This document shows, piece after piece, positions 1 to 64,000 of a stretch of 64,000 nucleotides of DNA. The stretch comes from Treponema sp. CETP13 (lineage in GTDB: Bacteria > Spirochaetota > Spirochaetia > Treponematales > Treponemataceae): contig MLPZ01000001.1 of the NCBI GenBank assembly GCA_001885315.1, positions 62,001-126,000 on the forward strand, in the 5' to 3' direction. The position numbers and the translations under genes were made by a program. Position 1 is the stretch's first letter; each line of letters starts with the position of its first letter. The notes under the pieces are model-generated. The model searched no databases, was not told the origin of the DNA, and saw only the letters and a list, made by a program, of their open reading frames with translations.

Positions 1-170
1 CAACAACTCCCAAAAATCATGAAGCAAATGCCAAAGTGTTGGAAGAGGAAGCTGAATATAGGGGCCCATCTGTTGTTATTATGGTTCGAGAATGTCTTGA
101 AGCATTTAGATTGCGTACCAAAAAAAAGAAAATAGCAGAAGCAAAAGCATCTTGCAATAAAAAGGATTAA
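1..170 (+). CDS. iorA: Indolepyruvate ferredoxin oxidoreductase alpha subunit, C-terminal end (partial)
   Basis: This is the 3' end of a gene that begins before the window; the frame starting at base 3 is open to a TAA at 168-170. The last residues contain a GPSVVIMVREC segment, which resembles the end of the TPP-binding domain of IorA (usual form PSVIIARRPCA). IorA pairs with IorB to oxidise arylpyruvates such as indolepyruvate to aryl-acetyl-CoA with reduced ferredoxin. iorB follows after 3 bases, which supports the call. Family members normally continue here with a roughly 60-80 residue two-[4Fe-4S] ferredoxin domain; this one ends about 25 residues after the motif in a Lys-rich tail with a single Cys, so that domain is absent. 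Identity rests on a short stretch plus context. Confidence 0.7.
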   Translation, partial: TTPKNHEANAKVLEEEAEYRGPSVVIMVRECLEAFRLRTKKKKIAEAKASCNKKD

Positions 171-173
171 AGA

Positions 174-746
174 ATGAAATACGATATATTATTATGCGGA
201 GTAGGAGGACAGGGCGTTCTATCAATTGCTGCTGTTATAGCTTCCAGTGCCTTAACAGAAGGGTTTAGTGTACGTCAGAGTGAAGTCCATGGTATGAGTC
301 AACGAGGAGGTGGAGTTCATGCACACTTACGTATTTCAGATACTACAATTGCATCCGATCTCATCCCTTCTGGACAAGCAGATATGATTTTGTCAATGGA
401 GCCCCTTGAAAGTCTTCAATATCTTGATTGGCTTAATAAGGATGGATCTATTATTACTGCAAAACAACCCTTTAAAAATATTCCTAATTATCCAGATATC
501 GAAAAAGTGTATACTGCAATAAAGCAAGCTTCTCATAAGGCAAAAATTGTTGATTCGGCTAATCTTGCAAAAGAGGCTGGAAATACGCGGACAGAAAATA
601 TGGTTCTTGTTGGAGCAGCTTTGGATGCTATCCCTGTTTCAAAGCAAGCAGTAGAAGATGGAATTAAATCTCGGTTTGCAAAAAAAGATCCACGACTTGT
701 AGAAATAAATATTAAAGCTATAGAACTTGGAGAAGCTCATAAATAA
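174..746 (+). CDS. iorB: Indolepyruvate ferredoxin oxidoreductase beta subunit
   Basis: This 190-residue protein is the small (gamma-like) subunit of indolepyruvate oxidoreductase, which with IorA decarboxylates aromatic 2-oxoacids and makes aryl-acetyl-CoA. The N-terminus carries the family glycine-rich motif GVGGQGVLS (residues 8-16), followed by SEVHGMSQRGGGVHAHLRIS, typical of pyruvate:ferredoxin oxidoreductase gamma domains. Length matches the family. It starts 3 bases after iorA and is followed 63 bases later by a phenylacetate-CoA ligase gene, the usual partner in aromatic acid metabolism. The three genes probably form one operon. No strong Shine-Dalgarno sequence is visible, so translation may be coupled to iorA. 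Confidence 0.9.
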   Translation: MKYDILLCGVGGQGVLSIAAVIASSALTEGFSVRQSEVHGMSQRGGGVHAHLRISDTTIASDLIPSGQADMILSMEPLESLQYLDWLNKDGSIITAKQPFKNIPNYPDIEKVYTAIKQASHKAKIVDSANLAKEAGNTRTENMVLVGAALDAIPVSKQAVEDGIKSRFAKKDPRLVEINIKAIELGEAHK

Positions 747-809
747 AAAAAAGTTGTAAAATAGATATATTTACTAAATTAAAAACTATATACATAGAGG
801 AATAATATA

Positions 810-2126
810 ATGGCAAGGGAAATTCCGTTTTGGGATAAAAAAGTAGAGACTGCTTCTCGTGATGAATTAAATACTATACAGTTAGTAGGATTAAAAAAAC
901 AAGTAGAGCATGCTTGTCAAACTGTTTTTTATAAAGACAGGCTTGCCAAAGTTGGAATACATAATGGAGACGACATAAAATCTCTTGCCGATTTAAAACG
1001 TATTCCTTTTACAACTAAAAATGATTTACGTTCTGCCTATCCTTTTGGATTATTGTATGGTTCTCAGGATGATTTAGTACGTATTCATGCTTCGAGTGGT
1101 ACAACAGGAACTCCAACATTAATTTATCAAAACAGAAAAGATGTTGATATGTCTGCAGATACAATGGCTCGTTCTCTCGTAGCTGCCGGTTGTACAAATA
1201 AAGATATCGTTCAGAATATGATGACCTACGGTTTATTTACAGGGGGAATGTGTTTTCATTATGGAGCCGAAAAGCTAGGGATGACAGTCATTCCTACAAG
1301 TTCAGGTAACACACTTCGTCAAATTAAGTTTATGCATGATTTAGGAACCTCAGTTGTTCATGCTACTCCGTCTTATTTATTACATTTACATCAAGCTATT
1401 GAAGATTCTGAATATAATCGAAAAGATTTTAAATGGCGTATGGCTGTTACAGGAGCAGAACCACATTCAGAAGAATTGCGACAAAAAATACAAAATAAAC
1501 TGGGGATTGAAGTTTACAATTGTTATGGAATGAGTGAACTTAATGGACCAGGTGTCGCTTTTGAATGTATTTTTCGCGATGGATTACATGTTTGGGAAGA
1601 TCGTTACATTATGGAGATAATAGACCCAAAAACAGAAGAACCAGTTCCTGACGGAGAAACGGGTGAGCTTGTAATGACAATTTTGCATCGTGATGCAATG
1701 CCATTGTTGCGCTATCGAACGCGTGATTTAACTCATGTCATTACAGAACCATGTGCTTGTGGACGTACACACCGACGCATAGCTCGGTTTACAGGGCGAA
1801 CAGATGATATGCTTATTATAAATGGGGTAAATGTTTTCCCGAGTCAAATTGAAGAAGTTATATTAAAGGAAAAAGGTGTTGGAGCTAATTATTTAATAAT
1901 TGTAGAAAAGAAAGGAGTTCTAGATAAACTTACTGTACAGATAGAAGTTACTCCTTCTGTTTTTGCTGATGATGCACGAGTTTTGGCAAGTCTTGCAAAA
2001 CGCATAAAAAATGCAATGTCAGCTCTTATTACTATAAATCCTGTGATAGAATTAAAAGAACCTGGTTCTATTCCGTTGGCAACAGGAAAAGCAATAAGAG
2101 TTGATGATCGCAGACCTAAAGAGTGA
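810..2126 (+). CDS. paaK: Phenylacetate-CoA ligase
   Basis: This 438-residue AMP-forming ligase activates phenylacetate or a related aryl acid to its CoA thioester through an acyl-adenylate. Visible signatures are the phosphate-binding loop SSGTTGTPTLIY near residue 96, YGMSE near 240, a GELV-type segment near 288, and a C-terminal ACT-like domain beginning around TGRTDDMLIINGVNVFPSQIEE (residues 330-350). Length is normal for PaaK. Linked behind iorAB, as in many anaerobes and archaea, it could run in reverse (aryl-acetyl-CoA to acid plus ATP, energy from aromatic amino acids) or forward for uptake; the sequence does not decide. A GAGG-like ribosome site lies about 9 bases before ATG. Its 3' end overlaps the convergent thrH by 11 bases. 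Confidence 0.88.
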   Translation: MAREIPFWDKKVETASRDELNTIQLVGLKKQVEHACQTVFYKDRLAKVGIHNGDDIKSLADLKRIPFTTKNDLRSAYPFGLLYGSQDDLVRIHASSGTTGTPTLIYQNRKDVDMSADTMARSLVAAGCTNKDIVQNMMTYGLFTGGMCFHYGAEKLGMTVIPTSSGNTLRQIKFMHDLGTSVVHATPSYLLHLHQAIEDSEYNRKDFKWRMAVTGAEPHSEELRQKIQNKLGIEVYNCYGMSELNGPGVAFECIFRDGLHVWEDRYIMEIIDPKTEEPVPDGETGELVMTILHRDAMPLLRYRTRDLTHVITEPCACGRTHRRIARFTGRTDDMLIINGVNVFPSQIEEVILKEKGVGANYLIIVEKKGVLDKLTVQIEVTPSVFADDARVLASLAKRIKNAMSALITINPVIELKEPGSIPLATGKAIRVDDRRPKE

Positions 2127-2721
2127 TTTGTTTTTTTATAGCTTCCAATAATTCTGTGTATTCGGTGAAAGCCGGTATATCAGGATTATCAGCGATAATT
2201 TTATCCGTAGAGCGAAATAAAAAACCTGCCTGTGATTGTTTTATCATAGCAAGATCATTAAACGAATCTCCAGATGCAATAGTTTTAAATCCAATTGATT
2301 GAAGTGCTTTTACAGCATGGAATTTACCGTTTTCTTGACGCATTTTAAAATTTTCTATCATACCATCTTTTCCAACTATTAGTTCATTACAGAAAATTGT
2401 AGGCATATCAAGTTGTTCCATAAGAGGTTTTGCAAATTGTGTAAATGTATCACTTAAAATAATTACCTGACAAATAGAACGTAATTCAGTTATAAATTCT
2501 TTTGCCCCAGGTAAAGGTTTTATTTTTGCAATTACGTCTTGAATTTGTTTTAATCCTAATTTGTTTTCTTTAAGAATTTTTAAACGATAGTTCATAAGTT
2601 TGTTATAATCTGAAATATCGCGGGTTGTTAGGCGTAAATCTTTAATGCCTGTTTCTTCGGAAAACGCAATCCATATTTCGGGTACTAGAACCCCTTCTAA
2701 GTCTAAACAAGTTATATACAT
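2116..2721 (-). CDS. thrH: ThrH-type phosphoserine phosphatase / homoserine phosphotransferase
   Basis: This 201-residue HAD-superfamily enzyme matches ThrH, known in Pseudomonas to dephosphorylate phosphoserine and transfer the phosphate to homoserine. The N-terminus CLDLEGVLVPEIW holds the nucleophile and acid (DLE instead of the usual DxD, a ThrH trait). HAD motif II is ILSDTF near residue 90 and motif III/IV is the K-to-GDSFNDLAM region near 145-160. Length equals the family norm. It lies alone on the minus strand, convergent with paaK and divergent from the next gene. Its likely role is in serine or threonine synthesis; the transfer activity is inferred from similarity only. Confidence 0.88.
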   Translation of the reverse strand: MYITCLDLEGVLVPEIWIAFSEETGIKDLRLTTRDISDYNKLMNYRLKILKENKLGLKQIQDVIAKIKPLPGAKEFITELRSICQVIILSDTFTQFAKPLMEQLDMPTIFCNELIVGKDGMIENFKMRQENGKFHAVKALQSIGFKTIASGDSFNDLAMIKQSQAGFLFRSTDKIIADNPDIPAFTEYTELLEAIKKQITL

Positions 2722-2804
2722 TCTTGAATGTTACACTAAAATTTCTTCAAAAACAAGAGTAAAATTGAAGGTTTTATTATGATAGTATTGCTATCAATAT
2801 TCAA

Positions 2805-2833
2805 TTGACAGCATGTATTACCACATATATACT
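2805..2833 (+). promoter_or_regulatory. Sigma-70 promoter of the beta-barrel gene
   Basis: TTGACA at 2805-2810 and TATACT at 2828-2833 are separated by exactly 17 bases, a near-consensus housekeeping promoter. It lies just upstream of the 2859 gene, and a GAGGAGG ribosome site follows before the ATG. Confidence 0.75.
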
Positions 2834-2858
2834 ATTTAAATATTAGAGGAGGCATTAA

Positions 2859-3920
2859 ATGCGCAGAAGAATAGTGAGTTTTCTTTGTCTTTTTACATGT
2901 TTAACGTTTGTCGCTTTTGCAAATGATACAAATGTTGTTGAATCGGAAGAGGATTCTGCCGTTCAAGGGAAAGTTAGTGATACATCAAATATCGAAACAT
3001 CTAATGCTAACAAACCATCATGGAGTTTTAATCTGGGAACAGATTTTGCATATTATCCTGATAGTGAGTATGTTACCGATTCAGACACCCATTTTGCTCC
3101 TATAACAGGAGCCTATAGTGGATTAGAGGCTCGAACCACAGCTCATGCGGTATATACAATACCATGTGCTTTTTCTGATAACCCTTTTTTTAGTGGAAAC
3201 ACCTTAAAAATAGATAGTTTTTTAGAAGCGACTCCTGTTTCTGTATCTCCTGGTGCAAAAGTAACTTTTACGCCGATTGCATTTTTGCAATTGTCCGCTG
3301 GCGCAAATGTTGCAACAGCTTGGGATTTAATTGGTATACAAGGTTTAGCAGAATATGACGAAACAACAGACGAGTATACTGTTTTTGACTCTTTTACAGC
3401 GTATTACAAAGTCTGGGCTCAAGGAATGTTTCAATTTGATTTAGCAGCCTTAATACCCGGTGACTGGACACACATTGTAACCATGGATTCTTATCAAGTT
3501 TATTATGAAGATATTACAGCCGATTGTAATGGCGCATGGAAATATCAAGGTATTGGAGAGAGATTTAGTGTTCCAGCTTATTATTCAAGTCTTGTTTTAG
3601 GGTATCAAATGCCCGCGGTTCCTGTTTTAAATACTATTGCAGTTCAAACAGAATTAACTGGTTATTTTAATACAGATAGTATTGATGATTACTATGATAA
3701 TTGGGACCCTTCTTTTATGAAAATATCTATTAGTCCGTTGACAATTTTAACTCTTTCTGAGAAAGATTCATTAATAGTTCTCTTCGGGTTTTCCAGCCGA
3801 AGAACCTTTACAACTGAGCAAAATGACTCAGATGCTACTGATTTCACTTTAACAAGTTCCAATGGCTCTCGTGAGTGGTATTTTAATAGAATTGCAATTA
3901 GTTGGTCTCATTCATTTTAA
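2859..3920 (+). CDS. Probable outer-membrane beta-barrel protein, function unknown
   Basis: I do not recognise the family. The 353-residue product starts with a signal peptide (MRRRIVSF, hydrophobic stretch, then FAFA-type cleavage near residue 21). A polar, Asn/Ser/Glu-rich linker follows (residues 22-55). The rest is rich in alternating hydrophobic and polar residues, aromatic residues and Asp/Thr/Tyr turns, and it ends with an aromatic residue (RIAISWSHSF), a typical signal for barrel insertion by BamA. There is no lipobox Cys. It has its own near-consensus promoter and a strong ribosome site. Spirochaete outer-membrane proteins of this kind diverge quickly, so a porin or adhesin role is only a guess. 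Confidence 0.6.
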   Translation: MRRRIVSFLCLFTCLTFVAFANDTNVVESEEDSAVQGKVSDTSNIETSNANKPSWSFNLGTDFAYYPDSEYVTDSDTHFAPITGAYSGLEARTTAHAVYTIPCAFSDNPFFSGNTLKIDSFLEATPVSVSPGAKVTFTPIAFLQLSAGANVATAWDLIGIQGLAEYDETTDEYTVFDSFTAYYKVWAQGMFQFDLAALIPGDWTHIVTMDSYQVYYEDITADCNGAWKYQGIGERFSVPAYYSSLVLGYQMPAVPVLNTIAVQTELTGYFNTDSIDDYYDNWDPSFMKISISPLTILTLSEKDSLIVLFGFSSRRTFTTEQNDSDATDFTLTSSNGSREWYFNRIAISWSHSF

Positions 3921-3932
3921 GGAATAACTAAA

Positions 3933-4946
3933 GTGCCAGAATATAAACAGCTCCCAGAAAAGATTTCTCCTCAGTGGTACTTACTTATGAAGAGACTTAC
4001 GAAGGCAAACGAAACAAAAGCCTTTAAAGCTATTCAAAAACAATGTATTGCTAGTGACCAAGAAAATAATATTCTTCCATGTGAACTGGGAGATCCTTTA
4101 GGAGCTCATTGGTATACAGTTACACCTCGTTTAATTCATCAGTACAAAAACAGAGCCTTGCTGCTTACAACGGGTATGTGTTTTTCTTATTGTCGTTATT
4201 GTTTTCGTCGTAGCTACACTGCTGAAAGGGAAGGTTTTATAACTGAGCAAGAGCTTCTAGATGTTTGTGATTACTTAAGGCAACATGATGAAATAGAAGA
4301 AATCTTATTGTCTGGTGGAGATCCTCTTACCGGAACTGATGACATGTTGGAACATTTATTTATAAAAATTCGAGAAGCTAGACCACAAATAATAATTAGA
4401 CTTGGAACAAGAGCTCCTGTTTATGCTCCAGAACGATTTACTGATGAATTTATTACTTTATGTAAAAACTATAGGCCTTTATGGATTATTCCGCATATTA
4501 ATCATCCCACAGAAATCTCAGCCGAATTTTCTCCTGAAGTTAGAGATGTGTTGTCTAAAATAGTAGACAGTGGAATAGGTATACAGACTCAAACTGTTTT
4601 ATTACAAGGAGTTAACGATGATGTTTCTGTTCTTAAAAACTTGTTCCATGATTTAACTGTGCTTGGAATTCGACCAGGATATCTTTTTCAGGGGGACTTA
4701 GCTCCTGGGACATCTCATTTTCGTGTTTTTTTAGAAAAGGGTGTTATACTCTATAATGAGCTTAAAAAAGAACTTTCTGGCCTATCTACTCCTGTTTATG
4801 CAGTAGATTTGCCAGGAGGTGGTGGTAAAATCAATTTATTGCAGCTAAATTCTAATTTATTAGATGTAAGTGTTGATAAAACAGAGAGTGCCTATCGATT
4901 TACTGATAAAGCAGGTCATACATGGGAATATCCTCTTGAAACTTAA
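3933..4946 (+). CDS. KamA-family radical SAM lysine 2,3-aminomutase-like protein
   Basis: This 337-residue radical SAM enzyme has the cluster motif CFSYCRYCF (the CxxxCxxC that binds the SAM [4Fe-4S]), the SGGDPL motif, and a C-terminal PGGGGK whose Lys binds PLP in lysine 2,3-aminomutase. It therefore probably moves the alpha-amino group of lysine to the beta position. The length is nearer to EpmB (about 340, acts on the lysine used to modify elongation factor P) than to catabolic KamA (about 415), which also has a longer C-terminus. No epmA or efp is nearby, so the substrate is open. The start is GTG, chosen because AAGGA lies 9 bases upstream; it follows the barrel gene by 12 bases and is probably co-transcribed. 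Confidence 0.82.
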   Translation: MPEYKQLPEKISPQWYLLMKRLTKANETKAFKAIQKQCIASDQENNILPCELGDPLGAHWYTVTPRLIHQYKNRALLLTTGMCFSYCRYCFRRSYTAEREGFITEQELLDVCDYLRQHDEIEEILLSGGDPLTGTDDMLEHLFIKIREARPQIIIRLGTRAPVYAPERFTDEFITLCKNYRPLWIIPHINHPTEISAEFSPEVRDVLSKIVDSGIGIQTQTVLLQGVNDDVSVLKNLFHDLTVLGIRPGYLFQGDLAPGTSHFRVFLEKGVILYNELKKELSGLSTPVYAVDLPGGGGKINLLQLNSNLLDVSVDKTESAYRFTDKAGHTWEYPLET

Positions 4947-4950
4947 TATA

Positions 4951-4989
4951 GTATATAAAAATATACTAATATGGTATATTTTTATATAC
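4951..4989. repeat. Perfect 16-bp AT-only inverted repeat
   Basis: GTATATAAAAATATAC at 4951-4966 is followed, after a 7-base spacer, by its exact complement at 4974-4989. It sits just after the KamA-like gene and may act as a weak 3' hairpin. There is no T-tract, so it is not a classical terminator. Confidence 0.6.
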
Positions 4990-5133
4990 AGTGTTATTTT
5001 CTTGTATTTTAAATTTTGCTGACTGTCAAATATAAAATATTGTAATATAATAAATTGAAATAATTTTTGTTTTAAGACTGAACTTGGCGTGATTCTTGCA
5101 GATATATTATAAATATCTGGGAGGATAGAAAAT

Positions 5134-5949
5134 ATGAATGCCAATTATAAGCTGTACTTAAATCAAGTTTTAAAGTACTCATTGCTTACACCAGAACAAG
5201 AGAGAGAACTTTCTTATCGTGTTCAATTTGGTGATGAAAAAGCAAAAAATGAATTGATTACAAGAAATCTTAGGCTTGTTGTAAACATTGCACGAAGATA
5301 TTGTGATTCAAACACCAATTTAATGGATTTAGTTCAAGAGGGGAATATTGGACTAATGACAGCCGCACAGAAATACCATTATTCATATAATACTCGTTTT
5401 TCTACATATGCATATGCATGGATAGCTCAGTCTATTTTTCGGTATATACAAACAAAGTCTCAACTAATCCCTATACCTGTAAGAAAAGATGAGATTATTC
5501 ATAAAATAGAGACGGCTAGATTAGAACTCTTTAATAAATTTAGTCGTGATCCTACTGATGAAGAACTAGCTGAATATACAGGAATTAATCTAGACCTAAT
5601 AATAAAATCAAAAAAATATGTTTTCTTTATTTCAAGTATGGATCGTGAAATAGATACAGATTCTGGTTTGACTTTGGGTGAAATGATGGCAGATGATAAA
5701 GCTAATCCTGAAGAAGATGTATTTAACAATTGTAAACGTACAATTGTTAATGATCTGGTAAAGTCGTTGCAAAAAAATGAAAGGCTTGTTATTCAGAATA
5801 GGTATTGTCTTGTTTCTCCTAATCATAAAACATTACGTCAGATTGGTGCGATGTTGGGAATAAGTGCAGAAACTGTTCGACAAACAGAAAAACGTGCAAT
5901 TAAAAAGATGCGTATAGCTGTAAATTCAAATGCGGAATTATATATGTAA
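5134..5949 (+). CDS. Sigma-70 family RNA polymerase sigma factor
   Basis: The 271-residue protein has sigma regions 1.2 and 2 (NLRLVVNIARRYC, MDLVQEGNIGLMTAAQKY and the -10-recognising STYAYAWIAQSIFRYI around residues 45-115), region 3 (DPTDEELAEYTGI) and region 4 with a helix-turn-helix (LRQIGAMLGISAETVRQTEKRAIKKMR at the C-terminus). It lacks the long region 1.1 and spacer of the primary RpoD, so it is an alternative group 2/3 factor (RpoS- or RpoH-like). A possible promoter is TATAAT at 5046-5051 with a weak -35; a GGGAGG ribosome site lies before the ATG. Its regulon cannot be told from the window. Confidence 0.88.
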   Translation: MNANYKLYLNQVLKYSLLTPEQERELSYRVQFGDEKAKNELITRNLRLVVNIARRYCDSNTNLMDLVQEGNIGLMTAAQKYHYSYNTRFSTYAYAWIAQSIFRYIQTKSQLIPIPVRKDEIIHKIETARLELFNKFSRDPTDEELAEYTGINLDLIIKSKKYVFFISSMDREIDTDSGLTLGEMMADDKANPEEDVFNNCKRTIVNDLVKSLQKNERLVIQNRYCLVSPNHKTLRQIGAMLGISAETVRQTEKRAIKKMRIAVNSNAELYM

Positions 5950-5976
5950 TTCTATATCTCATTGTTACATAAAATA

Positions 5977-6014
5977 TTGACAACTACTTCACAAACGGCT
6001 ACTATGTAGTCGTT
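5977..6014 (+). promoter_or_regulatory. Promoter with overlapping palindromic operator
   Basis: TTGACA (5977-5982), a 17-base spacer, then TACTAT (6000-6005) form a strong sigma-70 promoter. An imperfect palindrome, AACG-G-CTAC and GTAG-T-CGTT around TAT (5994-6014), covers the -10 and start site, so a repressor could block it. The ATG at 6016 lies only about 4 bases after the predicted start site, leaving no room for a ribosome site. Confidence 0.65.
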
Positions 6015-6015
6015 T

Positions 6016-7023
6016 ATGAAGAAAAAACGTCAAAAACTACAACTTTCTAAAAAAAAATCTTTATTAATTATTTGTTCAATACTAGCAATTGGAATCTTTA
6101 TTTTAGCTGTTAGTATTTTATTTACTCCAACAAAAATAGAGAATACAGTTTCCAATGAAGCTGAACAGACTGAAAGTTCAAAACTTAGAGAATCTACTGA
6201 ACCTACTAATGATATTCAAAGTGATTCTAAAACGATTAATAATGGTGTACAACCAACAGAACCAAATACCCAAATCAATGATAATAATTCAAATAAAAGT
6301 TTAGAAAAATCTGATACAACCCAATCTGAGGGTGAACAATTACCAATTATTAAAGCAAATTTGATTTTTGTTTTTGATGATGCAGGAAATAATTTAAGTG
6401 ATTTACAATATTTTTTAGACTTACCTTTTCCAGTAACTATTTCTGTGATGCCACAGAGAACTTATTCTGTTGAAAGTGCAAATAAAATAAGAGCAAGCGG
6501 GAAAGAAGTTTTTTTACATCAACCAATGCAAGCAATAAATCAGTCTATAGATCCAGGAAAAGGGGCTATCCTTCCAACGATGGATGGTAAAGAAATTACA
6601 CAACAACTTCTGGCTAATATATCACAAATAGCACCCATAAAAGGGATGAATAATCATGAAGGCTCTTTAATAACATCAGATAGATATCGTATGGGAGTTG
6701 TTTTAGATGTTTGCATAGATGAGGATATTATTTTTTTAGATTCTCTAACTAATGTTGATAGTATTGTTGCATATTCAGCTATGGATAGAGATTTAGATAT
6801 CTTATTACGTGATATATTCATAGATAATTCGACTGTTAGAGAAGATATGAAAACAATGATAGAAAAAGGTCTTGCAGTTGCTGATAAACAAGGATATGCT
6901 ATCATGATTGGTCATGTTTTTAATCCTGAATTAGCCAGCTTATTAAATGATATGTATCCTGAGTTAAAAATGCAAGGTTATAAATTTATAACTGCGAGTC
7001 AGTTATATGAACAATTATATTAA
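6016..7023 (+). CDS. Divergent polysaccharide deacetylase family protein (YibQ-like)
   Basis: The 335-residue protein has a basic N-terminus, one transmembrane anchor (about residues 17-37), and a low-complexity Ser/Thr/Asn/Gln/Glu linker (about 40-112) that would span the periplasm. A C-terminal domain starts at LIFVFDDAGNN. That DDAGN segment, the PVTISVMP and EVFLHQPMQ segments, GMNNHEGS and FLDS are the hallmarks of the divergent polysaccharide deacetylase family, a TIM-barrel group whose enzymatic role is unproven. It is followed 37 bases later by tsaD, probably in one transcript. The mRNA is predicted to be almost leaderless (see the promoter entry). Confidence 0.82.
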   Translation: MKKKRQKLQLSKKKSLLIICSILAIGIFILAVSILFTPTKIENTVSNEAEQTESSKLRESTEPTNDIQSDSKTINNGVQPTEPNTQINDNNSNKSLEKSDTTQSEGEQLPIIKANLIFVFDDAGNNLSDLQYFLDLPFPVTISVMPQRTYSVESANKIRASGKEVFLHQPMQAINQSIDPGKGAILPTMDGKEITQQLLANISQIAPIKGMNNHEGSLITSDRYRMGVVLDVCIDEDIIFLDSLTNVDSIVAYSAMDRDLDILLRDIFIDNSTVREDMKTMIEKGLAVADKQGYAIMIGHVFNPELASLLNDMYPELKMQGYKFITASQLYEQLY

Positions 7024-7060
7024 GGTTAGATTTTAAAAAAAACTATTTACGGAGTTAGAT

Positions 7061-8095
7061 ATGAAGGTTTTAGGTATTGAATCCTCATGTGATGAAACAG
7101 CAGCGTCTGTTGTAGAAGATGGACATAAAATATTAAGTAATGTGATTGCAACTCAAATTCCATTTCATCAAATATATAAAGGTGTTGTTCCTGAAATAGC
7201 AAGCAGAAAACATGTTGAATGGATTTTACCAGTTGTCAAACAAGCTTTAAAAGAAGCAAATTTAACTATAGATGATATCGATGCAGTAGCAGCAGCAAAT
7301 AGACCTGGTCTTATGGGGGCCTTGCTAGTTGGACTTACCTTTGGGAAAACTTTAGCATGGGCAACAAACAAGCCTTTTATTGCAGTAAATCATATGTTAG
7401 GTCATATGTATGCAGCTCATCTGGCCAATACTATTTCTTATCCTTATTTAGGTTTGCTTGTGTCTGGTGGTCATAGTATTATTGCAAAAGTTACTGGATT
7501 TGATGAGCTTGAAGTATTAGGTACAACAATTGACGATGCAGTTGGTGAAGCTTTTGATAAAGTTGCAAAGTATTATGAGTTTGGGTATCCAGGTGGAGTT
7601 ATTATAGATAAACTTGCTAAAGAGGGAGATTCTAATGCTGCACATTTTCCAATGCCACAAATAAAAGGGGATCATAGATATGATGTCTCTTATTCTGGGT
7701 TAAAAACTGCTGCTATAAACCAAATAGATCAATTCTGGACTCAAGGATGTGAACGGACTCCAGAAAATATAGCAGCTTCTTTTCAGGAAACTGCCGTAAA
7801 TATTTTGTTAAAAAGATTGTTTCTTGCTGTCAAGGATACCGGTTTAACAACTGTTGTTGCAGGAGGTGGTGTAGCGGCAAATTCGTGTTTACGTGCAAAA
7901 CTTGCTGCTAGAACCGACATAAATTGTATTTTTCCGCCACTAAAGCTTTGTACGGATAACGGAGCGATGATTGCGGGGGTTGGCTACCACTTTTTAAAAC
8001 GTGGAGATCGCTCGGGTTGGGATACAACTGCTAAAGCCCGTGTTGAAGGCTTTAGAAAAGGTGTTTCTGCGTCACAAAAAGCAAAGTTTCAATAA
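7061..8095 (+). CDS. tsaD: tRNA N6-adenosine threonylcarbamoyltransferase TsaD
   Basis: This 344-residue ASKHA-fold enzyme transfers the threonylcarbamoyl group to A37 of ANN-decoding tRNAs, working with TsaB and TsaE. The N-terminal GIESSCDETAASVV and the metal-binding HMLGHMYAAHL (His x3-x His) are diagnostic. GLLVSGGHS and AGGGVAANSCLR form the nucleotide-binding segments, and SYSGLKTA is also conserved. Length is typical. A GGAG-type ribosome site precedes the ATG. It ends 1 base before the convergent transporter gene. Confidence 0.97.
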   Translation: MKVLGIESSCDETAASVVEDGHKILSNVIATQIPFHQIYKGVVPEIASRKHVEWILPVVKQALKEANLTIDDIDAVAAANRPGLMGALLVGLTFGKTLAWATNKPFIAVNHMLGHMYAAHLANTISYPYLGLLVSGGHSIIAKVTGFDELEVLGTTIDDAVGEAFDKVAKYYEFGYPGGVIIDKLAKEGDSNAAHFPMPQIKGDHRYDVSYSGLKTAAINQIDQFWTQGCERTPENIAASFQETAVNILLKRLFLAVKDTGLTTVVAGGGVAANSCLRAKLAARTDINCIFPPLKLCTDNGAMIAGVGYHFLKRGDRSGWDTTAKARVEGFRKGVSASQKAKFQ

Positions 8096-8096
8096 A

Positions 8097-9464
8097 CTAC
8101 TTAGAAGATTTATCTATATTGTCTTTTAAATCTTCTAATATTTTGTTATACATTTTACTGTCTATTATGTATTTTGTTCTGTAAACTATATAGCTTAATA
8201 GAAACATAAATAAAGGAAATATAAGCATAGCTGCTTTCATAATCCAAAGTCCTTGAGTAGAAACATCTGCTGCACTTTTTGCTGCATTAATTCCTGAGAA
8301 AACAACTACTATACCGGTTATTCCAGAGGCAATTGCTCCACTCAATTTGTAGATAAGAGGTTGTATCGAAAAGGTAATACTTTCATTTCGTTTGCCGAAT
8401 TTCCATTCTCCATATTCAACTGTATCGGTTAAAAAAACTAAGCAAAGTATTTGAATCAACCCTTCGCTAAAGAAAATTAATACACCTGCAAATCCTATGG
8501 GTATCATATTCATAGGGGATATAAAAAAGATAACATAGCCTATTGCGACACCTATAGTAGCGGTTGTATATAATTGCTTACGCGTCCATTTGTTGCTAAA
8601 AATAGGGAAAAGAATCAGAGCGCTAATTTGAGAAATTCCTAAAATAACAGCAAATATAGTATACATTCCTTCATTACCGTATGCGTATTTAAAAAAGTAT
8701 AGACCAAAGCTAGTTGTTGTAAGGTATCCAATCATAAAAAGAGTCATAGAAATTGCGATAAATAAAAGTTGATCATTTTTGAAAATAACTTTTATCATGC
8801 CTTTAAGAGAAGTTCTCTCTGAGTTTAATGTTTTTTTTGCAGGAACTTTTGTTCCAATAATAGTAATAGATTGAAAAATCCATAAAATAGAGACTGCTCC
8901 AATAGCAAAAATAGTATAAGCCTTTGACATACTGCCGGTGTGTTTTTCAAGAACAGCCGTAATTGGTACAATCCCAGCTACTACTGTAAATGTTCCTATA
9001 TTTGCACAAATACGGGCAATTGAACCTATTTTTTCACGTTCTTTTTGATTTGAGCTTAAAGCCGGAAGCATAGACCAAAAAGAAATATCATTTACGGTAT
9101 AAGCCATTCCCCATAAAACATAGAAGATACTAAAAATAAGAACATACTGAGATCCATTAACACCTAACCCAGTAAAAAGTAGTATTGTCAATACTCCGCT
9201 TAAAAATGCACCAATAATTATCCACGGCTTAAATTTACCCCATCGAGTTTTTGTGTTATCTATAATAGTTCCCATAACAGGATCGTTTAGTGCATCAAAT
9301 ATTCTAGCCCCTATAATCACAGTTGTAATCTGTAATATTACATTGTCAGGTAGACTTAAAATATCGGTTAAATAATAAATTAAATACATTGCTATAAGAG
9401 AATAGACCATATCTCTTCCAACTGTTCCTAGTCCAAATGTATATCGGTTTTGTTTATAATCCAT
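8097..9464 (-). CDS. GPH-family (MelB-like) sugar:cation symporter
   Basis: A 455-residue membrane protein with about 12 hydrophobic segments. The N-terminus GLGTVGRDMVYSLIAMYLIYYLTD and the cytoplasmic loop DALNDPVMGTIIDNTKTRWGKFKPWI are the signature of the glycoside-pentoside-hexuronide family, which imports sugars with Na+ or H+. The substrate is not visible. An upstream ATG at 9482 is open, but AAGGGG lies 6 bases before the ATG at 9464, so I chose the latter. It stands alone, convergent with tsaD. Confidence 0.85.
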   Translation of the reverse strand: MDYKQNRYTFGLGTVGRDMVYSLIAMYLIYYLTDILSLPDNVILQITTVIIGARIFDALNDPVMGTIIDNTKTRWGKFKPWIIIGAFLSGVLTILLFTGLGVNGSQYVLIFSIFYVLWGMAYTVNDISFWSMLPALSSNQKEREKIGSIARICANIGTFTVVAGIVPITAVLEKHTGSMSKAYTIFAIGAVSILWIFQSITIIGTKVPAKKTLNSERTSLKGMIKVIFKNDQLLFIAISMTLFMIGYLTTTSFGLYFFKYAYGNEGMYTIFAVILGISQISALILFPIFSNKWTRKQLYTTATIGVAIGYVIFFISPMNMIPIGFAGVLIFFSEGLIQILCLVFLTDTVEYGEWKFGKRNESITFSIQPLIYKLSGAIASGITGIVVVFSGINAAKSAADVSTQGLWIMKAAMLIFPLFMFLLSYIVYRTKYIIDSKMYNKILEDLKDNIDKSSK

Positions 9465-9601
9465 AAAAATCCCCTTAATCATATATTATGGCATAATTGT
9501 AAAGTAAAAACAGGTTGGTTTTATTTTTATAAGGTTTAAATATCATAGATATATATTATTAAAAAATTTTTTGTGTACAGAAGATATTAAGGTAAAATAA
9601 C

Positions 9602-9630
9602 TTGACTCTATGTTAAAAAAATGTTATATT
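9602..9630 (+). promoter_or_regulatory. Promoter of the aroF-tyrA leader
   Basis: TTGACT at 9602-9607 and TATATT at 9625-9630 are 17 bases apart, with a TGT extended -10 element directly before the -10. The predicted start site (about 9636-9638) coincides with the leader-peptide ATG at 9638. Confidence 0.8.
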
Positions 9631-9637
9631 AATACAA

Positions 9638-9763
9638 ATGAATACAGTTACGACCCGTTGGGCATATACCAGTTCGAACTTTTCCTCGCTTTTTACAGAG
9701 GTTTACTTTTACTATTATTACTGGTTTTATTGTTGCCCTCGGAGCGTTCATGTGCGGCATTAA
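9638..9763 (+). CDS. Aromatic amino acid attenuator leader peptide
   Basis: A 41-codon open frame begins at ATG 9638 and ends at TAA 9761. Residues 22-31 read VYFYYYYWFY: nine consecutive Tyr, Phe or Trp codons after the Val, a density not expected by chance. Further F, W and Y residues lie earlier (W8, Y10, F15, F19). An intrinsic terminator follows 43 bases later, then the aroF and tyrA genes. This is the layout of a ribosome-mediated attenuator like pheL or trpL: ribosomes stalling for scarce Tyr or Phe would favour an antiterminator. There is no Shine-Dalgarno sequence; the predicted transcript begins at or just before the ATG, so the peptide may be read from a leaderless RNA. A 65-codon frame in another phase overlaps it and is a shadow. 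Confidence 0.82.
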   Translation: MNTVTTRWAYTSSNFSSLFTEVYFYYYYWFYCCPRSVHVRH

Positions 9764-9805
9764 TTTGCGTGCATGATTACTGTATTTTTGGAATACGTAA
9801 ATTGT

Positions 9806-9835
9806 AGAGGCTCCTAATAAGGAGCCTCTTTTTTT
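9806..9835 (+). terminator. Attenuator terminator before aroF
   Basis: AGAGGCTCC (9806-9814), loop TAATAA, and GGAGCCTCT (9821-9829) form a perfect 9-bp hairpin followed by a run of seven Ts. A GGAGC at 9741-9745 inside the leader-peptide frame could pair with GCTCC at 9810-9814, offering a competing antiterminator. Confidence 0.88.
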
Positions 9836-9877
9836 ATGTTCAATGCTATTTATTGTAAATAATTTTAGGAGTAAAAA

Positions 9878-10924
9878 ATGATTATTGTATTAAAACCGAA
9901 CACACCACAAGAGGAAATAGATGCCTTTCAGCGTTTATTTGAACAACAAGGATTAGGCACTCATCTGTCAAAAGGTGTCAACACAACTATTTTAGGATTA
10001 GTTGGTGATACAAGTAGCATGAATGAAAAAACCATTGCTGCAAATCATCTTGTTGATCATGTAGTGCGAGTACAAGAACCATATAAAATGGCAAATCGTA
10101 AATTTCACCCAGAAGATACTGTGATTGCGGTTGCTTCTAAGGCAGCTGCAAAAGATAATCATAATAATGGATTCGCTTTTTTTGGTAAATCTCATTTTTC
10201 TGTAATAGCAGGCCCTTGTTCTGTAGAGGGTGAAGACCAATTAGTAGGAATTGCACGTGCTGTAAAAGCTTCGGGGGCTACTTTTTTACGAGGAGGGGCA
10301 TTTAAACCTAGAACTTCTCCTTACTCTTTTCAGGGGCTTGGAAAAGAAGGAATCCATCTTTTAGAACTAGCTAAAAAAGCAACGGGACTTCCGATTGTAA
10401 CCGAAGTCATGGCGATAAAACAACTTGAAGTTATGCAAAATGTCGATGTCATACAAATAGGTGCTCGTAATATGCAAAATTTTGATTTACTTAAAGAAGT
10501 TGGTAAATGCGGAAAACCTGTATTGCTAAAGCGTGGGCTTTCTGCCACGATAAAAGAGTTTTTAATGTCTGCAGAGTACATTATGAGTGAAGGAAACGAT
10601 AATGTCATTCTTTGTGAACGTGGTATTCGAACTTTTGATAACTATACACGAAATTGCCTCGATTTAAGTGCTGTTCCATATCTAAAAAAAGTATCCCATT
10701 TACCAGTTGTCATTGATCCTTCGCATGCTTGTGGTATTTCTTGGATGGTTGAACCTCTGTCAAAAGCTGCTATAGCAGCGGGAGCTGATGGTTTGATGAT
10801 AGAAGTACATAATAATCCAGAGAAAGCCTTGAGCGATGGAGAGCAGTCTCTCACGCCAAAACAGTTCGACTCTTTAATGCAAAAACTTGAAGGGTATATT
10901 AAACTAGAAGAGCGGAGTTTGTAA
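9878..10924 (+). CDS. aroF: 3-deoxy-7-phosphoheptulonate (DAHP) synthase
   Basis: The 348-residue enzyme condenses phosphoenolpyruvate and erythrose 4-phosphate, the first step of the shikimate pathway. Residues 1-70 form a ferredoxin-like regulatory domain (MIIVLKPNTPQEEI) seen in the type I-beta class. The catalytic barrel follows, with SVIAGPCSVEGEDQL, RGGAFKPRTSPYSFQG, QIGARNMQNF, LLKRG and VIDPSHACG; these hold the PEP- and metal-binding residues, including the Cys after AGP and the His of DPSHA. AGGAG precedes the ATG. The stop overlaps the tyrA start by one base (TAATG), so the two are coupled. Control is probably by the upstream attenuator. Confidence 0.95.
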   Translation: MIIVLKPNTPQEEIDAFQRLFEQQGLGTHLSKGVNTTILGLVGDTSSMNEKTIAANHLVDHVVRVQEPYKMANRKFHPEDTVIAVASKAAAKDNHNNGFAFFGKSHFSVIAGPCSVEGEDQLVGIARAVKASGATFLRGGAFKPRTSPYSFQGLGKEGIHLLELAKKATGLPIVTEVMAIKQLEVMQNVDVIQIGARNMQNFDLLKEVGKCGKPVLLKRGLSATIKEFLMSAEYIMSEGNDNVILCERGIRTFDNYTRNCLDLSAVPYLKKVSHLPVVIDPSHACGISWMVEPLSKAAIAAGADGLMIEVHNNPEKALSDGEQSLTPKQFDSLMQKLEGYIKLEERSL

Positions 10925-11829
10925 TGATTTATGGTTTTATAGGAATGGGACTAATGGGAGGTTCTCTTGCAAAGGCTGTTCGTAAGTATGTTGTAAAAGA
11001 TGGTGATAAAATTTATGGATATGACAAACGTAAATCTGTGCTAGAAGACGCTATGCTTGATGGAACTCTTGATGCTATGTTTGTTGCAAAAGACTTTCCA
11101 GATTCAGCCTTAAGCACAATGTTACTTAATTGTGATCTTGTCTATGTATGTTTGTACCCAGAGGCAACATTAGAGTTTATTCTAAGACATCAAAATGATT
11201 TTAAAAGTGATGCAATTATTACAGATATTGCAGGTGTTAAACAAAAACTTTGTGCAGGTTTAGATAAGTATTTTACTCGTTCTGATGTTACAGTAATTCC
11301 AGGCCATCCAATGGCAGGGAGTGAGAGAGAAGGATATACTCACTCGAATAGTGAAATATTTAAAGGACGAAATTATATTTTTATTACGTATAAAAACCAT
11401 ACCATTGAAGAAGAATCTCAAAAAAGAGATGTTGATCCGAAAAAGCTAGAAGTTTTAAAATCGCTTGCACGAAAAATTGGATTTACTAATATCATTGAGA
11501 CGACTCCTAAAAACCATGACCATAAAATTACGTTTACATCACAATTGTGCCATGTAATAGCCTCTGCTCTTGTTGATAGTGCCGAAGATACGTCAATAAC
11601 AGATTTTGGTGGGGGGAGTTTTGAAGATTTAACTCGAATTGCTATGATAAATGCACCTCTTTGGGCTGAGTTATTTACTGCAGACAAAAAAGAGCTTTTA
11701 GATCATATAGAGAGTTTTGAAAATTCTCTTGATGTTCTTAAAAAAACTATTGAAAATGAAGAATGTGAAAATATAAAAAATATACTCGAAAATGTTCGAA
11801 AAAAGCGTATTGAAATGGCAACACATTGA
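10924..11829 (+). CDS. tyrA: Prephenate dehydrogenase
   Basis: This 301-residue oxidoreductase converts prephenate to 4-hydroxyphenylpyruvate, the tyrosine branch. The N-terminal Rossmann motif is GFIGMGLMGGSLAKAV, followed by DIAGVKQKL and the substrate-binding PGHPMAGSEREG (the His of GHPM is catalytic). FTSQLCHVIASAL and SFEDLTRIA lie in the helical C-terminal domain. No chorismate mutase or ACT domain is present. It is translationally coupled to aroF. An insertion of charged residues (about 157-180, EEESQKRDVDPKK) is slightly longer than usual. Confidence 0.93.
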   Translation: MIYGFIGMGLMGGSLAKAVRKYVVKDGDKIYGYDKRKSVLEDAMLDGTLDAMFVAKDFPDSALSTMLLNCDLVYVCLYPEATLEFILRHQNDFKSDAIITDIAGVKQKLCAGLDKYFTRSDVTVIPGHPMAGSEREGYTHSNSEIFKGRNYIFITYKNHTIEEESQKRDVDPKKLEVLKSLARKIGFTNIIETTPKNHDHKITFTSQLCHVIASALVDSAEDTSITDFGGGSFEDLTRIAMINAPLWAELFTADKKELLDHIESFENSLDVLKKTIENEECENIKNILENVRKKRIEMATH

Positions 11830-11860
11830 CAATTTAAAGGGTAAATCTTATTATTAAATA

Positions 11861-12394
11861 ATGGCTGATGTAAGTATACTTGATAAGGCACTTAGACGAG
11901 TGCCAAACTTTCCAAAACCGGGTGTTCTTTTTTATGATATAACCGGTATTTTAGTTGAACCTAAAGCTTTTCGCTTTTGTATTGACCAGATGGTGGAGCT
12001 CTATAAAAATGGTAAAATTGATGCTGTTGCTGGAGTTGAGTCACGTGGCTTTTTGTTTGCTGCAACTTTAGCTGACCGATTAGAGATACCTCTTATTCTT
12101 ATAAGAAAAAAAGGTAAACTTCCTGGGGAGACATATTCGTGTAAATATTCGCTTGAATATGGAGAAGCTGAAGTCGAGGTTCATAAATCGGACATTCAAG
12201 AAGGCCAGAAAGTGCTTGTTATTGATGATCTTATTGCAACAGGTGGAACTTTAAAAGCTTCTAAGCAAGTTCTTGAACAAGGTGGAGCAAAAGTAATCGA
12301 GTTTTTTGGAGTAGTAGGGCTTCCTTTTTTACATTATGAAAAAGTGCTCGAACCTGTTAAGGTTACAACTCTTATAAACTATGATTGTGAGTAA
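11861..12394 (+). CDS. apt: Adenine phosphoribosyltransferase
   Basis: A 177-residue salvage enzyme making AMP from adenine and PRPP. The PRPP-binding motif VLVIDDLIATGGTLKA (around residue 125) is exact. Upstream are PGVLFYDITG, AGVESRGFLFAATLA and KGKLPGETYSCKYSLEYG, all typical of Apt. Length is normal. It lies 31 bases after tyrA and may be co-transcribed with aroF-tyrA. Confidence 0.95.
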   Translation: MADVSILDKALRRVPNFPKPGVLFYDITGILVEPKAFRFCIDQMVELYKNGKIDAVAGVESRGFLFAATLADRLEIPLILIRKKGKLPGETYSCKYSLEYGEAEVEVHKSDIQEGQKVLVIDDLIATGGTLKASKQVLEQGGAKVIEFFGVVGLPFLHYEKVLEPVKVTTLINYDCE

Positions 12395-12415
12395 ATCACA
12401 GAATTAGTCATTACT

Positions 12416-12429
12416 GTATGATATCATAC
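12416..12429. promoter_or_regulatory. Palindromic operator candidate upstream of superoxide reductase
   Basis: GTATGATATCATAC is a perfect 14-bp palindrome in the 99-base gap between apt and the desulfoferrodoxin gene. It has no T-tract. It could be the binding site of a redox-responsive repressor, but no regulator is identified here. Confidence 0.4.
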
Positions 12430-12493
12430 TGGTGTATTGCGTAAGTAGTTCTTGCTATTTATTAAATTATACAAAAGAATTTGGAGGTTTAAA

Positions 12494-12874
12494 ATGAAAG
12501 AAGTTGTATTTTACGTATGTGATACATGCGGAAACCTTGTTGCTATGATTAATGATTCTGGTGTAAATCCTGTTTGCTGTGGTGAAAAGATGCGAAAACT
12601 TGTACCGGGTGAAATTGATGCTGCAACAGAAAAACATGTTCCTTTTGTTACTGTAAAAGGTGATACCCTAACAGTACAAGTTGGTGAAGTTCCTCATCCA
12701 ATGACTGCAGAACATTATATTCAGTGGGTATATGTTCAAACAGAAAAAGGTTCACAACTTAAGAAATTTAGTCCAAATGATGCTCCAAAGGCTACTTTTG
12801 AACTTACAGATGATAAAGCAATTGCAGTATATGAATATTGTAATCTTCATGGTCTGTGGAAAAAAGAATTATAG
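12494..12874 (+). CDS. dfx: Desulfoferrodoxin (class I superoxide reductase)
   Basis: The 126-residue protein reduces superoxide to peroxide in anaerobes without releasing oxygen. The N-terminal desulforedoxin domain has all four iron ligands (CDTCG near residues 10-13 and the CC of PVCCGEKM). The catalytic neelaredoxin domain has VPHPMTAEHYI and the C-terminal CNLHGLW, supplying the four His and one Cys of the square-pyramidal centre. The start at 12494 is fixed by GGAGG 6 bases upstream; an upstream in-frame start at 12452 lacks a ribosome site. Confidence 0.94.
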   Translation: MKEVVFYVCDTCGNLVAMINDSGVNPVCCGEKMRKLVPGEIDAATEKHVPFVTVKGDTLTVQVGEVPHPMTAEHYIQWVYVQTEKGSQLKKFSPNDAPKATFELTDDKAIAVYEYCNLHGLWKKEL

Positions 12875-13062
12875 AAGAACCGGAATTTTAGATTTTTTAT
12901 GCAAATTGAGTACATAAAAAACAAATTTTGAGCTAGCTCTATGTATAATACCTGTTACGAGAATCTTCTTTTAGAGAGATATTTCTTAGCAGGCATTTTT
13001 TTATACATTTAACCGAACTATCAGCAGCTATTTCGTTAAACTTATTTAATTGCACCCTAATT

Positions 13063-13431
13063 TTATTTATTGTTGCTACGCATTTGTTTTGTGAATACTA
13101 TAATTGCTAAACACATAACTACAACAGCATATCCAATTATCCACCATAGATGAGATAGTATAGCATTATAGTCCCCCGATAAAGCAAGCCGTCCTGCCGT
13201 AACAGTATGTGAAAATGGAAGTAATTCGGCAATTTTCTTAAAAAATCCTTCAACAAGATCTAGATCAAACCAAGTACCAGAAAGCCATGCCGTTACATTT
13301 GTTAGTAAAGCTCCGCATATACCACCTACTTGTCTCTCAGTGAGTACACTGCCTCATAGTAATCCCATTGCAATAAAGAATACTGCTGCTGGAATTAGCA
13401 CCGTAATGGATAGTAAAATATTTAAAGTAGC
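13063..13431 (-). pseudogene. ABC-2 type transporter permease remnant
   Basis: The minus strand encodes the C-terminal part of an ABC-2 membrane permease: GSVLTERQVGGICGALLTNVTAW, then LLPFSHTV and a last hydrophobic helix ending in a basic tail (KQMRSNNK, stop at 13063). Reading is interrupted by an in-frame TGA at 13354-13356 between GLL and GSV, where intact homologues usually have an aromatic residue. The 5' part (ATPase-contacting half and most helices) is missing; an in-frame stop lies directly upstream at 13432. The remnant is therefore truncated and nonsense-mutated. The rest of the gap (12875-13062 and 13432-13503) shows no gene. Confidence 0.75.
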
Positions 13432-13503
13432 TTATTTCATTTTATAGAGGAATTTCTAAAAAAAAGGCTTTATTAATATTTGAAAAAAAGTAGTTTTGTT
13501 ATT

Positions 13504-16364
13504 TTAGTGAGAAATATATTGTTTTAATGTTGCATAAAGTTTTTTCGGGTTTATAGGCTTAACTATATGTGCGGTTAGTTTTGAATTACTTGTTGAGCTG
13601 TTGTTTTCAATTACTGCATCGGCTGTGAGTGCAATAATAGGAACCATTTGTGCATCAGGTCTATTAAGAGCTCTTATTTGTGATGTTGCTTCATACCCAT
13701 TAAGTTTGGGCATCCGCATATCCATTAATATGGCAGAGCATTCAAATGGCTTGTATTTCTTAAACATATTTATTGCAAGAACTCCATTTTGTGCCCATTG
13801 TACAGACAAACCAAATTTTTCTAATAAGCGTATTACAATTTGAGCGTTTATATCATTATCTTCAGCTAAAAGAATATTTCCCTGTAATTTTTGTGTGAGA
13901 TATGCCATAGAAGTTGTGTTTTTATTGTAATAATCAATAAGTTGTTTCTTTGTAGCAGAAGGAAAAATAAAGTTTATATCTATTTGGGTACCTTTGTTTA
14001 GTGTGCTTTGAACTTTAATTTCTCCGCCCATGATGTCAATTAAGCGTTTTACTATGGAAAGTCCCAGTCCTGTTCCTGAGCCAATTTTTTTTCGTGCTGG
14101 ATTTTCTAGTTCTTGAGTAAAGGAATCGAACATTTTTATTTGAAAATCTTCACTCATACCAATCCCTGTATCACTTATTTTCATATGATTGGTTATTGTG
14201 TTATCTGTATTCTTTTTTAATGTGTTTTCGAATTTTATTGTACCGCCTTCTGGAGTATATTTTATAGCATTAGATAGAAGATTTAAGGCAATTTGGTTTA
14301 TTCGAATATGATCAGCTAAGATTGTTTCATTATTAGACTTACTAATAATAACAAGCTTTTGATGTTTTTCTTGGCACATAGGTTCGGTTAGTTCTTTTAT
14401 ATTGTTTAAAAATTCTGAAGGAGGGTATGGTTCTGGATGTAATTCTATTTTACTACTTTCAATTTTAGATATATCTAGAAGGTCATTAATCATACTAAGT
14501 AAAAAAACACTTGCTTTTTTTATATGGCTTATATCTTCTAATGTTTTAGTACGATTATCTATATCTTGATTAGCAAATTCGGTCATATTACAAATAGCAT
14601 TTAGAGGCGTTCTAATATCATGGCTAACACGAGATAATAATTCAGATTTTGCTTGATTGGCTTTTTCTGCTAAGTGAACAGCCTTTTTTAATTCGTTATT
14701 CTTTTTTTCTTTAGAAATTTCTACTTTTCGAAGATAGATATTGAAAAACACTAAAAAAAGAGCTAAAAGAAGGCTTACAGCAAATGATATTGCTATTTCT
14801 GGGTGCAAATAAATAAGAGATTTTATAGTAGGTTCAAATTCATTAACTGTATAAGGAGAAGTATATGTATACAAATTAGTATCTTGCATTGTTAATATAG
14901 TTTTATTTATGATTGAAGCAAGTAGAAAATTCTCGTTTTTATTAATTCCCAGTCTTAGGTGAATATTTGTTTGGGGCAATACAGAATAAATAAACATAGC
15001 GGTTTGGTCGCTATAAACAATATTTCTTGCAACATCACTTGCTAAAAAGGCTTTATCTATAGACCCGTTTAGCAAAGCATTTACACAGTCTTCTTTATTT
15101 TGAAATACTTTTAGTGTAACTGTATCTAATATTTTAGAACTTATAGAATGTTTTATATCTTCATGTATGATTCCAGCTATTTTTGTATTACCTGTATATT
15201 TTCGTCTTGTTAATTCTGCTACACTTGTTGTGTAATAAGGGATTGTTGCCACATAGCCTATTTTTTCTGCAGTCGAAAATTCTGTTCCAAAATCACAAAT
15301 AATGCTTGTGTAGGATTCTTTCCTTTTTGATTTAGAATCGATTTTTTGTTCAGAAAAAATATAATTAACAGAAAGGCCTGCTCGATGAAAAATTTCTTTG
15401 CTTAAATCAACTAATACACCTTTTATATTATTGTCTTCGAAAAAAGAAAAAGGTTTATTGTCAGGGGTCACACTTGCTGTAAAAACGATATTATTTTTTT
15501 TACATTCATCGATAAATTCTAATTCTTGTTGCGTGAAAGCTATTTGTTTATTACTTTGAGGCGCAAAATATTTAGTATACAAAGTTTGATTTAAATTGGG
15601 TTGAGTTGTACGAATTTGTTCTAGGGCATAATCTAATTCATGTATAAGTTCTGTATTGCCTTTGTTAACTACAAAATACAAAGGTAATGCATCAAACTCA
15701 GCTAAAATCCATTCATTTTCTAGAGCACGAAAATTACTAGAAACTACAGCGTCAACAGTACCATTAGCTAATGCTTGTGATCGTTGGCTAGTGTTTTCGT
15801 AAAAACAGGTATAAAGGTAAAACCTTTTGATAAAGCATATTTTTCTAAACTGATATTCCGAATATTATCAGTTAACATGCCGACTTTTATTCCATTCCAG
15901 TTGGCATAGTCTTCTATTTGGTATTTTACGTTTCCTTCTTTTACTGTTAAGATTGTGTGAGCAGTTGCAAATGGTTCTGACGAATAGGTATACATTTTTT
16001 CTCGTTCAGGTGTTTTGATAATTCCAGATAATATATCAATTTCACCATCTTGTAACATTTTTAAAGTAGCGCTCCAGCCTATGTTTTCATCGTATCCAAC
16101 ATATTCAAAATTCCAATTTGCAAAGGGAAGCATGTTTTGTAAATATTCATAACCATATCCTACTTTATTATCGTTTGCATCGATATCAAAGTATCCAGGA
16201 TAAGGATAATAGCCTATTTTTACTGTATGTCGCTCTTTTTGTGGGGAAAGGGGGGATTTTTCTGTTGCGAAAAGAGGAATCGTAAATAAAAAGAGTTGTA
16301 TTAGAAATAAAATAGCAAAAAAACTATTGCGAGAGACTTTAAAAGATACGCAGTTTCTTTTCAT
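13504..16364 (-). pseudogene. Hybrid sensor histidine kinase with two periplasmic solute-binding domains, frameshifted
   Basis: Two adjacent frames make one gene. The 5' part (16364 to about 15806) gives a signal peptide and a first solute-binding domain (KIGYYPYPGYFDID, GYGYEYLQNML). The 3' part gives a second such domain (KNNIVFTASVTPDNKPFSFF), a transmembrane helix, HisKA with the phospho-acceptor His in SRVSHDIRTPLNAI, an HATPase domain (NQIALNLLSNAIKYTPEGG, GSGTGLGLSIV) and a receiver domain (LLAEDNDINAQIV, phospho-Asp in ILMDMRMP). Adding one A to the A5 run at 15801-15805 restores a continuous join, VFYENTSQRSQALANGTVDAVV. The repaired protein would have 953 residues and resemble EvgS/BvgS-type sensors. 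It may be a true pseudogene, a homopolymer sequencing error, or phase variation. Confidence 0.82.
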
Positions 16365-16448
16365 GGGTATATATATCCTATAATAAAAATCTCCTTTTTC
16401 TTAATTATACATGATTTCTAATAAAATAAAAGATATTTCGTAAATATA

Positions 16449-16482
16449 AAAAAAAGCTCCACATTTTTGTGGGGCTTTTTTA
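16449..16482 (-). terminator. Bidirectional terminator after the glutamate synthase operon
   Basis: AGCTCCACA and TGTGGGGCT arms (with one wobble pair) enclose a T-rich loop and are flanked by A-run and T-run, so the hairpin can stop transcription on both strands. It lies 17 bases after the last gene of the minus-strand operon. Confidence 0.8.
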
Positions 16483-16498
16483 CAAATATTATAATTTT

Positions 16499-17269
16499 TT
16501 AGTTCATTACATACATTTGTTTGTATGGGTTTTTAGTGTTTGGAGTAAGTAAGCAGTAGCTGTCTGCAAGGAGTTCTTTTTCGGTTACTCCTGCTACCTC
16601 TTTGTTTTTACCAGTACCAAAGGTGTCACAAAATTTTTTTATTGCAGAAACTAGCTCTGGTACATCTGTTGCAGTAACCTTTGCAACTTCTATGTTTTTA
16701 GGTAAATCTGTAGGGGCTGAAGTTGTTCTTAAACAAATTCTTCCCCCATGCATTCCTGTTGCACAAAAAGCTCCTGTTATTAGAACTTTTTGTGAATCAC
16801 CTGTTGCTGTATCAAGACCTAAAACGACTATTGTTCCACCGGCTTGGTATTCACCTAAAAAGCTTCCCGCGTTATTACCAATTACTACGAGAGGTTGTTT
16901 TTCTTTATAAGCTTTCATGTGTATTCCAGCTCGGTAACCTGTATAGCCTTTAATAAGAATTGCACCACCACGCATTGCATACCCAGTTGCGTCTCCTGCG
17001 TTTCCGTGTACAATAATGTCTCCATCATTCATGGTATCACCGGTTGCATCTTGTACATTACCGTTTACAGTTATATTTGCACCGTCAAGATATGCTCCCA
17101 GAGCATTCCCTGGGGTTCCGTTAATGGTAATAGTTTTACCTTTAAGGCCACTTGCAACGTACCGTTGACCAATACAATTGTCTATTTCAATTTCAGTAAA
17201 AGTACTAGTACGTACTTGTTCATTTAAATCTTTAAAATGCATATCGGCATTTGGAGTAATTTTTTCCAT
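16499..17269 (-). CDS. GXGXG-domain protein of a split glutamate synthase (GltB third domain)
   Basis: The 256-residue protein is a right-handed beta helix built of GXXGXXXG repeats: GLKGKTITINGTPGNALGAYL, GNVQDATGDTM, GNAGDATGYAM, GGAILIKGYTGYRAGIHM. This is the C-terminal domain of large glutamate synthase subunits, here a free polypeptide as in archaeal-type enzymes and GlxC. In the full enzyme it is structural and lines the ammonia channel. It closes the operon asnB-amidotransferase-FMN synthase-Fe-S-FAD-GXGXG. Gap to the preceding gene is 9 bases with a GGAGA ribosome site. Confidence 0.88.
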   Translation of the reverse strand: MEKITPNADMHFKDLNEQVRTSTFTEIEIDNCIGQRYVASGLKGKTITINGTPGNALGAYLDGANITVNGNVQDATGDTMNDGDIIVHGNAGDATGYAMRGGAILIKGYTGYRAGIHMKAYKEKQPLVVIGNNAGSFLGEYQAGGTIVVLGLDTATGDSQKVLITGAFCATGMHGGRICLRTTSAPTDLPKNIEVAKVTATDVPELVSAIKKFCDTFGTGKNKEVAGVTEKELLADSYCLLTPNTKNPYKQMYVMN

Positions 17270-17278
17270 ATCTTCTCC

Positions 17279-18565
17279 TTACTGCGCAAGAATAGCTTTA
17301 CGTTCTTTTTTCGAAAAAGCCATAAGTTGTGGTTCATTTACTATCTCATCGAAATTTATTGATGAAAGAGGAGTTTGTTTCCTTACAAGTGAAGTGTAAA
17401 TTCCCGCCCGTTTTACATCACCAATCATAATAAATCCTTTTAATGTGTCTTTATCTATAAAGAATTTACGATAAGATGGTTTTTTAGCTGGGAGTCCACC
17501 GACAGCAGGACATCCTTTGTAACTTGCATCTACACATTCACCAATATAGGAGCCTGCAGACACAATATGTAAGTCAAAAAATCCAGCTGCATTCATTGCA
17601 AATTCAGTCGTGTATTCCTTTGTTCCACCAGCCATGTTTATACCGGCTGTTTCACCTTCTATGTATGCGTTTGGCATTAATGCAAGCATGTGGCGAGTCC
17701 CGCTTGTCATATCGTCACTGGTAATACAATCACCAGCAGCATAAATGTCGTTTAAGCTTGTTTTGCAATTTTTATCAACTACGATTCCGCGATCTACTTC
17801 TCCACCTGCATTTTCTATAAGCTGAGAGTTAGGTCTAACACCAACAGCACAAATAAGAATATCGAACTCTATTTTGCCATTTCCACTTTTTAGAAGTGCA
17901 GTTCCACCAATATTTTCCCCTTGAACAAATTCTCCAACACTATCATTAAGAACAAAATGTATATTGTGTTTTTCGAGTTCTTCTTGAACAATAGCAGAGC
18001 CTTCTTCGGGCATAACTACAGGTAAAATACGTGGAGCCATTTCTACAATTGTTGTTGATTTAACCCGATCAGCTATGCCTTCGGCACATTTTGTTCCAAT
18101 AAGACCTGCACCAATTATAAGAACTTTAGATTCTGGGGTTAAATATTTTTCAATTTCTAGTGCACTATCTAAGTCCATAAAAGTAAAATATTTTTTTAAG
18201 GTATCAAGTCCGGTCATAGGAGGTACAAAAGGACGGGAACCAGTAGCATTTAACAGTTTTTCATACTCGAGAACTGTTCCGGATGCAAGTGTTACCGTTT
18301 TTTTGTCAGGATCTATTTTTGTAGCTGTTTCTCCAGGCATAAAAGTTACGTTGTTTTTTTCGTAAAAATCTGCGTCACGATATTTCATATGTTCTATATC
18401 GGTTCTGCCCATTAATAAATATGAAATAAGAGGGCGGCCATAACAATGGTGTGATTCAGATGTTACTATAGTGATAGGCTCTGTTTTATCAATTTGTCGA
18501 ATACCTTCGATACAGCCAATAGCGGCTGCGGAGTTTCCTAAAATAAGATACGTAGTTTTTTTCAT
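17279..18565 (-). CDS. FAD/NAD(P)-dependent oxidoreductase of the glutamate synthase operon
   Basis: This 428-residue pyridine nucleotide-disulfide oxidoreductase family protein has an N-terminal FAD motif (YLILGNSAAAIGCIEGIR), a second dinucleotide motif (KVLIIGAGLIGTKCAEGIA near residue 150) and the FAD-contacting IYAAGDC near 280. It has no redox-active CxxxxC pair, so it resembles NAD(P)H:ferredoxin/rubredoxin or nitrite reductase FAD subunits. In context it probably passes electrons from NAD(P)H to the Fe-S protein and on to the FMN synthase subunit. Its ATG overlaps the stop of the Fe-S gene by one base (TAATG). Confidence 0.85.
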   Translation of the reverse strand: MKKTTYLILGNSAAAIGCIEGIRQIDKTEPITIVTSESHHCYGRPLISYLLMGRTDIEHMKYRDADFYEKNNVTFMPGETATKIDPDKKTVTLASGTVLEYEKLLNATGSRPFVPPMTGLDTLKKYFTFMDLDSALEIEKYLTPESKVLIIGAGLIGTKCAEGIADRVKSTTIVEMAPRILPVVMPEEGSAIVQEELEKHNIHFVLNDSVGEFVQGENIGGTALLKSGNGKIEFDILICAVGVRPNSQLIENAGGEVDRGIVVDKNCKTSLNDIYAAGDCITSDDMTSGTRHMLALMPNAYIEGETAGINMAGGTKEYTTEFAMNAAGFFDLHIVSAGSYIGECVDASYKGCPAVGGLPAKKPSYRKFFIDKDTLKGFIMIGDVKRAGIYTSLVRKQTPLSSINFDEIVNEPQLMAFSKKERKAILAQ

Positions 18566-19059
18566 TAGTTAGACTCCTTTTGCTGACCTTCAACTGAACC
18601 TGGAACACCTCTATCTTCATACACAATAGCGTGGTTAGGACATTCTTGAACACAATATGGTTCTCCATGAGAATTATTTGTGCAAAGTTCGCATTTTTGA
18701 ATGACATGTCCACTGCTTGCAGGCATAATACAACCATAAGGGCAAGCTAAAACACAAGTATAGCAACCAACGCATTTGTCAGTATCACATTTAACTATTC
18801 CATCTGTTATGCTTAAAGCTCCAGCTATGCAAGATTTAACACAATATGGTTCTTCGCAGTGACGGCACGAAACTGCAAAATTAATTTTTGTTCCATCTGG
18901 GCCACTCCCACCGTTGTCTTCTACTTGAATGCGAGGGTTTATTTCTTTTCCTTGTAATGCATTGACCATGTCATCTTCGCCTGAATTAGCAAATGCACAA
19001 TAGTATTCGCATAAATGACAGCCTAAGCACCATTCTTCTTTTACATATACACGTTTCAT
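18565..19059 (-). CDS. 4Fe-4S ferredoxin-type electron transfer protein
   Basis: A 164-residue iron-sulfur protein with four Cys groups: CLGCHLCEYYC (residues 11-21), CRHCEEPYCVKSC, CDTDKCVGCYTCVLACPYGC and CELCTNNSHGEPYCVQECP, enough for about four [4Fe-4S] clusters in the HycB/DmsB-like arrangement. It most likely links the FAD oxidoreductase to the glutamate synthase subunit. The start at 19059 is fixed by AAAGGAG 6 bases upstream; an upstream GTG at 19077 is in frame but would include the ribosome site. Confidence 0.87.
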   Translation of the reverse strand: MKRVYVKEEWCLGCHLCEYYCAFANSGEDDMVNALQGKEINPRIQVEDNGGSGPDGTKINFAVSCRHCEEPYCVKSCIAGALSITDGIVKCDTDKCVGCYTCVLACPYGCIMPASSGHVIQKCELCTNNSHGEPYCVQECPNHAIVYEDRGVPGSVEGQQKESN

Positions 19060-19093
19060 AGCAATCTCCTTTACCACCTAGTCATTGGATGGC

Positions 19094-20599
19094 TTACTCA
19101 CCAGCATGGCCAATGCCAAGTATTTTAAGTTCACGGTCAGAAAGTCCTATACCACGCAACATTAGGCGGTTGCCTTTAAGTGCTTCGATAGAGTTAATAC
19201 CCATTCCACCCATCATTTCTTTAATTTCGTGAGTCCAGGCAGTAACTAAGTTTACGAGCCGCCTTGTTCCTTCATCCGGATTTAGTCGTTTTACTAAATC
19301 AGGGCGCTGAGTAGCAATACCCCAGTTACATTTACCTGTTTGACAGGTTCGACATAAATGACAGCCGAGCGCCATAAGAGCAGAAGTTGCTATATAACAA
19401 CAATCGGCGCCAAGTGCAATAGCTTTTACAACGTCAGCACTTGAACGAATAGAACCACCAACAATTATTGAAACTTGATCTCTAATACCTTCTTCTCGAA
19501 GACGTTGATCAACAGAAGCCAGTGCTAATTCAATAGGAATACCAACATTATCACGAATACGAGTAGGGGCAGCACCGGTGCCTCCTCTAAAACCATCAAT
19601 GGAAATAATATCAGCCCCACTTCGAGCAACACCAGAAGCAATAGCTGCAACATTATGAACAGCCGCAATCTTTACGATAACGGGCTTTGTATAGTTAGAA
19701 GCTTCTTTTAAGCTAAATACCAATTGACGTAAATCTTCAATAGAATAAATATCGTGATGTGGAGCTGGAGAAATAGCATCACTACCTTGAGGAATCATAC
19801 GTGTTGCAGAAACTTCTGCTCCAATTTTTGTTCCAGGTAAATGTCCACCAATACCAGGTTTTGCACCTTGCCCCATTTTAATCTCAATTGCACAACCTGC
19901 CATTAAAAAGTCTTTATGAACTCCAAAACGACCAGATGCAACTTGAACAATAGTATTTTTACCATATTTGTAAAAATCTTTATGCAATCCACCTTCACCG
20001 GTGTTGTAACAAATACCTAATTCTGTTGCTGCTCTGGCTAAAGATTCATGAGCGTTATAACTAATAGAACCGTAACTCATAGCAGAAAACATAATAGGAA
20101 CAGATAAATCTATATGAGGAGGACGTTTTGTAACTAATTTACCATTTTCATCTCGAGTGATTTTTTCTGGCTTTTTACCCAGAGAAACTTTTGTTTCCAT
20201 AGGTTCTCTAAGTGGGTCAATACTAGGATTGGTTACTTGAGAAGCATTAATAAGCATTTTGTCCCAATAAATAGGAGGTTTTGCTGGGTTTCCCATACTT
20301 GAGAGTAAAACTCCACCGCTTTCAGCTTGGCGATATACCTCATAAATAGTCTGTTGAGACCAGTTTAAATTTTCTTTGAGTTGATTTGGATTTTTAACAA
20401 TTTTAAGTGCATGGGTTGGGCAAATGGATACACAACGCTGACAATCAACACATTTACTTTCGTCGGCACGCATAATTCCGCGTTTTGGATCAAAGAAATG
20501 CACCTCATTAGCACATTGGCGTTCACATGCTCGACACTGTATACAACGATCTTGATCGCGTATAACGTCAAATTCGGGTTGGCAATAATCTATAGACAT
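19094..20599 (-). CDS. Glutamate synthase, FMN-binding domain protein with N-terminal ferredoxin domain
   Basis: The 501-residue protein is the central synthase domain that aminates 2-oxoglutarate. Residues 15-75 hold two [4Fe-4S] motifs (CIQCRACERQC and CVDCQRCVSICP), as in archaeal-type GltB. The FMN barrel follows with MSYGSISYNAHESLARAA, GEGGLH, IKMGQGAKPGIGGHLPG, DIYSIEDLRQL, FRGGTGAAPT, IIVGGSIR and a Cys-rich CHLCRTCQTGKCNWGIATQ that binds the 3Fe-4S cluster. The amidotransferase and GXGXG domains are separate genes in the same operon. The start lies within the last codons of the preceding gene (10-base overlap), with AGGGAGA upstream. Confidence 0.93.
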   Translation of the reverse strand: MSIDYCQPEFDVIRDQDRCIQCRACERQCANEVHFFDPKRGIMRADESKCVDCQRCVSICPTHALKIVKNPNQLKENLNWSQQTIYEVYRQAESGGVLLSSMGNPAKPPIYWDKMLINASQVTNPSIDPLREPMETKVSLGKKPEKITRDENGKLVTKRPPHIDLSVPIMFSAMSYGSISYNAHESLARAATELGICYNTGEGGLHKDFYKYGKNTIVQVASGRFGVHKDFLMAGCAIEIKMGQGAKPGIGGHLPGTKIGAEVSATRMIPQGSDAISPAPHHDIYSIEDLRQLVFSLKEASNYTKPVIVKIAAVHNVAAIASGVARSGADIISIDGFRGGTGAAPTRIRDNVGIPIELALASVDQRLREEGIRDQVSIIVGGSIRSSADVVKAIALGADCCYIATSALMALGCHLCRTCQTGKCNWGIATQRPDLVKRLNPDEGTRRLVNLVTAWTHEIKEMMGGMGINSIEALKGNRLMLRGIGLSDRELKILGIGHAGE

Positions 20600-21696
20600 T
20601 GGGCAATTCTCCCTTTTTCGTTAAGTTTTACAATAACTGCTTCTCCACCTTTTGGACTCCAAACATTTTCTACATTTGGTTCAATTACGCGGATAGCGCA
20701 TTCTTCACTTGCAAAATACATCATGTCGCCTTTTTCGGCAGCAACCATAGAGCGAAGTTTTAGGCGATCGTTAAGAGCCATTAGCCCACCATTATATCCA
20801 AGTAAAATAGAGAAAGGTCCTGTAATAAGCATTTCAGGATATACTTCACGTAAAAATGATAATTGTTCTCTTTCTTCTTTTGGCATTTTTTCTATTGTGG
20901 ACCAAAAAGGTGCTGCTACAATTTTTGCTGCTTCTTCTAAAGAAAAATTTTCTTTACGTACTAAATAGTCAAAAATATAGGTTATAACTTCTGTATCAGT
21001 TAAAAGATCGCATTTGTAACCAAACATTTCTATAAAGCGCCTATTTGAATCATAACTAGAAATTTCACCGTTATGGACAATAGTCATGTCGAGAAGGGCA
21101 AAAGGATGTGCTCCACCCCACCAACCTGGTGTATTTGTAGGATAGCGTCCATGAGCTGTCCAACAATACCCAGAATATTGATCTAGTTCGTAAAACTCCC
21201 CAATATCTTCTGGAAAACCTACGGCTTTAAAAACTCCCATGTTTTTCCCGCTAGAAAATACATATGCGCCTTCAATTTTAGAATTAATGTGAATAACGCA
21301 ACGTGAGGTAAACTCTTGTTCTTCAAGTTGACTTGATTGTAATCTAACATGCAAAGGAGTTACAAAATAACGCCATATAAGTGGTGCATCGGTAATATTT
21401 TTATGCTGTTTTGTAGGAATTTTTGATAAATTAATAATATCAAAATGTTGTTCTAAATAAAGTTCACATTCATGTTTTGCTTCGATTGAATCATAAAAAA
21501 TATGAAAAGCATAATAATCTTTATATTCTGGATATATACCATAACCCGCAAAACCACCACCAAGACCATTTGATCTATCGTGCATTGTTGCAATTGAAGT
21601 AATTATGTCTCTTCCTGAAAAGCGCTTGCCATCTCGAGAAAAAATTCCTGAAATAGCGCAGCCAGACGGAATTCTTATTTCGCCTTCTTTCTTCAT
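20590..21696 (-). CDS. Class II glutamine amidotransferase of a split glutamate synthase
   Basis: The 368-residue protein is the Ntn-type glutaminase domain that releases ammonia for the synthase. The likely nucleophile is Cys13 in IPSGCAISGIFS; it would have to become N-terminal by removal of 12 residues, as in GltB precursors. The region SGYCWTAHGRYPTNTPGWWGGAHPFALLDMTIVHNGEISSYD carries the class II motifs (RYPT, the glutamine-binding NGE, and AHPF). It corresponds to the GlxB/GltB1 type. I chose the ATG at 21696 (AGGGAGA just upstream) over in-frame starts at 21717 and 21741, which would overlap asnB. Confidence 0.88.
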   Translation of the reverse strand: MKKEGEIRIPSGCAISGIFSRDGKRFSGRDIITSIATMHDRSNGLGGGFAGYGIYPEYKDYYAFHIFYDSIEAKHECELYLEQHFDIINLSKIPTKQHKNITDAPLIWRYFVTPLHVRLQSSQLEEQEFTSRCVIHINSKIEGAYVFSSGKNMGVFKAVGFPEDIGEFYELDQYSGYCWTAHGRYPTNTPGWWGGAHPFALLDMTIVHNGEISSYDSNRRFIEMFGYKCDLLTDTEVITYIFDYLVRKENFSLEEAAKIVAAPFWSTIEKMPKEEREQLSFLREVYPEMLITGPFSILLGYNGGLMALNDRLKLRSMVAAEKGDMMYFASEECAIRVIEPNVENVWSPKGGEAVIVKLNEKGRIAQCL

Positions 21697-21697
21697 G

Positions 21698-23434
21698 TTA
21701 TTCTCCCTTATATGCATCTTCGTGCACGCCTGCAACGGCACGACCAGATGGTTCGTTCATTGTTTTAAATGCTGCATCCCATTCAAGTGCTATTGCAGTA
21801 GAGCAGGCTACCGAAGCTTCTTGTGGAACAGTTTTTGCTGCTGTTTCTGATGGAAAATGTGCAGTAAAAATAGAGCGATAGTAATATTCTTCTTTTGTTT
21901 TTGGTGTATTATGAGGGAAACGCTTTGCAGCAGCTTCAAATTGAGCGTCTGTTACTTTTTGAGACGTCATTTCTTTTAATGTATCAATCCAGTTGTACCC
22001 AACCCCATCAGAAAATTGTTCTTTTTGTCGCCAAGTAATACTCTCTGGTAAATAGTCTTCGAAAGCTTTACGTAGAATCCATTTTTCGACACGATCTTTA
22101 CCACCATGTCCATCATTACACATTTTATCTTTTGGATTTAAGCGCATTGCAACGTCCATAAATTCTTTATCTAAGAATGGCACACGGCCTTCGATTCCCC
22201 ATGCTGCAAGCGATTTATTAGCTCGTAAACAGTCATAAGAGTGTAACTTAGAAAGTTTTCGAACTGTTTCTTCATGAAATTCTTTTGCATTTGGAGCTTT
22301 ATGAAAGTATAAATATCCTCCAAAAAGTTCATCTGCCCCTTCCCCAGAAAGAACCATTTTTATTCCCATTGATTTAATAACACGGGCAAGTAAATACATA
22401 GGGGTAGACGCTCTAATTGTTGTAATATCGTACGTTTCTAAATGATATATAACATCGCTTAGAGCATCGAGCGCTTCTTGAATAGTAAAATGAACTTCAT
22501 GATGAACGGTTCCAATAAAGTCAGCTGCTTTTTGTGCTGCAATAAGATCGGGAGATCCTTCTAATCCAATTGCAAAACTGTGTAATCGAGGCCACCATGC
22601 TTCTTTTGTATCATTACTTTCAATACGCTTGTTAGCAAATTTTTGTGTAATTGCAGCGGTAATAGAAGAATCTAGTCCTCCAGAAAGCAAAACGCCGTAT
22701 GGAACATCACTCATGAGTTGCCGTTTTACAGCGGCTATAAGAGCTGAACGTAATTCTTCAATACTCGATGTGTTGTCTTTTACAGCATCATATTTTTCCC
22801 AATCTCGTTTGTACCATTTTTTTGGTGCTGTATCGGTGCTAAAATAATATGTTCCAGGTAAAAATTCTTCTATTGTGTAGCAAATCCCTTCGAGTGCTTT
22901 TAATTCACTTGCAACATAATAGCGACCATCAGCATCCCATCCTTGATATAAAGGAATAATACCCATGTGATCGCGTGCAATTAGATACGCATTTTTTTTG
23001 CTATCATACAGAGCAAATGAAAAAATACCATTTAAGTCGTCTAAAAAGTCGACTCCTTTATCTTCATATAATGCAAGAATTGGTTCACAATCGCTTTGTG
23101 TTTTAAATTTATATTCTTTACCACAAAAAGTTTTAGTGCCAGGAGTATATCGTGCTCTAATTTCTTTATGATTATAAATTTCACCATTAACAGCAAGAAT
23201 AATAGTATTATCCTTATTTGTAAGGGGTTGTTTCCCTGAAAGTGGATCGACAATTGCTAATCTTTCGTGACTAATGATTGCGTTTTCGCCGGTATAGATG
23301 CCAGACCAATCTGGACCACGGTGACGAATTTTTTTTGACATAGATAAAATCTGTGTTCGTAATGTTTCTTTCATGCCTTCGTCTACAGGTACAGAAGCGT
23401 TTTTTATGTCAAACGCGCCTACAAAACCACACAT
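21698..23434 (-). CDS. asnB: Asparagine synthase (glutamine-hydrolysing)
   Basis: A 578-residue enzyme making asparagine from aspartate, glutamine and ATP. The N-terminus MCGFVGAF exposes the catalytic Cys after Met removal; RHRGPDWSG, SHERLAIVDP and NGEIYNHKEIR are glutaminase motifs. The synthetase half has the pyrophosphatase motif GVLLSGGLDSSI (near residue 235), SGEGADELFGGY and VPFLDKEF. The sequence is close to the AsnB type of E. coli. It is the first gene of the glutamate synthase operon, next gene 1 base away, so asparagine and glutamate synthesis share a transcript and the upstream leader. Confidence 0.95.
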   Translation of the reverse strand: MCGFVGAFDIKNASVPVDEGMKETLRTQILSMSKKIRHRGPDWSGIYTGENAIISHERLAIVDPLSGKQPLTNKDNTIILAVNGEIYNHKEIRARYTPGTKTFCGKEYKFKTQSDCEPILALYEDKGVDFLDDLNGIFSFALYDSKKNAYLIARDHMGIIPLYQGWDADGRYYVASELKALEGICYTIEEFLPGTYYFSTDTAPKKWYKRDWEKYDAVKDNTSSIEELRSALIAAVKRQLMSDVPYGVLLSGGLDSSITAAITQKFANKRIESNDTKEAWWPRLHSFAIGLEGSPDLIAAQKAADFIGTVHHEVHFTIQEALDALSDVIYHLETYDITTIRASTPMYLLARVIKSMGIKMVLSGEGADELFGGYLYFHKAPNAKEFHEETVRKLSKLHSYDCLRANKSLAAWGIEGRVPFLDKEFMDVAMRLNPKDKMCNDGHGGKDRVEKWILRKAFEDYLPESITWRQKEQFSDGVGYNWIDTLKEMTSQKVTDAQFEAAAKRFPHNTPKTKEEYYYRSIFTAHFPSETAAKTVPQEASVACSTAIALEWDAAFKTMNEPSGRAVAGVHEDAYKGE

Positions 23435-23448
23435 AGTAACCTCTCTTT

Positions 23449-23464
23449 TACCCTAAATAGGGTA
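23449..23464. repeat. 16-bp palindrome in the asnB 5' untranslated region
   Basis: TACCCTAAATAGGGTA is a perfect palindrome between the asnB leader terminator and its ribosome site. TAGGGTA occurs again just upstream of the asnB promoter -35 (near 23600). It could be an operator or a small RNA hairpin. Confidence 0.4.
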
Positions 23465-23495
23465 GCTTTTGCGCGTTTTACTAAACGCAATAGAT

Positions 23496-23557
23496 TTAAA
23501 AAAAGAGAAGGCGCCCGTAGATATATTTTAAAACATATTCTACGGACGCCTTTGTCC
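23496..23557 (-). promoter_or_regulatory. Hexaloop/terminator leader of the asnB-glutamate synthase operon (ANTAR-type)
   Basis: Read on the minus strand, GGAC-AAAGGC-GTCC (23557 to 23544) forms a small hairpin with hexaloop AAAGGC, having A at position 1 and G at position 4. The loop end and 3' arm also begin an intrinsic terminator: GGCGTCCGTAG pairs with CTACGGGCGCC (11 bp, one G-U) and is followed by TTCTCTTTTTTT. The two structures exclude each other, as in leaders controlled by ANTAR antiterminators. The hairpin starts about 6 bases after the predicted RNA start. Confidence 0.78.
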
Positions 23558-23569
23558 TTTCTGTGTATA

Positions 23570-23599
23570 TTTATACGCTAAATTTGCATAAAAAGTCAA
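23570..23599 (-). promoter_or_regulatory. Promoter of the asnB-glutamate synthase operon
   Basis: On the minus strand TTGACT (23599-23594), 18 bases, then TATAAA (23575-23570). The predicted RNA begins near 23563, just before the hexaloop hairpin. Confidence 0.7.
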
Positions 23600-23653
23600 T
23601 AGGGTAGAAATAATGGGGTAAATTTAGATTATAGCACTAACTTTTTTGTGGTT

Positions 23654-24421
23654 TTATTTTCCGCTAAGAACCTTTACAAACAAGAGCACAAGAACTGTAA
23701 CAATAACAGGACGAACATATTTTCCCCCATCTTTAATCACAAGTCCAGAACCGCAATAATTTCCTGCAATACTACACAAAGCTGCAACACTGCCGAGTAT
23801 CCATAAAACTTTGTCTCCGGTAATAAAGGTTGCAAGGGCAGCTGCATTAGAAGCCCAATTTATGCATTTTGTATTTCCAGCAGCCTTGCGCTCGTCGAAG
23901 CCTAAAATACTCGTAAAAACCAGCATAAGAAAGGTTCCTGTTCCTGGTCCATAGAATCCATCATACATTCCAATGAATAGAGACGCAATAATGGCAATAA
24001 TGAGCTGTATTTTTAGAGTAAAATGTCTAGGTTTGATTTTTTGTCTTTTACTGCGAAAAATGACGACCATTGCAACAATAGGAAGAATAACAAGAAGAAT
24101 TTTTTTTAGTATTTCGTCTTGAGCAATTAGTGCAAGTCGTGCTCCTGTAGCAGATCCAATAAGAGCTGCTATAACAGTAGGCAAAATAAAAACCTTTTCG
24201 TAACATTTATTTTTTAGATATCGACCGGTTGCAATTGTAGAACCACAAAAAGAAGAGAGCTTGTTTGTCGCAAGCGCATTGTGTACTGGTAATCCTGCAA
24301 AAAGATAGGCAGGAAGAGATATGATTCCGCCTCCTCCAGCAATTGAGTCGACAAATCCAGCTAAAAAAACAAGAGGACATACAATAATAAAGGTTAAAGG
24401 AGTCAACGGTAATGTGTTCAT
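23654..24421 (-). CDS. TSUP-family (TauE/SafE) anion permease
   Basis: A 255-residue integral membrane protein with 7-8 hydrophobic segments. FLAGFVDSIAGGGGIISLPAYL near the N-terminus and the repeated-half motif IGMYDGFYGPGTGTFLMLVF with NTKCINWASNAAAL near residue 190 define the TSUP family, which moves sulfite, sulfonates or other organic anions. The substrate cannot be read from sequence. It stands alone downstream of decayed genes. I see no clear terminator beyond its 3' end. Confidence 0.87.
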   Translation of the reverse strand: MNTLPLTPLTFIIVCPLVFLAGFVDSIAGGGGIISLPAYLFAGLPVHNALATNKLSSFCGSTIATGRYLKNKCYEKVFILPTVIAALIGSATGARLALIAQDEILKKILLVILPIVAMVVIFRSKRQKIKPRHFTLKIQLIIAIIASLFIGMYDGFYGPGTGTFLMLVFTSILGFDERKAAGNTKCINWASNAAALATFITGDKVLWILGSVAALCSIAGNYCGSGLVIKDGGKYVRPVIVTVLVLLFVKVLSGK

Positions 24422-24518
24422 ATTTATAGGGAGTAATTCTAAAGAATACCATTGATAGATGCAAGTAGGGAGAAGGGGGTAGAATTAAAAAGTAACTCCC
24501 CTATGACTCTTTTTTTTG

Positions 24519-24703
24519 CTACAATGGGGTTCCTCTGACTAACAATATAGGTACATCTACTTCATGTTTTAGATGATTGGATACACTCCCATAAAGTACA
24601 TCAGAAAAAAACTTATGCCCATGGGTTGCCATTGCAACAAGATCGTACGTTCCTTTATTTATTTCTTTTACGAGTTCAATTTCTGGCTTTCCACTGTATG
24701 TTG
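24519..24703 (-). pseudogene. Universal stress protein (UspA) 3' remnant
   Basis: The minus strand encodes only the last third of a UspA-type protein: GTYDLVAMATHGHKFFSDVLYGSVSNH and DVPILLVRGTPL, ending at TAG (24519-24521). The ATP-binding GxxGHxxx-type segment is recognisable, but the N-terminal two thirds are missing. The upstream side runs, in another frame, into the C-terminus of the MFS gene, so a deletion joined the two genes near 24700. The rest of 24422-24518 shows no gene. Confidence 0.78.
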
Positions 24704-25943
24704 TTCAAACCTTTTGCAACTTACCTTTCGTGAAAAATAGAAACTACTTAAAATAAGAACACTTGTAAAAATAAAAATTACTGTATATCCAAAATTGTGA
24801 ATAACTATTCCGGCAAGCACAGGATACAAAATGACGCCAATGCTGCCTAACCCAGATAATCCTGTGTAAATTGCTCTATTCTCATCTGTTGATATCTCTA
24901 AAAGTATACCGGGTAAAGATATTTGGCGGGAAGCAAGTACTATGCCAGAGAGAAAAAAGAGAGAAATATATAAGGACTTGTTGCCATGAAAAAGAAGCGG
25001 CAGTACTGGAAGAAGCGCTCCTGATATAATAAAAATGGATAAAATACCTTTGTAACGTTGCCCCTTCGAAGCAAAACGGTAGATAAGCGTCGAAACTATC
25101 ATTCCGAAGACTTGTAGAATGAGAAAGTTTCCAGTATCTGCACTCGTTAGCCCAAAATTAGTTTTTGCATACGCAATTAAAAAAGGAATAATAGCAAAGC
25201 CTATACTCACCAAATTTGTAAGATACAAATAATTACGTAAATTTTTATCTTTGACAAAAGCATCTTTTAGTAGTGTAATTCTTTTTCCTAAAGATAATTT
25301 TTCTTTTATCTCTATGGGCTCTTCTTTTATAATTAAGAAACCGATTGTTGCAATAAGTAGTAGTATTCCTGCAATAAGAAAAAGCACACTATAATTTTTT
25401 GGATATGATAATAGCTGAAGTGCTTGCCGAGCAAGGATAGCAGATGCCAGAATTCCTACGCTTGCCAATGTTTGTTTTACAATAAAAAAACTTTTTCGCG
25501 ATTTAAGCTCAATTGCTTTTCCTAGAATATCCATTATATGCTATTCCAGCAAAAGCACCCGAGAAAGAAAAAATAGTCATAAGAATTAAAATTAAACCAA
25601 TTATAACCGTACTGGATAATAGACCTGCATAAGCAAGTACAATACCCATAGATAGTAAGGCTAGAACACGCAAATAAATACCCGTAAGAAGATACTTTTT
25701 TTTCGTTTCTCGGTGAGTTTGAAAAGAAGCAAAAAATATTCCCATAAATCCATTTCCACCAACCATTATAGCAGTTAAAATTCCAAGATGAACAGGAGTT
25801 CCACCGGATTGAATAAGCATGGTGGGGATTACGGTATTAACATCCATAAATTTTTGAGCAAGAGATAGAAAAATCGCATGCCAAATAAAAGCTTTATAAT
25901 TTTTTTTAAGTATATTAGGATTCATTAATTGATTCTTTGACAA
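24668..25943 (-). pseudogene. Major facilitator superfamily transporter, frameshifted and 3'-fused
   Basis: Two frames encode one MFS protein. The 5' frame (25943-25509) gives about four helices and ends ...AFAGIAYNGYSRKSN; the 3' frame (25534-24668) resumes with MDILGKAIELKSRKSFFIVKQTLASVG and eight helices. Removing the base at 25535 gives the natural join GIAYMDILGKAIE, so this is a single-base insertion, not at a homopolymer. The last residues (EQHTVESQKLNS) are read in an alternative frame of the usp remnant, so the natural C-terminus is also lost. The protein would be an exporter-like MFS carrier of unknown substrate. Confidence 0.78.
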
Positions 25944-26262
25944 ATTGAATTATTTTTTCGTGAGAGATGCTGCTTTTTTCTGTAGGAATCTGAAAAGTAA
26001 CAATACCGGCACTTTTAAGATATTCTTGAGAACGTGCTCCCATGGCACTTCCTACCCAAATCTGACAATCTGGAAGAACCTGTTGTATTTCTTTGGCATT
26101 GGCATGTTGATGCCATTCGTAGAAAGGATTTCCCCTAAGCTCAATTGGTTTTCCGGAATAATCGTAGATTTTAAAATAGAAAGATTGACCAAAATGATCT
26201 TTTTGTAAATCTTTATTTTTATCTAGTCCCATGGCAATTCGTTTAATTTTAGGTTCTGACAT
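25915..26262 (-). CDS. NifX/NifB-type iron-molybdenum cofactor-binding domain protein
   Basis: A 115-residue single-domain protein of the dinitrogenase iron-molybdenum cofactor family (MKIA-like start KRIAMGLDKNKDLQKDHFGQSFYFKIYDY, then VLPDCQIWVGSAMGARSQEYLKSAGI). Members without nitrogenase genes, as here, are thought to bind or carry metal clusters. It overlaps the start of the MFS pseudogene by 29 bases. A related domain is fused to DUF134 at 49605-50342. Confidence 0.82.
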   Translation of the reverse strand: MSEPKIKRIAMGLDKNKDLQKDHFGQSFYFKIYDYSGKPIELRGNPFYEWHQHANAKEIQQVLPDCQIWVGSAMGARSQEYLKSAGIVTFQIPTEKSSISHEKIIQFVKESINES

Positions 26263-26435
26263 GAAATTCTCCTATTATAAGTTAGTTTTTTTTAACATTC
26301 ACTTAACAACAATTTAATACTTTTGTCAATATGTTAGAATAAGATAACTTTGTGTGTATCGAGTGTTTCTTATTTTACAGTATTTTGTTTGTGTGTTACA
26401 ATTCTTGAATAGTTTCTAACTGTCACATATATAAA

Positions 26436-27188
26436 ATGGGAGAAAATTTAGTGCAAAAATATAAGTTATCATTTATAAACGATCAGGATCTTTATAACCA
26501 TGTTAAAGATACTGTTTTAAAATATCGTTATAAAATTAATCTAGATGATTTTAATAAGAATATTATTGATCCTATTAAATTAACTTTTGACGCAAAAATA
26601 TATGGACTAAGTATTGTAGAAATAATTCAAAATGAAAGTTTACGACAAATTGATAAATCTAATAGTAATCACATAGGTTATTTTCATCAAAATATTTTTA
26701 AATATTTTGGGAAAGGATGGGAAGTACCAAAGCAAGGTTACGATATTGTCAACAAAGAACAAAATATCTTTATTGAACTAAAAAATAAACATAACACAAT
26801 GAATTCTGGCTCAGCACAAAAAGTTTATAAATCCATGCAAAATACTATTTTGGAAAATGATAAAGCGACATGTATGCTTGTAGAGGTAATTGCTAAAAAA
26901 TCACAAGATGAAGCATGGGAATGTTCAGTTGATGGCAATAAACGAAAACATGAAAAAATTCGTCGCGTTTCAATTGATAAATTATATGAAAAAGTTACTG
27001 GCGAAAAAAATGCTTTTTTTCACCTTTGCAAAGTTTTACCAACAGTTTTGGATGATGTTTTAATGGAAATTAAAGAAATATCTTTGCATAATTCTGTTCA
27101 AGATGACTTAGGAAAAGATAACATTGATATTCTTAAATCACTGTATTCATTAGCTTTTAGTACGTACGAAGGATTTTCAGATATTTAA
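26436..27188 (+). CDS. Eco47II/Sau96I-type type II restriction endonuclease
   Basis: The 250-residue protein resembles the Eco47II endonuclease family, which cuts GGNCC. The recognisable core is NHIGYFHQNIFKYFGKGWEVPKQGYDIVNKEQNIFIELKNKHNTMNSGS (residues 77-125): the D of YDIV with the E-x-K of IELKNK is the PD-(D/E)XK catalytic centre, and VEVIAKKSQDEAWE follows. A 5-methylcytosine methyltransferase gene follows 100 bases downstream on the same strand, completing a type II system. The specificity GGNCC is inferred from family resemblance. No ribosome site is obvious beyond a weak GGGAGA inside the first codons; a downstream start is possible. Confidence 0.87.
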   Translation: MGENLVQKYKLSFINDQDLYNHVKDTVLKYRYKINLDDFNKNIIDPIKLTFDAKIYGLSIVEIIQNESLRQIDKSNSNHIGYFHQNIFKYFGKGWEVPKQGYDIVNKEQNIFIELKNKHNTMNSGSAQKVYKSMQNTILENDKATCMLVEVIAKKSQDEAWECSVDGNKRKHEKIRRVSIDKLYEKVTGEKNAFFHLCKVLPTVLDDVLMEIKEISLHNSVQDDLGKDNIDILKSLYSLAFSTYEGFSDI

Positions 27189-27226
27189 TATCATATACTT
27201 TTTAGAATAAATAAGTATATAAATTA

Positions 27227-27268
27227 TTGACTTAATAATATTAATAAATTATAGTACCCTTAATAAGG
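27227..27268 (+). promoter_or_regulatory. Methyltransferase promoter with operator-like palindrome
   Basis: TTGACT (27227-27232), 17 bases, TATAGT (27250-27255). CCTTA-A-TAAGG (27258-27268) is a palindrome across the predicted start site. The methyltransferase has a fused DNA-binding domain, so this could be an autoregulatory site. Confidence 0.65.
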
Positions 27269-27288
27269 TTGTGTAAGGTGGTTACTAT

Positions 27289-28551
27289 ATGAAATCAAAA
27301 AAAAATATATATTCATTGACCGAATTTGCAAATTTAGTATCTGTTTCTAAAGAAACACTTCGCAGATGGGATAAATCTGGTAAATTAATTGCAAAACGCA
27401 ACAAAATGAATGGCTACAGATACTATACCGATGAAGATCTGGCTCTTTGTGATAATCCAAATCTGTATTTTTCAGAATTTAAACATAAAACAAACTATGT
27501 TGTTCCTTTTTGTTACTACAAATCAATTGAACTTTTTGCTGGGGCTGGTGGTTTAGCTCTTGGATTTGAGAAAGCAGGATTACATCACGTACTATTAAAT
27601 GAAATAGATAAGCAAGCTTGTAAAACTCTACGAAAAAATCGCCCAAATTGGAATGTAACAGAAGCTGATATCCATACTTTAGATTTTACACCATATAAAA
27701 ACAAAATAGACGTGCTTTCTGGTGGTTTCCCGTGTCAATCTTTTAGTTATGCAGGGAAACGCCTTGGTTTTAACGATGCCAGAGGTACGCTCTTTTTTGA
27801 ATATGCACGAGCAATAAAAGAAACAAACCCAAAGATTTGTATTGGAGAAAATGTTCGTGGATTAGTTTCTCATGATAAAGGACGTACTCTTAAAGGTATG
27901 ATTAACATATTAGAAGAATTAGGATATAGAGTTCTTCCGCCAAAGATTTTAAAAGCTATATATTATAATGTTCCACAAAAAAGGGAACGTTTAGTATTGG
28001 TTGCTATTCGCAATGATATTAAAACAGATTTCCACTATCCAGAATCTAATGACACTATTTATACACTTAAAGATGCTCTAAAAGGAGGAACTTTATATGA
28101 AAATGATGTGCCAGAATCTGAAGGGCAACAATATCCAAAACGTAAAAAAGAAATATTAGATATGGTTCCTCCTGGCGGTTGTTGGCGTAACTTGCCACCC
28201 CTTGTACAAAAAGAATATATGATGAAAAGCTATTATTTAGGAGGAGGTCGTACTGGTATGGCTCGACGTATTGCATGGGATGAGCCATCTCTTACTCTTA
28301 CGTGTTCTCCAGCACAAAAGCAAACAGAACGTTGTCATCCAGAAGAAACAAGACCTTTTACTGTTAGAGAGTATGCACGTATCCAAACTTTTCCTGATAG
28401 TTGGGAATTTATGGGGTCAATGTCGCAACAATACAAGCAAATTGGGAATGCGGTTCCTGTAAACCTTGCAAAGGAGCTGGGCTATTCTGTCATCGATTTT
28501 TTAAATCGATATACGGAAGAACAAACAGCAAAGACTGCTTTTGTTTCATAA
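27289..28551 (+). CDS. DNA cytosine-5 methyltransferase with N-terminal MerR-like DNA-binding domain
   Basis: Residues 7-60 form a MerR-like winged helix (YSLTEFANLVSVSKETLRRWDKSGKL, NGYRYYTDEDL). The catalytic domain starts at SIELFAGAGGLALGFE (SAM motif I), has the catalytic loop SGGFPCQSFSYAGKR (Cys nucleophile), GENVRGL (ENV motif VI), PQKRERL (QRR-like motif VIII) and the closing QIGNAVPVNLA (motif X). It resembles Sau96I-type enzymes for GGNCC and protects DNA from the preceding endonuclease. The 420-residue length includes the extra domain. The fused winged helix suggests it represses its own promoter, as known for some methyltransferases with N-terminal HTH domains. GTGTAAGGTGG precedes the ATG. 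Confidence 0.92.
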   Translation: MKSKKNIYSLTEFANLVSVSKETLRRWDKSGKLIAKRNKMNGYRYYTDEDLALCDNPNLYFSEFKHKTNYVVPFCYYKSIELFAGAGGLALGFEKAGLHHVLLNEIDKQACKTLRKNRPNWNVTEADIHTLDFTPYKNKIDVLSGGFPCQSFSYAGKRLGFNDARGTLFFEYARAIKETNPKICIGENVRGLVSHDKGRTLKGMINILEELGYRVLPPKILKAIYYNVPQKRERLVLVAIRNDIKTDFHYPESNDTIYTLKDALKGGTLYENDVPESEGQQYPKRKKEILDMVPPGGCWRNLPPLVQKEYMMKSYYLGGGRTGMARRIAWDEPSLTLTCSPAQKQTERCHPEETRPFTVREYARIQTFPDSWEFMGSMSQQYKQIGNAVPVNLAKELGYSVIDFLNRYTEEQTAKTAFVS

Positions 28552-28638
28552 TGTATTAATAAGAAAGTATTTACTATTTTTTATTTTGCATAAAATTATA
28601 TAAAGTTTTTAAATAAGTTGCTTTTTACGCATTCTTGT

Positions 28639-29874
28639 TCATTTCAAGCTTTTTAAGAATTTTTCTATAGCACTAAAAGCAATAAATTCTTGTTCGAGCC
28701 GAAGGTTTTCTTGTAAATGGTTGTTTCGTAATGCATCATACACAGCATTCTCTTCTGCTGTTAAATGGGTTAAATCATTGTGACAAGGAGCATCTTCATA
28801 TACCCATGAACTTTTATTAGCTAATAATGTTGCCTTATCCATTAAAAATGATTTTGTTTGTGGAAAACTAGAGCGAAATTGATCTAAAATACGAAAACCA
28901 TGGGTATCCAAGTCTCCCCAATACCAGATATTTTGTGTTTTAAGCCATGTTGCATCGTTCCACTGAGAAAAGTTATAGCCACGCCCAAAAATAACAAGAC
29001 CGTGACTAACAGGTGGAAAAGCAAGTGCTGTTATATCATTTTCAATAACAAAAATATACTTTGGTTTACAAGAAAGTTTTTCTAGTTCAAGATTACAAAA
29101 TGATTCTAAGTCAATCGAAATATCAGAACATCCATTCCAATATAGTGAGGGGTCTAAAAAACGCATTCTGATAAGCTCTGGTTTTGTTTTATACCCATAC
29201 CGTTGCTCAAAAGATTTAGCGCCAGAAAATTTTTGATTAATAGCCTCTTCTGGTAAAGTTATATCCAACCAATCTGATAAGACTTTTTTATGTGCTTCTG
29301 TAAACTTTGTATCAATTTCTGGCAAATCTATTTGCCGTAAATAAATAGCAGGCTTAGGATTTTTTACCATCCACTGCCAAAGCCGGAGTAATTTGTCAAT
29401 TTCTTTTTCATATTTAAGTACATCAAAGGGCTTTTTATTCGCCCATGCACTTAGACGCGTATCAACTTGCGTGAGTTTGGCTTTTAAAGTTAAAAAAGTT
29501 TGATATTCAGTAAGCTTACCTACAAAACGAGCTATATTTTCTGCGCAATCAAATATAAGAGCCTTTGGAATTTGATTTTTCCCTAAAAGTCGTGTATGTA
29601 TATCTTTCCATTCAATGCTATAAAGGCTTTTTTTTAAAGTATTGTTGTTTTTGGAAGAATCTATCACATACATTTCTATCCATTTTTGAACTTCTTCAAA
29701 ATGAGCTAAAATTTGTGCAGAAGAAATAGAACCAAGAGAAACACGATACGGATACATATCAGGAGAATTAGAAAAGAAAAAACCATTTTCCCATTTTTTT
29801 AGCAATTTTGCTCGTACATCTTTAGGAGTTAATGCAATGCTCTTTGTCTTATCTGCAGAAAAGCTACTTTTCAT
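28639..29874 (-). CDS. jetD: Wadjet system nuclease JetD
   Basis: The protein (411 residues from the ATG at 29874; an in-frame upstream start at 29910 lies deep inside jetC) has the DUF3322 arm domain at the N-terminus (LTPKDVRAKLLKKWENG) and the Toprim-like DUF2220 domain at the C-terminus. The latter shows FVIENDITALAFP and the acidic WYWGDLDTHGFRILDQF, the metal-binding centre. In Wadjet, JetD cleaves closed circular plasmids after the JetABC motor extrudes them. It is the last gene of jetABCD and overlaps jetC by 11 bases. Confidence 0.93.
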   Translation of the reverse strand: MKSSFSADKTKSIALTPKDVRAKLLKKWENGFFFSNSPDMYPYRVSLGSISSAQILAHFEEVQKWIEMYVIDSSKNNNTLKKSLYSIEWKDIHTRLLGKNQIPKALIFDCAENIARFVGKLTEYQTFLTLKAKLTQVDTRLSAWANKKPFDVLKYEKEIDKLLRLWQWMVKNPKPAIYLRQIDLPEIDTKFTEAHKKVLSDWLDITLPEEAINQKFSGAKSFEQRYGYKTKPELIRMRFLDPSLYWNGCSDISIDLESFCNLELEKLSCKPKYIFVIENDITALAFPPVSHGLVIFGRGYNFSQWNDATWLKTQNIWYWGDLDTHGFRILDQFRSSFPQTKSFLMDKATLLANKSSWVYEDAPCHNDLTHLTAEENAVYDALRNNHLQENLRLEQEFIAFSAIEKFLKSLK

Positions 29875-32800
29875 TATGATATTTTTCCTTTTCAGCACTA
29901 TATTCTTCAATTGTTAAGCAATGAAGCATTGAATTTTTACCATTTTCGTTATACACAAAACCAACCGTGGAAACATAGGGTTCTATAATGTGAATTTTTT
30001 GCAATGGGGTAATGATAAGTAATTGTAAATTAAGTTTTTTAAACAACTCTAAACCATAATGAGCTGACTCATCAGAACCTCGACCAAAAGCTTCATCAAT
30101 TGCAACAAATCTAAAACTTTGAGAACGAACTTCTCCCCATTCCAACCCAAATTGATAGGCTAAACTAGCTGCTAATACTGTGTATGCAAGCTTTTCTTTT
30201 TGCCCACCTGATTTACCACCAGAATCAGTATAATGTTCATACTCAGTATCATCTGCTTGCCAACATTCGGAGGCGGCAAAAACAAACCAATTGCGAACAT
30301 CTGTTACTTTTGCTGTCCATTTTGCATCTATATCAGAAGATCCGTCACGCCCAATAAAGCGACTAATAATCTTTTTTACTTGCAAAAACTTTTCTTCTGT
30401 ATAAGAACTTTCCTGTATTCCTAAAGAACCTTCGATACAAGTTTTTAATTTCTGACGAAATTCACGAATTTCTACATCAGTAGATTTTTCTAATTCAAGC
30501 TTAATATACCGGTCTTTATTGTATTCAATAGCTGACATCGAAAGATTAATATGCTCAACTCTTTCTTCTATAAGCTGACATTCTTTGTTAAGTTGAGCCT
30601 GAAATCCCGCAATTTCACGAATTGTATTTTGAGTAAGCCTTGTTTTAAATTGTTTTTCGAATTTGGGTAAACTTTCTTTATTAAGTTTATCAAGGAAATC
30701 TCGATATTCTTTTTCTCCTTCTAAAGAAGCATCAAAATCTCGTGTTTCAGATGGATATTCTGCACAAAACTCTTTCATTGCAACAATAATTTTTTGAGTT
30801 ACATTTGAAAATTTTCGAGTGTCATTATCTATTGTAGATTGTAATTCTTTTCGCATTTCTTGTTCTAAATTATTACAGCGTTCATAATATAGAGTTGAAT
30901 TCTGTAAATGTTTATTTTTTAGAGAATCTAAAAATATGGTTACTTCGGATGTCGGTTGCAACTCTGCCGACAAAATTTCTATTTCATTTTGTAGTAAATC
31001 TTGAGAATTATGTAGTTTACCTTTTAGTTGAGAAACATCATCTGCAAGTGTATCTTTTTGAGTTTCTGTTTCCGTAATTTTAGTTTCTAATAGTTCTCGC
31101 TGCAGTCGCAATTGTGCAAGTTTATCAGAAGTAGCGTTTAATTCACTTATTTGTTCTGTTAATTGGTCTACTCGTTGTGCAATTGGCTGCCAATCTAAAT
31201 CTTCAAAACGAGAAAAATTTTGTAATCCCAAAAGGTTATCATGTCTACTTTCAGTGCTTTTTAATTTTGTTTCTATTTGTGCAAGTTGATTAGCAATATC
31301 TTGCATTTGTTTTTCTAACTCATTTTTTGATGCAAGTAATGTTGCTATTTTAGCGGTATTTGTCCATCCTAAAATAAAACGGCTTCTATCGTTAATATTA
31401 AAACGGTCATCTTTTTCATGTCTTATTTGACTTCCTTTTATTTGTCCATTTTGTGTAATAGCTTTTCTAGCACGTTTAAAAGACTCAAGAGTTGTGCAAC
31501 AGGTAAAGTTAAATCGTTGAATTATTTGATCATACAACCAGTCATGATAAGTTTCATCTTGTTTAATCAAAATTTTACTTATGAGCATTTGTGAATCACA
31601 AAACTCTTGTGTTTTTTTTTGCAATTTTTCGACTTTATAATAGACAAGCCGACCGCGTAGTTGGGTTTGATCGACCCATTTTAACACTTTTGAATACAGT
31701 TCTTCTGGTACAAGTAACGACATACCAAAACTTCGCAATACACGCTCAATAGCGCCTTCCCATGCTGTTTCATCTTCCCGAACAGCAATTAGTTCACCTG
31801 CAAAAGGTAAGTTTTGCGGAGAAACATGTAAATCTTTGCAAAGTCTATTTCGAATATCCACTTGATGATAATCAATATTACTTTTTCGGCTTTTTAGCGA
31901 GAGAAGCTCTTTTTCTAATTCATCATGCGATTTTTTTAAATCCTTAAATGCATATTCTTTTTCTGACTTACTATTTTGTAAATCAGTCTGTTCATGTTTA
32001 TTATCTTCAATAAGCTTTTTAAGCTGACTTTTATTAAGCGCAAATTCATTTGGACCTTGTAAAAGTGGCAAATCTAGAGCTTTTGCATAGGTATCATACT
32101 TTGTAGCAACTTCTAGACGTCTGTTTTTATTATTTTCAGCTTGTTCTAATTCTCGTTGTAGGACATCAAGTTTATTGCCACCATTTTCTGCTATGTCTTG
32201 AATAATGCGATCTCGGTCTTTATTTAAACTATGTAACTTTTCTTTAATGCTTGTTATTTTTAATGAACCTTTTTCAATTTTTAAAGTATCCTGCTCAATT
32301 CGCTTCTCAAGTAAGTTTTTTTTTATAGCAGCAAAATAAGCTCTTAAACTTTCTCTACAGCTATGAGTATGTTCTACTTTTTTATGTATTGCATTATAAG
32401 TATCTAAATTTTGTATAATTGGTGTTAATTCTGCAATTTGTTTTTTTGCGGTTAAAATCGCTTCATGAGCATTATTTAAGTCTTCAAAATGATTAATAAG
32501 ATTTTTAATTGCTCCGGCTGCATCAAAAGATTCAAGCATATGCTCGCGTACAAATGAAGTTAAGTTTCCAACAGATTTAAGAGAAATTGTTTGATTAAAA
32601 AGATCGAGTGCTTTTTCGTTTTTTATACCTAAACGACGACGAAAAGAAGCACTATACTGCGTAAACCTATCAAAAACTTCGGTTTTTTCACGTTTTCTTA
32701 ATAGTTTTTTTAAATTTATTATATCAGGACCAAAATTACTAAAATCTTGGACAATATTCATATCTGTGTCTGCTACTACATAAAATCGATTCGGCTGTCC

Positions 32801-33235
32801 TACTAAATCCTTTTGCATATACACTTGAGCGACTGTTAAAGTTTGCTCATATCCTTGATTATAAAAGACACCCAAAATTACAGTATGTGTAGTCCCTTCT
32901 TTTCGTAAATAAATAGGTTTAGAAGTTGTACCCATATCGTTTTTTTCTGCTTTATAATACCCCAATGTATATGTACGTAAAGAGCGCTCTCCACGGTCAG
33001 CTCCACCGGCTTTATTATAAATAATTTTATTTGTTGGAACTAAAAGTGTGGTAAGAGCATCTACTAGAGAAGATTTACCAGAACCATTGTCACCAGTGAG
33101 TAATGCATTTTTACCGTGAAGAGGAAAAACGATTACTTTTTTATTAAAAGTTCCCCAATTGTATAGCTCCAAACGAGATAGACGAAACCCAGCAACACTA
33201 TTATCATCTGAAAATTCAAAAAGTCCATCACTCAA
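29864..33235 (-). CDS. jetC: Wadjet SMC-like ATPase JetC (MksB)
   Basis: A 1123-residue SMC-family motor with the Walker A NALLTGDNGSGKSSLVDALTTLL (near residue 40), long coiled coils (about 260-470 and 640-960) around a hinge with VREDETAWEGAIERVLRSFGMSLLV, and a C-terminal head with signature SGGKSGGQKEKLAYTVLAASL and Walker B FRFVAIDEAFGRG. It dimerises and extrudes DNA loops with JetA and JetB. Its start overlaps jetB by 4 bases (ATGA), its end overlaps jetD. All ATPase motifs look intact. Confidence 0.95.
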   Translation of the reverse strand: MSDGLFEFSDDNSVAGFRLSRLELYNWGTFNKKVIVFPLHGKNALLTGDNGSGKSSLVDALTTLLVPTNKIIYNKAGGADRGERSLRTYTLGYYKAEKNDMGTTSKPIYLRKEGTTHTVILGVFYNQGYEQTLTVAQVYMQKDLVGQPNRFYVVADTDMNIVQDFSNFGPDIINLKKLLRKREKTEVFDRFTQYSASFRRRLGIKNEKALDLFNQTISLKSVGNLTSFVREHMLESFDAAGAIKNLINHFEDLNNAHEAILTAKKQIAELTPIIQNLDTYNAIHKKVEHTHSCRESLRAYFAAIKKNLLEKRIEQDTLKIEKGSLKITSIKEKLHSLNKDRDRIIQDIAENGGNKLDVLQRELEQAENNKNRRLEVATKYDTYAKALDLPLLQGPNEFALNKSQLKKLIEDNKHEQTDLQNSKSEKEYAFKDLKKSHDELEKELLSLKSRKSNIDYHQVDIRNRLCKDLHVSPQNLPFAGELIAVREDETAWEGAIERVLRSFGMSLLVPEELYSKVLKWVDQTQLRGRLVYYKVEKLQKKTQEFCDSQMLISKILIKQDETYHDWLYDQIIQRFNFTCCTTLESFKRARKAITQNGQIKGSQIRHEKDDRFNINDRSRFILGWTNTAKIATLLASKNELEKQMQDIANQLAQIETKLKSTESRHDNLLGLQNFSRFEDLDWQPIAQRVDQLTEQISELNATSDKLAQLRLQRELLETKITETETQKDTLADDVSQLKGKLHNSQDLLQNEIEILSAELQPTSEVTIFLDSLKNKHLQNSTLYYERCNNLEQEMRKELQSTIDNDTRKFSNVTQKIIVAMKEFCAEYPSETRDFDASLEGEKEYRDFLDKLNKESLPKFEKQFKTRLTQNTIREIAGFQAQLNKECQLIEERVEHINLSMSAIEYNKDRYIKLELEKSTDVEIREFRQKLKTCIEGSLGIQESSYTEEKFLQVKKIISRFIGRDGSSDIDAKWTAKVTDVRNWFVFAASECWQADDTEYEHYTDSGGKSGGQKEKLAYTVLAASLAYQFGLEWGEVRSQSFRFVAIDEAFGRGSDESAHYGLELFKKLNLQLLIITPLQKIHIIEPYVSTVGFVYNENGKNSMLHCLTIEEYSAEKEKYHNEK

Positions 33236-33858
33236 TGTACACTCTCCTCTGTATCTTCATCTACTATTGTAATTTTTAAATCATTGCTTTTGTAGGCTTT
33301 GTATTCTGCAAGTTTTGTATTAAAATCGCTGATCCACTGAGCATCAACAAAGGCTTCTATAACTCTTTTTACTTCAATTTTATCTTTTTTATCGCTTAAA
33401 AAACGAATAAATCCTAAATCATTTATTTTTTGAAGATATGCATCTATTTTTTTATAAAATTTGACCTCATTACTTCCAGAGGGGAAAAAAGCACTAACCA
33501 TATCTATAATTTCTTCTTTATCGAGAATAAGTCTTTCTTCACTCGAACTCGTCTCAAATTCTAATATTTTACGCCTTAAAAGCACTAAAATAAGACTTAC
33601 CGGATAAGAAAGAGATCTTCGAGTTATAAGGCGTGGTAATACCCTTTGTGTAGCATCATTTTCTATTGTCATAAGATATGCATAGCCATTAGATTTATGT
33701 ATCTGAACAGCTAAACCAATAACTTTAAAATACTCCTGTATTGAATTTTCGTATGTTATAAGAGTGTTCCATAGTTCAGGTTTTTCTTCTTGATACAATA
33801 TTCCCTTTATCAAATAAGTTACAACAGGGCCAATTTTTTTTTCTTTTTCTTCAATCAA
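33232..33858 (-). CDS. jetB: Wadjet KITE-like subunit JetB (MksE, DUF4194)
   Basis: The 208-residue DUF4194 protein is the accessory winged-helix subunit of the condensin complex. GYAYLMTIEN, LPRLITRRSLSYPVSLILVLLRRKILEFE and the C-terminal GFIRFLSDKKDKIEVKRVIEAFVDAQWI agree with MksE/JetB. It overlaps jetA by 4 bases and jetC by 4, so the three are translationally coupled. Confidence 0.92.
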   Translation of the reverse strand: MIEEKEKKIGPVVTYLIKGILYQEEKPELWNTLITYENSIQEYFKVIGLAVQIHKSNGYAYLMTIENDATQRVLPRLITRRSLSYPVSLILVLLRRKILEFETSSSEERLILDKEEIIDMVSAFFPSGSNEVKFYKKIDAYLQKINDLGFIRFLSDKKDKIEVKRVIEAFVDAQWISDFNTKLAEYKAYKSNDLKITIVDEDTEESVH

Positions 33859-35309
33859 TTTTTTACCTTCTTACAAAATACAATTCGCGGATATGTAGCT
33901 TTTTTTATTTTTTGTTCTGCAGTTGACCATATAACAGTATCATGAACATTTTTATCTACATAGGTACGACTATCTTTTTCTGCTAGATTTACATACATTA
34001 CCAATTCTGCTAACCCTTTTTGAAGTGGATTTTCATCTAAAATTTGTTGTAATGTTACTTGAGATGATTTTTCTAACGATTTTGCAATATTTTTTAAAAG
34101 ACGAGCTTCATCTACATAAAAAACTGAATACAATTTATCGGTATTTACATTTTCGTCAGAGGTTATTTCAATATTCGAGATAAGTTTTGTAGTAATCGGT
34201 AGTGAAAAAAGAGGGTGCTCTAAAGGTAGGTTTAATGAAACCTTATAATCATCTATGTGCATAAAGGCTTGACTTGGATAATCATCTTTTATTTCTATAG
34301 CTTGTTTTTCAATCTCATCTAAAAGTTCAGAAATACGACGATTTTCCCAATATGCTCGGTCATCAATATATCGTCGCAACTGATGCGAAAGTCGTGCTAC
34401 GGTGTGCTGGGTTTGCTCTCCAGCTTTTATCCAATCAAAGTGAATACGTCGTAGTCGTTTATCTTCTAAAAGTCCATCTAAAGCTTTTATTTTAAAAACA
34501 CGATTGAGCAAATCAGAAAGCTCTTCTTGACTCGAAGAGGTCATCAAAAAATCCCAAAATGCATTAAAACTTTGGCCTTCTTCTGAATCTGTAATCGTAT
34601 TTTGATACCCAAAAAACTTTTCTAAAAGCTCACCTTTACTGCCATTCCACGTCGCTATTTTTTCTCGCACATTTTTATCTAACCCTCTAAAGCGATACTC
34701 TACTTTTCTAAAGTCTCCTAACAATTCTTTTGCAGTTCTTTGAAATTGTAAAAACCGTTCCCTAACTTGTCTATCATCTAACATATCAAGCTTGCCAGCT
34801 TCTACCGCTTGTATTTTTTTATCGAGTTTTTCTCTTTCATTTTTTAATTCTTGCAGTCGAACATCTTTATCTTCTTCGGCACCGTGTACAATCTGTCGTA
34901 ACAAATCAACACTTGTCTTTAATCTACTCTCTGTACCAACAAATCCATTATCAAAAAAACCATCAACCCACTGTAACACTAACTCTGAAGCAGGAGTTAA
35001 ATCATAATAAGCAATGTTACTATCTTGAATATAAAATTTACGTAGCCATTCTCTTCCAGGAACAGTCCAATCATCAAGATACTCACTTGCAGGACGTGGA
35101 AAAGCATCTTCTCCGACTGTTTGTCGTAATTCATATAAATAATCTTCTAGATCGCGAATAAGCTCATCTTCACTTATTTGTCTAATATTTTTAATACGAA
35201 AGGCTCGATCAAAAAAACTAATAATTAAAGTCGCATTATCAGCCATCATTAAACGCCACGAAGGATTTGTTTTGCGTATTTGATCTAAATCTGAGTAATT
35301 AAAAGCCAT
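33855..35309 (-). CDS. jetA: Wadjet kleisin-like subunit JetA (MksF, DUF3375)
   Basis: A 484-residue DUF3375 protein, the kleisin-like subunit linking the JetC heads. The N-terminus LDQIRKTNPSWRLMMADNATLIISFFDRAF and the segment WTVPGREWLRKFY are typical, followed by a coiled coil (EDKDVRLQELKNEREKLDKKIQAVEAGK, residues 152-180). It opens the jetABCD operon. No ribosome site precedes the ATG; the predicted promoter places the RNA start at or within 1-2 bases of the ATG. Confidence 0.93.
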   Translation of the reverse strand: MAFNYSDLDQIRKTNPSWRLMMADNATLIISFFDRAFRIKNIRQISEDELIRDLEDYLYELRQTVGEDAFPRPASEYLDDWTVPGREWLRKFYIQDSNIAYYDLTPASELVLQWVDGFFDNGFVGTESRLKTSVDLLRQIVHGAEEDKDVRLQELKNEREKLDKKIQAVEAGKLDMLDDRQVRERFLQFQRTAKELLGDFRKVEYRFRGLDKNVREKIATWNGSKGELLEKFFGYQNTITDSEEGQSFNAFWDFLMTSSSQEELSDLLNRVFKIKALDGLLEDKRLRRIHFDWIKAGEQTQHTVARLSHQLRRYIDDRAYWENRRISELLDEIEKQAIEIKDDYPSQAFMHIDDYKVSLNLPLEHPLFSLPITTKLISNIEITSDENVNTDKLYSVFYVDEARLLKNIAKSLEKSSQVTLQQILDENPLQKGLAELVMYVNLAEKDSRTYVDKNVHDTVIWSTAEQKIKKATYPRIVFCKKVKN

Positions 35310-35314
35310 AATTT

Positions 35315-35343
35315 AGGATATCATGCAGAATAAAGTTTGTCGA
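35315..35343 (-). promoter_or_regulatory. Putative jetABCD promoter (near-leaderless)
   Basis: On the minus strand TCGACA (35343-35338), 17 bases, TATCCT (35320-35315), with a TG base pair one position before the -10. The jetA ATG (35309) begins 5 bases after the -10, so RNA start and start codon would coincide. The -35 matches 5 of 6 consensus bases; the -10 is weaker. Confidence 0.45.
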
Positions 35344-35390
35344 GAAATAAGATAAAGTAACTTTTATAGAATAATTTACAATATTCTTTA

Positions 35391-37082
35391 TTAGATGACC
35401 CATTTTACTCCATATGTAACCTGAATATCGTTTACAGGATCTTTTAAATCATTATCTTCATTTATAATTAAATATAAATCACTACGAGCATATGTTTTTA
35501 CATTTGCCAAAATTTGATAAGAACCTGAAATCGATACGCGAAAAGTATGTTCAATATAACCTGTTTTATCTGGATCACTGGAGTTTAAAGGAGATGTTGT
35601 TGCAAGTACCCAAGGTATACTTTCTCCTTCATCTAAAGTTCCATCTCCATAATCTTCTGCAGAATCTATTATACCATGAGCCATATAAAAAAGTTCAATA
35701 CCTGCCTTCCAGGCATCCTTTTCATAGGTTGTTTTTAAAGTACCCGTTATACAGTCGCCTCCATATTCATATCCGGTACAATAACTTGTATAATCAATTA
35801 CACCTGTATACATACGATAATCACCATAAAAAGAAACCCCATACTCATCTGTCTCATCATCATAAGCTTCCCTTAAATAAAGATACGGGGAAGCAAAAAC
35901 AGTTTCAAAAACTGTTTTGAAAACACCTTCTTTAAACGATCTGATTTTTTTAATCCCAGTAAGTATCCCGTAAGCATCTGGATGAGAACCAGCATTTCCA
36001 TAATTTGGATTAGCTTCTCCCGGTATATGATATTCATCTACCACCAATTGTCCATATAATGCCCAGTTGTAGTCTAAAGCATAATTTATATCCACACCCA
36101 ATAAAGAGTTTGCTGTAGATCGAATATAATAATCATGAAATATATTTGCTGGACTATAAATTCGTAAATCAAATGTGTTATTACTAGACTGATACATGAT
36201 TGATTCAGTTAATGCAACCGATAGCTTATTTTGAAAAGCAACAAATTCAATTCTATGAGCTAAATGAACTTTTAATCCATTGTAAGAATCATTATGATCT
36301 AACAATTCTTCTGGATGAGGATAAAACACTCCAAGCATAGTAAACTTAAAATTATTATAAAAGGTAGAAAAACGTGCATAATTTTCATATTTCATATTTC
36401 CACCAACCATCAGATTTCCAGATTCACCAACTCCCCATCTAACAACATCTCTTCCCATTACGAGATTCCAATGATTTCCTCCAACAGCTACACTAGCACG
36501 ATATGGCGAATTAGCGGATCCACTCGTCTCTCTTGTAAATACATTTGTAGTAATCACCTGCTGGGATAAAAAATTGTTTAAATCATCATCTGTAGAATCA
36601 ATTTCAAATGAAAAATTCGAACGTAGATAAAAATTATTTGCAAACCAAAATTCAAGTGGAATCGTAGCTAAATTAGCCCTTTCTTCAAGACCATAATACA
36701 AATCGCTATCTTCTTCAAAATCAGTATTGTTTGTGTGTGTATAAAATTCGGGACTTAAAACTAACCCAACCGAAAAACCAAAAGAATCTTCCAATACAAT
36801 ATCAGGAGTTTCGTACAACTGTTTTCTTACTTCTTTATATACTTCTTTCATAGAACCAAAAAGTCGTACAGTTTCAAGTTTGTTAAACATTGCTCTCAAT
36901 TCATTACAACTCCAAGGTCCAGATGAAGAAGGAATTGCTAAATCATTTGCAATGTACAAATTTACAATTTCGTTATACACAGAATCTGAAGCAGAAAATA
37001 TTTTTTGTTCATTTTTAAAATCTGAAGCCATTATATTAAAACTCAAATTTAGTACAATCAATTGGATGAGAGTCTTTTTCAT
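35391..37082 (-). CDS. Wzi-like outer-membrane beta-barrel protein
   Basis: The 563-residue protein begins with a signal peptide (MKKTLIQLIVLNLSFNIMA; start at 37082, since the upstream in-frame ATG at 37118 would put charged residues before it). After a helical segment, the barrel has the motif VAVGGNHWNLVMGRDVVRWGVGESGNLMVG (about residues 200-230), resembling the capsule assembly Wzi family, and many aromatic-rich strands, ending in the hydrophobic VKWVI. Wzi anchors capsule in Gram-negatives; a capsule role in a spirochaete is uncertain and no capsule genes are nearby. It stands alone between jetABCD and korAB. Confidence 0.6.
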   Translation of the reverse strand: MKKTLIQLIVLNLSFNIMASDFKNEQKIFSASDSVYNEIVNLYIANDLAIPSSSGPWSCNELRAMFNKLETVRLFGSMKEVYKEVRKQLYETPDIVLEDSFGFSVGLVLSPEFYTHTNNTDFEEDSDLYYGLEERANLATIPLEFWFANNFYLRSNFSFEIDSTDDDLNNFLSQQVITTNVFTRETSGSANSPYRASVAVGGNHWNLVMGRDVVRWGVGESGNLMVGGNMKYENYARFSTFYNNFKFTMLGVFYPHPEELLDHNDSYNGLKVHLAHRIEFVAFQNKLSVALTESIMYQSSNNTFDLRIYSPANIFHDYYIRSTANSLLGVDINYALDYNWALYGQLVVDEYHIPGEANPNYGNAGSHPDAYGILTGIKKIRSFKEGVFKTVFETVFASPYLYLREAYDDETDEYGVSFYGDYRMYTGVIDYTSYCTGYEYGGDCITGTLKTTYEKDAWKAGIELFYMAHGIIDSAEDYGDGTLDEGESIPWVLATTSPLNSSDPDKTGYIEHTFRVSISGSYQILANVKTYARSDLYLIINEDNDLKDPVNDIQVTYGVKWVI

Positions 37083-37156
37083 TAAATTATCTTCTTTTCT
37101 AGAATAAAAATTCACCAATTATTGATAAAATTTAATCTCTGATTTTTACTATGCTA

Positions 37157-37182
37157 TGTTCAACGATTTAATCATTTGAACA
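37157..37182. repeat. Inverted repeat in the wzi-like/korA intergenic region
   Basis: TGTTCAA (37157-37163) and TTGAACA (37176-37182) are exact inverted repeats 12 bases apart in a 215-base AT-rich gap that otherwise shows no gene. Possible operator. Confidence 0.35.
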
Positions 37183-37399
37183 TTTATAAACATAACAACA
37201 TTTTATTTAAGAGTCAACAAATTACAAATAAATAGTAAAGAATTAATATTTTACATCTTTTATCCTATAGTAGACATTTTTCGTAATCTATCTATAACAG
37301 GAGGAAGCTTTTCGAGTACGTGGTGGTAATAATACGACTGAGATTCGTATTGCATCCGAGCCTGTATATGCGTATACAGATACTATAGATGTACTAATA

Positions 37400-38863
37400 G
37401 TGCTTGGCAAAAAAGCTATTTGTCGTATCGAAAAACGGCTTAATCCAAACACACTCGTCATTGGAGAAGAAGCACTCCTTTCTGATACGTCTCTTCCATG
37501 CAAAAAAATTCCTCTTTCAGTAAAGGAGAGTTTAGTAGATATTGGTGGTATGTTATATGCAAACACTTTTTTTAGCGGTCTTTTATGCAAGCTTTTTTCT
37601 TGTGATCCTCAAATAGCATATGATCTTATTAGCAATCGCTTTTTAAAAAAAGGGAGTGATATTGTCAAAAATAATATTGCTGCTTTTAATAAAGGTATGC
37701 AACTTGCAGACGAAATTCCACTAAAAGCTACAGTACAAAAAGATGCTACTGTTGCAAAAGGCACAAAAACACTTAGCGGTACAGATTCTATTGGTATAGG
37801 AGCTTTGGCTGGTGGGTGTAATTTTATAGCATCTTATCCTATGTCACCAAGTACAGGTGTGCTGGCTTTTATGGCTTCTCATGCTGATGAATATGGTGTT
37901 GTTGTTGAACAAGCAGAAGACGAAATAGCTGCTCTTACTATGTCGCTCGGCGCTTGGTATGCGGGAGCTCGCTCTATGGTAACAACTTCTGGTGGTGGAT
38001 ATGCCCTTATGACCGAAGGGTTAAGCCTTGCAGGTATAATTGAATCTCCTGCTGTTATTCACTTAGCTGAGCGTCCAGGTCCTGCAACAGGATTACCAAC
38101 AAGAACAGAACAAGGTGATCTTAACTTTGCAGTCTATGGTGGCCATGGTGATTTTCCGCGTGTTATTTATGCACCTAGTAATTTACAAGATGGGGTCGAA
38201 CTTTCCCGTAAAGCTTTTGAAACAGCAGATACATTTCAAGTTCCAGTTTTTATTCTTACCGATCAGTATTTTCTTGACAGTGAAGGCTATATTCCTAAAA
38301 TAGATTTTTCTAAAAATGAAATAAAAGAGCATATAGTCAAAACAGCACAAGATTACAAAAGATATACAATAACCCCTTCTGGTATTTCACCACGTGGTAT
38401 TCCAAATCATGGCGAAGGAATTGTCAGAGTCGATAGTGATGAGCATACAGAAGAAGGTCTTATAACAGAACAAGCAGATGTGCGTATTGCTATGACAGAT
38501 AAACGTATGCGCAAATTGGCAAAGTTAGACGATATTGAGCCTGAAATAATTGGGAGTAGTGACTACCAAACGCTCATTGTTGGGTGGGGCTCCACGTACG
38601 GGGCAATCTGTGAGGCTGTAAAAAAGCTTAATAGAAAAGACATTGCGTTTGTGTATTTTAGACAAGTTTATCCCCTTCCACGTTCTACAAAAGCTCTCTT
38701 TGCAAAAGCGCAAAAGACTATTCTTGTAGAAAATAATGTAACAGGTCAGTTTGGTAAGCTGCTCAAGCAAGAACTCATGGTCGATTTTGATAAGAAAATT
38801 CTAAAATATGACGGTTTTGCTTTTTCGGTAGAAGAATTAATTCAAAAAATTGAGGAGGTATAA
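37400..38863 (+). CDS. korA: 2-oxoacid:ferredoxin oxidoreductase, gamma-alpha fusion, 5'-truncated
   Basis: The annotated frame uses GTG 37400 (487 residues). It contains the rest of a gamma domain and a full alpha domain ([82 protein letters not shown]), as in KorA/VorB enzymes that oxidise 2-oxoglutarate or branched-chain oxoacids. The same frame is open upstream to 37298 and reads AFRVRGGNNTTEIRIASEPVYAY, clearly gamma-domain sequence with no ATG, GTG or TTG in frame. The first ~45 residues, with the GGxGQG motif, are absent, while an AGGAGG ribosome-like site (37299-37304) sits directly before the break. This looks like a deletion across the start; the gene may be dead or read from 37400. 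korB follows intact. Confidence 0.8.
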
Positions 38864-38867
38864 GATT

Positions 38868-39719
38868 ATGACACGTTTTGATTGTGATTCAAGTACAGAT
38901 ATTGCTTGGTGCCCAGGTTGTGGTAACTTTATGTTGTTAAAAATTCTTAAAGAGGCACTCGAAGAGCTTGATATTGCTCCTCAACAGCTCGTTATCTCTT
39001 CTGGTATTGGCCAAGCAGCAAAAATGCCACAATATGTTCATTCTAATTTTTTTAATGGACTACATGGAAGAGGAGTTCCTGTTGCAACAGCTATAAAAAT
39101 GGCAAATCCATCTCTTACCGTTATTGCCGAAGGTGGAGATGGCGATATGTACGGTGAAGGTGGCAACCATTTTTTGCATGTAATTAGACGTAATCCTAAC
39201 ATTACCCATTTAGTACATAATAATATGGTGTATGGGCTAACACAAGGGCAAGCTTCCCCAACTAGTCCTAAAGGATTGAAAACACCTATTCAAACTGGTG
39301 GTGTTATTCTAGAGCCTTTTAATCCTTTGGCTGTAGCAATATCAATTGGAGCGTCGTTTGTTGCGCGTACTTTTACTGGTGATCCAGAATTAACAAAAAA
39401 AATTATAAAAGAAGCAATTTTATTTAAAGGATATGCACTTGTCGATATTTTTGACCCTTGCGTATCGTTTAATAAAACAAACACTTTTAAGTGGTATAAA
39501 GAGCATACATACAAACTACCCGATTCGTGGGATCCATCTGATAAAATGAAAGCTCTCGAAAAAACATTTGAGTCTGAACCCTTTCCACTAGGTATTTTTT
39601 ACCATAATGCAAATCCTACTCCTCCAATTGAAGAGCAAATACCAATATATGCTTCAGAAAAAACTCCACTATGGCAAAGAACACGTTCTCCAGAACTGCT
39701 CAATAAACTAATGGAATAA
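38868..39719 (+). CDS. korB: 2-oxoacid:ferredoxin oxidoreductase beta subunit (TPP-binding)
   Basis: The 283-residue beta subunit binds thiamine diphosphate and a [4Fe-4S] cluster. [13 protein letters not shown] gives two of the cluster Cys, [17 protein letters not shown] is the TPP/Mg motif (GDGD...N), and [19 protein letters not shown] is the conserved follow-on. It partners with the preceding gamma-alpha protein, forming 2-oxoacid to acyl-CoA. The start at 38868 is set by GAGGAGGT about 7 bases upstream; a TTG at 38850 is in frame but contains the ribosome site. It begins 4 bases after korA. Confidence 0.93.
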
Positions 39720-39734
39720 ATATACGGAAATAGT

Positions 39735-40319
39735 ATGGTACAAAAAGACAATATTCATAGGTGCACATGGTGTGGAGAAAATCCTCTCTATATAGCATAC
39801 CATGATAAAGAATGGGGAAGACCAATTCATGATGACCGCTTGCTTTTTGAGTTCCTTGTATTAGAAGGTGCACAAGCAGGTTTGAGCTGGCTTACTATTC
39901 TTAAAAAAAGAGAAAATTACAGAAAAGCTTTTGACTTTTTTAATCCTCGTATTGTGGCTAACTATGACCAAGCTAAGATTGATAGCCTTTTAGCAAATGC
40001 AGGCATTGTTCGTAATAGACGCAAAATTACTTCTGCAATAAAAAATGCCCAAGCAGTTATATTAATCCAAAAAGAATTTGGTTCTCTCGATGCTTTCCTT
40101 TGGAATTATGTTGGTGGTAGTCCTATTCAAAACCATTGGAAAAATTTATCAGAAGTTCCTGTAACAACGGAACTTTCTGATAAAATGAGTAAAGATTTTA
40201 AAAAACGAGGTTTTAGTTTTGTCGGCTCTACTATTTGCTATAGTTTTATGCAGGCAGTAGGCATGGTGAACGATCACACGACGGATTGTTTTTGCCATTC
40301 ACAACTATTCACTGTATAA
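39735..40319 (+). CDS. tag: DNA-3-methyladenine glycosylase I
   Basis: The 194-residue repair enzyme removes 3-methyladenine from alkylated DNA. RCTWCGENPLYIAYHDKEWGRPIHDDRLLFEFLVLEGAQAGLSW covers the Zn-binding Cys, the base-recognition Trp/Glu and the conserved Tag core; FVGSTICYSFMQAVGMVNDHTTDCFCH supplies the remaining zinc ligands. Length matches. It is 15 bases after korB and probably in the same transcript. Confidence 0.96.
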   Translation: MVQKDNIHRCTWCGENPLYIAYHDKEWGRPIHDDRLLFEFLVLEGAQAGLSWLTILKKRENYRKAFDFFNPRIVANYDQAKIDSLLANAGIVRNRRKITSAIKNAQAVILIQKEFGSLDAFLWNYVGGSPIQNHWKNLSEVPVTTELSDKMSKDFKKRGFSFVGSTICYSFMQAVGMVNDHTTDCFCHSQLFTV

Positions 40320-40375
40320 TTATACATAAACTTTGCATAAATGATGCATAAAATGCAAAAATATTTAAATTTCTA

Positions 40376-40404
40376 TTGACAAAAAAAAAGTTTTTTGCTA
40401 AAGT
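40376..40404 (+). promoter_or_regulatory. Promoter of the type III glutamine synthetase gene
   Basis: TTGACA (40376-40381), 17 bases, TAAAGT (40399-40404), with an extended -10 TGC. The predicted RNA starts near 40411, five bases before the hexaloop hairpin. Confidence 0.8.
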
Positions 40405-40415
40405 GCCTATATAAA

Positions 40416-40472
40416 ACATCAAAGGCGATGTGTTCTAGGGGTAAATTTCTAGAATACAGCGCTTTTTTTTTT
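40416..40472 (+). promoter_or_regulatory. Hexaloop/terminator leader of the type III glutamine synthetase gene (ANTAR-type)
   Basis: ACATC (40416-40420), loop AAAGGC (40421-40426), GATGT (40427-40431) form a 5-bp hairpin with A1 and G4 in the loop. The loop and 3' arm are also the 5' strand of a terminator: GGCGATGTGTTCTAG (40424-40438) pairs with CTAGAATACAGCGC-type sequence (40449-40462, one A-G mismatch and one wobble), followed by ten Ts. Formation of the hexaloop hairpin would break the base of the terminator. Confidence 0.8.
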
Positions 40473-40511
40473 ATTTAAATTGAATACCTTAACGTTTATC
40501 TGGAGGAAAAA

Positions 40512-42605
40512 ATGGAAAATATTCCTGAATTATTTGGAAGTATGGTTTTTAATGAAACTGTAATGAAAGAACGGTTGCCTAAAGATGCCTGGAAGTCACT
40601 CCAGAAGACATTAAAAGAGAATACTCCATTAGAGCCTGGCACAGCAAATGCTGTTGCACATGCAATGAAAGAATGGGCAGTCGAAAACGGTGCTACACAC
40701 TTTACACACTGGTTTCAACCAATGACTGGTATTACAGCAGAAAAACATGATAGTTTTATCCAACCAGCAGGTGATGGTAAAGTTATAATGCGTTTTTCTG
40801 GAAAAGAACTTATAAAAGGTGAACCTGATGCATCTAGTTTTCCTAATGGTGGTCTTCGAGCAACTTTTGAAGCTCGTGGGTATACAGCATGGGATCCAAC
40901 ATCATATGCTTTCTTAAAAGATGGCTCTCTTTGTATTCCAACAGCTTTCTGTTCTTACAATGGTGAAGCTCTTGATAAAAAGACTCCACTTTTGCGTTCA
41001 ATGGAAATTCTTAATAAAGAAGCCTTACGCGTTGTTAAGCTTTTTGGAACGGAAGCAAATCGTGTAAATTGTACAGTAGGTGCTGAGCAAGAATACTTTT
41101 TAATTGATGAAAAAGTATACAATGAACGTCCTGATTTAAAATTTTGTGGCCGGACACTTTTTGGTTCAAAACCACCTAAAGGTCAAGAATTAGATGATCA
41201 TTATTTTGGTGCTATCAAACCTCGTGTTTCAGCATACATGAAAGAATTAGATTCTGAATTGTGGAAATTAGGAATTTTAAGCAAGACTAAACATAATGAG
41301 GTTGCTCCTTCTCAACATGAGATGGCTCCAATTTTTACAACAACAAATCTTGCAACAGATCAAAACCAGATTGTAATGGAGACGATGAAAAAAGTAGCTC
41401 GACGTAATGGTCTTGTTTGTCTTCTACATGAAAAACCTTATGCTGGTCTTAATGGTTCTGGAAAACATAATAACTGGTCTATTTCTACTGATACTGGAGT
41501 CAACTTGCTTGAACCAGGTGATTCTCCATCAGAGAATGCACAATTTCTCTTGATTTTAGCTGCAGTTATTAAAGCGGTAGATAAGCATCAAGATTTATTA
41601 CGTATGTCTGTTGCTAGTGCAGGAAATGATCATCGTTTGGGAGCAAACGAAGCCCCTCCAGCAATTATTTCGATGTTTGTTGGTTCAGATTTAGGTGAGA
41701 TTTTAGATTCTATTGTAGACGGTACAACTTATAGCAAAAAAGCCAAAGAGCTTATGACTATTGGTGTTGATGTACTTCCTTCTTTTGCTAAAGACACAAC
41801 GGATCGTAACAGAACAAGTTCTTTTGCATTCACAGGTAATAAGTTTGAGTTTAGATCTCTTGGATCGTCTCAGTCACTTGCATCTCCTAATATTATGCTT
41901 AATACCGCTGTTGCAGAAACTATGGCAGAATTTGCTGATATATTAGAAAAAGCCGGAACTGGAGAGTCTTTTACAAAAGCTTTGAATGATCTTGTAAAAA
42001 CAACACTTAAAGAACACATGAAAATTGTTTTTAATGGTAATGGTTATGATGATTCTTGGATTGGTGAAGCAGAAAAACGTGGTTTATTAAACTTGCGACG
42101 CACAACTGATGCATTGCCATGTTTGGTAGATTCAAAAAATATTGCATTTTTTGAAAAATTTGGTGTCTATTCAAAAGCAGAACTAGAGAGTCGCTATGAA
42201 ATCTTAATGGAAAATTATAGTAAAGAACTTCATATCGAAGCTCTTACTTCTTTAGAAATGATTAAACGTGATATTCTACCAGCTGTAACAGATTTCTTAT
42301 CTGATACAGCAATGGCAGTTGAAAATGTAAAATCTGTTTCAAAATCTGCTTGTAAATCACAGCTAGAAACGATAGAAACTGTTTCTGCTCTTTCTGATAC
42401 TTTATATGAAAAGACAGAAAAATTTGATTCTATAATGTTAAAAGCAAATTCAATTAGTGATGTAATTGAGCAAGCTTGTTATTATGCAGATACCGTAATT
42501 ACTGCTATGGTAGATATACGCTCTGTTGTAGATGAACTTGAAACAATTGTTGGTAGCGATTACTGGCCTTATCCATCTTATGGTGAGATGTTGTTTTCTG
42601 TTTAA
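40512..42605 (+). CDS. glnN: Type III glutamine synthetase (GlnN)
   Basis: A 697-residue GSIII enzyme making glutamine from glutamate, ammonia and ATP, dodecameric in the family. [83 protein letters not shown] and [17 protein letters not shown] are GSIII signatures carrying metal- and substrate-binding residues; the C-terminal helical region (600-697) is also typical. It has its own promoter and hexaloop leader, and a GGAGG ribosome site. amtB-PII follows with a separate leader. Confidence 0.97.
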
Positions 42606-42709
42606 TAATTAGAATTTAATAAGATTTTATCAGTTTATAAAAATTGGTTTGCGATAAATACAGAGTATCTGTTTTTTTTGCAATTAATCGTGTAGTAAAA
42701 ATTAATTTA

Positions 42710-42781
42710 CACGTCAAAGGCGACGTGAGTATAAGAATTAGAACCTTTATAGGGATTCTTATACTCACGTCGCCTTTTTTT
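42710..42781 (+). promoter_or_regulatory. Hexaloop/terminator leader of amtB-PII (ANTAR-type)
   Basis: CACGTC (42710-42715), loop AAAGGC (42716-42721), GACGTG (42722-42727) form a 6-bp hairpin with the same hexaloop as the other two leaders. From the loop on, a perfect 20-bp stem (42719-42738 with 42755-42774), extended to 23 by A-T pairs, ends in seven Ts: a very strong terminator. A weak TAGTAA -10 lies at 42693-42698, putting the RNA start at about the same distance from the hairpin as in the other leaders. Confidence 0.82.
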
Positions 42782-42820
42782 ATATCATTCGTGCATAAAG
42801 CACTATTGAAGGAGAATAAT

Positions 42821-44533
42821 ATGGATGTAACAGCATTGAGTTTGGATACCCTATGGGTATTGCTTGGCGCAGCGTTGGTTTTCTTTATGCAAGCCGGATT
42901 TGCTATGGTAGAAACAGGGTTTACCAGGGCTAAAAATGCCGGAAATATCATAATGAAAAATCTTATGGATTTTGCATGTGGATCAGTTGTTTTTTGGTTC
43001 ATTGGTTATGGTATCATGTATGGTAGTGCAAATGGATTCTGGGGTGGATTAGATTTCTTTAGTCTCAAATTGACTTCAGAGAGTATGGCTGGCAATATTC
43101 CTACTTGGACTCATCTTATTTTTAATACTGTATTTTGTGCAACAGCTGCTACTATTGTTTCTGGAGCTATGGCTGAGAGAACAAAATTTAAATCATATTT
43201 GATTTATTCAATTGTCATTAGTGCAATTATTTATCCTATTGAAGGTCACTGGATATGGGGTGGTGGATGGTTATCTAACCTAAGTATTGCTGGATGGACT
43301 GGTTTCCATGATTATGCAGGTTCTACTGCAGTTCATATGACTGGTGGTATTGCTGCTTTGGTTGGAGCTGCTGTTCTTGGTCCTCGTATTGGTAAATATG
43401 ACAAAAATGGAAAGTCTAAAGCTATTCCAGCACATTCTATTACACTTGGAGCCTTAGGTGTATTTATTTTGTGGTTTGGTTGGTTTGGATTTAACCCAGC
43501 TTCTAGTTATGGTCTTTCTAGTGTAGATAATGCACTTGATGTTTCAAATGTATTTATGACAACAAATATTGCAGCTGCTTGTGCAACTGTTGTTACAATG
43601 ATTGTTACTTGGTTCCGTTATGGAAAACCAGATGTTTCAATGACCTTAAATGGTTCTTTAGCTGGTTTAGTTGCAATTACTGCTTGTTGTTCTGCAATTG
43701 ATCCTTGGGCAGCCGCTATTGTAGGTGCTGTTGCAGGTGTAATCGTTGTTTTTGGTGTTGAATTTATTGATAAAGTACTAAAAATTGATGATCCTGTAGG
43801 TGCTGTAGCCGTTCACGGACTTAATGGTATTTGGGGAACATTAGCTGTTGGTTTATTTGGTCGTGAAGGTGGATTACTTCTTGGACAGGGTGCTGGTCGT
43901 TTCTTAGTTCAATTAGTTGGTGTTCTTTCTGTTGCTGCTTTTGTTGCTGCTACAATGTTTGTTTTGTTTATAATTATCAAAAAAACAGTTGGACTTCGTG
44001 TAAGTGCTGAAGAAGAAGTTATTGGTCTTGATGTTATGGAACATGGTTTATCTTCTGCATATGCTGACTTTATGCCAACAACTATTGGTAATGGAATGGA
44101 TGATGATGAAAGTCCTGTTGCTCCTGGAAGTGTTGAACCTCAGGTTGCTGTTCCTGTAACAGAAGTTACTACAAATGATGGTCATAAAATTTCTAAAGTT
44201 GTAGTTGTTTGTCGTCAAGATAGATTTACACGGCTTAAGAATGCTATGAACTCTATAGGTGTAAGTGGTATGACAGTTATGAATGTTATGGGTTGTGGAC
44301 TTCAGAAAGGTGCAAGCGAATATTATCGTGGTGTTCCTTTAGAAATTAATTTACTACCTAAACTAAAAGTAGAAATTGTTGTATCAAAAGTTCCTGTAGA
44401 TACTGTTATTGCAGCTGCAAAACAGGCTCTTTATACCGGCCATATCGGTGACGGAAAAATATTTGTTTACAATGTAGAAAACGTTGTAAAAGTTCGAACT
44501 GGTGAACAAGGTTATGATGCTTTGCAATACTAG
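42821..44533 (+). CDS. amtB: Ammonium transporter fused to a PII regulatory domain
   Basis: The 570-residue protein has an Amt channel (residues 1-420, 11 predicted helices: VLLGAALVFFMQAGFAMVETGFTRAKN, then DYAGSTAVHMTGG and DDPVGAVAVHGLNGIWGTLAVG with the pore His) and, after a linker, a C-terminal PII domain (about 460-570: KISKVVVVCRQDRFTRLKNAM, T-loop GLQKGASEYYRGVPLEI, TGHIGDGKIFVYNVENVVKVRTGE). PII normally plugs the channel when nitrogen is replete. Gln39 of the T-loop is kept, but the uridylylated Tyr51 position is Leu, so control by uridylylation is unlikely. GAAGGAGA precedes the ATG at 42821; an upstream open frame runs through the leader terminator. Confidence 0.95.
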   Translation: MDVTALSLDTLWVLLGAALVFFMQAGFAMVETGFTRAKNAGNIIMKNLMDFACGSVVFWFIGYGIMYGSANGFWGGLDFFSLKLTSESMAGNIPTWTHLIFNTVFCATAATIVSGAMAERTKFKSYLIYSIVISAIIYPIEGHWIWGGGWLSNLSIAGWTGFHDYAGSTAVHMTGGIAALVGAAVLGPRIGKYDKNGKSKAIPAHSITLGALGVFILWFGWFGFNPASSYGLSSVDNALDVSNVFMTTNIAAACATVVTMIVTWFRYGKPDVSMTLNGSLAGLVAITACCSAIDPWAAAIVGAVAGVIVVFGVEFIDKVLKIDDPVGAVAVHGLNGIWGTLAVGLFGREGGLLLGQGAGRFLVQLVGVLSVAAFVAATMFVLFIIIKKTVGLRVSAEEEVIGLDVMEHGLSSAYADFMPTTIGNGMDDDESPVAPGSVEPQVAVPVTEVTTNDGHKISKVVVVCRQDRFTRLKNAMNSIGVSGMTVMNVMGCGLQKGASEYYRGVPLEINLLPKLKVEIVVSKVPVDTVIAAAKQALYTGHIGDGKIFVYNVENVVKVRTGEQGYDALQY

Positions 44534-44559
44534 AACGAAAAATTAATTTGAGGGTTTTT

Positions 44560-44610
44560 GACGGTCTGTTTCCTCTCCCGGGAAAGTTTTACTAACAGGC
44601 CGTCTTTTTT
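44560..44610 (+). terminator. Terminator after amtB-PII
   Basis: GACGGTCTGTT (44560-44570) pairs with AACAGGCCGTC (44594-44604), 11 bp with one wobble, followed by six Ts. A smaller TTTCC/GGAAA hairpin sits in the loop. No AAAGGC hexaloop is present here. Confidence 0.85.
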
Positions 44611-44627
44611 ATTTTAAATTTGTTTTT

Positions 44628-44656
44628 TTGAATAGAATTTTTATATTATTTATTAT
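44628..44656 (+). promoter_or_regulatory. Promoter of the type I glutamine synthetase-ANTAR operon
   Basis: TTGAAT (44628-44633), 17 bases, TATTAT (44651-44656). The short untranslated region up to the ATG at 44703 holds a GGAGG ribosome site and no hexaloop leader. Confidence 0.75.
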
Positions 44657-44702
44657 AAAATACTAATGAAAAATAAGTGATAAGCAATAGACGGAGGAAA
44701 AA

Positions 44703-45989
44703 ATGGGATATACCGAAAATGAAGTTTTAGAGTTTATAAATGATAATGATGTAAAATTTATAAAACTCATGTTTTGTGATTTATTTGGTGTTCTTAAAAC
44801 TGTTTCGATTATGCCCGAAGAAATCTCGCGTGCTTTAGATTGCGGGATTTCATTTGATGCAACAGGCATTCCTGGTTTTACAAATTCTGTAGAAAGTGAT
44901 TTATTTTTAAAACCAGATGTAAATACTATGACTATTTTACCGTGGCGCCCACAAAGAGGTCGTGTTTTACGGTTTTATGCAAATGTTTATTATCCAGATG
45001 GGACACCTTGTGTAGGTGGAACTCGGCAATTATTAATGCGTACCGAAAAAAAATTAACAGATCTTGGCTATTCGTGTAGAGTTGGTACAGAATGTGAGTT
45101 TTATCTCTTTGAAAATGACGAAAATGGTTTTCCAACGCGTATACCTCATGATAATGCTACATATTGTGATGCTGCTCCGTTAGATAAAGGTGAGAATGTT
45201 CGCCGAGAAATTTGTCTCACGCTTGAGCAAATGAAAATTAGACCTGAAACATCACACCATGAGTCTGGCCCTGGGCAACATGAAATTGATTTTAGGCATG
45301 CTCCTATATTAGAAGCTGCAGATAATCTGTCGACTTTTAAGAATGTTGTCAAAATAATTGCAGTCAAAAATGGACTTTTTGCTTCTTTTATGCCAAAACC
45401 ACTTGATGGTAGTGAACTGGCAAATGGTATAACAGCTGCAGGCAGTGGATTACATATAAATCTTAGTTTACATAAAACGGGCGAAAAGACATTAGCATTA
45501 GATAGTTGGGAGTCGCAAGCTTTTATTGCTGGAATTTTAACACATATTAGAGAAATTACTGCCTTTTTAAACCCGTATACAAATTCTTATAGTCGATTTG
45601 GAAAATGTGAAGCTCCTCGTTTTATTAGTTGGTCTCACCAAAATAGATCACAGTTAATACGTATTCCTGCAGCAAAAGATGAATATATTCGTTTTGAGTT
45701 ACGCTCGCCTGATCCTTCATGTAGTCAATATTTAGCCCTTGCTCTTATTTTAGAAGCAGGTATTGATGGTATTGCTAATAAAATGAAATTACAGCCAGAG
45801 ATAAATAAAAACTTATATGATGAAGATATAGATACTTCTGAACTTGATGTTCTTCCTGAAACATTAGGGGAAGCATTAAATGTTGCAGAAAAATCTGAGT
45901 TTATAGCTTCTGTTCTTCCAAAAGAGTTAATTTCTTTATATATAGAATCTAAACGTAGTAATCCTATAGGAGCCTTTGAAGTTTTATAA
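44703..45989 (+). CDS. glnA: Type I glutamine synthetase family protein
   Basis: A 428-residue GSI-family enzyme. FIKLMFCDLFGVLKTVSI and FDATGIPGF are the N-terminal beta-grasp region contributing an active-site Asp; GTECEFYLF, SGPGQHEIDFRHAP and AGSGLHINLSLHKTG carry metal ligands; NPYTNSYSRFG, NRSQLIRIP and FELRSPDPSCSQYLALALIL are typical. The usual HxH of GSGMHxHxSL reads H-I-N, so the second His is replaced. It is somewhat shorter than the usual 440-470 residues and has no adenylylation Tyr segment that I can identify. Its stop overlaps the ANTAR gene start by one base, as in clostridial glnA-nitR pairs, so the enzyme and regulator are made together. Confidence 0.9.
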   Translation: MGYTENEVLEFINDNDVKFIKLMFCDLFGVLKTVSIMPEEISRALDCGISFDATGIPGFTNSVESDLFLKPDVNTMTILPWRPQRGRVLRFYANVYYPDGTPCVGGTRQLLMRTEKKLTDLGYSCRVGTECEFYLFENDENGFPTRIPHDNATYCDAAPLDKGENVRREICLTLEQMKIRPETSHHESGPGQHEIDFRHAPILEAADNLSTFKNVVKIIAVKNGLFASFMPKPLDGSELANGITAAGSGLHINLSLHKTGEKTLALDSWESQAFIAGILTHIREITAFLNPYTNSYSRFGKCEAPRFISWSHQNRSQLIRIPAAKDEYIRFELRSPDPSCSQYLALALILEAGIDGIANKMKLQPEINKNLYDEDIDTSELDVLPETLGEALNVAEKSEFIASVLPKELISLYIESKRSNPIGAFEVL

Positions 45990-46558
45990 TGACTAGTGTA
46001 CTACTTGTTTCTAATACAAATACTACTCTCCAATTGTTATCGTCGTTTATGACAGAGCAGTCTATATCTAGACTTGTTACTTCGACTGATGGAGCAAGCG
46101 CTCGACGGGAGATTTTAGATACAGATTTTGATCTAATAATAATCGATAGCCCTCTAAAAGATGAATTAGGAGTTAACTTTGCTTTAGACGCTGCTGATAA
46201 AACAACTAGTGGTATAATTTATGTTACAAAGTATGAAAATCTATACGATGCAAACGAAGAATTAGAAGATGGAGGAGTATTTGTACTTCCTAAACCTATA
46301 AGTCCAGAGCTCTTTTATCAAGCCATTAGGCTTTTAACAGCTAGTCGTCGACGGGTTCTTAAATTAGAAGAAGAAAATAATAAATTACAAAATAAAATTG
46401 AAGAAATAAAACTTGTAAATCGTGCTAAATGTGTTCTTATTCAATACTTAAGCATGAGTGAAGATCAAGCACACAGACACATTGAAAAACAAGCTATGGA
46501 TTTGCGTGTTTCACGAAAAAAAGTCGCTGAACGTATTCTCATTCGCTACGAATCTTAG
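45989..46558 (+). CDS. ANTAR-domain RNA-binding antiterminator with a pseudo-receiver domain
   Basis: The 189-residue protein has an N-terminal receiver-like domain (MTSVLLVSNTNTT to about 120), a coiled coil (RRRVLKLEEENNKLQNKIEEIKL) and a C-terminal ANTAR domain (VNRAKCVLIQYLSMSEDQAHRHIEKQAMDLRVSRKKVAERIL). ANTAR proteins bind paired hexaloop hairpins in leader RNA and prevent termination. The receiver keeps an Asp (LIIIDSP) and Lys (LPKPIS), but the usual acidic pair at its start is SN, so phosphorylation looks doubtful. It overlaps glnA by one base. Its likely targets are the three AAAGGC leaders in this window. It resembles NitR/NasT-type nitrogen regulators. Confidence 0.9.
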   Translation: MTSVLLVSNTNTTLQLLSSFMTEQSISRLVTSTDGASARREILDTDFDLIIIDSPLKDELGVNFALDAADKTTSGIIYVTKYENLYDANEELEDGGVFVLPKPISPELFYQAIRLLTASRRRVLKLEEENNKLQNKIEEIKLVNRAKCVLIQYLSMSEDQAHRHIEKQAMDLRVSRKKVAERILIRYES

Positions 46559-46569
46559 TTAATGTAATG

Positions 46570-46615
46570 CAGCATTTTGTAAAAATGCTGTCGAGAAAGT
46601 TCGTAGAACTTTCTC
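46570..46615. terminator. Twin hairpins between convergent genes
   Basis: CAGCATTTT-GTA-AAAATGCTG (46570-46590) and GAGAAAGTTC-GTA-GAACTTTCTC (46593-46615) are perfect 9- and 10-bp hairpins, both with a GTA loop, filling the gap between the ANTAR gene and the convergent ABC ATPase gene; the second covers the latter's stop codon. No T-tract follows, so they may act as processing or stability elements. Confidence 0.55.
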
Positions 46616-47345
46616 ACCACTCCAATATTTTATCAAAAAACTGTTTTACGATAGGGTTTTTTGCATCTGTAAAGATTTGTTCGCTATCACCATATTCAAT
46701 GAGATTAGAAGAACCTGCTTTTACTTCGGGGTTATTAATGTCAACTAAAAAGGCTGTTTTCTCGCATGCTTTTCGAGCAAATCCCATATGGTGTGTTACA
46801 ACCATAAAATTTAGTCCATTATCATGCAATTCTTTTATCATATCTAATACTTCGCCAGTATACTCTGGGTCAAGAGCAGATGTTGGTTCATCTAAAAAAA
46901 GCAATTCAGGATTTGGAGCGACCGCACGAGCAATAGCTATGCGTTGTTGTTGGCCTCCAGAAAGTTGAGCAGGTAATTTTTGTGCATCATCTAGTAATCC
47001 AAATCTGCGTAAAAGATTTTCTGCGCTTTCTCTTGCTTGTTCTTTAGTATAGCCATGTACTTTTTCGAGAGGAATAGTAATATTTTCAAATCCAGTCCAG
47101 TGTTTAAAAAGACCGTTTTGCTGAAATACAAATCCTGTTTTATTTGTTCCGCAGTCATAAGTTCCAGAGGTTGGTTTTATAAGTCCTGCTAAAATACGCA
47201 AAAGGGTGGATTTTCCGCCACCAGAAGGGCCTATTATAGCAAGGGTCGATACTTTTTCATTAAAATTTATGTGAGAAAGTACGTTTTTTGTGCTCCCATC
47301 TGGAGCAATAAAGTCATGGGATAAATCTTGTAAATTAATGTTCAT
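46614..47345 (-). CDS. Polar amino acid ABC transporter ATP-binding protein
   Basis: The 243-residue ATPase has Walker A GPSGGGKSTLLRILAGL, Q-loop FVFQQNGLF, signature LSGGQQQRIAIARA, Walker [15 protein letters not shown] and the H-loop TH. It matches the GlnQ/ArtP-type energiser of a polar amino acid importer. It is the last gene of a three-gene operon (binding protein, permease, ATPase) and overlaps the permease by 11 bases. The substrate is not known; the neighbouring nitrogen genes make glutamine or glutamate reasonable but unproven. Confidence 0.92.
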   Translation of the reverse strand: MNINLQDLSHDFIAPDGSTKNVLSHINFNEKVSTLAIIGPSGGGKSTLLRILAGLIKPTSGTYDCGTNKTGFVFQQNGLFKHWTGFENITIPLEKVHGYTKEQARESAENLLRRFGLLDDAQKLPAQLSGGQQQRIAIARAVAPNPELLFLDEPTSALDPEYTGEVLDMIKELHDNGLNFMVVTHHMGFARKACEKTAFLVDINNPEVKAGSSNLIEYGDSEQIFTDAKNPIVKQFFDKILEW

Positions 47346-48096
47346 AGCTAAACTTCTTTTCTAGTGCTTTACCTACTAGTGAAAGTGGCAATGTGAGAAT
47401 GAGATATAAAATTCCTAAAAATAAATACGCTTCAAAGAGTCTAAAATTTAATGATGAAATTTCTCTTATTGTTTGGGTTAGTTCTATTACAGCTATAATA
47501 GAGAGAAGGGAAGAGTCTTTTATTATTGAAGAAAATTGACCAACAAGTGGTGGCAGTGTTCGAGCTGTCATTTGTGGTAATATTACAAGAAAAATTGTTT
47601 GCCATTTTGTAAAACCGACTGCTTGAGCTGCTTCTAGCTGAGTTTGTTCTAAATCTTCAAACCCGGCTCTAACAATTTCAGCTATATAAGCTCCTTCAAA
47701 AACTGAAAGAATAAGTACACCCGAAACAAAACGATTGTTTACACCCCATGCAGTACCAATAATATAAAAAAATAGATATATCTGCATAATGAGTGGTGTT
47801 CCACGTATAAATTGTATATAAATAGTTGAAAGGTATTTCAGTACTAAAATTTTGCATTTTTGCATGAGAGCAGCTAAAATACCTATTGCTAAACTTAGTA
47901 ATAGCGAACAGATGCTTATACCAATTGTCATTCCAAACCCAATTAAAATTCTGCTCGAGAAATCGTTAATAAAACTAAAATCAAAAGAAACACCAAGTTG
48001 CCACACAGAAAACCACACTAAAGCAACAACTATTGTTGTTGCTAAAAGTGCATTAAAAAGGTAGGCTACGGTATTTTTTTTTGTAAAAATATTCAT
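47335..48096 (-). CDS. Polar amino acid ABC transporter permease
   Basis: The 253-residue membrane protein has about five helices and the EAA loop (EAAQAVGFTKWQTIFLVILPQM, near 165-190) that docks the ATPase. FIRGTPLIMQIYLFFY is the signature of the HisM/GlnP family. It lies between the binding-protein and ATPase genes. Confidence 0.92.
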   Translation of the reverse strand: MNIFTKKNTVAYLFNALLATTIVVALVWFSVWQLGVSFDFSFINDFSSRILIGFGMTIGISICSLLLSLAIGILAALMQKCKILVLKYLSTIYIQFIRGTPLIMQIYLFFYIIGTAWGVNNRFVSGVLILSVFEGAYIAEIVRAGFEDLEQTQLEAAQAVGFTKWQTIFLVILPQMTARTLPPLVGQFSSIIKDSSLLSIIAVIELTQTIREISSLNFRLFEAYLFLGILYLILTLPLSLVGKALEKKFSYEH

Positions 48097-48115
48097 AGCA
48101 AATCCTTGTTAATAA

Positions 48116-48961
48116 TTAATTTAAATCAAAAAACCACTTAAAACCAAGTTCATCAAAAGCCTTTTTTTCTTCTGCTAGGTATTTTTGACTAAGGGTATCA
48201 AATCCCCCTTCTTGTGTAAATTTTGGAATAAAAGCATTTATTTGATTGAGTAATTCTGTGTTACCTTTTTTGACGGCAACGCCCCACATTTCTTTATCTT
48301 GAAAAGGAACAAAAACAGCCGCAGTTGTATCTTTATTTGCTTGCCAGTTTCTATAAATTGTTAGTTGATCGTAGAAGAATGCATCTGCTTTTCCTTGGGC
48401 TACTTCTGTAACACAAGCGCTTTCGTCTGCGAGAGCTATAATAGTTGCATTTGTCATTTCTCGTTTTGCATAAATAAATCCAGTAGATCCAGTTTTTACT
48501 GCAATTTTTATACCTTTTTGGTTTAGATCTTCTGCTTTTGTAATTCCTGAGTTTTTGTTTACAAGAATTCCTAAAAGAGAGTTTGCATATGGTGTAGAAA
48601 AATCAACTACTTTAGAGCGATCTTCTGTAATGGTCATGCTTGAAACAATCATATCAACTTTACCAGTTTGTAAACTAGGTATAAGTCCATCCCATTGTGT
48701 ATTAAGGATGGTAACTTTGCGGCCTATAGATTCCCCAAAAGCTTTTGCAAAATCTACGCTGATTCCAGAAGGGGCACCAGCAGAATCTTTCGTTTCAAAA
48801 GGGGGATATGCCAATTCCATGGCAACAACAAGAGGGTCTTGTGCTTCCATTTGCATGCTTGTTTCTTCGGCACTTTTTTTTGTACATGACAAAAGTATTG
48901 ATACAGATGAGATAATTGCTAAAAAAGTAATTACTCTTTTTGCTTTCCGATTAATTTTCAT
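48116..48961 (-). CDS. Amino acid ABC transporter substrate-binding lipoprotein
   Basis: A 281-residue solute-binding protein. The signal peptide ends in the lipobox SILLSC (Cys about residue 26), so it is membrane-anchored. The SBP_bac_3 fold shows DPLVVAMELAYPPFETKDSAGAPSGISVDFAKAFGE, WDGLIPSLQTGKVDMIVSSMTITEDRSKVVDFSTPY and the hinge. It heads the operon with the permease and ATPase. AAGGAGTG precedes the ATG. Confidence 0.92.
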   Translation of the reverse strand: MKINRKAKRVITFLAIISSVSILLSCTKKSAEETSMQMEAQDPLVVAMELAYPPFETKDSAGAPSGISVDFAKAFGESIGRKVTILNTQWDGLIPSLQTGKVDMIVSSMTITEDRSKVVDFSTPYANSLLGILVNKNSGITKAEDLNQKGIKIAVKTGSTGFIYAKREMTNATIIALADESACVTEVAQGKADAFFYDQLTIYRNWQANKDTTAAVFVPFQDKEMWGVAVKKGNTELLNQINAFIPKFTQEGGFDTLSQKYLAEEKKAFDELGFKWFFDLN

Positions 48962-49081
48962 TTTTCACTCCTTACTATAATGATACTACAAAAATAGGTT
49001 TAAAACATTTTACTATTTATTCAAATGTTATATTAAAAGTAATAGCAAAATGTGATAAAGTAAAGGCTGAAAAAGAAGAAT

Positions 49082-49579
49082 TTAATTAATATCTAGAATT
49101 TTCCCTTCATTTTGCATGAGTTCTGCAAATATCATTGCTGCTTCACCTACAAGCTCCTTGCATGGACGTTTTTTGTAGTATTCTTTTGTTCTGGCAGCTG
49201 GTTGCGGATTATCAGGATCAAGGGAGGCTTTTTTAGGTGCGAGTCCTAGTAATTCGCGGCAAATTATAGAATCTCCTCCACTTCGTTTTGCATAAATTTT
49301 TGCTAAATTTTGTATTCGAGCGTAGTGTGCTGTTTTATCTTGTGGATTTTTGTCTGTGTAACCATATTTTAAACCTGCACACATAAACATACCTGTACAG
49401 GCTCCGCAAACTTCTCGTAGTCGTCCCATTCCTCCGCCAAAAGAGGAGGCTATCATTTGAGCTGTATGTGTGTTGATGTTTAATTCATCTGAAAATGTGC
49501 ATAAGACAGCTTGGGAGCAATTCATACCTGTAGTAAAATATTGCATTGCTATTTCGCGATATTCTTCGGGTTTCTTCAT
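49082..49579 (-). CDS. C_GCAxxG_C_C family redox protein
   Basis: The 165-residue protein has the family pattern of Cys residues: MNCSQAVLCTF, GGGMGRLREVCGACTGMFMCAG, IICRELLG and KRPCKELV. The family is named for this pattern and is thought to be redox active or to bind a metal; its exact role is unknown. In anaerobes it often lies near reductases or metal-handling genes. Here a DUF134-NifX fusion gene is directly upstream, and the pair probably share a transcript. Confidence 0.88.
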   Translation of the reverse strand: MKKPEEYREIAMQYFTTGMNCSQAVLCTFSDELNINTHTAQMIASSFGGGMGRLREVCGACTGMFMCAGLKYGYTDKNPQDKTAHYARIQNLAKIYAKRSGGDSIICRELLGLAPKKASLDPDNPQPAARTKEYYKKRPCKELVGEAAMIFAELMQNEGKILDIN

Positions 49580-49604
49580 TTTGTTATCCTTAATGTAAAA
49601 TTTT

Positions 49605-50342
49605 TTATGTTTTATCTGTAGGAAAATCTAAAAAATAATTGAGTTTTTCTTCTAAAAAATTTTGGACTTGGAGGTCTGCGTTCCCACTCACGCCACTATA
49701 AATGACAATTCCTGCTTGTAATAAATATTCTTTTGCTCTTTGTCCTATGCCACCGCATAAAAGGCTATCGATTTTATAATTAATTAAAAAGTTAATAAGA
49801 GCTTTGTGTTCAGCATTTTCGGTCTGAATACATTCAGATGACTCTATTTTTCCATTTCGAATAGTATAAAACTTAAAAGATTTAGTTATGCCAAATTGTT
49901 GAAAAATCATGTTGTTTTTGCATGGAACAGCGAGTTTCATATCAAAAGAGTTGTCTTCTGCTGAATTTGGTATAATAGACTGTGATAATTTATGACAAAA
50001 TCTACCTTGGCATTCCATATAATTACCGCCAACGATTTCAAGTATTCGGCTTTCAACAATGCTTTTTGCAATTTTATTTCGGGCACTTGTATACATGGCA
50101 GTAATGGTTGTTCGTGCAACATCCATTTGTGTCGCACATTCTTCTTGTGTGAGGTTTTTATAATCAATAAGACGTATAGTTTCGTATTCGTCGACGGTCA
50201 TTGTAATGCGCTCTTGTACGTCATTGACAGATACAAAACATGTATTTTTGTTTACATTTCGTAGAGTTATTTTTTGTTGTGGATACAGGCATGTGCATCT
50301 TGGAAGTTGACCAACACGGCGTGATTTTTTAGGCCTAGACAT
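49605..50342 (-). CDS. DUF134 DNA-binding domain fused to a NifX-type domain
   Basis: The N-terminal ~110 residues are DUF134 (MSRPKKSRRVGQLPRC, MTVDEYETIRLIDYKNLTQEECATQMDVARTTITAMYTSARNKIAKSIVE), a predicted helix-turn-helix. The C-terminal ~115 residues form an iron-molybdenum cofactor-binding domain (MKLAVPCKNNMIFQQFG, IDSLLCGGIGQRAKEYLLQAGI). Such fusions may sense a metal cluster and bind DNA. Its two domains fit its 245-residue length. It is upstream of the C_GCAxxG_C_C gene. Confidence 0.88.
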   Translation of the reverse strand: MSRPKKSRRVGQLPRCTCLYPQQKITLRNVNKNTCFVSVNDVQERITMTVDEYETIRLIDYKNLTQEECATQMDVARTTITAMYTSARNKIAKSIVESRILEIVGGNYMECQGRFCHKLSQSIIPNSAEDNSFDMKLAVPCKNNMIFQQFGITKSFKFYTIRNGKIESSECIQTENAEHKALINFLINYKIDSLLCGGIGQRAKEYLLQAGIVIYSGVSGNADLQVQNFLEEKLNYFLDFPTDKT

Positions 50343-50397
50343 AGATACTTAAATGTACCCCAATTATTGACATAAGTCAATAACTGGGGCTTTTCAA

Positions 50398-51045
50398 TTA
50401 ATTATCCACAGGATAAATAAAATTTCGAACTCTGTCTAGAGAACCTGGAATACCGACAAAATAAATTATATCATTTACTTCTATCACAGCATATGGACCT
50501 GGTGAAACGATTGTTTGTGTATCACGTTTTATTGCTACAATAGTTGCTGATGTATTTTGCCAAAATGCTAACTCAGAAATTGTTTTCCCTATATAAGGGG
50601 TCTCTGTTGTAATTTCAAGTTTATAAGGTGAAAAAGGGTTTATATAACGATAATGTTCGATGCGAGACATCAGTTCATCGAGCTGTGTTCGAAATTCAAG
50701 CATATCAGATTGTTGTCTCGCCATACAATTAATCATATTATCTTCGAGCTCACCTATGCTTGTAATCTCATTCATTTGATTAACAAAATTTTCTGCTTTT
50801 TCACTTGAGAGTATAACAACTCCTGCGCCTTTTTTGCTTGCAACAATTCCTAAATCATTAAGGACTACAATGGCTCTTCTTGCTGTTTCTGGAGAAACAC
50901 CATAACTACCTGCTAGAGAAGATCGCGCATAGAGTTTATCACCGTTTTTATATACCCCCTCGACAATTTTAGATGCAATATCAAAAGCTATTTTTTGATA
51001 TCGTGGAGGTGTTGTTACACTTTTTTTTTCTTTAGTTTTATCCAA
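50398..51045 (-). CDS. busR: BusR-like GntR regulator with RCK_C (TrkA-C) domain
   Basis: A 215-residue repressor-like protein. Residues 12-80 are a GntR winged helix (YQKIAFDIASKIVEGVYKNGDKLYARSSLAGSYGVSPETARRAIVVLNDLGIV), 85-130 a coiled coil, and 140-212 an RCK_C domain (ITTETPYIGKTISELAFWQNTSATIVAIKRDTQTIVSPGPYAVIEVNDIIYFVG). This is the architecture of BusR, the c-di-AMP-dependent repressor of betaine uptake in streptococci and lactococci. It follows the betaine transporter genes in one operon, supporting the same job. Binding of c-di-AMP is inferred. Likely operator: the repeats at 56510-56588. Confidence 0.85.
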   Translation of the reverse strand: MDKTKEKKSVTTPPRYQKIAFDIASKIVEGVYKNGDKLYARSSLAGSYGVSPETARRAIVVLNDLGIVASKKGAGVVILSSEKAENFVNQMNEITSIGELEDNMINCMARQQSDMLEFRTQLDELMSRIEHYRYINPFSPYKLEITTETPYIGKTISELAFWQNTSATIVAIKRDTQTIVSPGPYAVIEVNDIIYFVGIPGSLDRVRNFIYPVDN

Positions 51046-51068
51046 TTTTATAAACCAATATTACAATG

Positions 51069-52262
51069 CTAAGAAATAGAAGCTAAAACTGCTGCTTTTG
51101 TAATAATTCCTTTTAAATGTTTTTCTTCGTCAATAACCGCTATAGGATACTGTGTTTTTGCTGCTACTGACAATAGGTCAGAAACTTGAGTTTCTGGTTC
51201 TGTTGTTAATAAATCGGTAATGAGAGCTTGTTCTAATGTCATTTCTTTATCTTTCATTTTTAACGCATTTTCTATAGGTAATATTCCAATAAGTTCCATT
51301 TTTTTGCTAATAACATACGCTGTAGAAACCCCTTGATTTTTCATTTGCTTTAATGCATTAATTGGACCGTCAAAAGAATGAATTATGCAACCTGGTTTTA
51401 CCATGATATTTTCTGCTGTAAAAACTTGTGATTTATCGGCACTGTCAATAAACTCTTTTACATACTCATTTGCAGGGTTTGTAGCCATTTCCTCGGGTGT
51501 TGCAGTTTGTATTATTTCTCCGTCTTTCATTATAGAAACGGTATTTCCAAGTTTAAATGCTTCGTTTATGTCATGAGTAATAAAAACAACTGTTTTATTA
51601 AGTTTTTCTTGTAATGATAAAAGCTCAAACTGCATATCGTTTCTTACAAGGGGATCTAGGGCAGAAAAAGGTTCATCCATGAGCAAAACATCAGGATCCG
51701 TTGCAAGAGCTCTGGCAATACCGACTCTTTGTTTCATACCACCTGAAAGAGATGTGATTTGTTCATTTTCCCATCCTTTTAAACCAACCATCTCAATATA
51801 TTTCATGGCTTTTTCATTGCGTTCGTTTTTGTTCATTCCTTTTATTTCGAGCCCGTAGCAAACATTATCAAGTACATTACGGTGATCCATCAAACCAAAA
51901 TTTTGAAAAATCATAGCAATTTTGCTTCTTCTAAATTCTTGCATTTGTGCTGTATCATAACTTTCTATATTGTCTCCCTCAAAATATATTGCTCCAGAGG
52001 TAGGTTTATTAAGTCCATTTAGACAGCGAATAACAGTTGATTTACCAGAGCCAGAAAGTCCTATAAGTACATAGATTTCCCCACGATGAACTTCGAAGGA
52101 AACGTCATTAACAGCGACAGTTGTTCCTGCTTTTTTTTGAATTGCTTCTTTAGATTCTTTGCTTAGCAACATTTTTGTTGCGTGAGTTTTATTTCCACCA
52201 AAAAGTTTATATAAGTTTTTTACTCGTATTATTATATCATTTGAATCGATTATATCGCTCAT
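51069..52262 (-). CDS. opuAA: Glycine betaine/proline ABC transporter ATP-binding protein with CBS domains
   Basis: The 397-residue ATPase powers betaine/compatible-solute uptake. Walker A is GLSGSGKSTVIRCLNGL, the signature LSGGMKQRVGIARAL, Walker B VLLMDEPFSALDPL. The N-terminus KLFGGNKTHATKMLL and a C-terminal tandem of CBS domains (from about 280: MVKPGCIIHSFDGPINALKQM, ITDLLTTEPETQVSDLLSVAAK) are the OpuAA/ProV type, which sense ionic strength. Its ATG touches the stop of the preceding gene (1-base overlap). Confidence 0.94.
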   Translation of the reverse strand: MSDIIDSNDIIIRVKNLYKLFGGNKTHATKMLLSKESKEAIQKKAGTTVAVNDVSFEVHRGEIYVLIGLSGSGKSTVIRCLNGLNKPTSGAIYFEGDNIESYDTAQMQEFRRSKIAMIFQNFGLMDHRNVLDNVCYGLEIKGMNKNERNEKAMKYIEMVGLKGWENEQITSLSGGMKQRVGIARALATDPDVLLMDEPFSALDPLVRNDMQFELLSLQEKLNKTVVFITHDINEAFKLGNTVSIMKDGEIIQTATPEEMATNPANEYVKEFIDSADKSQVFTAENIMVKPGCIIHSFDGPINALKQMKNQGVSTAYVISKKMELIGILPIENALKMKDKEMTLEQALITDLLTTEPETQVSDLLSVAAKTQYPIAVIDEEKHLKGIITKAAVLASIS

Positions 52263-54214
52263 TATTTAGCTCCTGTTGTAGAATTTATATCATTTTTCTT
52301 AAAAGCTGCCTGTGTTAGGCGATCTATAATAATAGCAATAATAACGATTGCAATACCTGCGGCAAATCCACGACCACTTTCGAGTCTATTAATGCCCTTA
52401 ATAACTTCTGATCCAAGTCCTGTTGCTCCAATCATTGAACAAGTAACTACCATCGAAATAGCCATCATAATTGTTTGATTTATACCTGTCATAATGGTTG
52501 GCATTGCTTGTGGAATTTGAACCTTTACAAGAGTTTGCCATTTTGTTGAACCAAATGATTTTGCAGCTTCAACAACTTCTTTATCTACTTGTCTAATTCC
52601 ATGTGAAGTTAATCTTACGACAGGAGGGAGTGCATATATAGTTGTTGCTATAATTGCAGGAATATTACCAATACCAAGTAGCATTACTGCTGGAATTAAA
52701 TAGACAAAAGAAGGTAATGTCTGCATAGTATCTAAAATAGGTCTAACTATCCTTGTTGCTCGTTGACTTCCAGAGGTTAGAACTCCAATTGGTAACCCAA
52801 ACAGTAATGATACAAAAACAGAAACAATAACAATTGTTAATGTTTCATTCATTAAATCCCATAATCCAATTGCTCCGATAAAAAATAATAAAAATGAAAA
52901 GAGTAATGGTTTTTTCCATGTTCCAGATGATTTCCATGATGCAAAGGCTATTAATAAGATAAGTAACCACCATGGAATAATTTTAACCACGGTACCAACT
53001 CCTGTTATAAGGCCTCCTAAAATAAACTTTTGGCCTTCAAAAAATCCACTCCAATGTTCTACTTGGTAACCAATTATATTATCTATAGGAGTTTTTATAT
53101 CAAAGCTGATATTTTCTGGAAAATGAATAAAATTATTTGTTTTTTTTGTTTGATTTAAACCAAGGGAAGCTTTAATAATTTCTACTTTATCTTCAGGAAG
53201 CCATGTTGTCCATTCATATTCAAAATTTTTAAAATACCAAGCAGCAGCTTCTTCTGTAGTACATTTTGTTTCTTGCATATATGCAAGGGCTTTAGAAATA
53301 ACAGAAGAACTAGTATTAATTTTTTTTAGAAAATCACAATATTCTGGAGCTGCTTTTGCAAATTCATTACTAACAGCGACAGGAAGATTCATTGAAGGAA
53401 ACGAGGTAACACCAATATCATACCCAGTTTTATTGTATGGAGTGTCATCGAGACAAACTAGATCGTATTTACCTGTAAGCCAGTTTGGAGACCAGTTATA
53501 AGCTACAATAGGTTCGCCTTTTTCGTATGCTGCCGAAATAGAAGCAGAAAGGGCAGAGTCAGATCCTGGATCTGCATAATTGTAAAATTCATCAAGACCA
53601 TAAGCTTCATATTTTTTACGCAAGATGATATCTGCAGACCATCCAGAAATAGAGCCGTATATTCGACCTTTTTTAGAATCTTCTGGATCAACAAAAATGT
53701 CAGCATAGTTTATTAAATCTTTTACAGTCTTTAAATTAGGAGCAGAAGCTTTTATTCCTCTTTCTGCATCTCCTTCTATTACATACCGTGGAACATATAA
53801 ACCTTGAATATTGTCACTGTATACAATTCCCATTTGTTGCAACTTACCTTCTTTTACTAAAGTTGGATATTCTGCAATATTATCTGCCCATAATTCTGTA
53901 ATAACTTGTATCTCATTATTTTGTATACCTGTTACAGCGACAGGAGTAGTTGCTGCGACTTCTTCGCCTTCTATGTTATATGCAGTTTTTCCAATATACA
54001 TGGCAACAGCATCTAAAAAACGAATGGAATCCCATCCACAATCTGCAAATCTAGCATGCACTTTTGGTATGTTCTGCACACTATCAGTAGATTGTGTATC
54101 GGTAGTAATAGGATTTTCTTTGCGGCAACTAGTAAAAAATGTAATAGTGCAAAGAATTAATACGCTAATAGTTGTTAAGACAACCTTTTTGTTCAATGTT
54201 CCTTTTTGAATCAT
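52262..54214 (-). CDS. opuABC: Glycine betaine transporter: binding protein fused to permease
   Basis: The 650-residue fusion has an N-terminal membrane segment, an OpuAC-type substrate-binding domain (about 45-350: FADCGWDSIRFLDAVAMYIGKT, EVAATTPVAVTGIQNNEIQVITELW, PNWLTGKYDL), then a permease (about 390-640, with VEAAKSFGSTKWQTLVKVQIPQAMPT as the ATPase-docking loop). Binding sites likely use Trp residues (W-rich stretches). In Lactococcus OpuA/BusA the order is permease then binding domain; here it is reversed, so the binding domain is N-terminal. Cys29 in TFFTSCRK may act as a lipobox. It precedes opuAA. Confidence 0.9.
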   Translation of the reverse strand: MIQKGTLNKKVVLTTISVLILCTITFFTSCRKENPITTDTQSTDSVQNIPKVHARFADCGWDSIRFLDAVAMYIGKTAYNIEGEEVAATTPVAVTGIQNNEIQVITELWADNIAEYPTLVKEGKLQQMGIVYSDNIQGLYVPRYVIEGDAERGIKASAPNLKTVKDLINYADIFVDPEDSKKGRIYGSISGWSADIILRKKYEAYGLDEFYNYADPGSDSALSASISAAYEKGEPIVAYNWSPNWLTGKYDLVCLDDTPYNKTGYDIGVTSFPSMNLPVAVSNEFAKAAPEYCDFLKKINTSSSVISKALAYMQETKCTTEEAAAWYFKNFEYEWTTWLPEDKVEIIKASLGLNQTKKTNNFIHFPENISFDIKTPIDNIIGYQVEHWSGFFEGQKFILGGLITGVGTVVKIIPWWLLILLIAFASWKSSGTWKKPLLFSFLLFFIGAIGLWDLMNETLTIVIVSVFVSLLFGLPIGVLTSGSQRATRIVRPILDTMQTLPSFVYLIPAVMLLGIGNIPAIIATTIYALPPVVRLTSHGIRQVDKEVVEAAKSFGSTKWQTLVKVQIPQAMPTIMTGINQTIMMAISMVVTCSMIGATGLGSEVIKGINRLESGRGFAAGIAIVIIAIIIDRLTQAAFKKNDINSTTGAK

Positions 54215-54256
54215 AAACCCTCTTTAATTTGATATTAATTATATTTCTTCTAAAAT

Positions 54257-55015
54257 TTAATTTAATATTTTATCTAAAAATTCTTTTGCTCTATCTGTTT
54301 CTGGATTCGAAAACATTTTTTCGGGTGATGAGTCTTCTATAATATGACCTTCGTCCATAAATACAATACGGTCTGCCACTTCTTTTGCAAACCACATTTC
54401 ATGAGTTACCACTATCATTGTCATACCATCGCGAGCAAGATTTTGCATGACAGTTAGGACTTCTTGTACAAGTTCTGGGTCTAAGGCGCTAGTAGGTTCA
54501 TCAAATAACATAATATCAGGTTTCATAGCTAGAGACCGAGCAATAGCAACTCTTTGCTTTTGTCCTCCAGATAATAAATCTGGATATACATTTGCCTTAT
54601 CAGCTAGTCCGACCTTTTCTAATATAAGTAGGGCTTCTTGTTTTGCTTGTTTAGGTGAAATGTTTTTTACCTGAATAGGGCCTTCCATAACGTTTTTTAG
54701 TACTGTCATGTGGGGGAAAAGGTTAAAATGCTGAAATACCATACCAATCTTTTGTCGATAGAGATTCAGGTTTTTTTTCTTTGTTTTTAATATTTTTCCT
54801 TTAAATGAAATGGTTCCACCTTGAGCTTCTTCTAAGTAGTTAATACAGCGTAGAAATGTACTTTTCCCAGAACCACTTGCACCAATCATAACTACGACTT
54901 CACCTTCTATAACATCTAATGATATATCATCGAGAACCTTGAGTTCTCCAAAACTTTTTCTTAAATGAGAAACTTTTAAAATAGGTTCAAGACCTTTAGT
55001 TTTAGACATGATCAC
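54257..55015 (-). CDS. Polar amino acid ABC transporter ATP-binding protein
   Basis: A 252-residue ATPase with Walker [18 protein letters not shown], signature [16 protein letters not shown], Walker [17 protein letters not shown] and the [13 protein letters not shown] tail of GlnQ-type ATPases. It is the third gene of an operon with a permease and a binding protein, overlaps the permease gene by 14 bases and is followed, 43 bases later, by the betaine transporter and BusR-like genes. Confidence 0.92.
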
Positions 55016-55673
55016 TTACCTTTAATCTTTTTTCTACTTTATGAATTATAAATGTTAAAATGCTGGTCATTAATAAATACCAGATTGCTACTATGGTAAG
55101 CATTTCCATGTACATAAATGTAGAAGCTCCTAATTGCCTTCCTCTTAGTAGTAATTCTGGTATTGCTATTGTACTGGCTAACGAGCTGTCTTTAAGAGCT
55201 ACAATAAATTGATTTCCTAAAGTTGGAACAGCTCTTTTAAAAGCCTGAGGTAAAATTATACGACGCATTGCCTTACTATAACTCATGCCTAGACTGCGAG
55301 CTGCTTCCATTTGACCATAATGAATTGACTGTATTGAGCCTCTAAAAATTTCTGCAATATATGCTCCATTATGAATCCCTAGTGCTAGTATAGCTGCAGG
55401 AAATGGTGGAATAGTTATTAATGCTGTTAATCCATAATAAATAATAAAAAGTTGTAGTAAGAGAGGAGTCCCTCTAATTAAAAAAATGTAACCTTTAGCT
55501 ATCTTTTTTGGTATCTGATGAGATGATATTCTTGCAAATGCTACGACAAGTCCTAGAACAACCCCAAGCAAAATGCCAAAGGTTGTAATATACATTGTAT
55601 AAAGTGCAGCATGGGAAAACGAAAAAAACTGTAAAGGTATGGCACTCAAGTGCCAAGAAAATAATGACTGCAC
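55002..55673 (-). CDS. Polar amino acid ABC transporter permease
   Basis: A 223-residue permease of the HisM/GlnP family with about five helices, [19 protein letters not shown] and the EAA loop [34 protein letters not shown]. It sits between binding-protein and ATPase genes (10 bases after the former). Confidence 0.92.
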
Positions 55674-55683
55674 GTATTTACTC

Positions 55684-56457
55684 CTACTTTACTGTTATGT
55701 CTGATCCTGGAAACCATTTTTCACTAATATTCTGTAAGGTTCCATCTTTTCTCATATCTTCTAGGATACTGTTTACACGTGCACATAAATCTGAATCTTT
55801 TTTATTAAACGCAATTCCCATTTTTTCTGTTCGTATAACTGAACCTACTAATAGTAAATTATTGCCACCACTAATTTTAGAAATTGCATTAAGCCCTACA
55901 ATACGATCTGTTAAAACTGCATCTAAGCGACCATTAAGAAGTTCCATCAAAGTTTGGTTGTCGTCTTCATAAAGTTTTACCGTTACACCCCAAGCTTTAG
56001 CATCTTTTTCAAAAGTTGTTCCTGTTGCAACACCAACTTTAGATTCTGAAGTTAAATCTTCAAAGCTATTTATTTTACTACCTTTTTGAACAATAAGCTG
56101 CGGTCCAGAATAATAGTATGGGGTAGAAAAATTAACAATTTTTTGTCTCTCTTCTGTAATCCCCATGCTTCCTAAAATACCATCGTATCGGCCAGCTCTA
56201 AGCCCTTCAATAATTCCATCCCAAGCTGTTGTTTTATAGTCAAGTGTTTTATCTAGTCTGGTAGCTATTTCATTGGCAACATCAACATCAAAACCAACTA
56301 TTGTTCCCTCTGCTGTCATATAATTGAACGGAGGATATCCGCCAGAACCTGCAAAAGAGATTGTATTCGAGGTATCTTTTTGACCTCCAGCCCAAATCGA
56401 AATGCTTAAAATAAAAAGCATTCCTGTAATAAAAATAAGTTTTCTTTTTTTCTCCAT
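55684..56457 (-). CDS. Amino acid ABC transporter substrate-binding protein
   Basis: The 257-residue SBP_bac_3 protein starts with a signal peptide (MEKKRKLIFITGMLFILSISIWAGG); there is no lipobox Cys, so it may be free in the periplasm. The core has NTISFAGSGGYPPFNYMTAEGTIVGFDVDVANEIATRL, WDGIIEGLRAGRYDGILGSMGITEERQKIVNFSTPYY. It opens the operon. GGAGATTTAAATG gives the ribosome site. The promoter region upstream carries a dense set of inverted repeats. Confidence 0.92.
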   Translation of the reverse strand: MEKKRKLIFITGMLFILSISIWAGGQKDTSNTISFAGSGGYPPFNYMTAEGTIVGFDVDVANEIATRLDKTLDYKTTAWDGIIEGLRAGRYDGILGSMGITEERQKIVNFSTPYYYSGPQLIVQKGSKINSFEDLTSESKVGVATGTTFEKDAKAWGVTVKLYEDDNQTLMELLNGRLDAVLTDRIVGLNAISKISGGNNLLLVGSVIRTEKMGIAFNKKDSDLCARVNSILEDMRKDGTLQNISEKWFPGSDITVK

Positions 56458-56509
56458 TTAAATCTCCTCTATAAGTAATAAATAAAAAGTAGCACATAAT
56501 GCTATGTTT

Positions 56510-56588
56510 ACAAGCAACTTATAATTTGTTACAAGTTGCTTGTGTAAGTAACAACTTAAGTATATATATAAGTTGTTACTTACACAAG
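56510..56588. promoter_or_regulatory. Tandem palindromes upstream of the amino acid/betaine transport operon
   Basis: ACAAGCAACTT (56510-56520) and its complement AAGTTGCTTGT (56533-56543) form one inverted repeat. Overlapping it, a 20-base arm at 56539-56558 and its exact complement at 56569-56588 form a second, with a 10-base AT loop. Four AAGTTGYT half-sites result, all within 80 bases upstream of the first operon gene. This suits a tetrameric repressor such as the BusR-like protein encoded at the operon's end. The RNA would fold as a hairpin too, but no T-tract is present. Confidence 0.6.
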
Positions 56589-56617
56589 GGGGCTATTACA
56601 CAATTAATGTTTAAAAT

Positions 56618-56658
56618 AAAAAAGCCATAGACTGAAATTTTTCAATCTATGGCTTTTT
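56618..56658 (-). terminator. Terminator after glyA
   Basis: AGCCATAGA and TCTATGGCT arms enclose an AT-rich loop and are flanked by A and T runs on both sides; it follows the glyA stop by about 20 bases and can act in both directions. Confidence 0.82.
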
Positions 56659-56676
56659 GTGTATTAGATAAAAAAA

Positions 56677-58179
56677 CTATTTACAAAAGTATTTTTGTAA
56701 AAGAGGAAGGTCTAATTCTGGGTAGAGCACAAAGTTAGCTAGTAAATTTTGTACTCTTTCGGTTGCGGCTTTTTTAACTGCTGGATCTAAATCAATTTTA
56801 CCTTTTGCAGGTTTTCCGGTTTTTGTAAGCCCTGGTTTTGTGCCTTTAAGAACCATATCAATAATATCAGCAATTTCTACCATTTGCTCTTTCCCCATAC
56901 CAAGAGTAGTAGTAGCAGGAGTTCCAACTCGAATACCACTTGTCCACCAAGGCCCCATTGGATCAAATGGGAGGGTGTTTCTGTTTAATGTAATACCACA
57001 TTCAAATAGGGCGTTTTCTGCTTGACGACCAGTTAATCCGAATGTTGTAGTATCAATAAGCATAAGGTGGTTGTCTGTTCCATTAGTTTGGAGTTTCATT
57101 CCTTTTTTCATGCATTCTTCAGCAAGTGCTTTTGCATTAGATTGAACATTGCGTGCATATTCTTGATATGCTGGAGTTCTTGCTTCTTTAAAAGCAATTG
57201 CTTTTGCTGCCATAACATGAGGAAGAGGACCTCCTAGTACAAGAGGACAACCTTTGTTTATAAACTCTTCATATTCTTTTTTACAAAGAATAAGAGCACC
57301 ACGAGGGCCTCTAAGAGTTTTGTGTGTTGTAGTTGTTACAACATCTGCCCATTTAACAGGATCATTGTCACCGGTAAAAACTTTTCCAGCAACTAAACCT
57401 GCAAAGTGTGCCATATCTACCATTAATACAGCTCCACATTTATCAGCAATTTCGCGGAAACGGCGAAAATTAACAGTTCTAGGATATGCAGAATAACCAG
57501 TTAATAAGATTAATGGTTTTACTTCCATTGCTTGTTTTTCTATTGCATCGTAATCGAAAAGGCCTGTTTTTTTATCTACAGTATATGAATGTGATTCAAA
57601 CATTTTTGCAGAAACATTCATTCTGTAACCGTGAGTAAGATGTCCACCGGAATAATAATCTAGACCCATAAGTTTTTGATTACCTAATTTTTGGCGAATG
57701 CTTTCCCATTGTGCATCAGTTAAGTTAGAAGCATTTGTTTCGCCAAATTCTTCCATAGCAGGCATTTCTATTTTTTTGTTAAGAATTGCCCAGTAAGCTA
57801 CCATGTTTGCATCTGCACCTGCATGAGGTTGAACATATGCATAATCTGCACCAAAAAGAGCTTCTGCTTCATGTGCTGCTGTTTTTTCTACAAAATCTAC
57901 ATTTTCACAACCGCCATAATAACGGTGATCAGGATACCCTTCTGCATATTTATCTGTAAGTATGTTTCCCATAGCTGCTTGTACACTTAATGAACAATAA
58001 TTTTCACTAGCAACTAATTTTAAGTGTTTACGTTGTGTTGCAAGTTCGTTAACAATATCTGCGGCAATATCTGGACCGACTTTCGCAGTTTGCTGTAGGT
58101 TAGCAACGTATGCAATCATTGCATCGTTCTGTTTGTCGGCCGGTGTGTTGGCCAGATAATCCTGTAAAGGTGATGACAT
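56677..58179 (-). CDS. glyA: Serine hydroxymethyltransferase
   Basis: This 500-residue PLP enzyme interconverts serine and glycine, charging tetrahydrofolate with a one-carbon unit. ASENYCSLSVQAAMGNILTDKYAEGYPDHRYYGG is the N-terminal substrate loop, VQPHAGADANMVAY contacts the cofactor, VMVDMAHFAGLVAG holds the Asp/His pair, and TTTTHKTLRGPRGALIL has the PLP-binding Lys. It is longer than the usual ~420 because of insertions around residues 150-180 and near the C-terminus (KGTKPGLTKTGKPAKGK), as in other spirochaete and actinobacterial forms. Translation is probably controlled by the upstream ZTP-riboswitch-like leader. Confidence 0.96.
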   Translation of the reverse strand: MSSPLQDYLANTPADKQNDAMIAYVANLQQTAKVGPDIAADIVNELATQRKHLKLVASENYCSLSVQAAMGNILTDKYAEGYPDHRYYGGCENVDFVEKTAAHEAEALFGADYAYVQPHAGADANMVAYWAILNKKIEMPAMEEFGETNASNLTDAQWESIRQKLGNQKLMGLDYYSGGHLTHGYRMNVSAKMFESHSYTVDKKTGLFDYDAIEKQAMEVKPLILLTGYSAYPRTVNFRRFREIADKCGAVLMVDMAHFAGLVAGKVFTGDNDPVKWADVVTTTTHKTLRGPRGALILCKKEYEEFINKGCPLVLGGPLPHVMAAKAIAFKEARTPAYQEYARNVQSNAKALAEECMKKGMKLQTNGTDNHLMLIDTTTFGLTGRQAENALFECGITLNRNTLPFDPMGPWWTSGIRVGTPATTTLGMGKEQMVEIADIIDMVLKGTKPGLTKTGKPAKGKIDLDPAVKKAATERVQNLLANFVLYPELDLPLLQKYFCK

Positions 58180-58192
58180 AGATATCTCCCAT

Positions 58193-58260
58193 GCACGAGC
58201 CCAGGCGAGCGGCGAAACGTGCGTACTTCACGATGGTAAACCATCATAAACGCCAGAAGC
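58193..58260 (-). promoter_or_regulatory. ZTP (pfl-motif) riboswitch-like leader of glyA
   Basis: Read on the minus strand from 58260: GCTTC...GAAGT form P1, with the conserved CTGGCG internal loop on its 5' side, GATGG-TTTA-CCATC as the P2 hairpin, and GTGAAG on the 3' side; a linker then leads to the CGCCTGGGC of P3. CTGGCG can pair with CGCC as the pseudoknot. The order and the CGCCTGGGC element match the ZTP/pfl riboswitch, which often precedes glyA and folate genes and senses ZTP/AICAR. The ribosome site GGGAG (58190-58186) starts three bases after P3, so control is likely at translation. Confidence 0.78.
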
Positions 58261-58279
58261 TTTTAGATTTATTGTGAAA

Positions 58280-58308
58280 ATAATAACAGAATTAGACGGA
58301 GTTTTCAA
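58280..58308 (-). promoter_or_regulatory. glyA promoter
   Basis: On the minus strand TTGAAA (58308-58303), 17 bases, TATTAT (58285-58280). The RNA would start near 58273, about 13 bases before the riboswitch P1. Confidence 0.8.
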
Positions 58309-58386
58309 GCTATAAAGAGGAGTTTTGTTTCTTTTAGAAATTTGTGTTTTTATGGTATAATTACAAAAGTGGTCAAAAGAGGGGTT

Positions 58387-61300
58387 ATGTATACAGTAAG
58401 AAATAAAGTTATTATTGGAACTAGAGAGAGAGTCGAACAACTAATTACAGATAATTTAACTAATGCAAATGTTTATTTTGTGTTTCCAACAGATATCGCT
58501 GCAACAGTTTGGACAGAGAGAGTTCTTGAATTAGAAGAAGGAGGAGCGGTTGCTCTTGAGCGTTTTAATGCATGGGATAAATTTAAAAGTGAATCGATAA
58601 AATCGCAGCAACAAAATAAAACGGCAATTCCAGCCACCCTTCGTAAGCTTTTTGCAACAAATATATTAGAGACTAACAAGATAGATTGCAAAAAAGGGAC
58701 GCCTTTGTTTACATCTCTGGTTGTTCCCTCCTATGCAGACTCATCTTTGTCATTTAAAGATTGGATAGCATCTCTTTTACCACAACTTAGTTCATGGTAT
58801 GAAAAAGCGCAAGTTGCGCACAAAATTGAAGATTTATTTGAGGTTTCATCGCTTGATGCAGAAGATCGCGATTTATTTACTTTATATAATGCATATAAAG
58901 ACTTTTTAGATGCAAATAATCTTTTTGATCCTGCTTGGGAAAAACCACCGTTTTATGATGATGGCAAAATATGGTACATCATCTACCCTCAAATACTTAC
59001 CGATTTTGAAGAATATAGAGTTCTTTTAGAGTCAGCAAATAATGTGTGCTTGGTAGATGTTCCTGACAGTGAAGTCTCTAGTCAAAAAGAAGAAAAACTC
59101 ATAAAACCTACTGTATTTACGTATGATAATACTCGTGCCGAATTACACGCACTTGCTTTATACTTGCGAAAAATTGCTGATTGTTCTAATTCTGAGAACA
59201 GACAAAGAATTGCATGGCAAGATATTGCATTAAGTGTTCCCAATATCGAAACAATTGAGCCATATCTAACGAGAGAACTAAAATTATATAATATTCCGTA
59301 TCAGCTAAGGGCTGGTAAAAAACTTTCGCAGTATCCTGCGGGGCGTCTTTTTTCGCTTATACAAGAATGTGTAAGCAGTAATTTTTCGTTTGATAGTATT
59401 CGTGAGCTTGTGTTAGATAAAACATTTCCGTGGGGAGATGAGCAAGCAATAAATCAGCTTATAGAGTTTGGAGTAAAACATAATTGTTTGTGTTCATATA
59501 AAGATGATGGTAAACAAGTCGATGTGTGGCAACAAGCCTTTAGTAAAGCAAGTGGCGAAGAGCGTGCAAGAGTTTTTTTATTTGGTGGAAAACTTGGCGA
59601 TGAAGACTCTAAAGTTGGTCTAAAAAAAGCGTTAGAAGATATTTGTAATGCCTCTACTTTTTCTGAAATTAGTAAGTATTATTTTGTGTTTAGGAATGAA
59701 TTTTTTAATGCAGATGATTTTAGCACAGAAGGAGATTTAATTCTTAGTCGCTGCGTTACAGAATTACAGGTACTTATGCAACTACAAAAAGAGTTTGGCG
59801 AAGCTGCAAAATGTAAAAGCCCTTATAGTTTTTTTTGTAGCGTTTTAGATCAAAAAGATTATCTAGCACAAAGCGAGGAGCGCGGGGTAAATATTTTTCC
59901 GTATCGTTTAGCCGCTTCTGCTCCTTATAAACAGCAAATTGTAATCGGAGCAAGTCAAAAAGAGCTTTCTATTACAAATCAGCCGTTACATTTTTTAAGT
60001 GATGAAAAGCGTAAAAAGCTCGGAATAACCGATAGTGTGTTGTCTAAAAACTTTATTACGTTATATGCCCAATTAAGTGAGCAAACAGCATACTTTTCGT
60101 GTAGTAAGAAAAACTTTGGTGGTATATATAGTCTCCCTCATGATGCATTAGCTAGTACAGAATCTACTGTAGAGGAATATACAGAAAAAGAGGGTGGAAC
60201 AGTAATTGATGCGTGGGAAAACGAAAAAAACTATTTTTTGCATGATAACTCAGATATTACAACTCCATTTGTGCATGATATGCAAAAAATTGGTTTTTTA
60301 AACTGGGTTAAACAAACGCTGCCAAATTCGAAAGAATCAGAAGAAGCTATTTCTCATTATTTGCAAAATTTTATGCTCAGCGAATTGCAAAATAAAGAAC
60401 ATAACGGGAAAATTCGTGTTTCTGCCACGCATCTTAAAGATTTTGCAGAATGTCCACTTAAATGGTTATATACTCGTATCTTAAAAGTTCAAGAAGCCTC
60501 ACTCGAAGCAACTCTTATGGATTCTGTTTGGGTAGGGGACATATATCATGCAATTATTAAGTGTGTGTTAGATGATATTAAAAACACAAATCAGCCATTG
60601 CATTTAGAAAATGATAATTTACCCCAATTATATATAGAAAGTATTAGTACTAATTGCACTAAAGTTATAGATGGATTTCCTAAAAGTTGTGGGAGAGACA
60701 AAGCAGTAAGCCCTCTAACTTTGCAAATGTTAAAAATGCAAGAAGACATCTACAGAGACACGCTTACTTATTTTTTTACTTCCTTTTGTTCATGGTTTGC
60801 AGGGAGTAAGATAACTAGTACCGAACAAGAAGTTAATTATGAACCAGAAGGCAAAAACTGGTATTACACTGGAAGACTTGATTGTTGTCTACTTCATCCT
60901 GGTAATGAGTCTATGGATGGGGGAAAATTTATAGTAGATTTTAAATTGGGAACCCCACCAAAAATGGCAGATAGTTTGCAATCAAAGACATCTGATATGA
61001 CAGATTTTCAACTATCTTTGTATGTAAAATTATATGAATCTGTATTTGCAAATGGTAAACCTGCGGTAATGGGAGCGAGCTTTTTTAGTATAAGTAATTC
61101 ATCCCCTACAGTAATTTTGGGACGGCTAAATCAAGTAATAGACGGTAAAAAAGATAAATATTCTCCAAATGGAAAGGCTTTTGTGCCACGAGTAGGACAG
61201 TCAGAACATGGGATTGATTTTTCTGATAGTTTACAAAAACTAGAAGAAGTTACACAAAAATTTGTTGATTGTATAAGCGACAAAGATCTTACGACATTTT

Positions 61301-61404
61301 TACATCCAGATTTTTCTAAAATTCCGTATGAAACGTGTGCTGGGTGTAAGTTTAAAGGACTTTGTCGTACAACCTATTCAATTTTTACAAAAGGAGCTAA
61401 CTAA
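58387..61404 (+). CDS. addB: AddB-like PD-(D/E)XK nuclease subunit
   Basis: The 1005-residue protein is the partner of the AddA/RecB-type helicase in double-strand break repair. The N-terminal half is helicase-like but without a clear Walker A. The C-terminal 350 residues form an Exo domain: RVSATHLKDFAECPLKWLYTRIL (first cluster Cys), GDIYHAIIK (His of the nuclease motif), FIVDFKLG (Asp and Lys of the PD-(D/E)XK core, near residue 850) and YETCAGCKFKGLCRTTYSI (three more Cys, completing an AddB-type [4Fe-4S] cluster). The start at 58387 has GAGGGG 4 bases upstream; an upstream in-frame start at 58342 lacks one. It ends right at the addA start. Confidence 0.85.
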   Translation: MYTVRNKVIIGTRERVEQLITDNLTNANVYFVFPTDIAATVWTERVLELEEGGAVALERFNAWDKFKSESIKSQQQNKTAIPATLRKLFATNILETNKIDCKKGTPLFTSLVVPSYADSSLSFKDWIASLLPQLSSWYEKAQVAHKIEDLFEVSSLDAEDRDLFTLYNAYKDFLDANNLFDPAWEKPPFYDDGKIWYIIYPQILTDFEEYRVLLESANNVCLVDVPDSEVSSQKEEKLIKPTVFTYDNTRAELHALALYLRKIADCSNSENRQRIAWQDIALSVPNIETIEPYLTRELKLYNIPYQLRAGKKLSQYPAGRLFSLIQECVSSNFSFDSIRELVLDKTFPWGDEQAINQLIEFGVKHNCLCSYKDDGKQVDVWQQAFSKASGEERARVFLFGGKLGDEDSKVGLKKALEDICNASTFSEISKYYFVFRNEFFNADDFSTEGDLILSRCVTELQVLMQLQKEFGEAAKCKSPYSFFCSVLDQKDYLAQSEERGVNIFPYRLAASAPYKQQIVIGASQKELSITNQPLHFLSDEKRKKLGITDSVLSKNFITLYAQLSEQTAYFSCSKKNFGGIYSLPHDALASTESTVEEYTEKEGGTVIDAWENEKNYFLHDNSDITTPFVHDMQKIGFLNWVKQTLPNSKESEEAISHYLQNFMLSELQNKEHNGKIRVSATHLKDFAECPLKWLYTRILKVQEASLEATLMDSVWVGDIYHAIIKCVLDDIKNTNQPLHLENDNLPQLYIESISTNCTKVIDGFPKSCGRDKAVSPLTLQMLKMQEDIYRDTLTYFFTSFCSWFAGSKITSTEQEVNYEPEGKNWYYTGRLDCCLLHPGNESMDGGKFIVDFKLGTPPKMADSLQSKTSDMTDFQLSLYVKLYESVFANGKPAVMGASFFSISNSSPTVILGRLNQVIDGKKDKYSPNGKAFVPRVGQSEHGIDFSDSLQKLEEVTQKFVDCISDKDLTTFLHPDFSKIPYETCAGCKFKGLCRTTYSIFTKGAN

Positions 61405-64000
61405 ATGAACCAGTTAATTGAAGAAGGCTTAAATAATGAACAAAAACAGGCTGTTGAACAATTATCAAACTGTGTTGTTGCTGCTGGTGCTGGCTCGGGA
61501 AAAACATTTGTACTTGCACGACGTTTTGCGCATCTTGTTGTCGATGAAAATATTGCAGTAGAAAATATACTCACCCTTACTTTTACCAATAAAGCGGCTA
61601 CAGAAATGTACCAGCGAATTTATCAAACACTTGTAGATATAGCACAAAAGGCTACTAATGTTCAGGTAAAACAGCGCGCGCAAACAGCCGTTAGCGATTT
61701 TTATAAGTCTAGAATTCAAACAATAGATTCGTATTGTGCTTCTATAGTGCGCCAATCAGCAAGATTTTATGGAATACGACCAGATTTTATACAAGATAAT
61801 GATAAAGCAATCGAATTTGCACGAAATAAGGCTTTACCGTTTATTTTAGAGCATCGAAAAAGCGAAGCGCTTAAACAATTATTACAAAAGAAAAGTTTAG
61901 AACAAATTGCCGAAGAACTTTTTGTCGAAAGTTATGCATATCATTCTAATATTGGAAAACCTATAGATTTTGATAGATATTTACAAACTCAAATTAATCA
62001 GATAGAACAATCTTGGACTAAAAGTGTTTCAAAAGTAATGGATCTTACACGACATATACTCTCGTGCAATCCAAAGTTAGATTTTCAGCTAACGTGTACT
62101 CCTCCTGATAAACAAGAATTGCATGCGTATTTTTCAGTGTATCAAAATACAAGTAAGCAAAGTGTATCTAAAGCCGATTTAAATGATCAATCTAAAGCTA
62201 TTGAGCAAATGAAAAAAGATTTGTTTGTTTGGATTAATGATGTGTATAAAATAAAAAAAACTAAGTTACCAACTGAGAAAGCAGAAGAAAAATTAGAAGG
62301 GGAAGGGTATCGCCAACAGTTGCTAGATTTACGAGATTTATATCCTACGCTCTCAGCTATGATTTCATATATCTTAAATTTTGAATATTTAGTTGAATTA
62401 GTTCCTGTTATAAAAGAGTTTCATACACTTTGCGATATCGAAAAACGGGCTACTGGGGTTCTTACTTTTAGTGATATTTCATCTCTTGCATTACAAACTT
62501 TGCTTGAACATCCAGAAATTAGATACACCGAAAAACAATCAATTCAAAAAATAATGATCGATGAGTTTCAAGATAATAATAAAGAACAGCGCGATATGTT
62601 ATTTTTACTTGCCGAAAATGAGCAAAGAATGGATAAAAGCATTCCTCAAGCGGCAGAGCTTTGTCCACAAAAACTTTTTTTTGTTGGAGACGAAAAACAA
62701 TCAATTTATAGATTTCGTGGAGCGGATGTATCTGTTTTTAGACAGTTAAAAGACGATTTAGGTGGAAAGGAAATCTATCTTGGAACAAATTATCGCTCTC
62801 ATCCCTCTCTTATTGCTGGGTTTAATACCATTTTTGGTGGGTATAAGTATCCTCAAACAGACGATGAACTCGATTTTTTAGACTCAACCACAAGTGACAG
62901 CGATAGCCTTTCTTCAGATAAGACAGATAAAGTGTCAAATGCTTGTTCTGTTTTTTTGCAGTCACATCAGTTAAAAGAGGACGTCCAGTTTCCTCTTTTT
63001 GAAGCAACGTATGCTCGAGTAAAGGCTAACTTTTATACAAGGGAAAATCCTACTGTCAAACAAAAATATAAAGCACAATCGCGTATTCATGTTTGTTTGT
63101 GTGATGATTCTAAAAAAAGCGAATACGATGATTTGTCAGATATGGATAAACCAATCTCTAAAGATGAGACACTAGCTATTTTTACTGCTCAAAAAATTAG
63201 AGATATGTTGAATGAAAAAAAAGAGTATAAGGCAAGTGATTTTGCCATTTTGTTTCGAAGCCTTTCAAAACAATTTTTGTACGAAAAACATCTAAGGCGA
63301 CTCAATGTGCCATATGTTACCGAAACAATAAAAGATTTTTTTGGCGATGCGCCGGTAAATGATATTTACAATTTATTACGTATTGTTGTGTATCCGCAAG
63401 ATGCAAAAGCCTTCGGGGCAGTACTCCGATCTCCGTTTGTAAAACTATCTGTTGCAGGCTTGGCAACATGTTTGGTTGCTACAAAAGAAGATACTACAAA
63501 AGAAATATTATACACTTCTCAAAATGGATCAAACCTTTTAGGTGAAGAGCGCGAAAAATATTATGAAGGCTTAGAGCGCTATCAAACATTATGTGCACAA
63601 GCACACGAATTGTCCTGTGCCGATTTACTTTCAAAATTATGGTATAACGAGGGCTATCGTTTTGAGTGTAGTTGGAATCTTGATGTGTCGTTGTTTGCCG
63701 AACTGTATGACTATCTTTTTGAACTTGCTCGTCTTGTAGACCAAGAAGGCGGGGGGCTGAGCGAATTTATTGATAAATTAGATGATTTAAAAGACCCTAA
63801 AAAGAAACTTGAAGGCATGGATATTCCCCTTGAGCGACAGGGTGCTGTTAAATTAATGACTATACATAAAAGTAAAGGACTCGAGTTCCCTGTTGTTTTT
63901 TTAGGTGGAATTTCAAATACTGCACGAGCAGTCAACGATTCTATAGCCTATTTTAACAAAGAAACAGGCTTATCACTTAATTTTCCAAAATCAAAAGATA
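61405..64000 (+). CDS. addA: AddA/RecB-like UvrD-family helicase-nuclease, N-terminal part (partial)
   Basis: A long open frame starts at ATG 61405, directly after the addB stop, with AAGGAG 9 bases upstream, and runs off the window (about 865 codons seen). It has the superfamily 1A helicase motifs in order: I VVAAGAGSGKTFVLARRFA; Ia LTFTNKAATEMYQRI; II IMIDEFQDNN; III LFFVGDEKQSIYRFRGADV; IV LGTNYRSHPSLI; V/VI VKLMTIHKSKGLEFPVVFLGG. The C-terminal nuclease domain is not reached. A low-complexity Asp/Ser-rich insertion (after motif IV, around codons 485-515) is unusual. With AddB it would resect double-strand ends for RecA loading. Confidence 0.9.
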   Translation, partial: MNQLIEEGLNNEQKQAVEQLSNCVVAAGAGSGKTFVLARRFAHLVVDENIAVENILTLTFTNKAATEMYQRIYQTLVDIAQKATNVQVKQRAQTAVSDFYKSRIQTIDSYCASIVRQSARFYGIRPDFIQDNDKAIEFARNKALPFILEHRKSEALKQLLQKKSLEQIAEELFVESYAYHSNIGKPIDFDRYLQTQINQIEQSWTKSVSKVMDLTRHILSCNPKLDFQLTCTPPDKQELHAYFSVYQNTSKQSVSKADLNDQSKAIEQMKKDLFVWINDVYKIKKTKLPTEKAEEKLEGEGYRQQLLDLRDLYPTLSAMISYILNFEYLVELVPVIKEFHTLCDIEKRATGVLTFSDISSLALQTLLEHPEIRYTEKQSIQKIMIDEFQDNNKEQRDMLFLLAENEQRMDKSIPQAAELCPQKLFFVGDEKQSIYRFRGADVSVFRQLKDDLGGKEIYLGTNYRSHPSLIAGFNTIFGGYKYPQTDDELDFLDSTTSDSDSLSSDKTDKVSNACSVFLQSHQLKEDVQFPLFEATYARVKANFYTRENPTVKQKYKAQSRIHVCLCDDSKKSEYDDLSDMDKPISKDETLAIFTAQKIRDMLNEKKEYKASDFAILFRSLSKQFLYEKHLRRLNVPYVTETIKDFFGDAPVNDIYNLLRIVVYPQDAKAFGAVLRSPFVKLSVAGLATCLVATKEDTTKEILYTSQNGSNLLGEEREKYYEGLERYQTLCAQAHELSCADLLSKLWYNEGYRFECSWNLDVSLFAELYDYLFELARLVDQEGGGLSEFIDKLDDLKDPKKKLEGMDIPLERQGAVKLMTIHKSKGLEFPVVFLGGISNTARAVNDSIAYFNKETGLSLNFPKSKD

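Follow-up and report, generated by a model that had tools for sequence, protein, structure and literature searches.

The window analysed here, a 64,000-nucleotide stretch of Treponema sp. CETP13 (contig MLPZ01000001.1, positions 62,001 to 126,000 of the forward strand), carries leaders of a common design ahead of glnN, asnB and amtB, together with a gene for an ANTAR regulator. Its features are as follows, in window coordinates.

40376..40404, + strand: glnN promoter, with -35 TTGACA at 40376-40381, a 17-nt spacer and -10 TAAAGT at 40399-40404, a geometry conserved among relatives
40416..40431, + strand: glnN single hexaloop hairpin, ACATC-AAAGGC-GATGT, with A1, G4 and a closing C-G pair
40421..40470, + strand: glnN intrinsic terminator with a T run at its end; the 3′ arm and loop of the hexaloop hairpin serve again as its 5′ base
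40512..42605, + strand: glnN, type III glutamine synthetase (GSIII; Pfam GSIII_N, Gln-synt_C)
42710..42727, + strand: amtB single hexaloop hairpin, CACGTC-AAAGGC-GACGTG
42716..42781, + strand: amtB overlapping terminator
42821..44533, + strand: amtB with a fused C-terminal PII domain (Pfam Ammonium_transp, P-II)
44703..45989, + strand: glnA-like glutamine synthetase, immediately followed by the ANTAR gene
45989..46558, + strand: gene for an ANTAR regulator whose receiver domain is degenerate; no other ANTAR gene was detected in the genome
23570..23599, - strand: asnB promoter, with TTGACT at 23599-23594, an 18-nt spacer and TATAAA at 23575-23570
23544..23557, - strand: asnB single hexaloop hairpin, GGAC-AAAGGC-GTCC
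23499..23553, - strand: asnB overlapping terminator
21698..23434, - strand: asnB, glutamine-dependent asparagine synthase
20590-21741 and 19094-20599, - strand: glutamate synthase genes following asnB

All three leaders present one A1/G4 hexaloop, CAAAGGCG, in which the loop AAAGGC is closed by a C-G pair. At glnN, 11 nt separate the end of the -10 element from the hexaloop stem, and sigma70 prediction places the start near 40411, about 7 nt past the -10 and 5 nt before the stem; at asnB, the distance is 12 nt and the predicted start again lies about 5 nt ahead of the hairpin, as the original prediction had held for both genes. The glnN terminator (-21.3 kcal/mol) is far more stable than the lone hexaloop hairpin (-3.4 kcal/mol), and across the window leaders the terminators range from -21 to -40 kcal/mol compared to only -3 to -7 kcal/mol for the hexaloop hairpins, a difference that fits a switch whose default state is off and which needs a protein to turn it on. 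A simple hexaloop scan of the window gave 22 sites, most of them chance matches in coding DNA, and only those with an overlapping terminator were retained. The third genome-wide site of the pattern TCAAAGGCGA (L004) lies in coding sequence and lacks a hairpin. Two extra A1/G4 candidates occur upstream of the leaders in the window: aaaaAAAGTTtttt falls inside the glnN promoter spacer and is therefore not transcribed, and a weak A-U stem with the loop ATCGTG is located 29 nt upstream of the amtB hexaloop.

The amtB leader departs from the arrangement first proposed for it. While a -10-like TAGTAA does lie 11 nt upstream of the hairpin, an acceptable -35 was not found, and a position at the extreme 5′ end of the RNA is not supported; amtB is therefore dropped as an example of a 5′-end hairpin. 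The hairpin instead follows the glnN stop codon at a distance of 105 nt, and a promoterless amtB leader (L076) is likewise found behind the GSIII gene of another family member, so that the amtB leader is probably an intercistronic switch behind glnN, still with a single hexaloop. Between amtB and glnA, a terminator-like hairpin at 44552-44612 (GACGGTCTG...CAGGCCGTC-T6) bears no A1/G4 hexaloop, and the glnA-ANTAR unit thus seems switchless in this genome.

Thirty-eight leaders from loci around the ANTAR genes of relatives were aligned from the loop onward, and a covariance model that left out both the promoter and the hexaloop 5′ arm was run on the loci. The three window sites, all among the 38 training sequences, gave E-values of 4e-8, 4e-7 and 9e-5. 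Of 99 non-redundant matches in the Treponemataceae, 95 possess a 5′ arm that pairs over 3 bp or more, compared to 7% in the control, and the hexaloop is closed by C-G in every one of these 95 leaders. In 80 of the 95, a sigma70 promoter lies ahead of the loop, the gap from the end of its -10 being 9-25 nt; four control windows placed farther upstream gave 2-9 of 95, and leaders were not selected by promoter position. The loops carry A1 in 93 and G4 in all 95, although the loop sequence is no independent test, since the model includes the loop bases and the 38 sequences were chosen for, and the model thus built on, such loops. The two exceptions, from one genus, begin with G (GAAGAC in L043 10895-; GAGGAC in L091 10875-) and constitute a naturally occurring departure from the A1 rule. 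The system is carried by Candidatus Treponema equifaecale, a member that places the family in the Treponemataceae. A window match at 56617-56656, just downstream of ORF 56677-58179, looks like an ordinary terminator, two weak matches from the same genome (L096 and L099) are plain terminators with no hexaloop, and matches elsewhere in the phylum, outside the Treponemataceae, are also mostly plain terminators; of the latter, one (L139, genome G331) adjoins an ANTAR gene and has the look of a genuine single-hexaloop leader.

The terminator helix is strongly maintained in the 38-leader alignment, with 97.1% of cells paired, 149 double changes and a covariation of 0.771, compared to 0.247 when shuffled and 0.08-0.17 when slid. 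Loop positions 5-6 (GC, AC or AG) track the terminator 3′ arm in the combinations GGC/GCC, GAC/GTC and GAG/CTC. Hairpins near the first nucleotides often stabilise messages, and the hairpin could on this ground serve mainly to shield the mRNA from decay, with the terminator acting in ordinary attenuation. Such a role is scarcely credible, as it leaves unexplained the fixed loop sequence, the covariation between the loop and the terminator 3′ arm, and the link to ANTAR genes described below.

The characterized amiE, nasF and eut leaders all contain two hexaloop hairpins, P1 and P2 (PMC3369931, PMC3369936), which in the eut leaders of Enterococcus faecalis are joined by a linker of 5-12 nt (Ramesh 2012, PMC3369931). 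Induction by EutV is abolished by deletion of P1 or by a change to the P1-P2 linker (Ramesh 2012, PMC3369931), and both hairpins, along with a fixed linker, are needed in vivo (PMC3369931, PMC8934654). By these precedents, a classical dual-hexaloop mechanism might operate here with a partner that escaped detection, either since transcription starts further upstream or since the P1 loop departs from consensus, and amtB, which may be read from glnN, would have room for the weak A-U hairpin with the loop ATCGTG. However, A1/G4 hexaloops within 50 nt upstream occur only at the rate of chance, with 5 of 95 spirochaete leaders having one when 3 Watson-Crick pairs are required, where shuffled sequences predict 5.9, and 2 of 95 when 4 are required, where they predict 2.0, and the promoterless amtB leader L076 has no upstream A1/G4 hairpin. 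The 39 clostridial leaders discussed below yield 5 at 3 pairs against an expected 2.6, and 2 at 4 pairs against 0.7; both of the 4-pair cases are the first unit of tandem switches. As a positive control, a similar scan of a clostridial eut locus, recognized by Pfam from its EutA, EutB, EutW-like kinase and receiver-ANTAR protein (EutV), recovered, at two terminators, hexaloops paired at a spacing of 23 nt and, at a third, a pair whose first loop starts with G. Moreover, the promoter lies at a near-constant distance in most of the 134 leaders from two phyla (95 spirochaete and 39 clostridial), which leaves no room for an upstream partner. A conserved promoter distance and the lack of any conserved upstream hexaloop together make a hidden partner unlikely, and the original claims of one hexaloop per leader and, at glnN and asnB, of no transcribed room for another withstood the comparison. 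The leaders thus display the A1/G4 loop and the terminator-overlapping hairpin of the motif defined by Ramesh 2012, and lack its two tandem hairpins with a short linker; at the level of anatomy, this supports the suggested single-hexaloop variant of the ANTAR mechanism.

Two complete hexaloop-terminator units, 64-151 nt apart, are nonetheless found in 7 of the 95 spirochaete leaders (L088 10863+, L072 1061-, L046 17115-, L077 2317+, L037 7174-, L045 11044+ and L118 1501+), mostly preceding GSIII or glutamate synthase genes. In two clostridial leaders (L181 7502-/7452- and L183 7501-/7451-), the hexaloop units are 50 nt apart and the first loop, AATGGG, overlaps its own terminator. Tandem units such as those of the spirochaetes, along with a EutV crystal in which one dimer holds two loops of two RNA molecules (PMC8934654), speak for a reading in which two loops are still needed and one dimer bridges hexaloops on different RNAs or of tandem units. 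This is decidedly unlikely, given that most leaders have one unit, that every tandem unit has its own terminator, and that, in the view of the EutV authors, a moving polymerase leaves too little time for pairing in trans. The spirochaete tandem units are instead serial single switches rather than a paired motif, and could sharpen the response. For a single hexaloop, half a dimer or two RNAs per dimer had first been suggested as possibilities. By analogy, the crystal structure of EutV favours binding of one loop by a whole dimer (PMC8934654), as may also apply to the single hexaloops described here.

The window ANTAR protein scores 59.4 bits against the ANTAR family PF03861 (cut-off 27.3; residues 132-184) and matches the structures of Rv1626, EutV, AmiR and NasR. 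Across 99 ANTAR proteins, the equivalents of EutV K149, E160 and M172 are invariant (the last being Met170 in the window protein), and those of positions 143 and 147 are almost always Arg or Lys. The equivalent of EutV Tyr164, which stacks on G4, is His162 in the window protein and His in 94 of the 99, and that of Arg142 is Ile in 87, so the RNA contacts must differ from those of EutV in detail. The acidic pair of the receiver domain is replaced by Ser-Asn in the window protein and elsewhere mostly by Ser or Thr with a non-acidic residue, while the phospho-accepting Asp (Asp53) is retained in spirochaetes but has given way to Asn in 36 of the 46 clostridial proteins. The combination of acidic pair and phospho-Asp that typifies a phosphorylated response regulator is thus absent from the window receiver, and control by phosphorylation is unlikely.

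The gene for this protein and the leaders occur together. Of 100 ANTAR loci, 93 have glnA immediately 5′ of the regulator gene, and among 195 family genomes, leaders (E<=1e-4) are present in 85 of 136 with an ANTAR gene compared to 6 of 59 without (p=3e-12, with kinship ignored). Within G085-G194, nearly all of one genus, the respective values are 67 of 94 and 1 of 16 (p=1e-6). A few fairly complete genomes have leader matches but no detected ANTAR gene, such as G027 (93% complete). Direct binding by the ANTAR protein is something we infer, and no Rfam family matches the window at its gathering score; hence, a non-ANTAR factor, be it another RNA-binding protein or a ligand, might read the attenuator. 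An A1/G4 hexaloop overlapping a terminator is, however, the ANTAR signature, and the presence of leaders tracks that of ANTAR genes, which they flank in many loci, with two leaders preceding the ANTAR gene itself, making a different reader very improbable. The single-hexaloop leader at L041 9678-9718 (-), immediately 5′ of the ANTAR gene, suggests autoregulation.

Beyond the spirochaetes, the closest relatives of the window ANTAR protein in the bacterial genome collection are from Clostridia, with up to 49% identity. The clostridial gltB, GSIII and glnA leaders display TTGACA-N17-TATAAT followed after about 6-15 nt by one CAANGNNG hexaloop and an overlapping terminator, a likeness suggesting that the regulatory unit as a whole was transferred between the Treponemataceae and Clostridia or inherited by both from a common ancestor. 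The genes behind 133 leaders are GSIII or glnA (43), the gltB group (24), asnB (16), CTP synthase (pyrG; 16), carA (8), dapF (5), carB (3) and amtB (3), with gltD, gdhA, the ANTAR gene itself, purC, purB and gatC in ones and twos, where target groups with no window homologue were named by reading the sequences rather than by database search. The predicted regulon is thus one of glutamine and ammonia metabolism, nearly all of its targets making or using one or the other. Through leaders such as L050 2661+, L120 1501+ and L122 1669+, the regulon appears to take in pyrG, carA, carB and dapF; with these it appears wider than earlier ANTAR nitrogen regulons, dapF being unexpected.

On these grounds, the leaders are best understood as protein-controlled attenuators in which a NitR-like branch of ANTAR proteins would antiterminate through one hexaloop, a reading to which a probability of roughly 0.8 is assigned. 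It draws on comparison of sequences for the mutually exclusive hairpins, the promoter position, the absent second hexaloop, the co-occurrence with ANTAR genes and the targets, and from these we infer the binding, the antitermination, the signal, and whether nitrogen shortage turns the switch on or off. In the proposed mechanism, polymerase would start 1-6 nt ahead of the small hairpin, whose C-G-closed hexaloop bearing A1 and G4 would fold first. If unheld, its loop and 3′ arm would be captured by the downstream strand to form the stabler terminator, and transcription would stop. Under nitrogen shortage, the product of the ANTAR gene behind glnA would bind and lock the single hexaloop, permitting read-through into genes for ammonia assimilation and glutamine use, with no upstream recruitment hairpin (P1) involved. 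As phosphorylation of the receiver is unlikely, the obvious substitute is a partner protein, contact with which would probably be the trigger. By its position, the neighbouring glutamine synthetase is the leading guess for this signal partner, with PII second; the PII domain fused to the amtB product (42821-44533) is a possible nitrogen sensor for the ANTAR protein. The fuller proposal, that an ANTAR branch shared by the Treponemataceae and Clostridia combines a single hexaloop near the start, no recruitment hairpin and no phosphorylation with control by contact with the neighbouring glutamine synthetase, is possible and is put forward tentatively.

Single-hexaloop leaders thus extend well beyond the window, to many related spirochaetes and gut Clostridia. 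The search of 1902 genomes by Ramesh 2012 considered dual hairpins only (PMC3369931), and since earlier surveys required two hairpins, this putative nitrogen regulon was overlooked; a promoter, a hexaloop and an overlapping terminator now provide a family-wide search rule. Among the papers searched, none links ANTAR to Treponema. In EutV, the dimer touches a single loop at any moment, P1 is proposed as a recruitment hairpin, and single-hexaloop sites are expected where a moving polymerase sets no time limit (Walshe 2022, PMC8934654). The leaders described here are single-hexaloop sites where polymerase does set such a limit, and nature appears to have simplified the ANTAR switch into one that the current model says should fail. 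Either recruitment by P1 is specific to EutV, or closeness to the promoter or polymerase substitutes for it. The EutV authors ask why both hairpins are needed when the dimer touches one (PMC8934654), a question that leaders lacking P1 make testable.

Among known systems, EutV and the eut leaders of E. faecalis share with this one the A1/G4 hexaloop, the C-G closing pair, the terminator-exclusive hairpin and an ANTAR protein with an N-terminal receiver-like domain. They differ in having two hexaloops, where here there is one at the predicted 5′ end of the RNA, and the protein described here is set apart by its degenerate receiver, the replacement of Tyr164 by His and of Arg142 by Ile, and a gene located behind glnA. 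NitR, an ANTAR protein of Clostridium saccharobutylicum, is reported (Stutz 2007, as cited in PMC6316151) to induce GS/GOGAT cycle genes by antitermination on nitrogen limitation. The system presented here resembles it as a putative ANTAR regulator of GS/GOGAT genes by antitermination, and shares the NitR-type arrangement of an ANTAR gene behind glnA and leaders upstream of GSIII, glnA and gltB, for which regulation is predicted; relative to that account of NitR, the spirochaete regulon also includes asnB, pyrG, carAB and amtB. AmiR, which acts on amiE of Pseudomonas aeruginosa, likewise has a non-phosphorylated pseudo-receiver and a His at the position of EutV Tyr164, but the amiE leader has two hexaloops (PMC3369931) and the signal partner of AmiR is AmiC, a precedent for the partner protein envisaged here. 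Finally, the RAT elements of BglG/LicT-SacY also rely on a single terminator-excluding hairpin stabilised by a protein dimer, as dimer binding is presumed to do here, but the protein there has the CAT fold, unrelated to ANTAR, and the stem is interrupted by internal loops and lacks a hexaloop.
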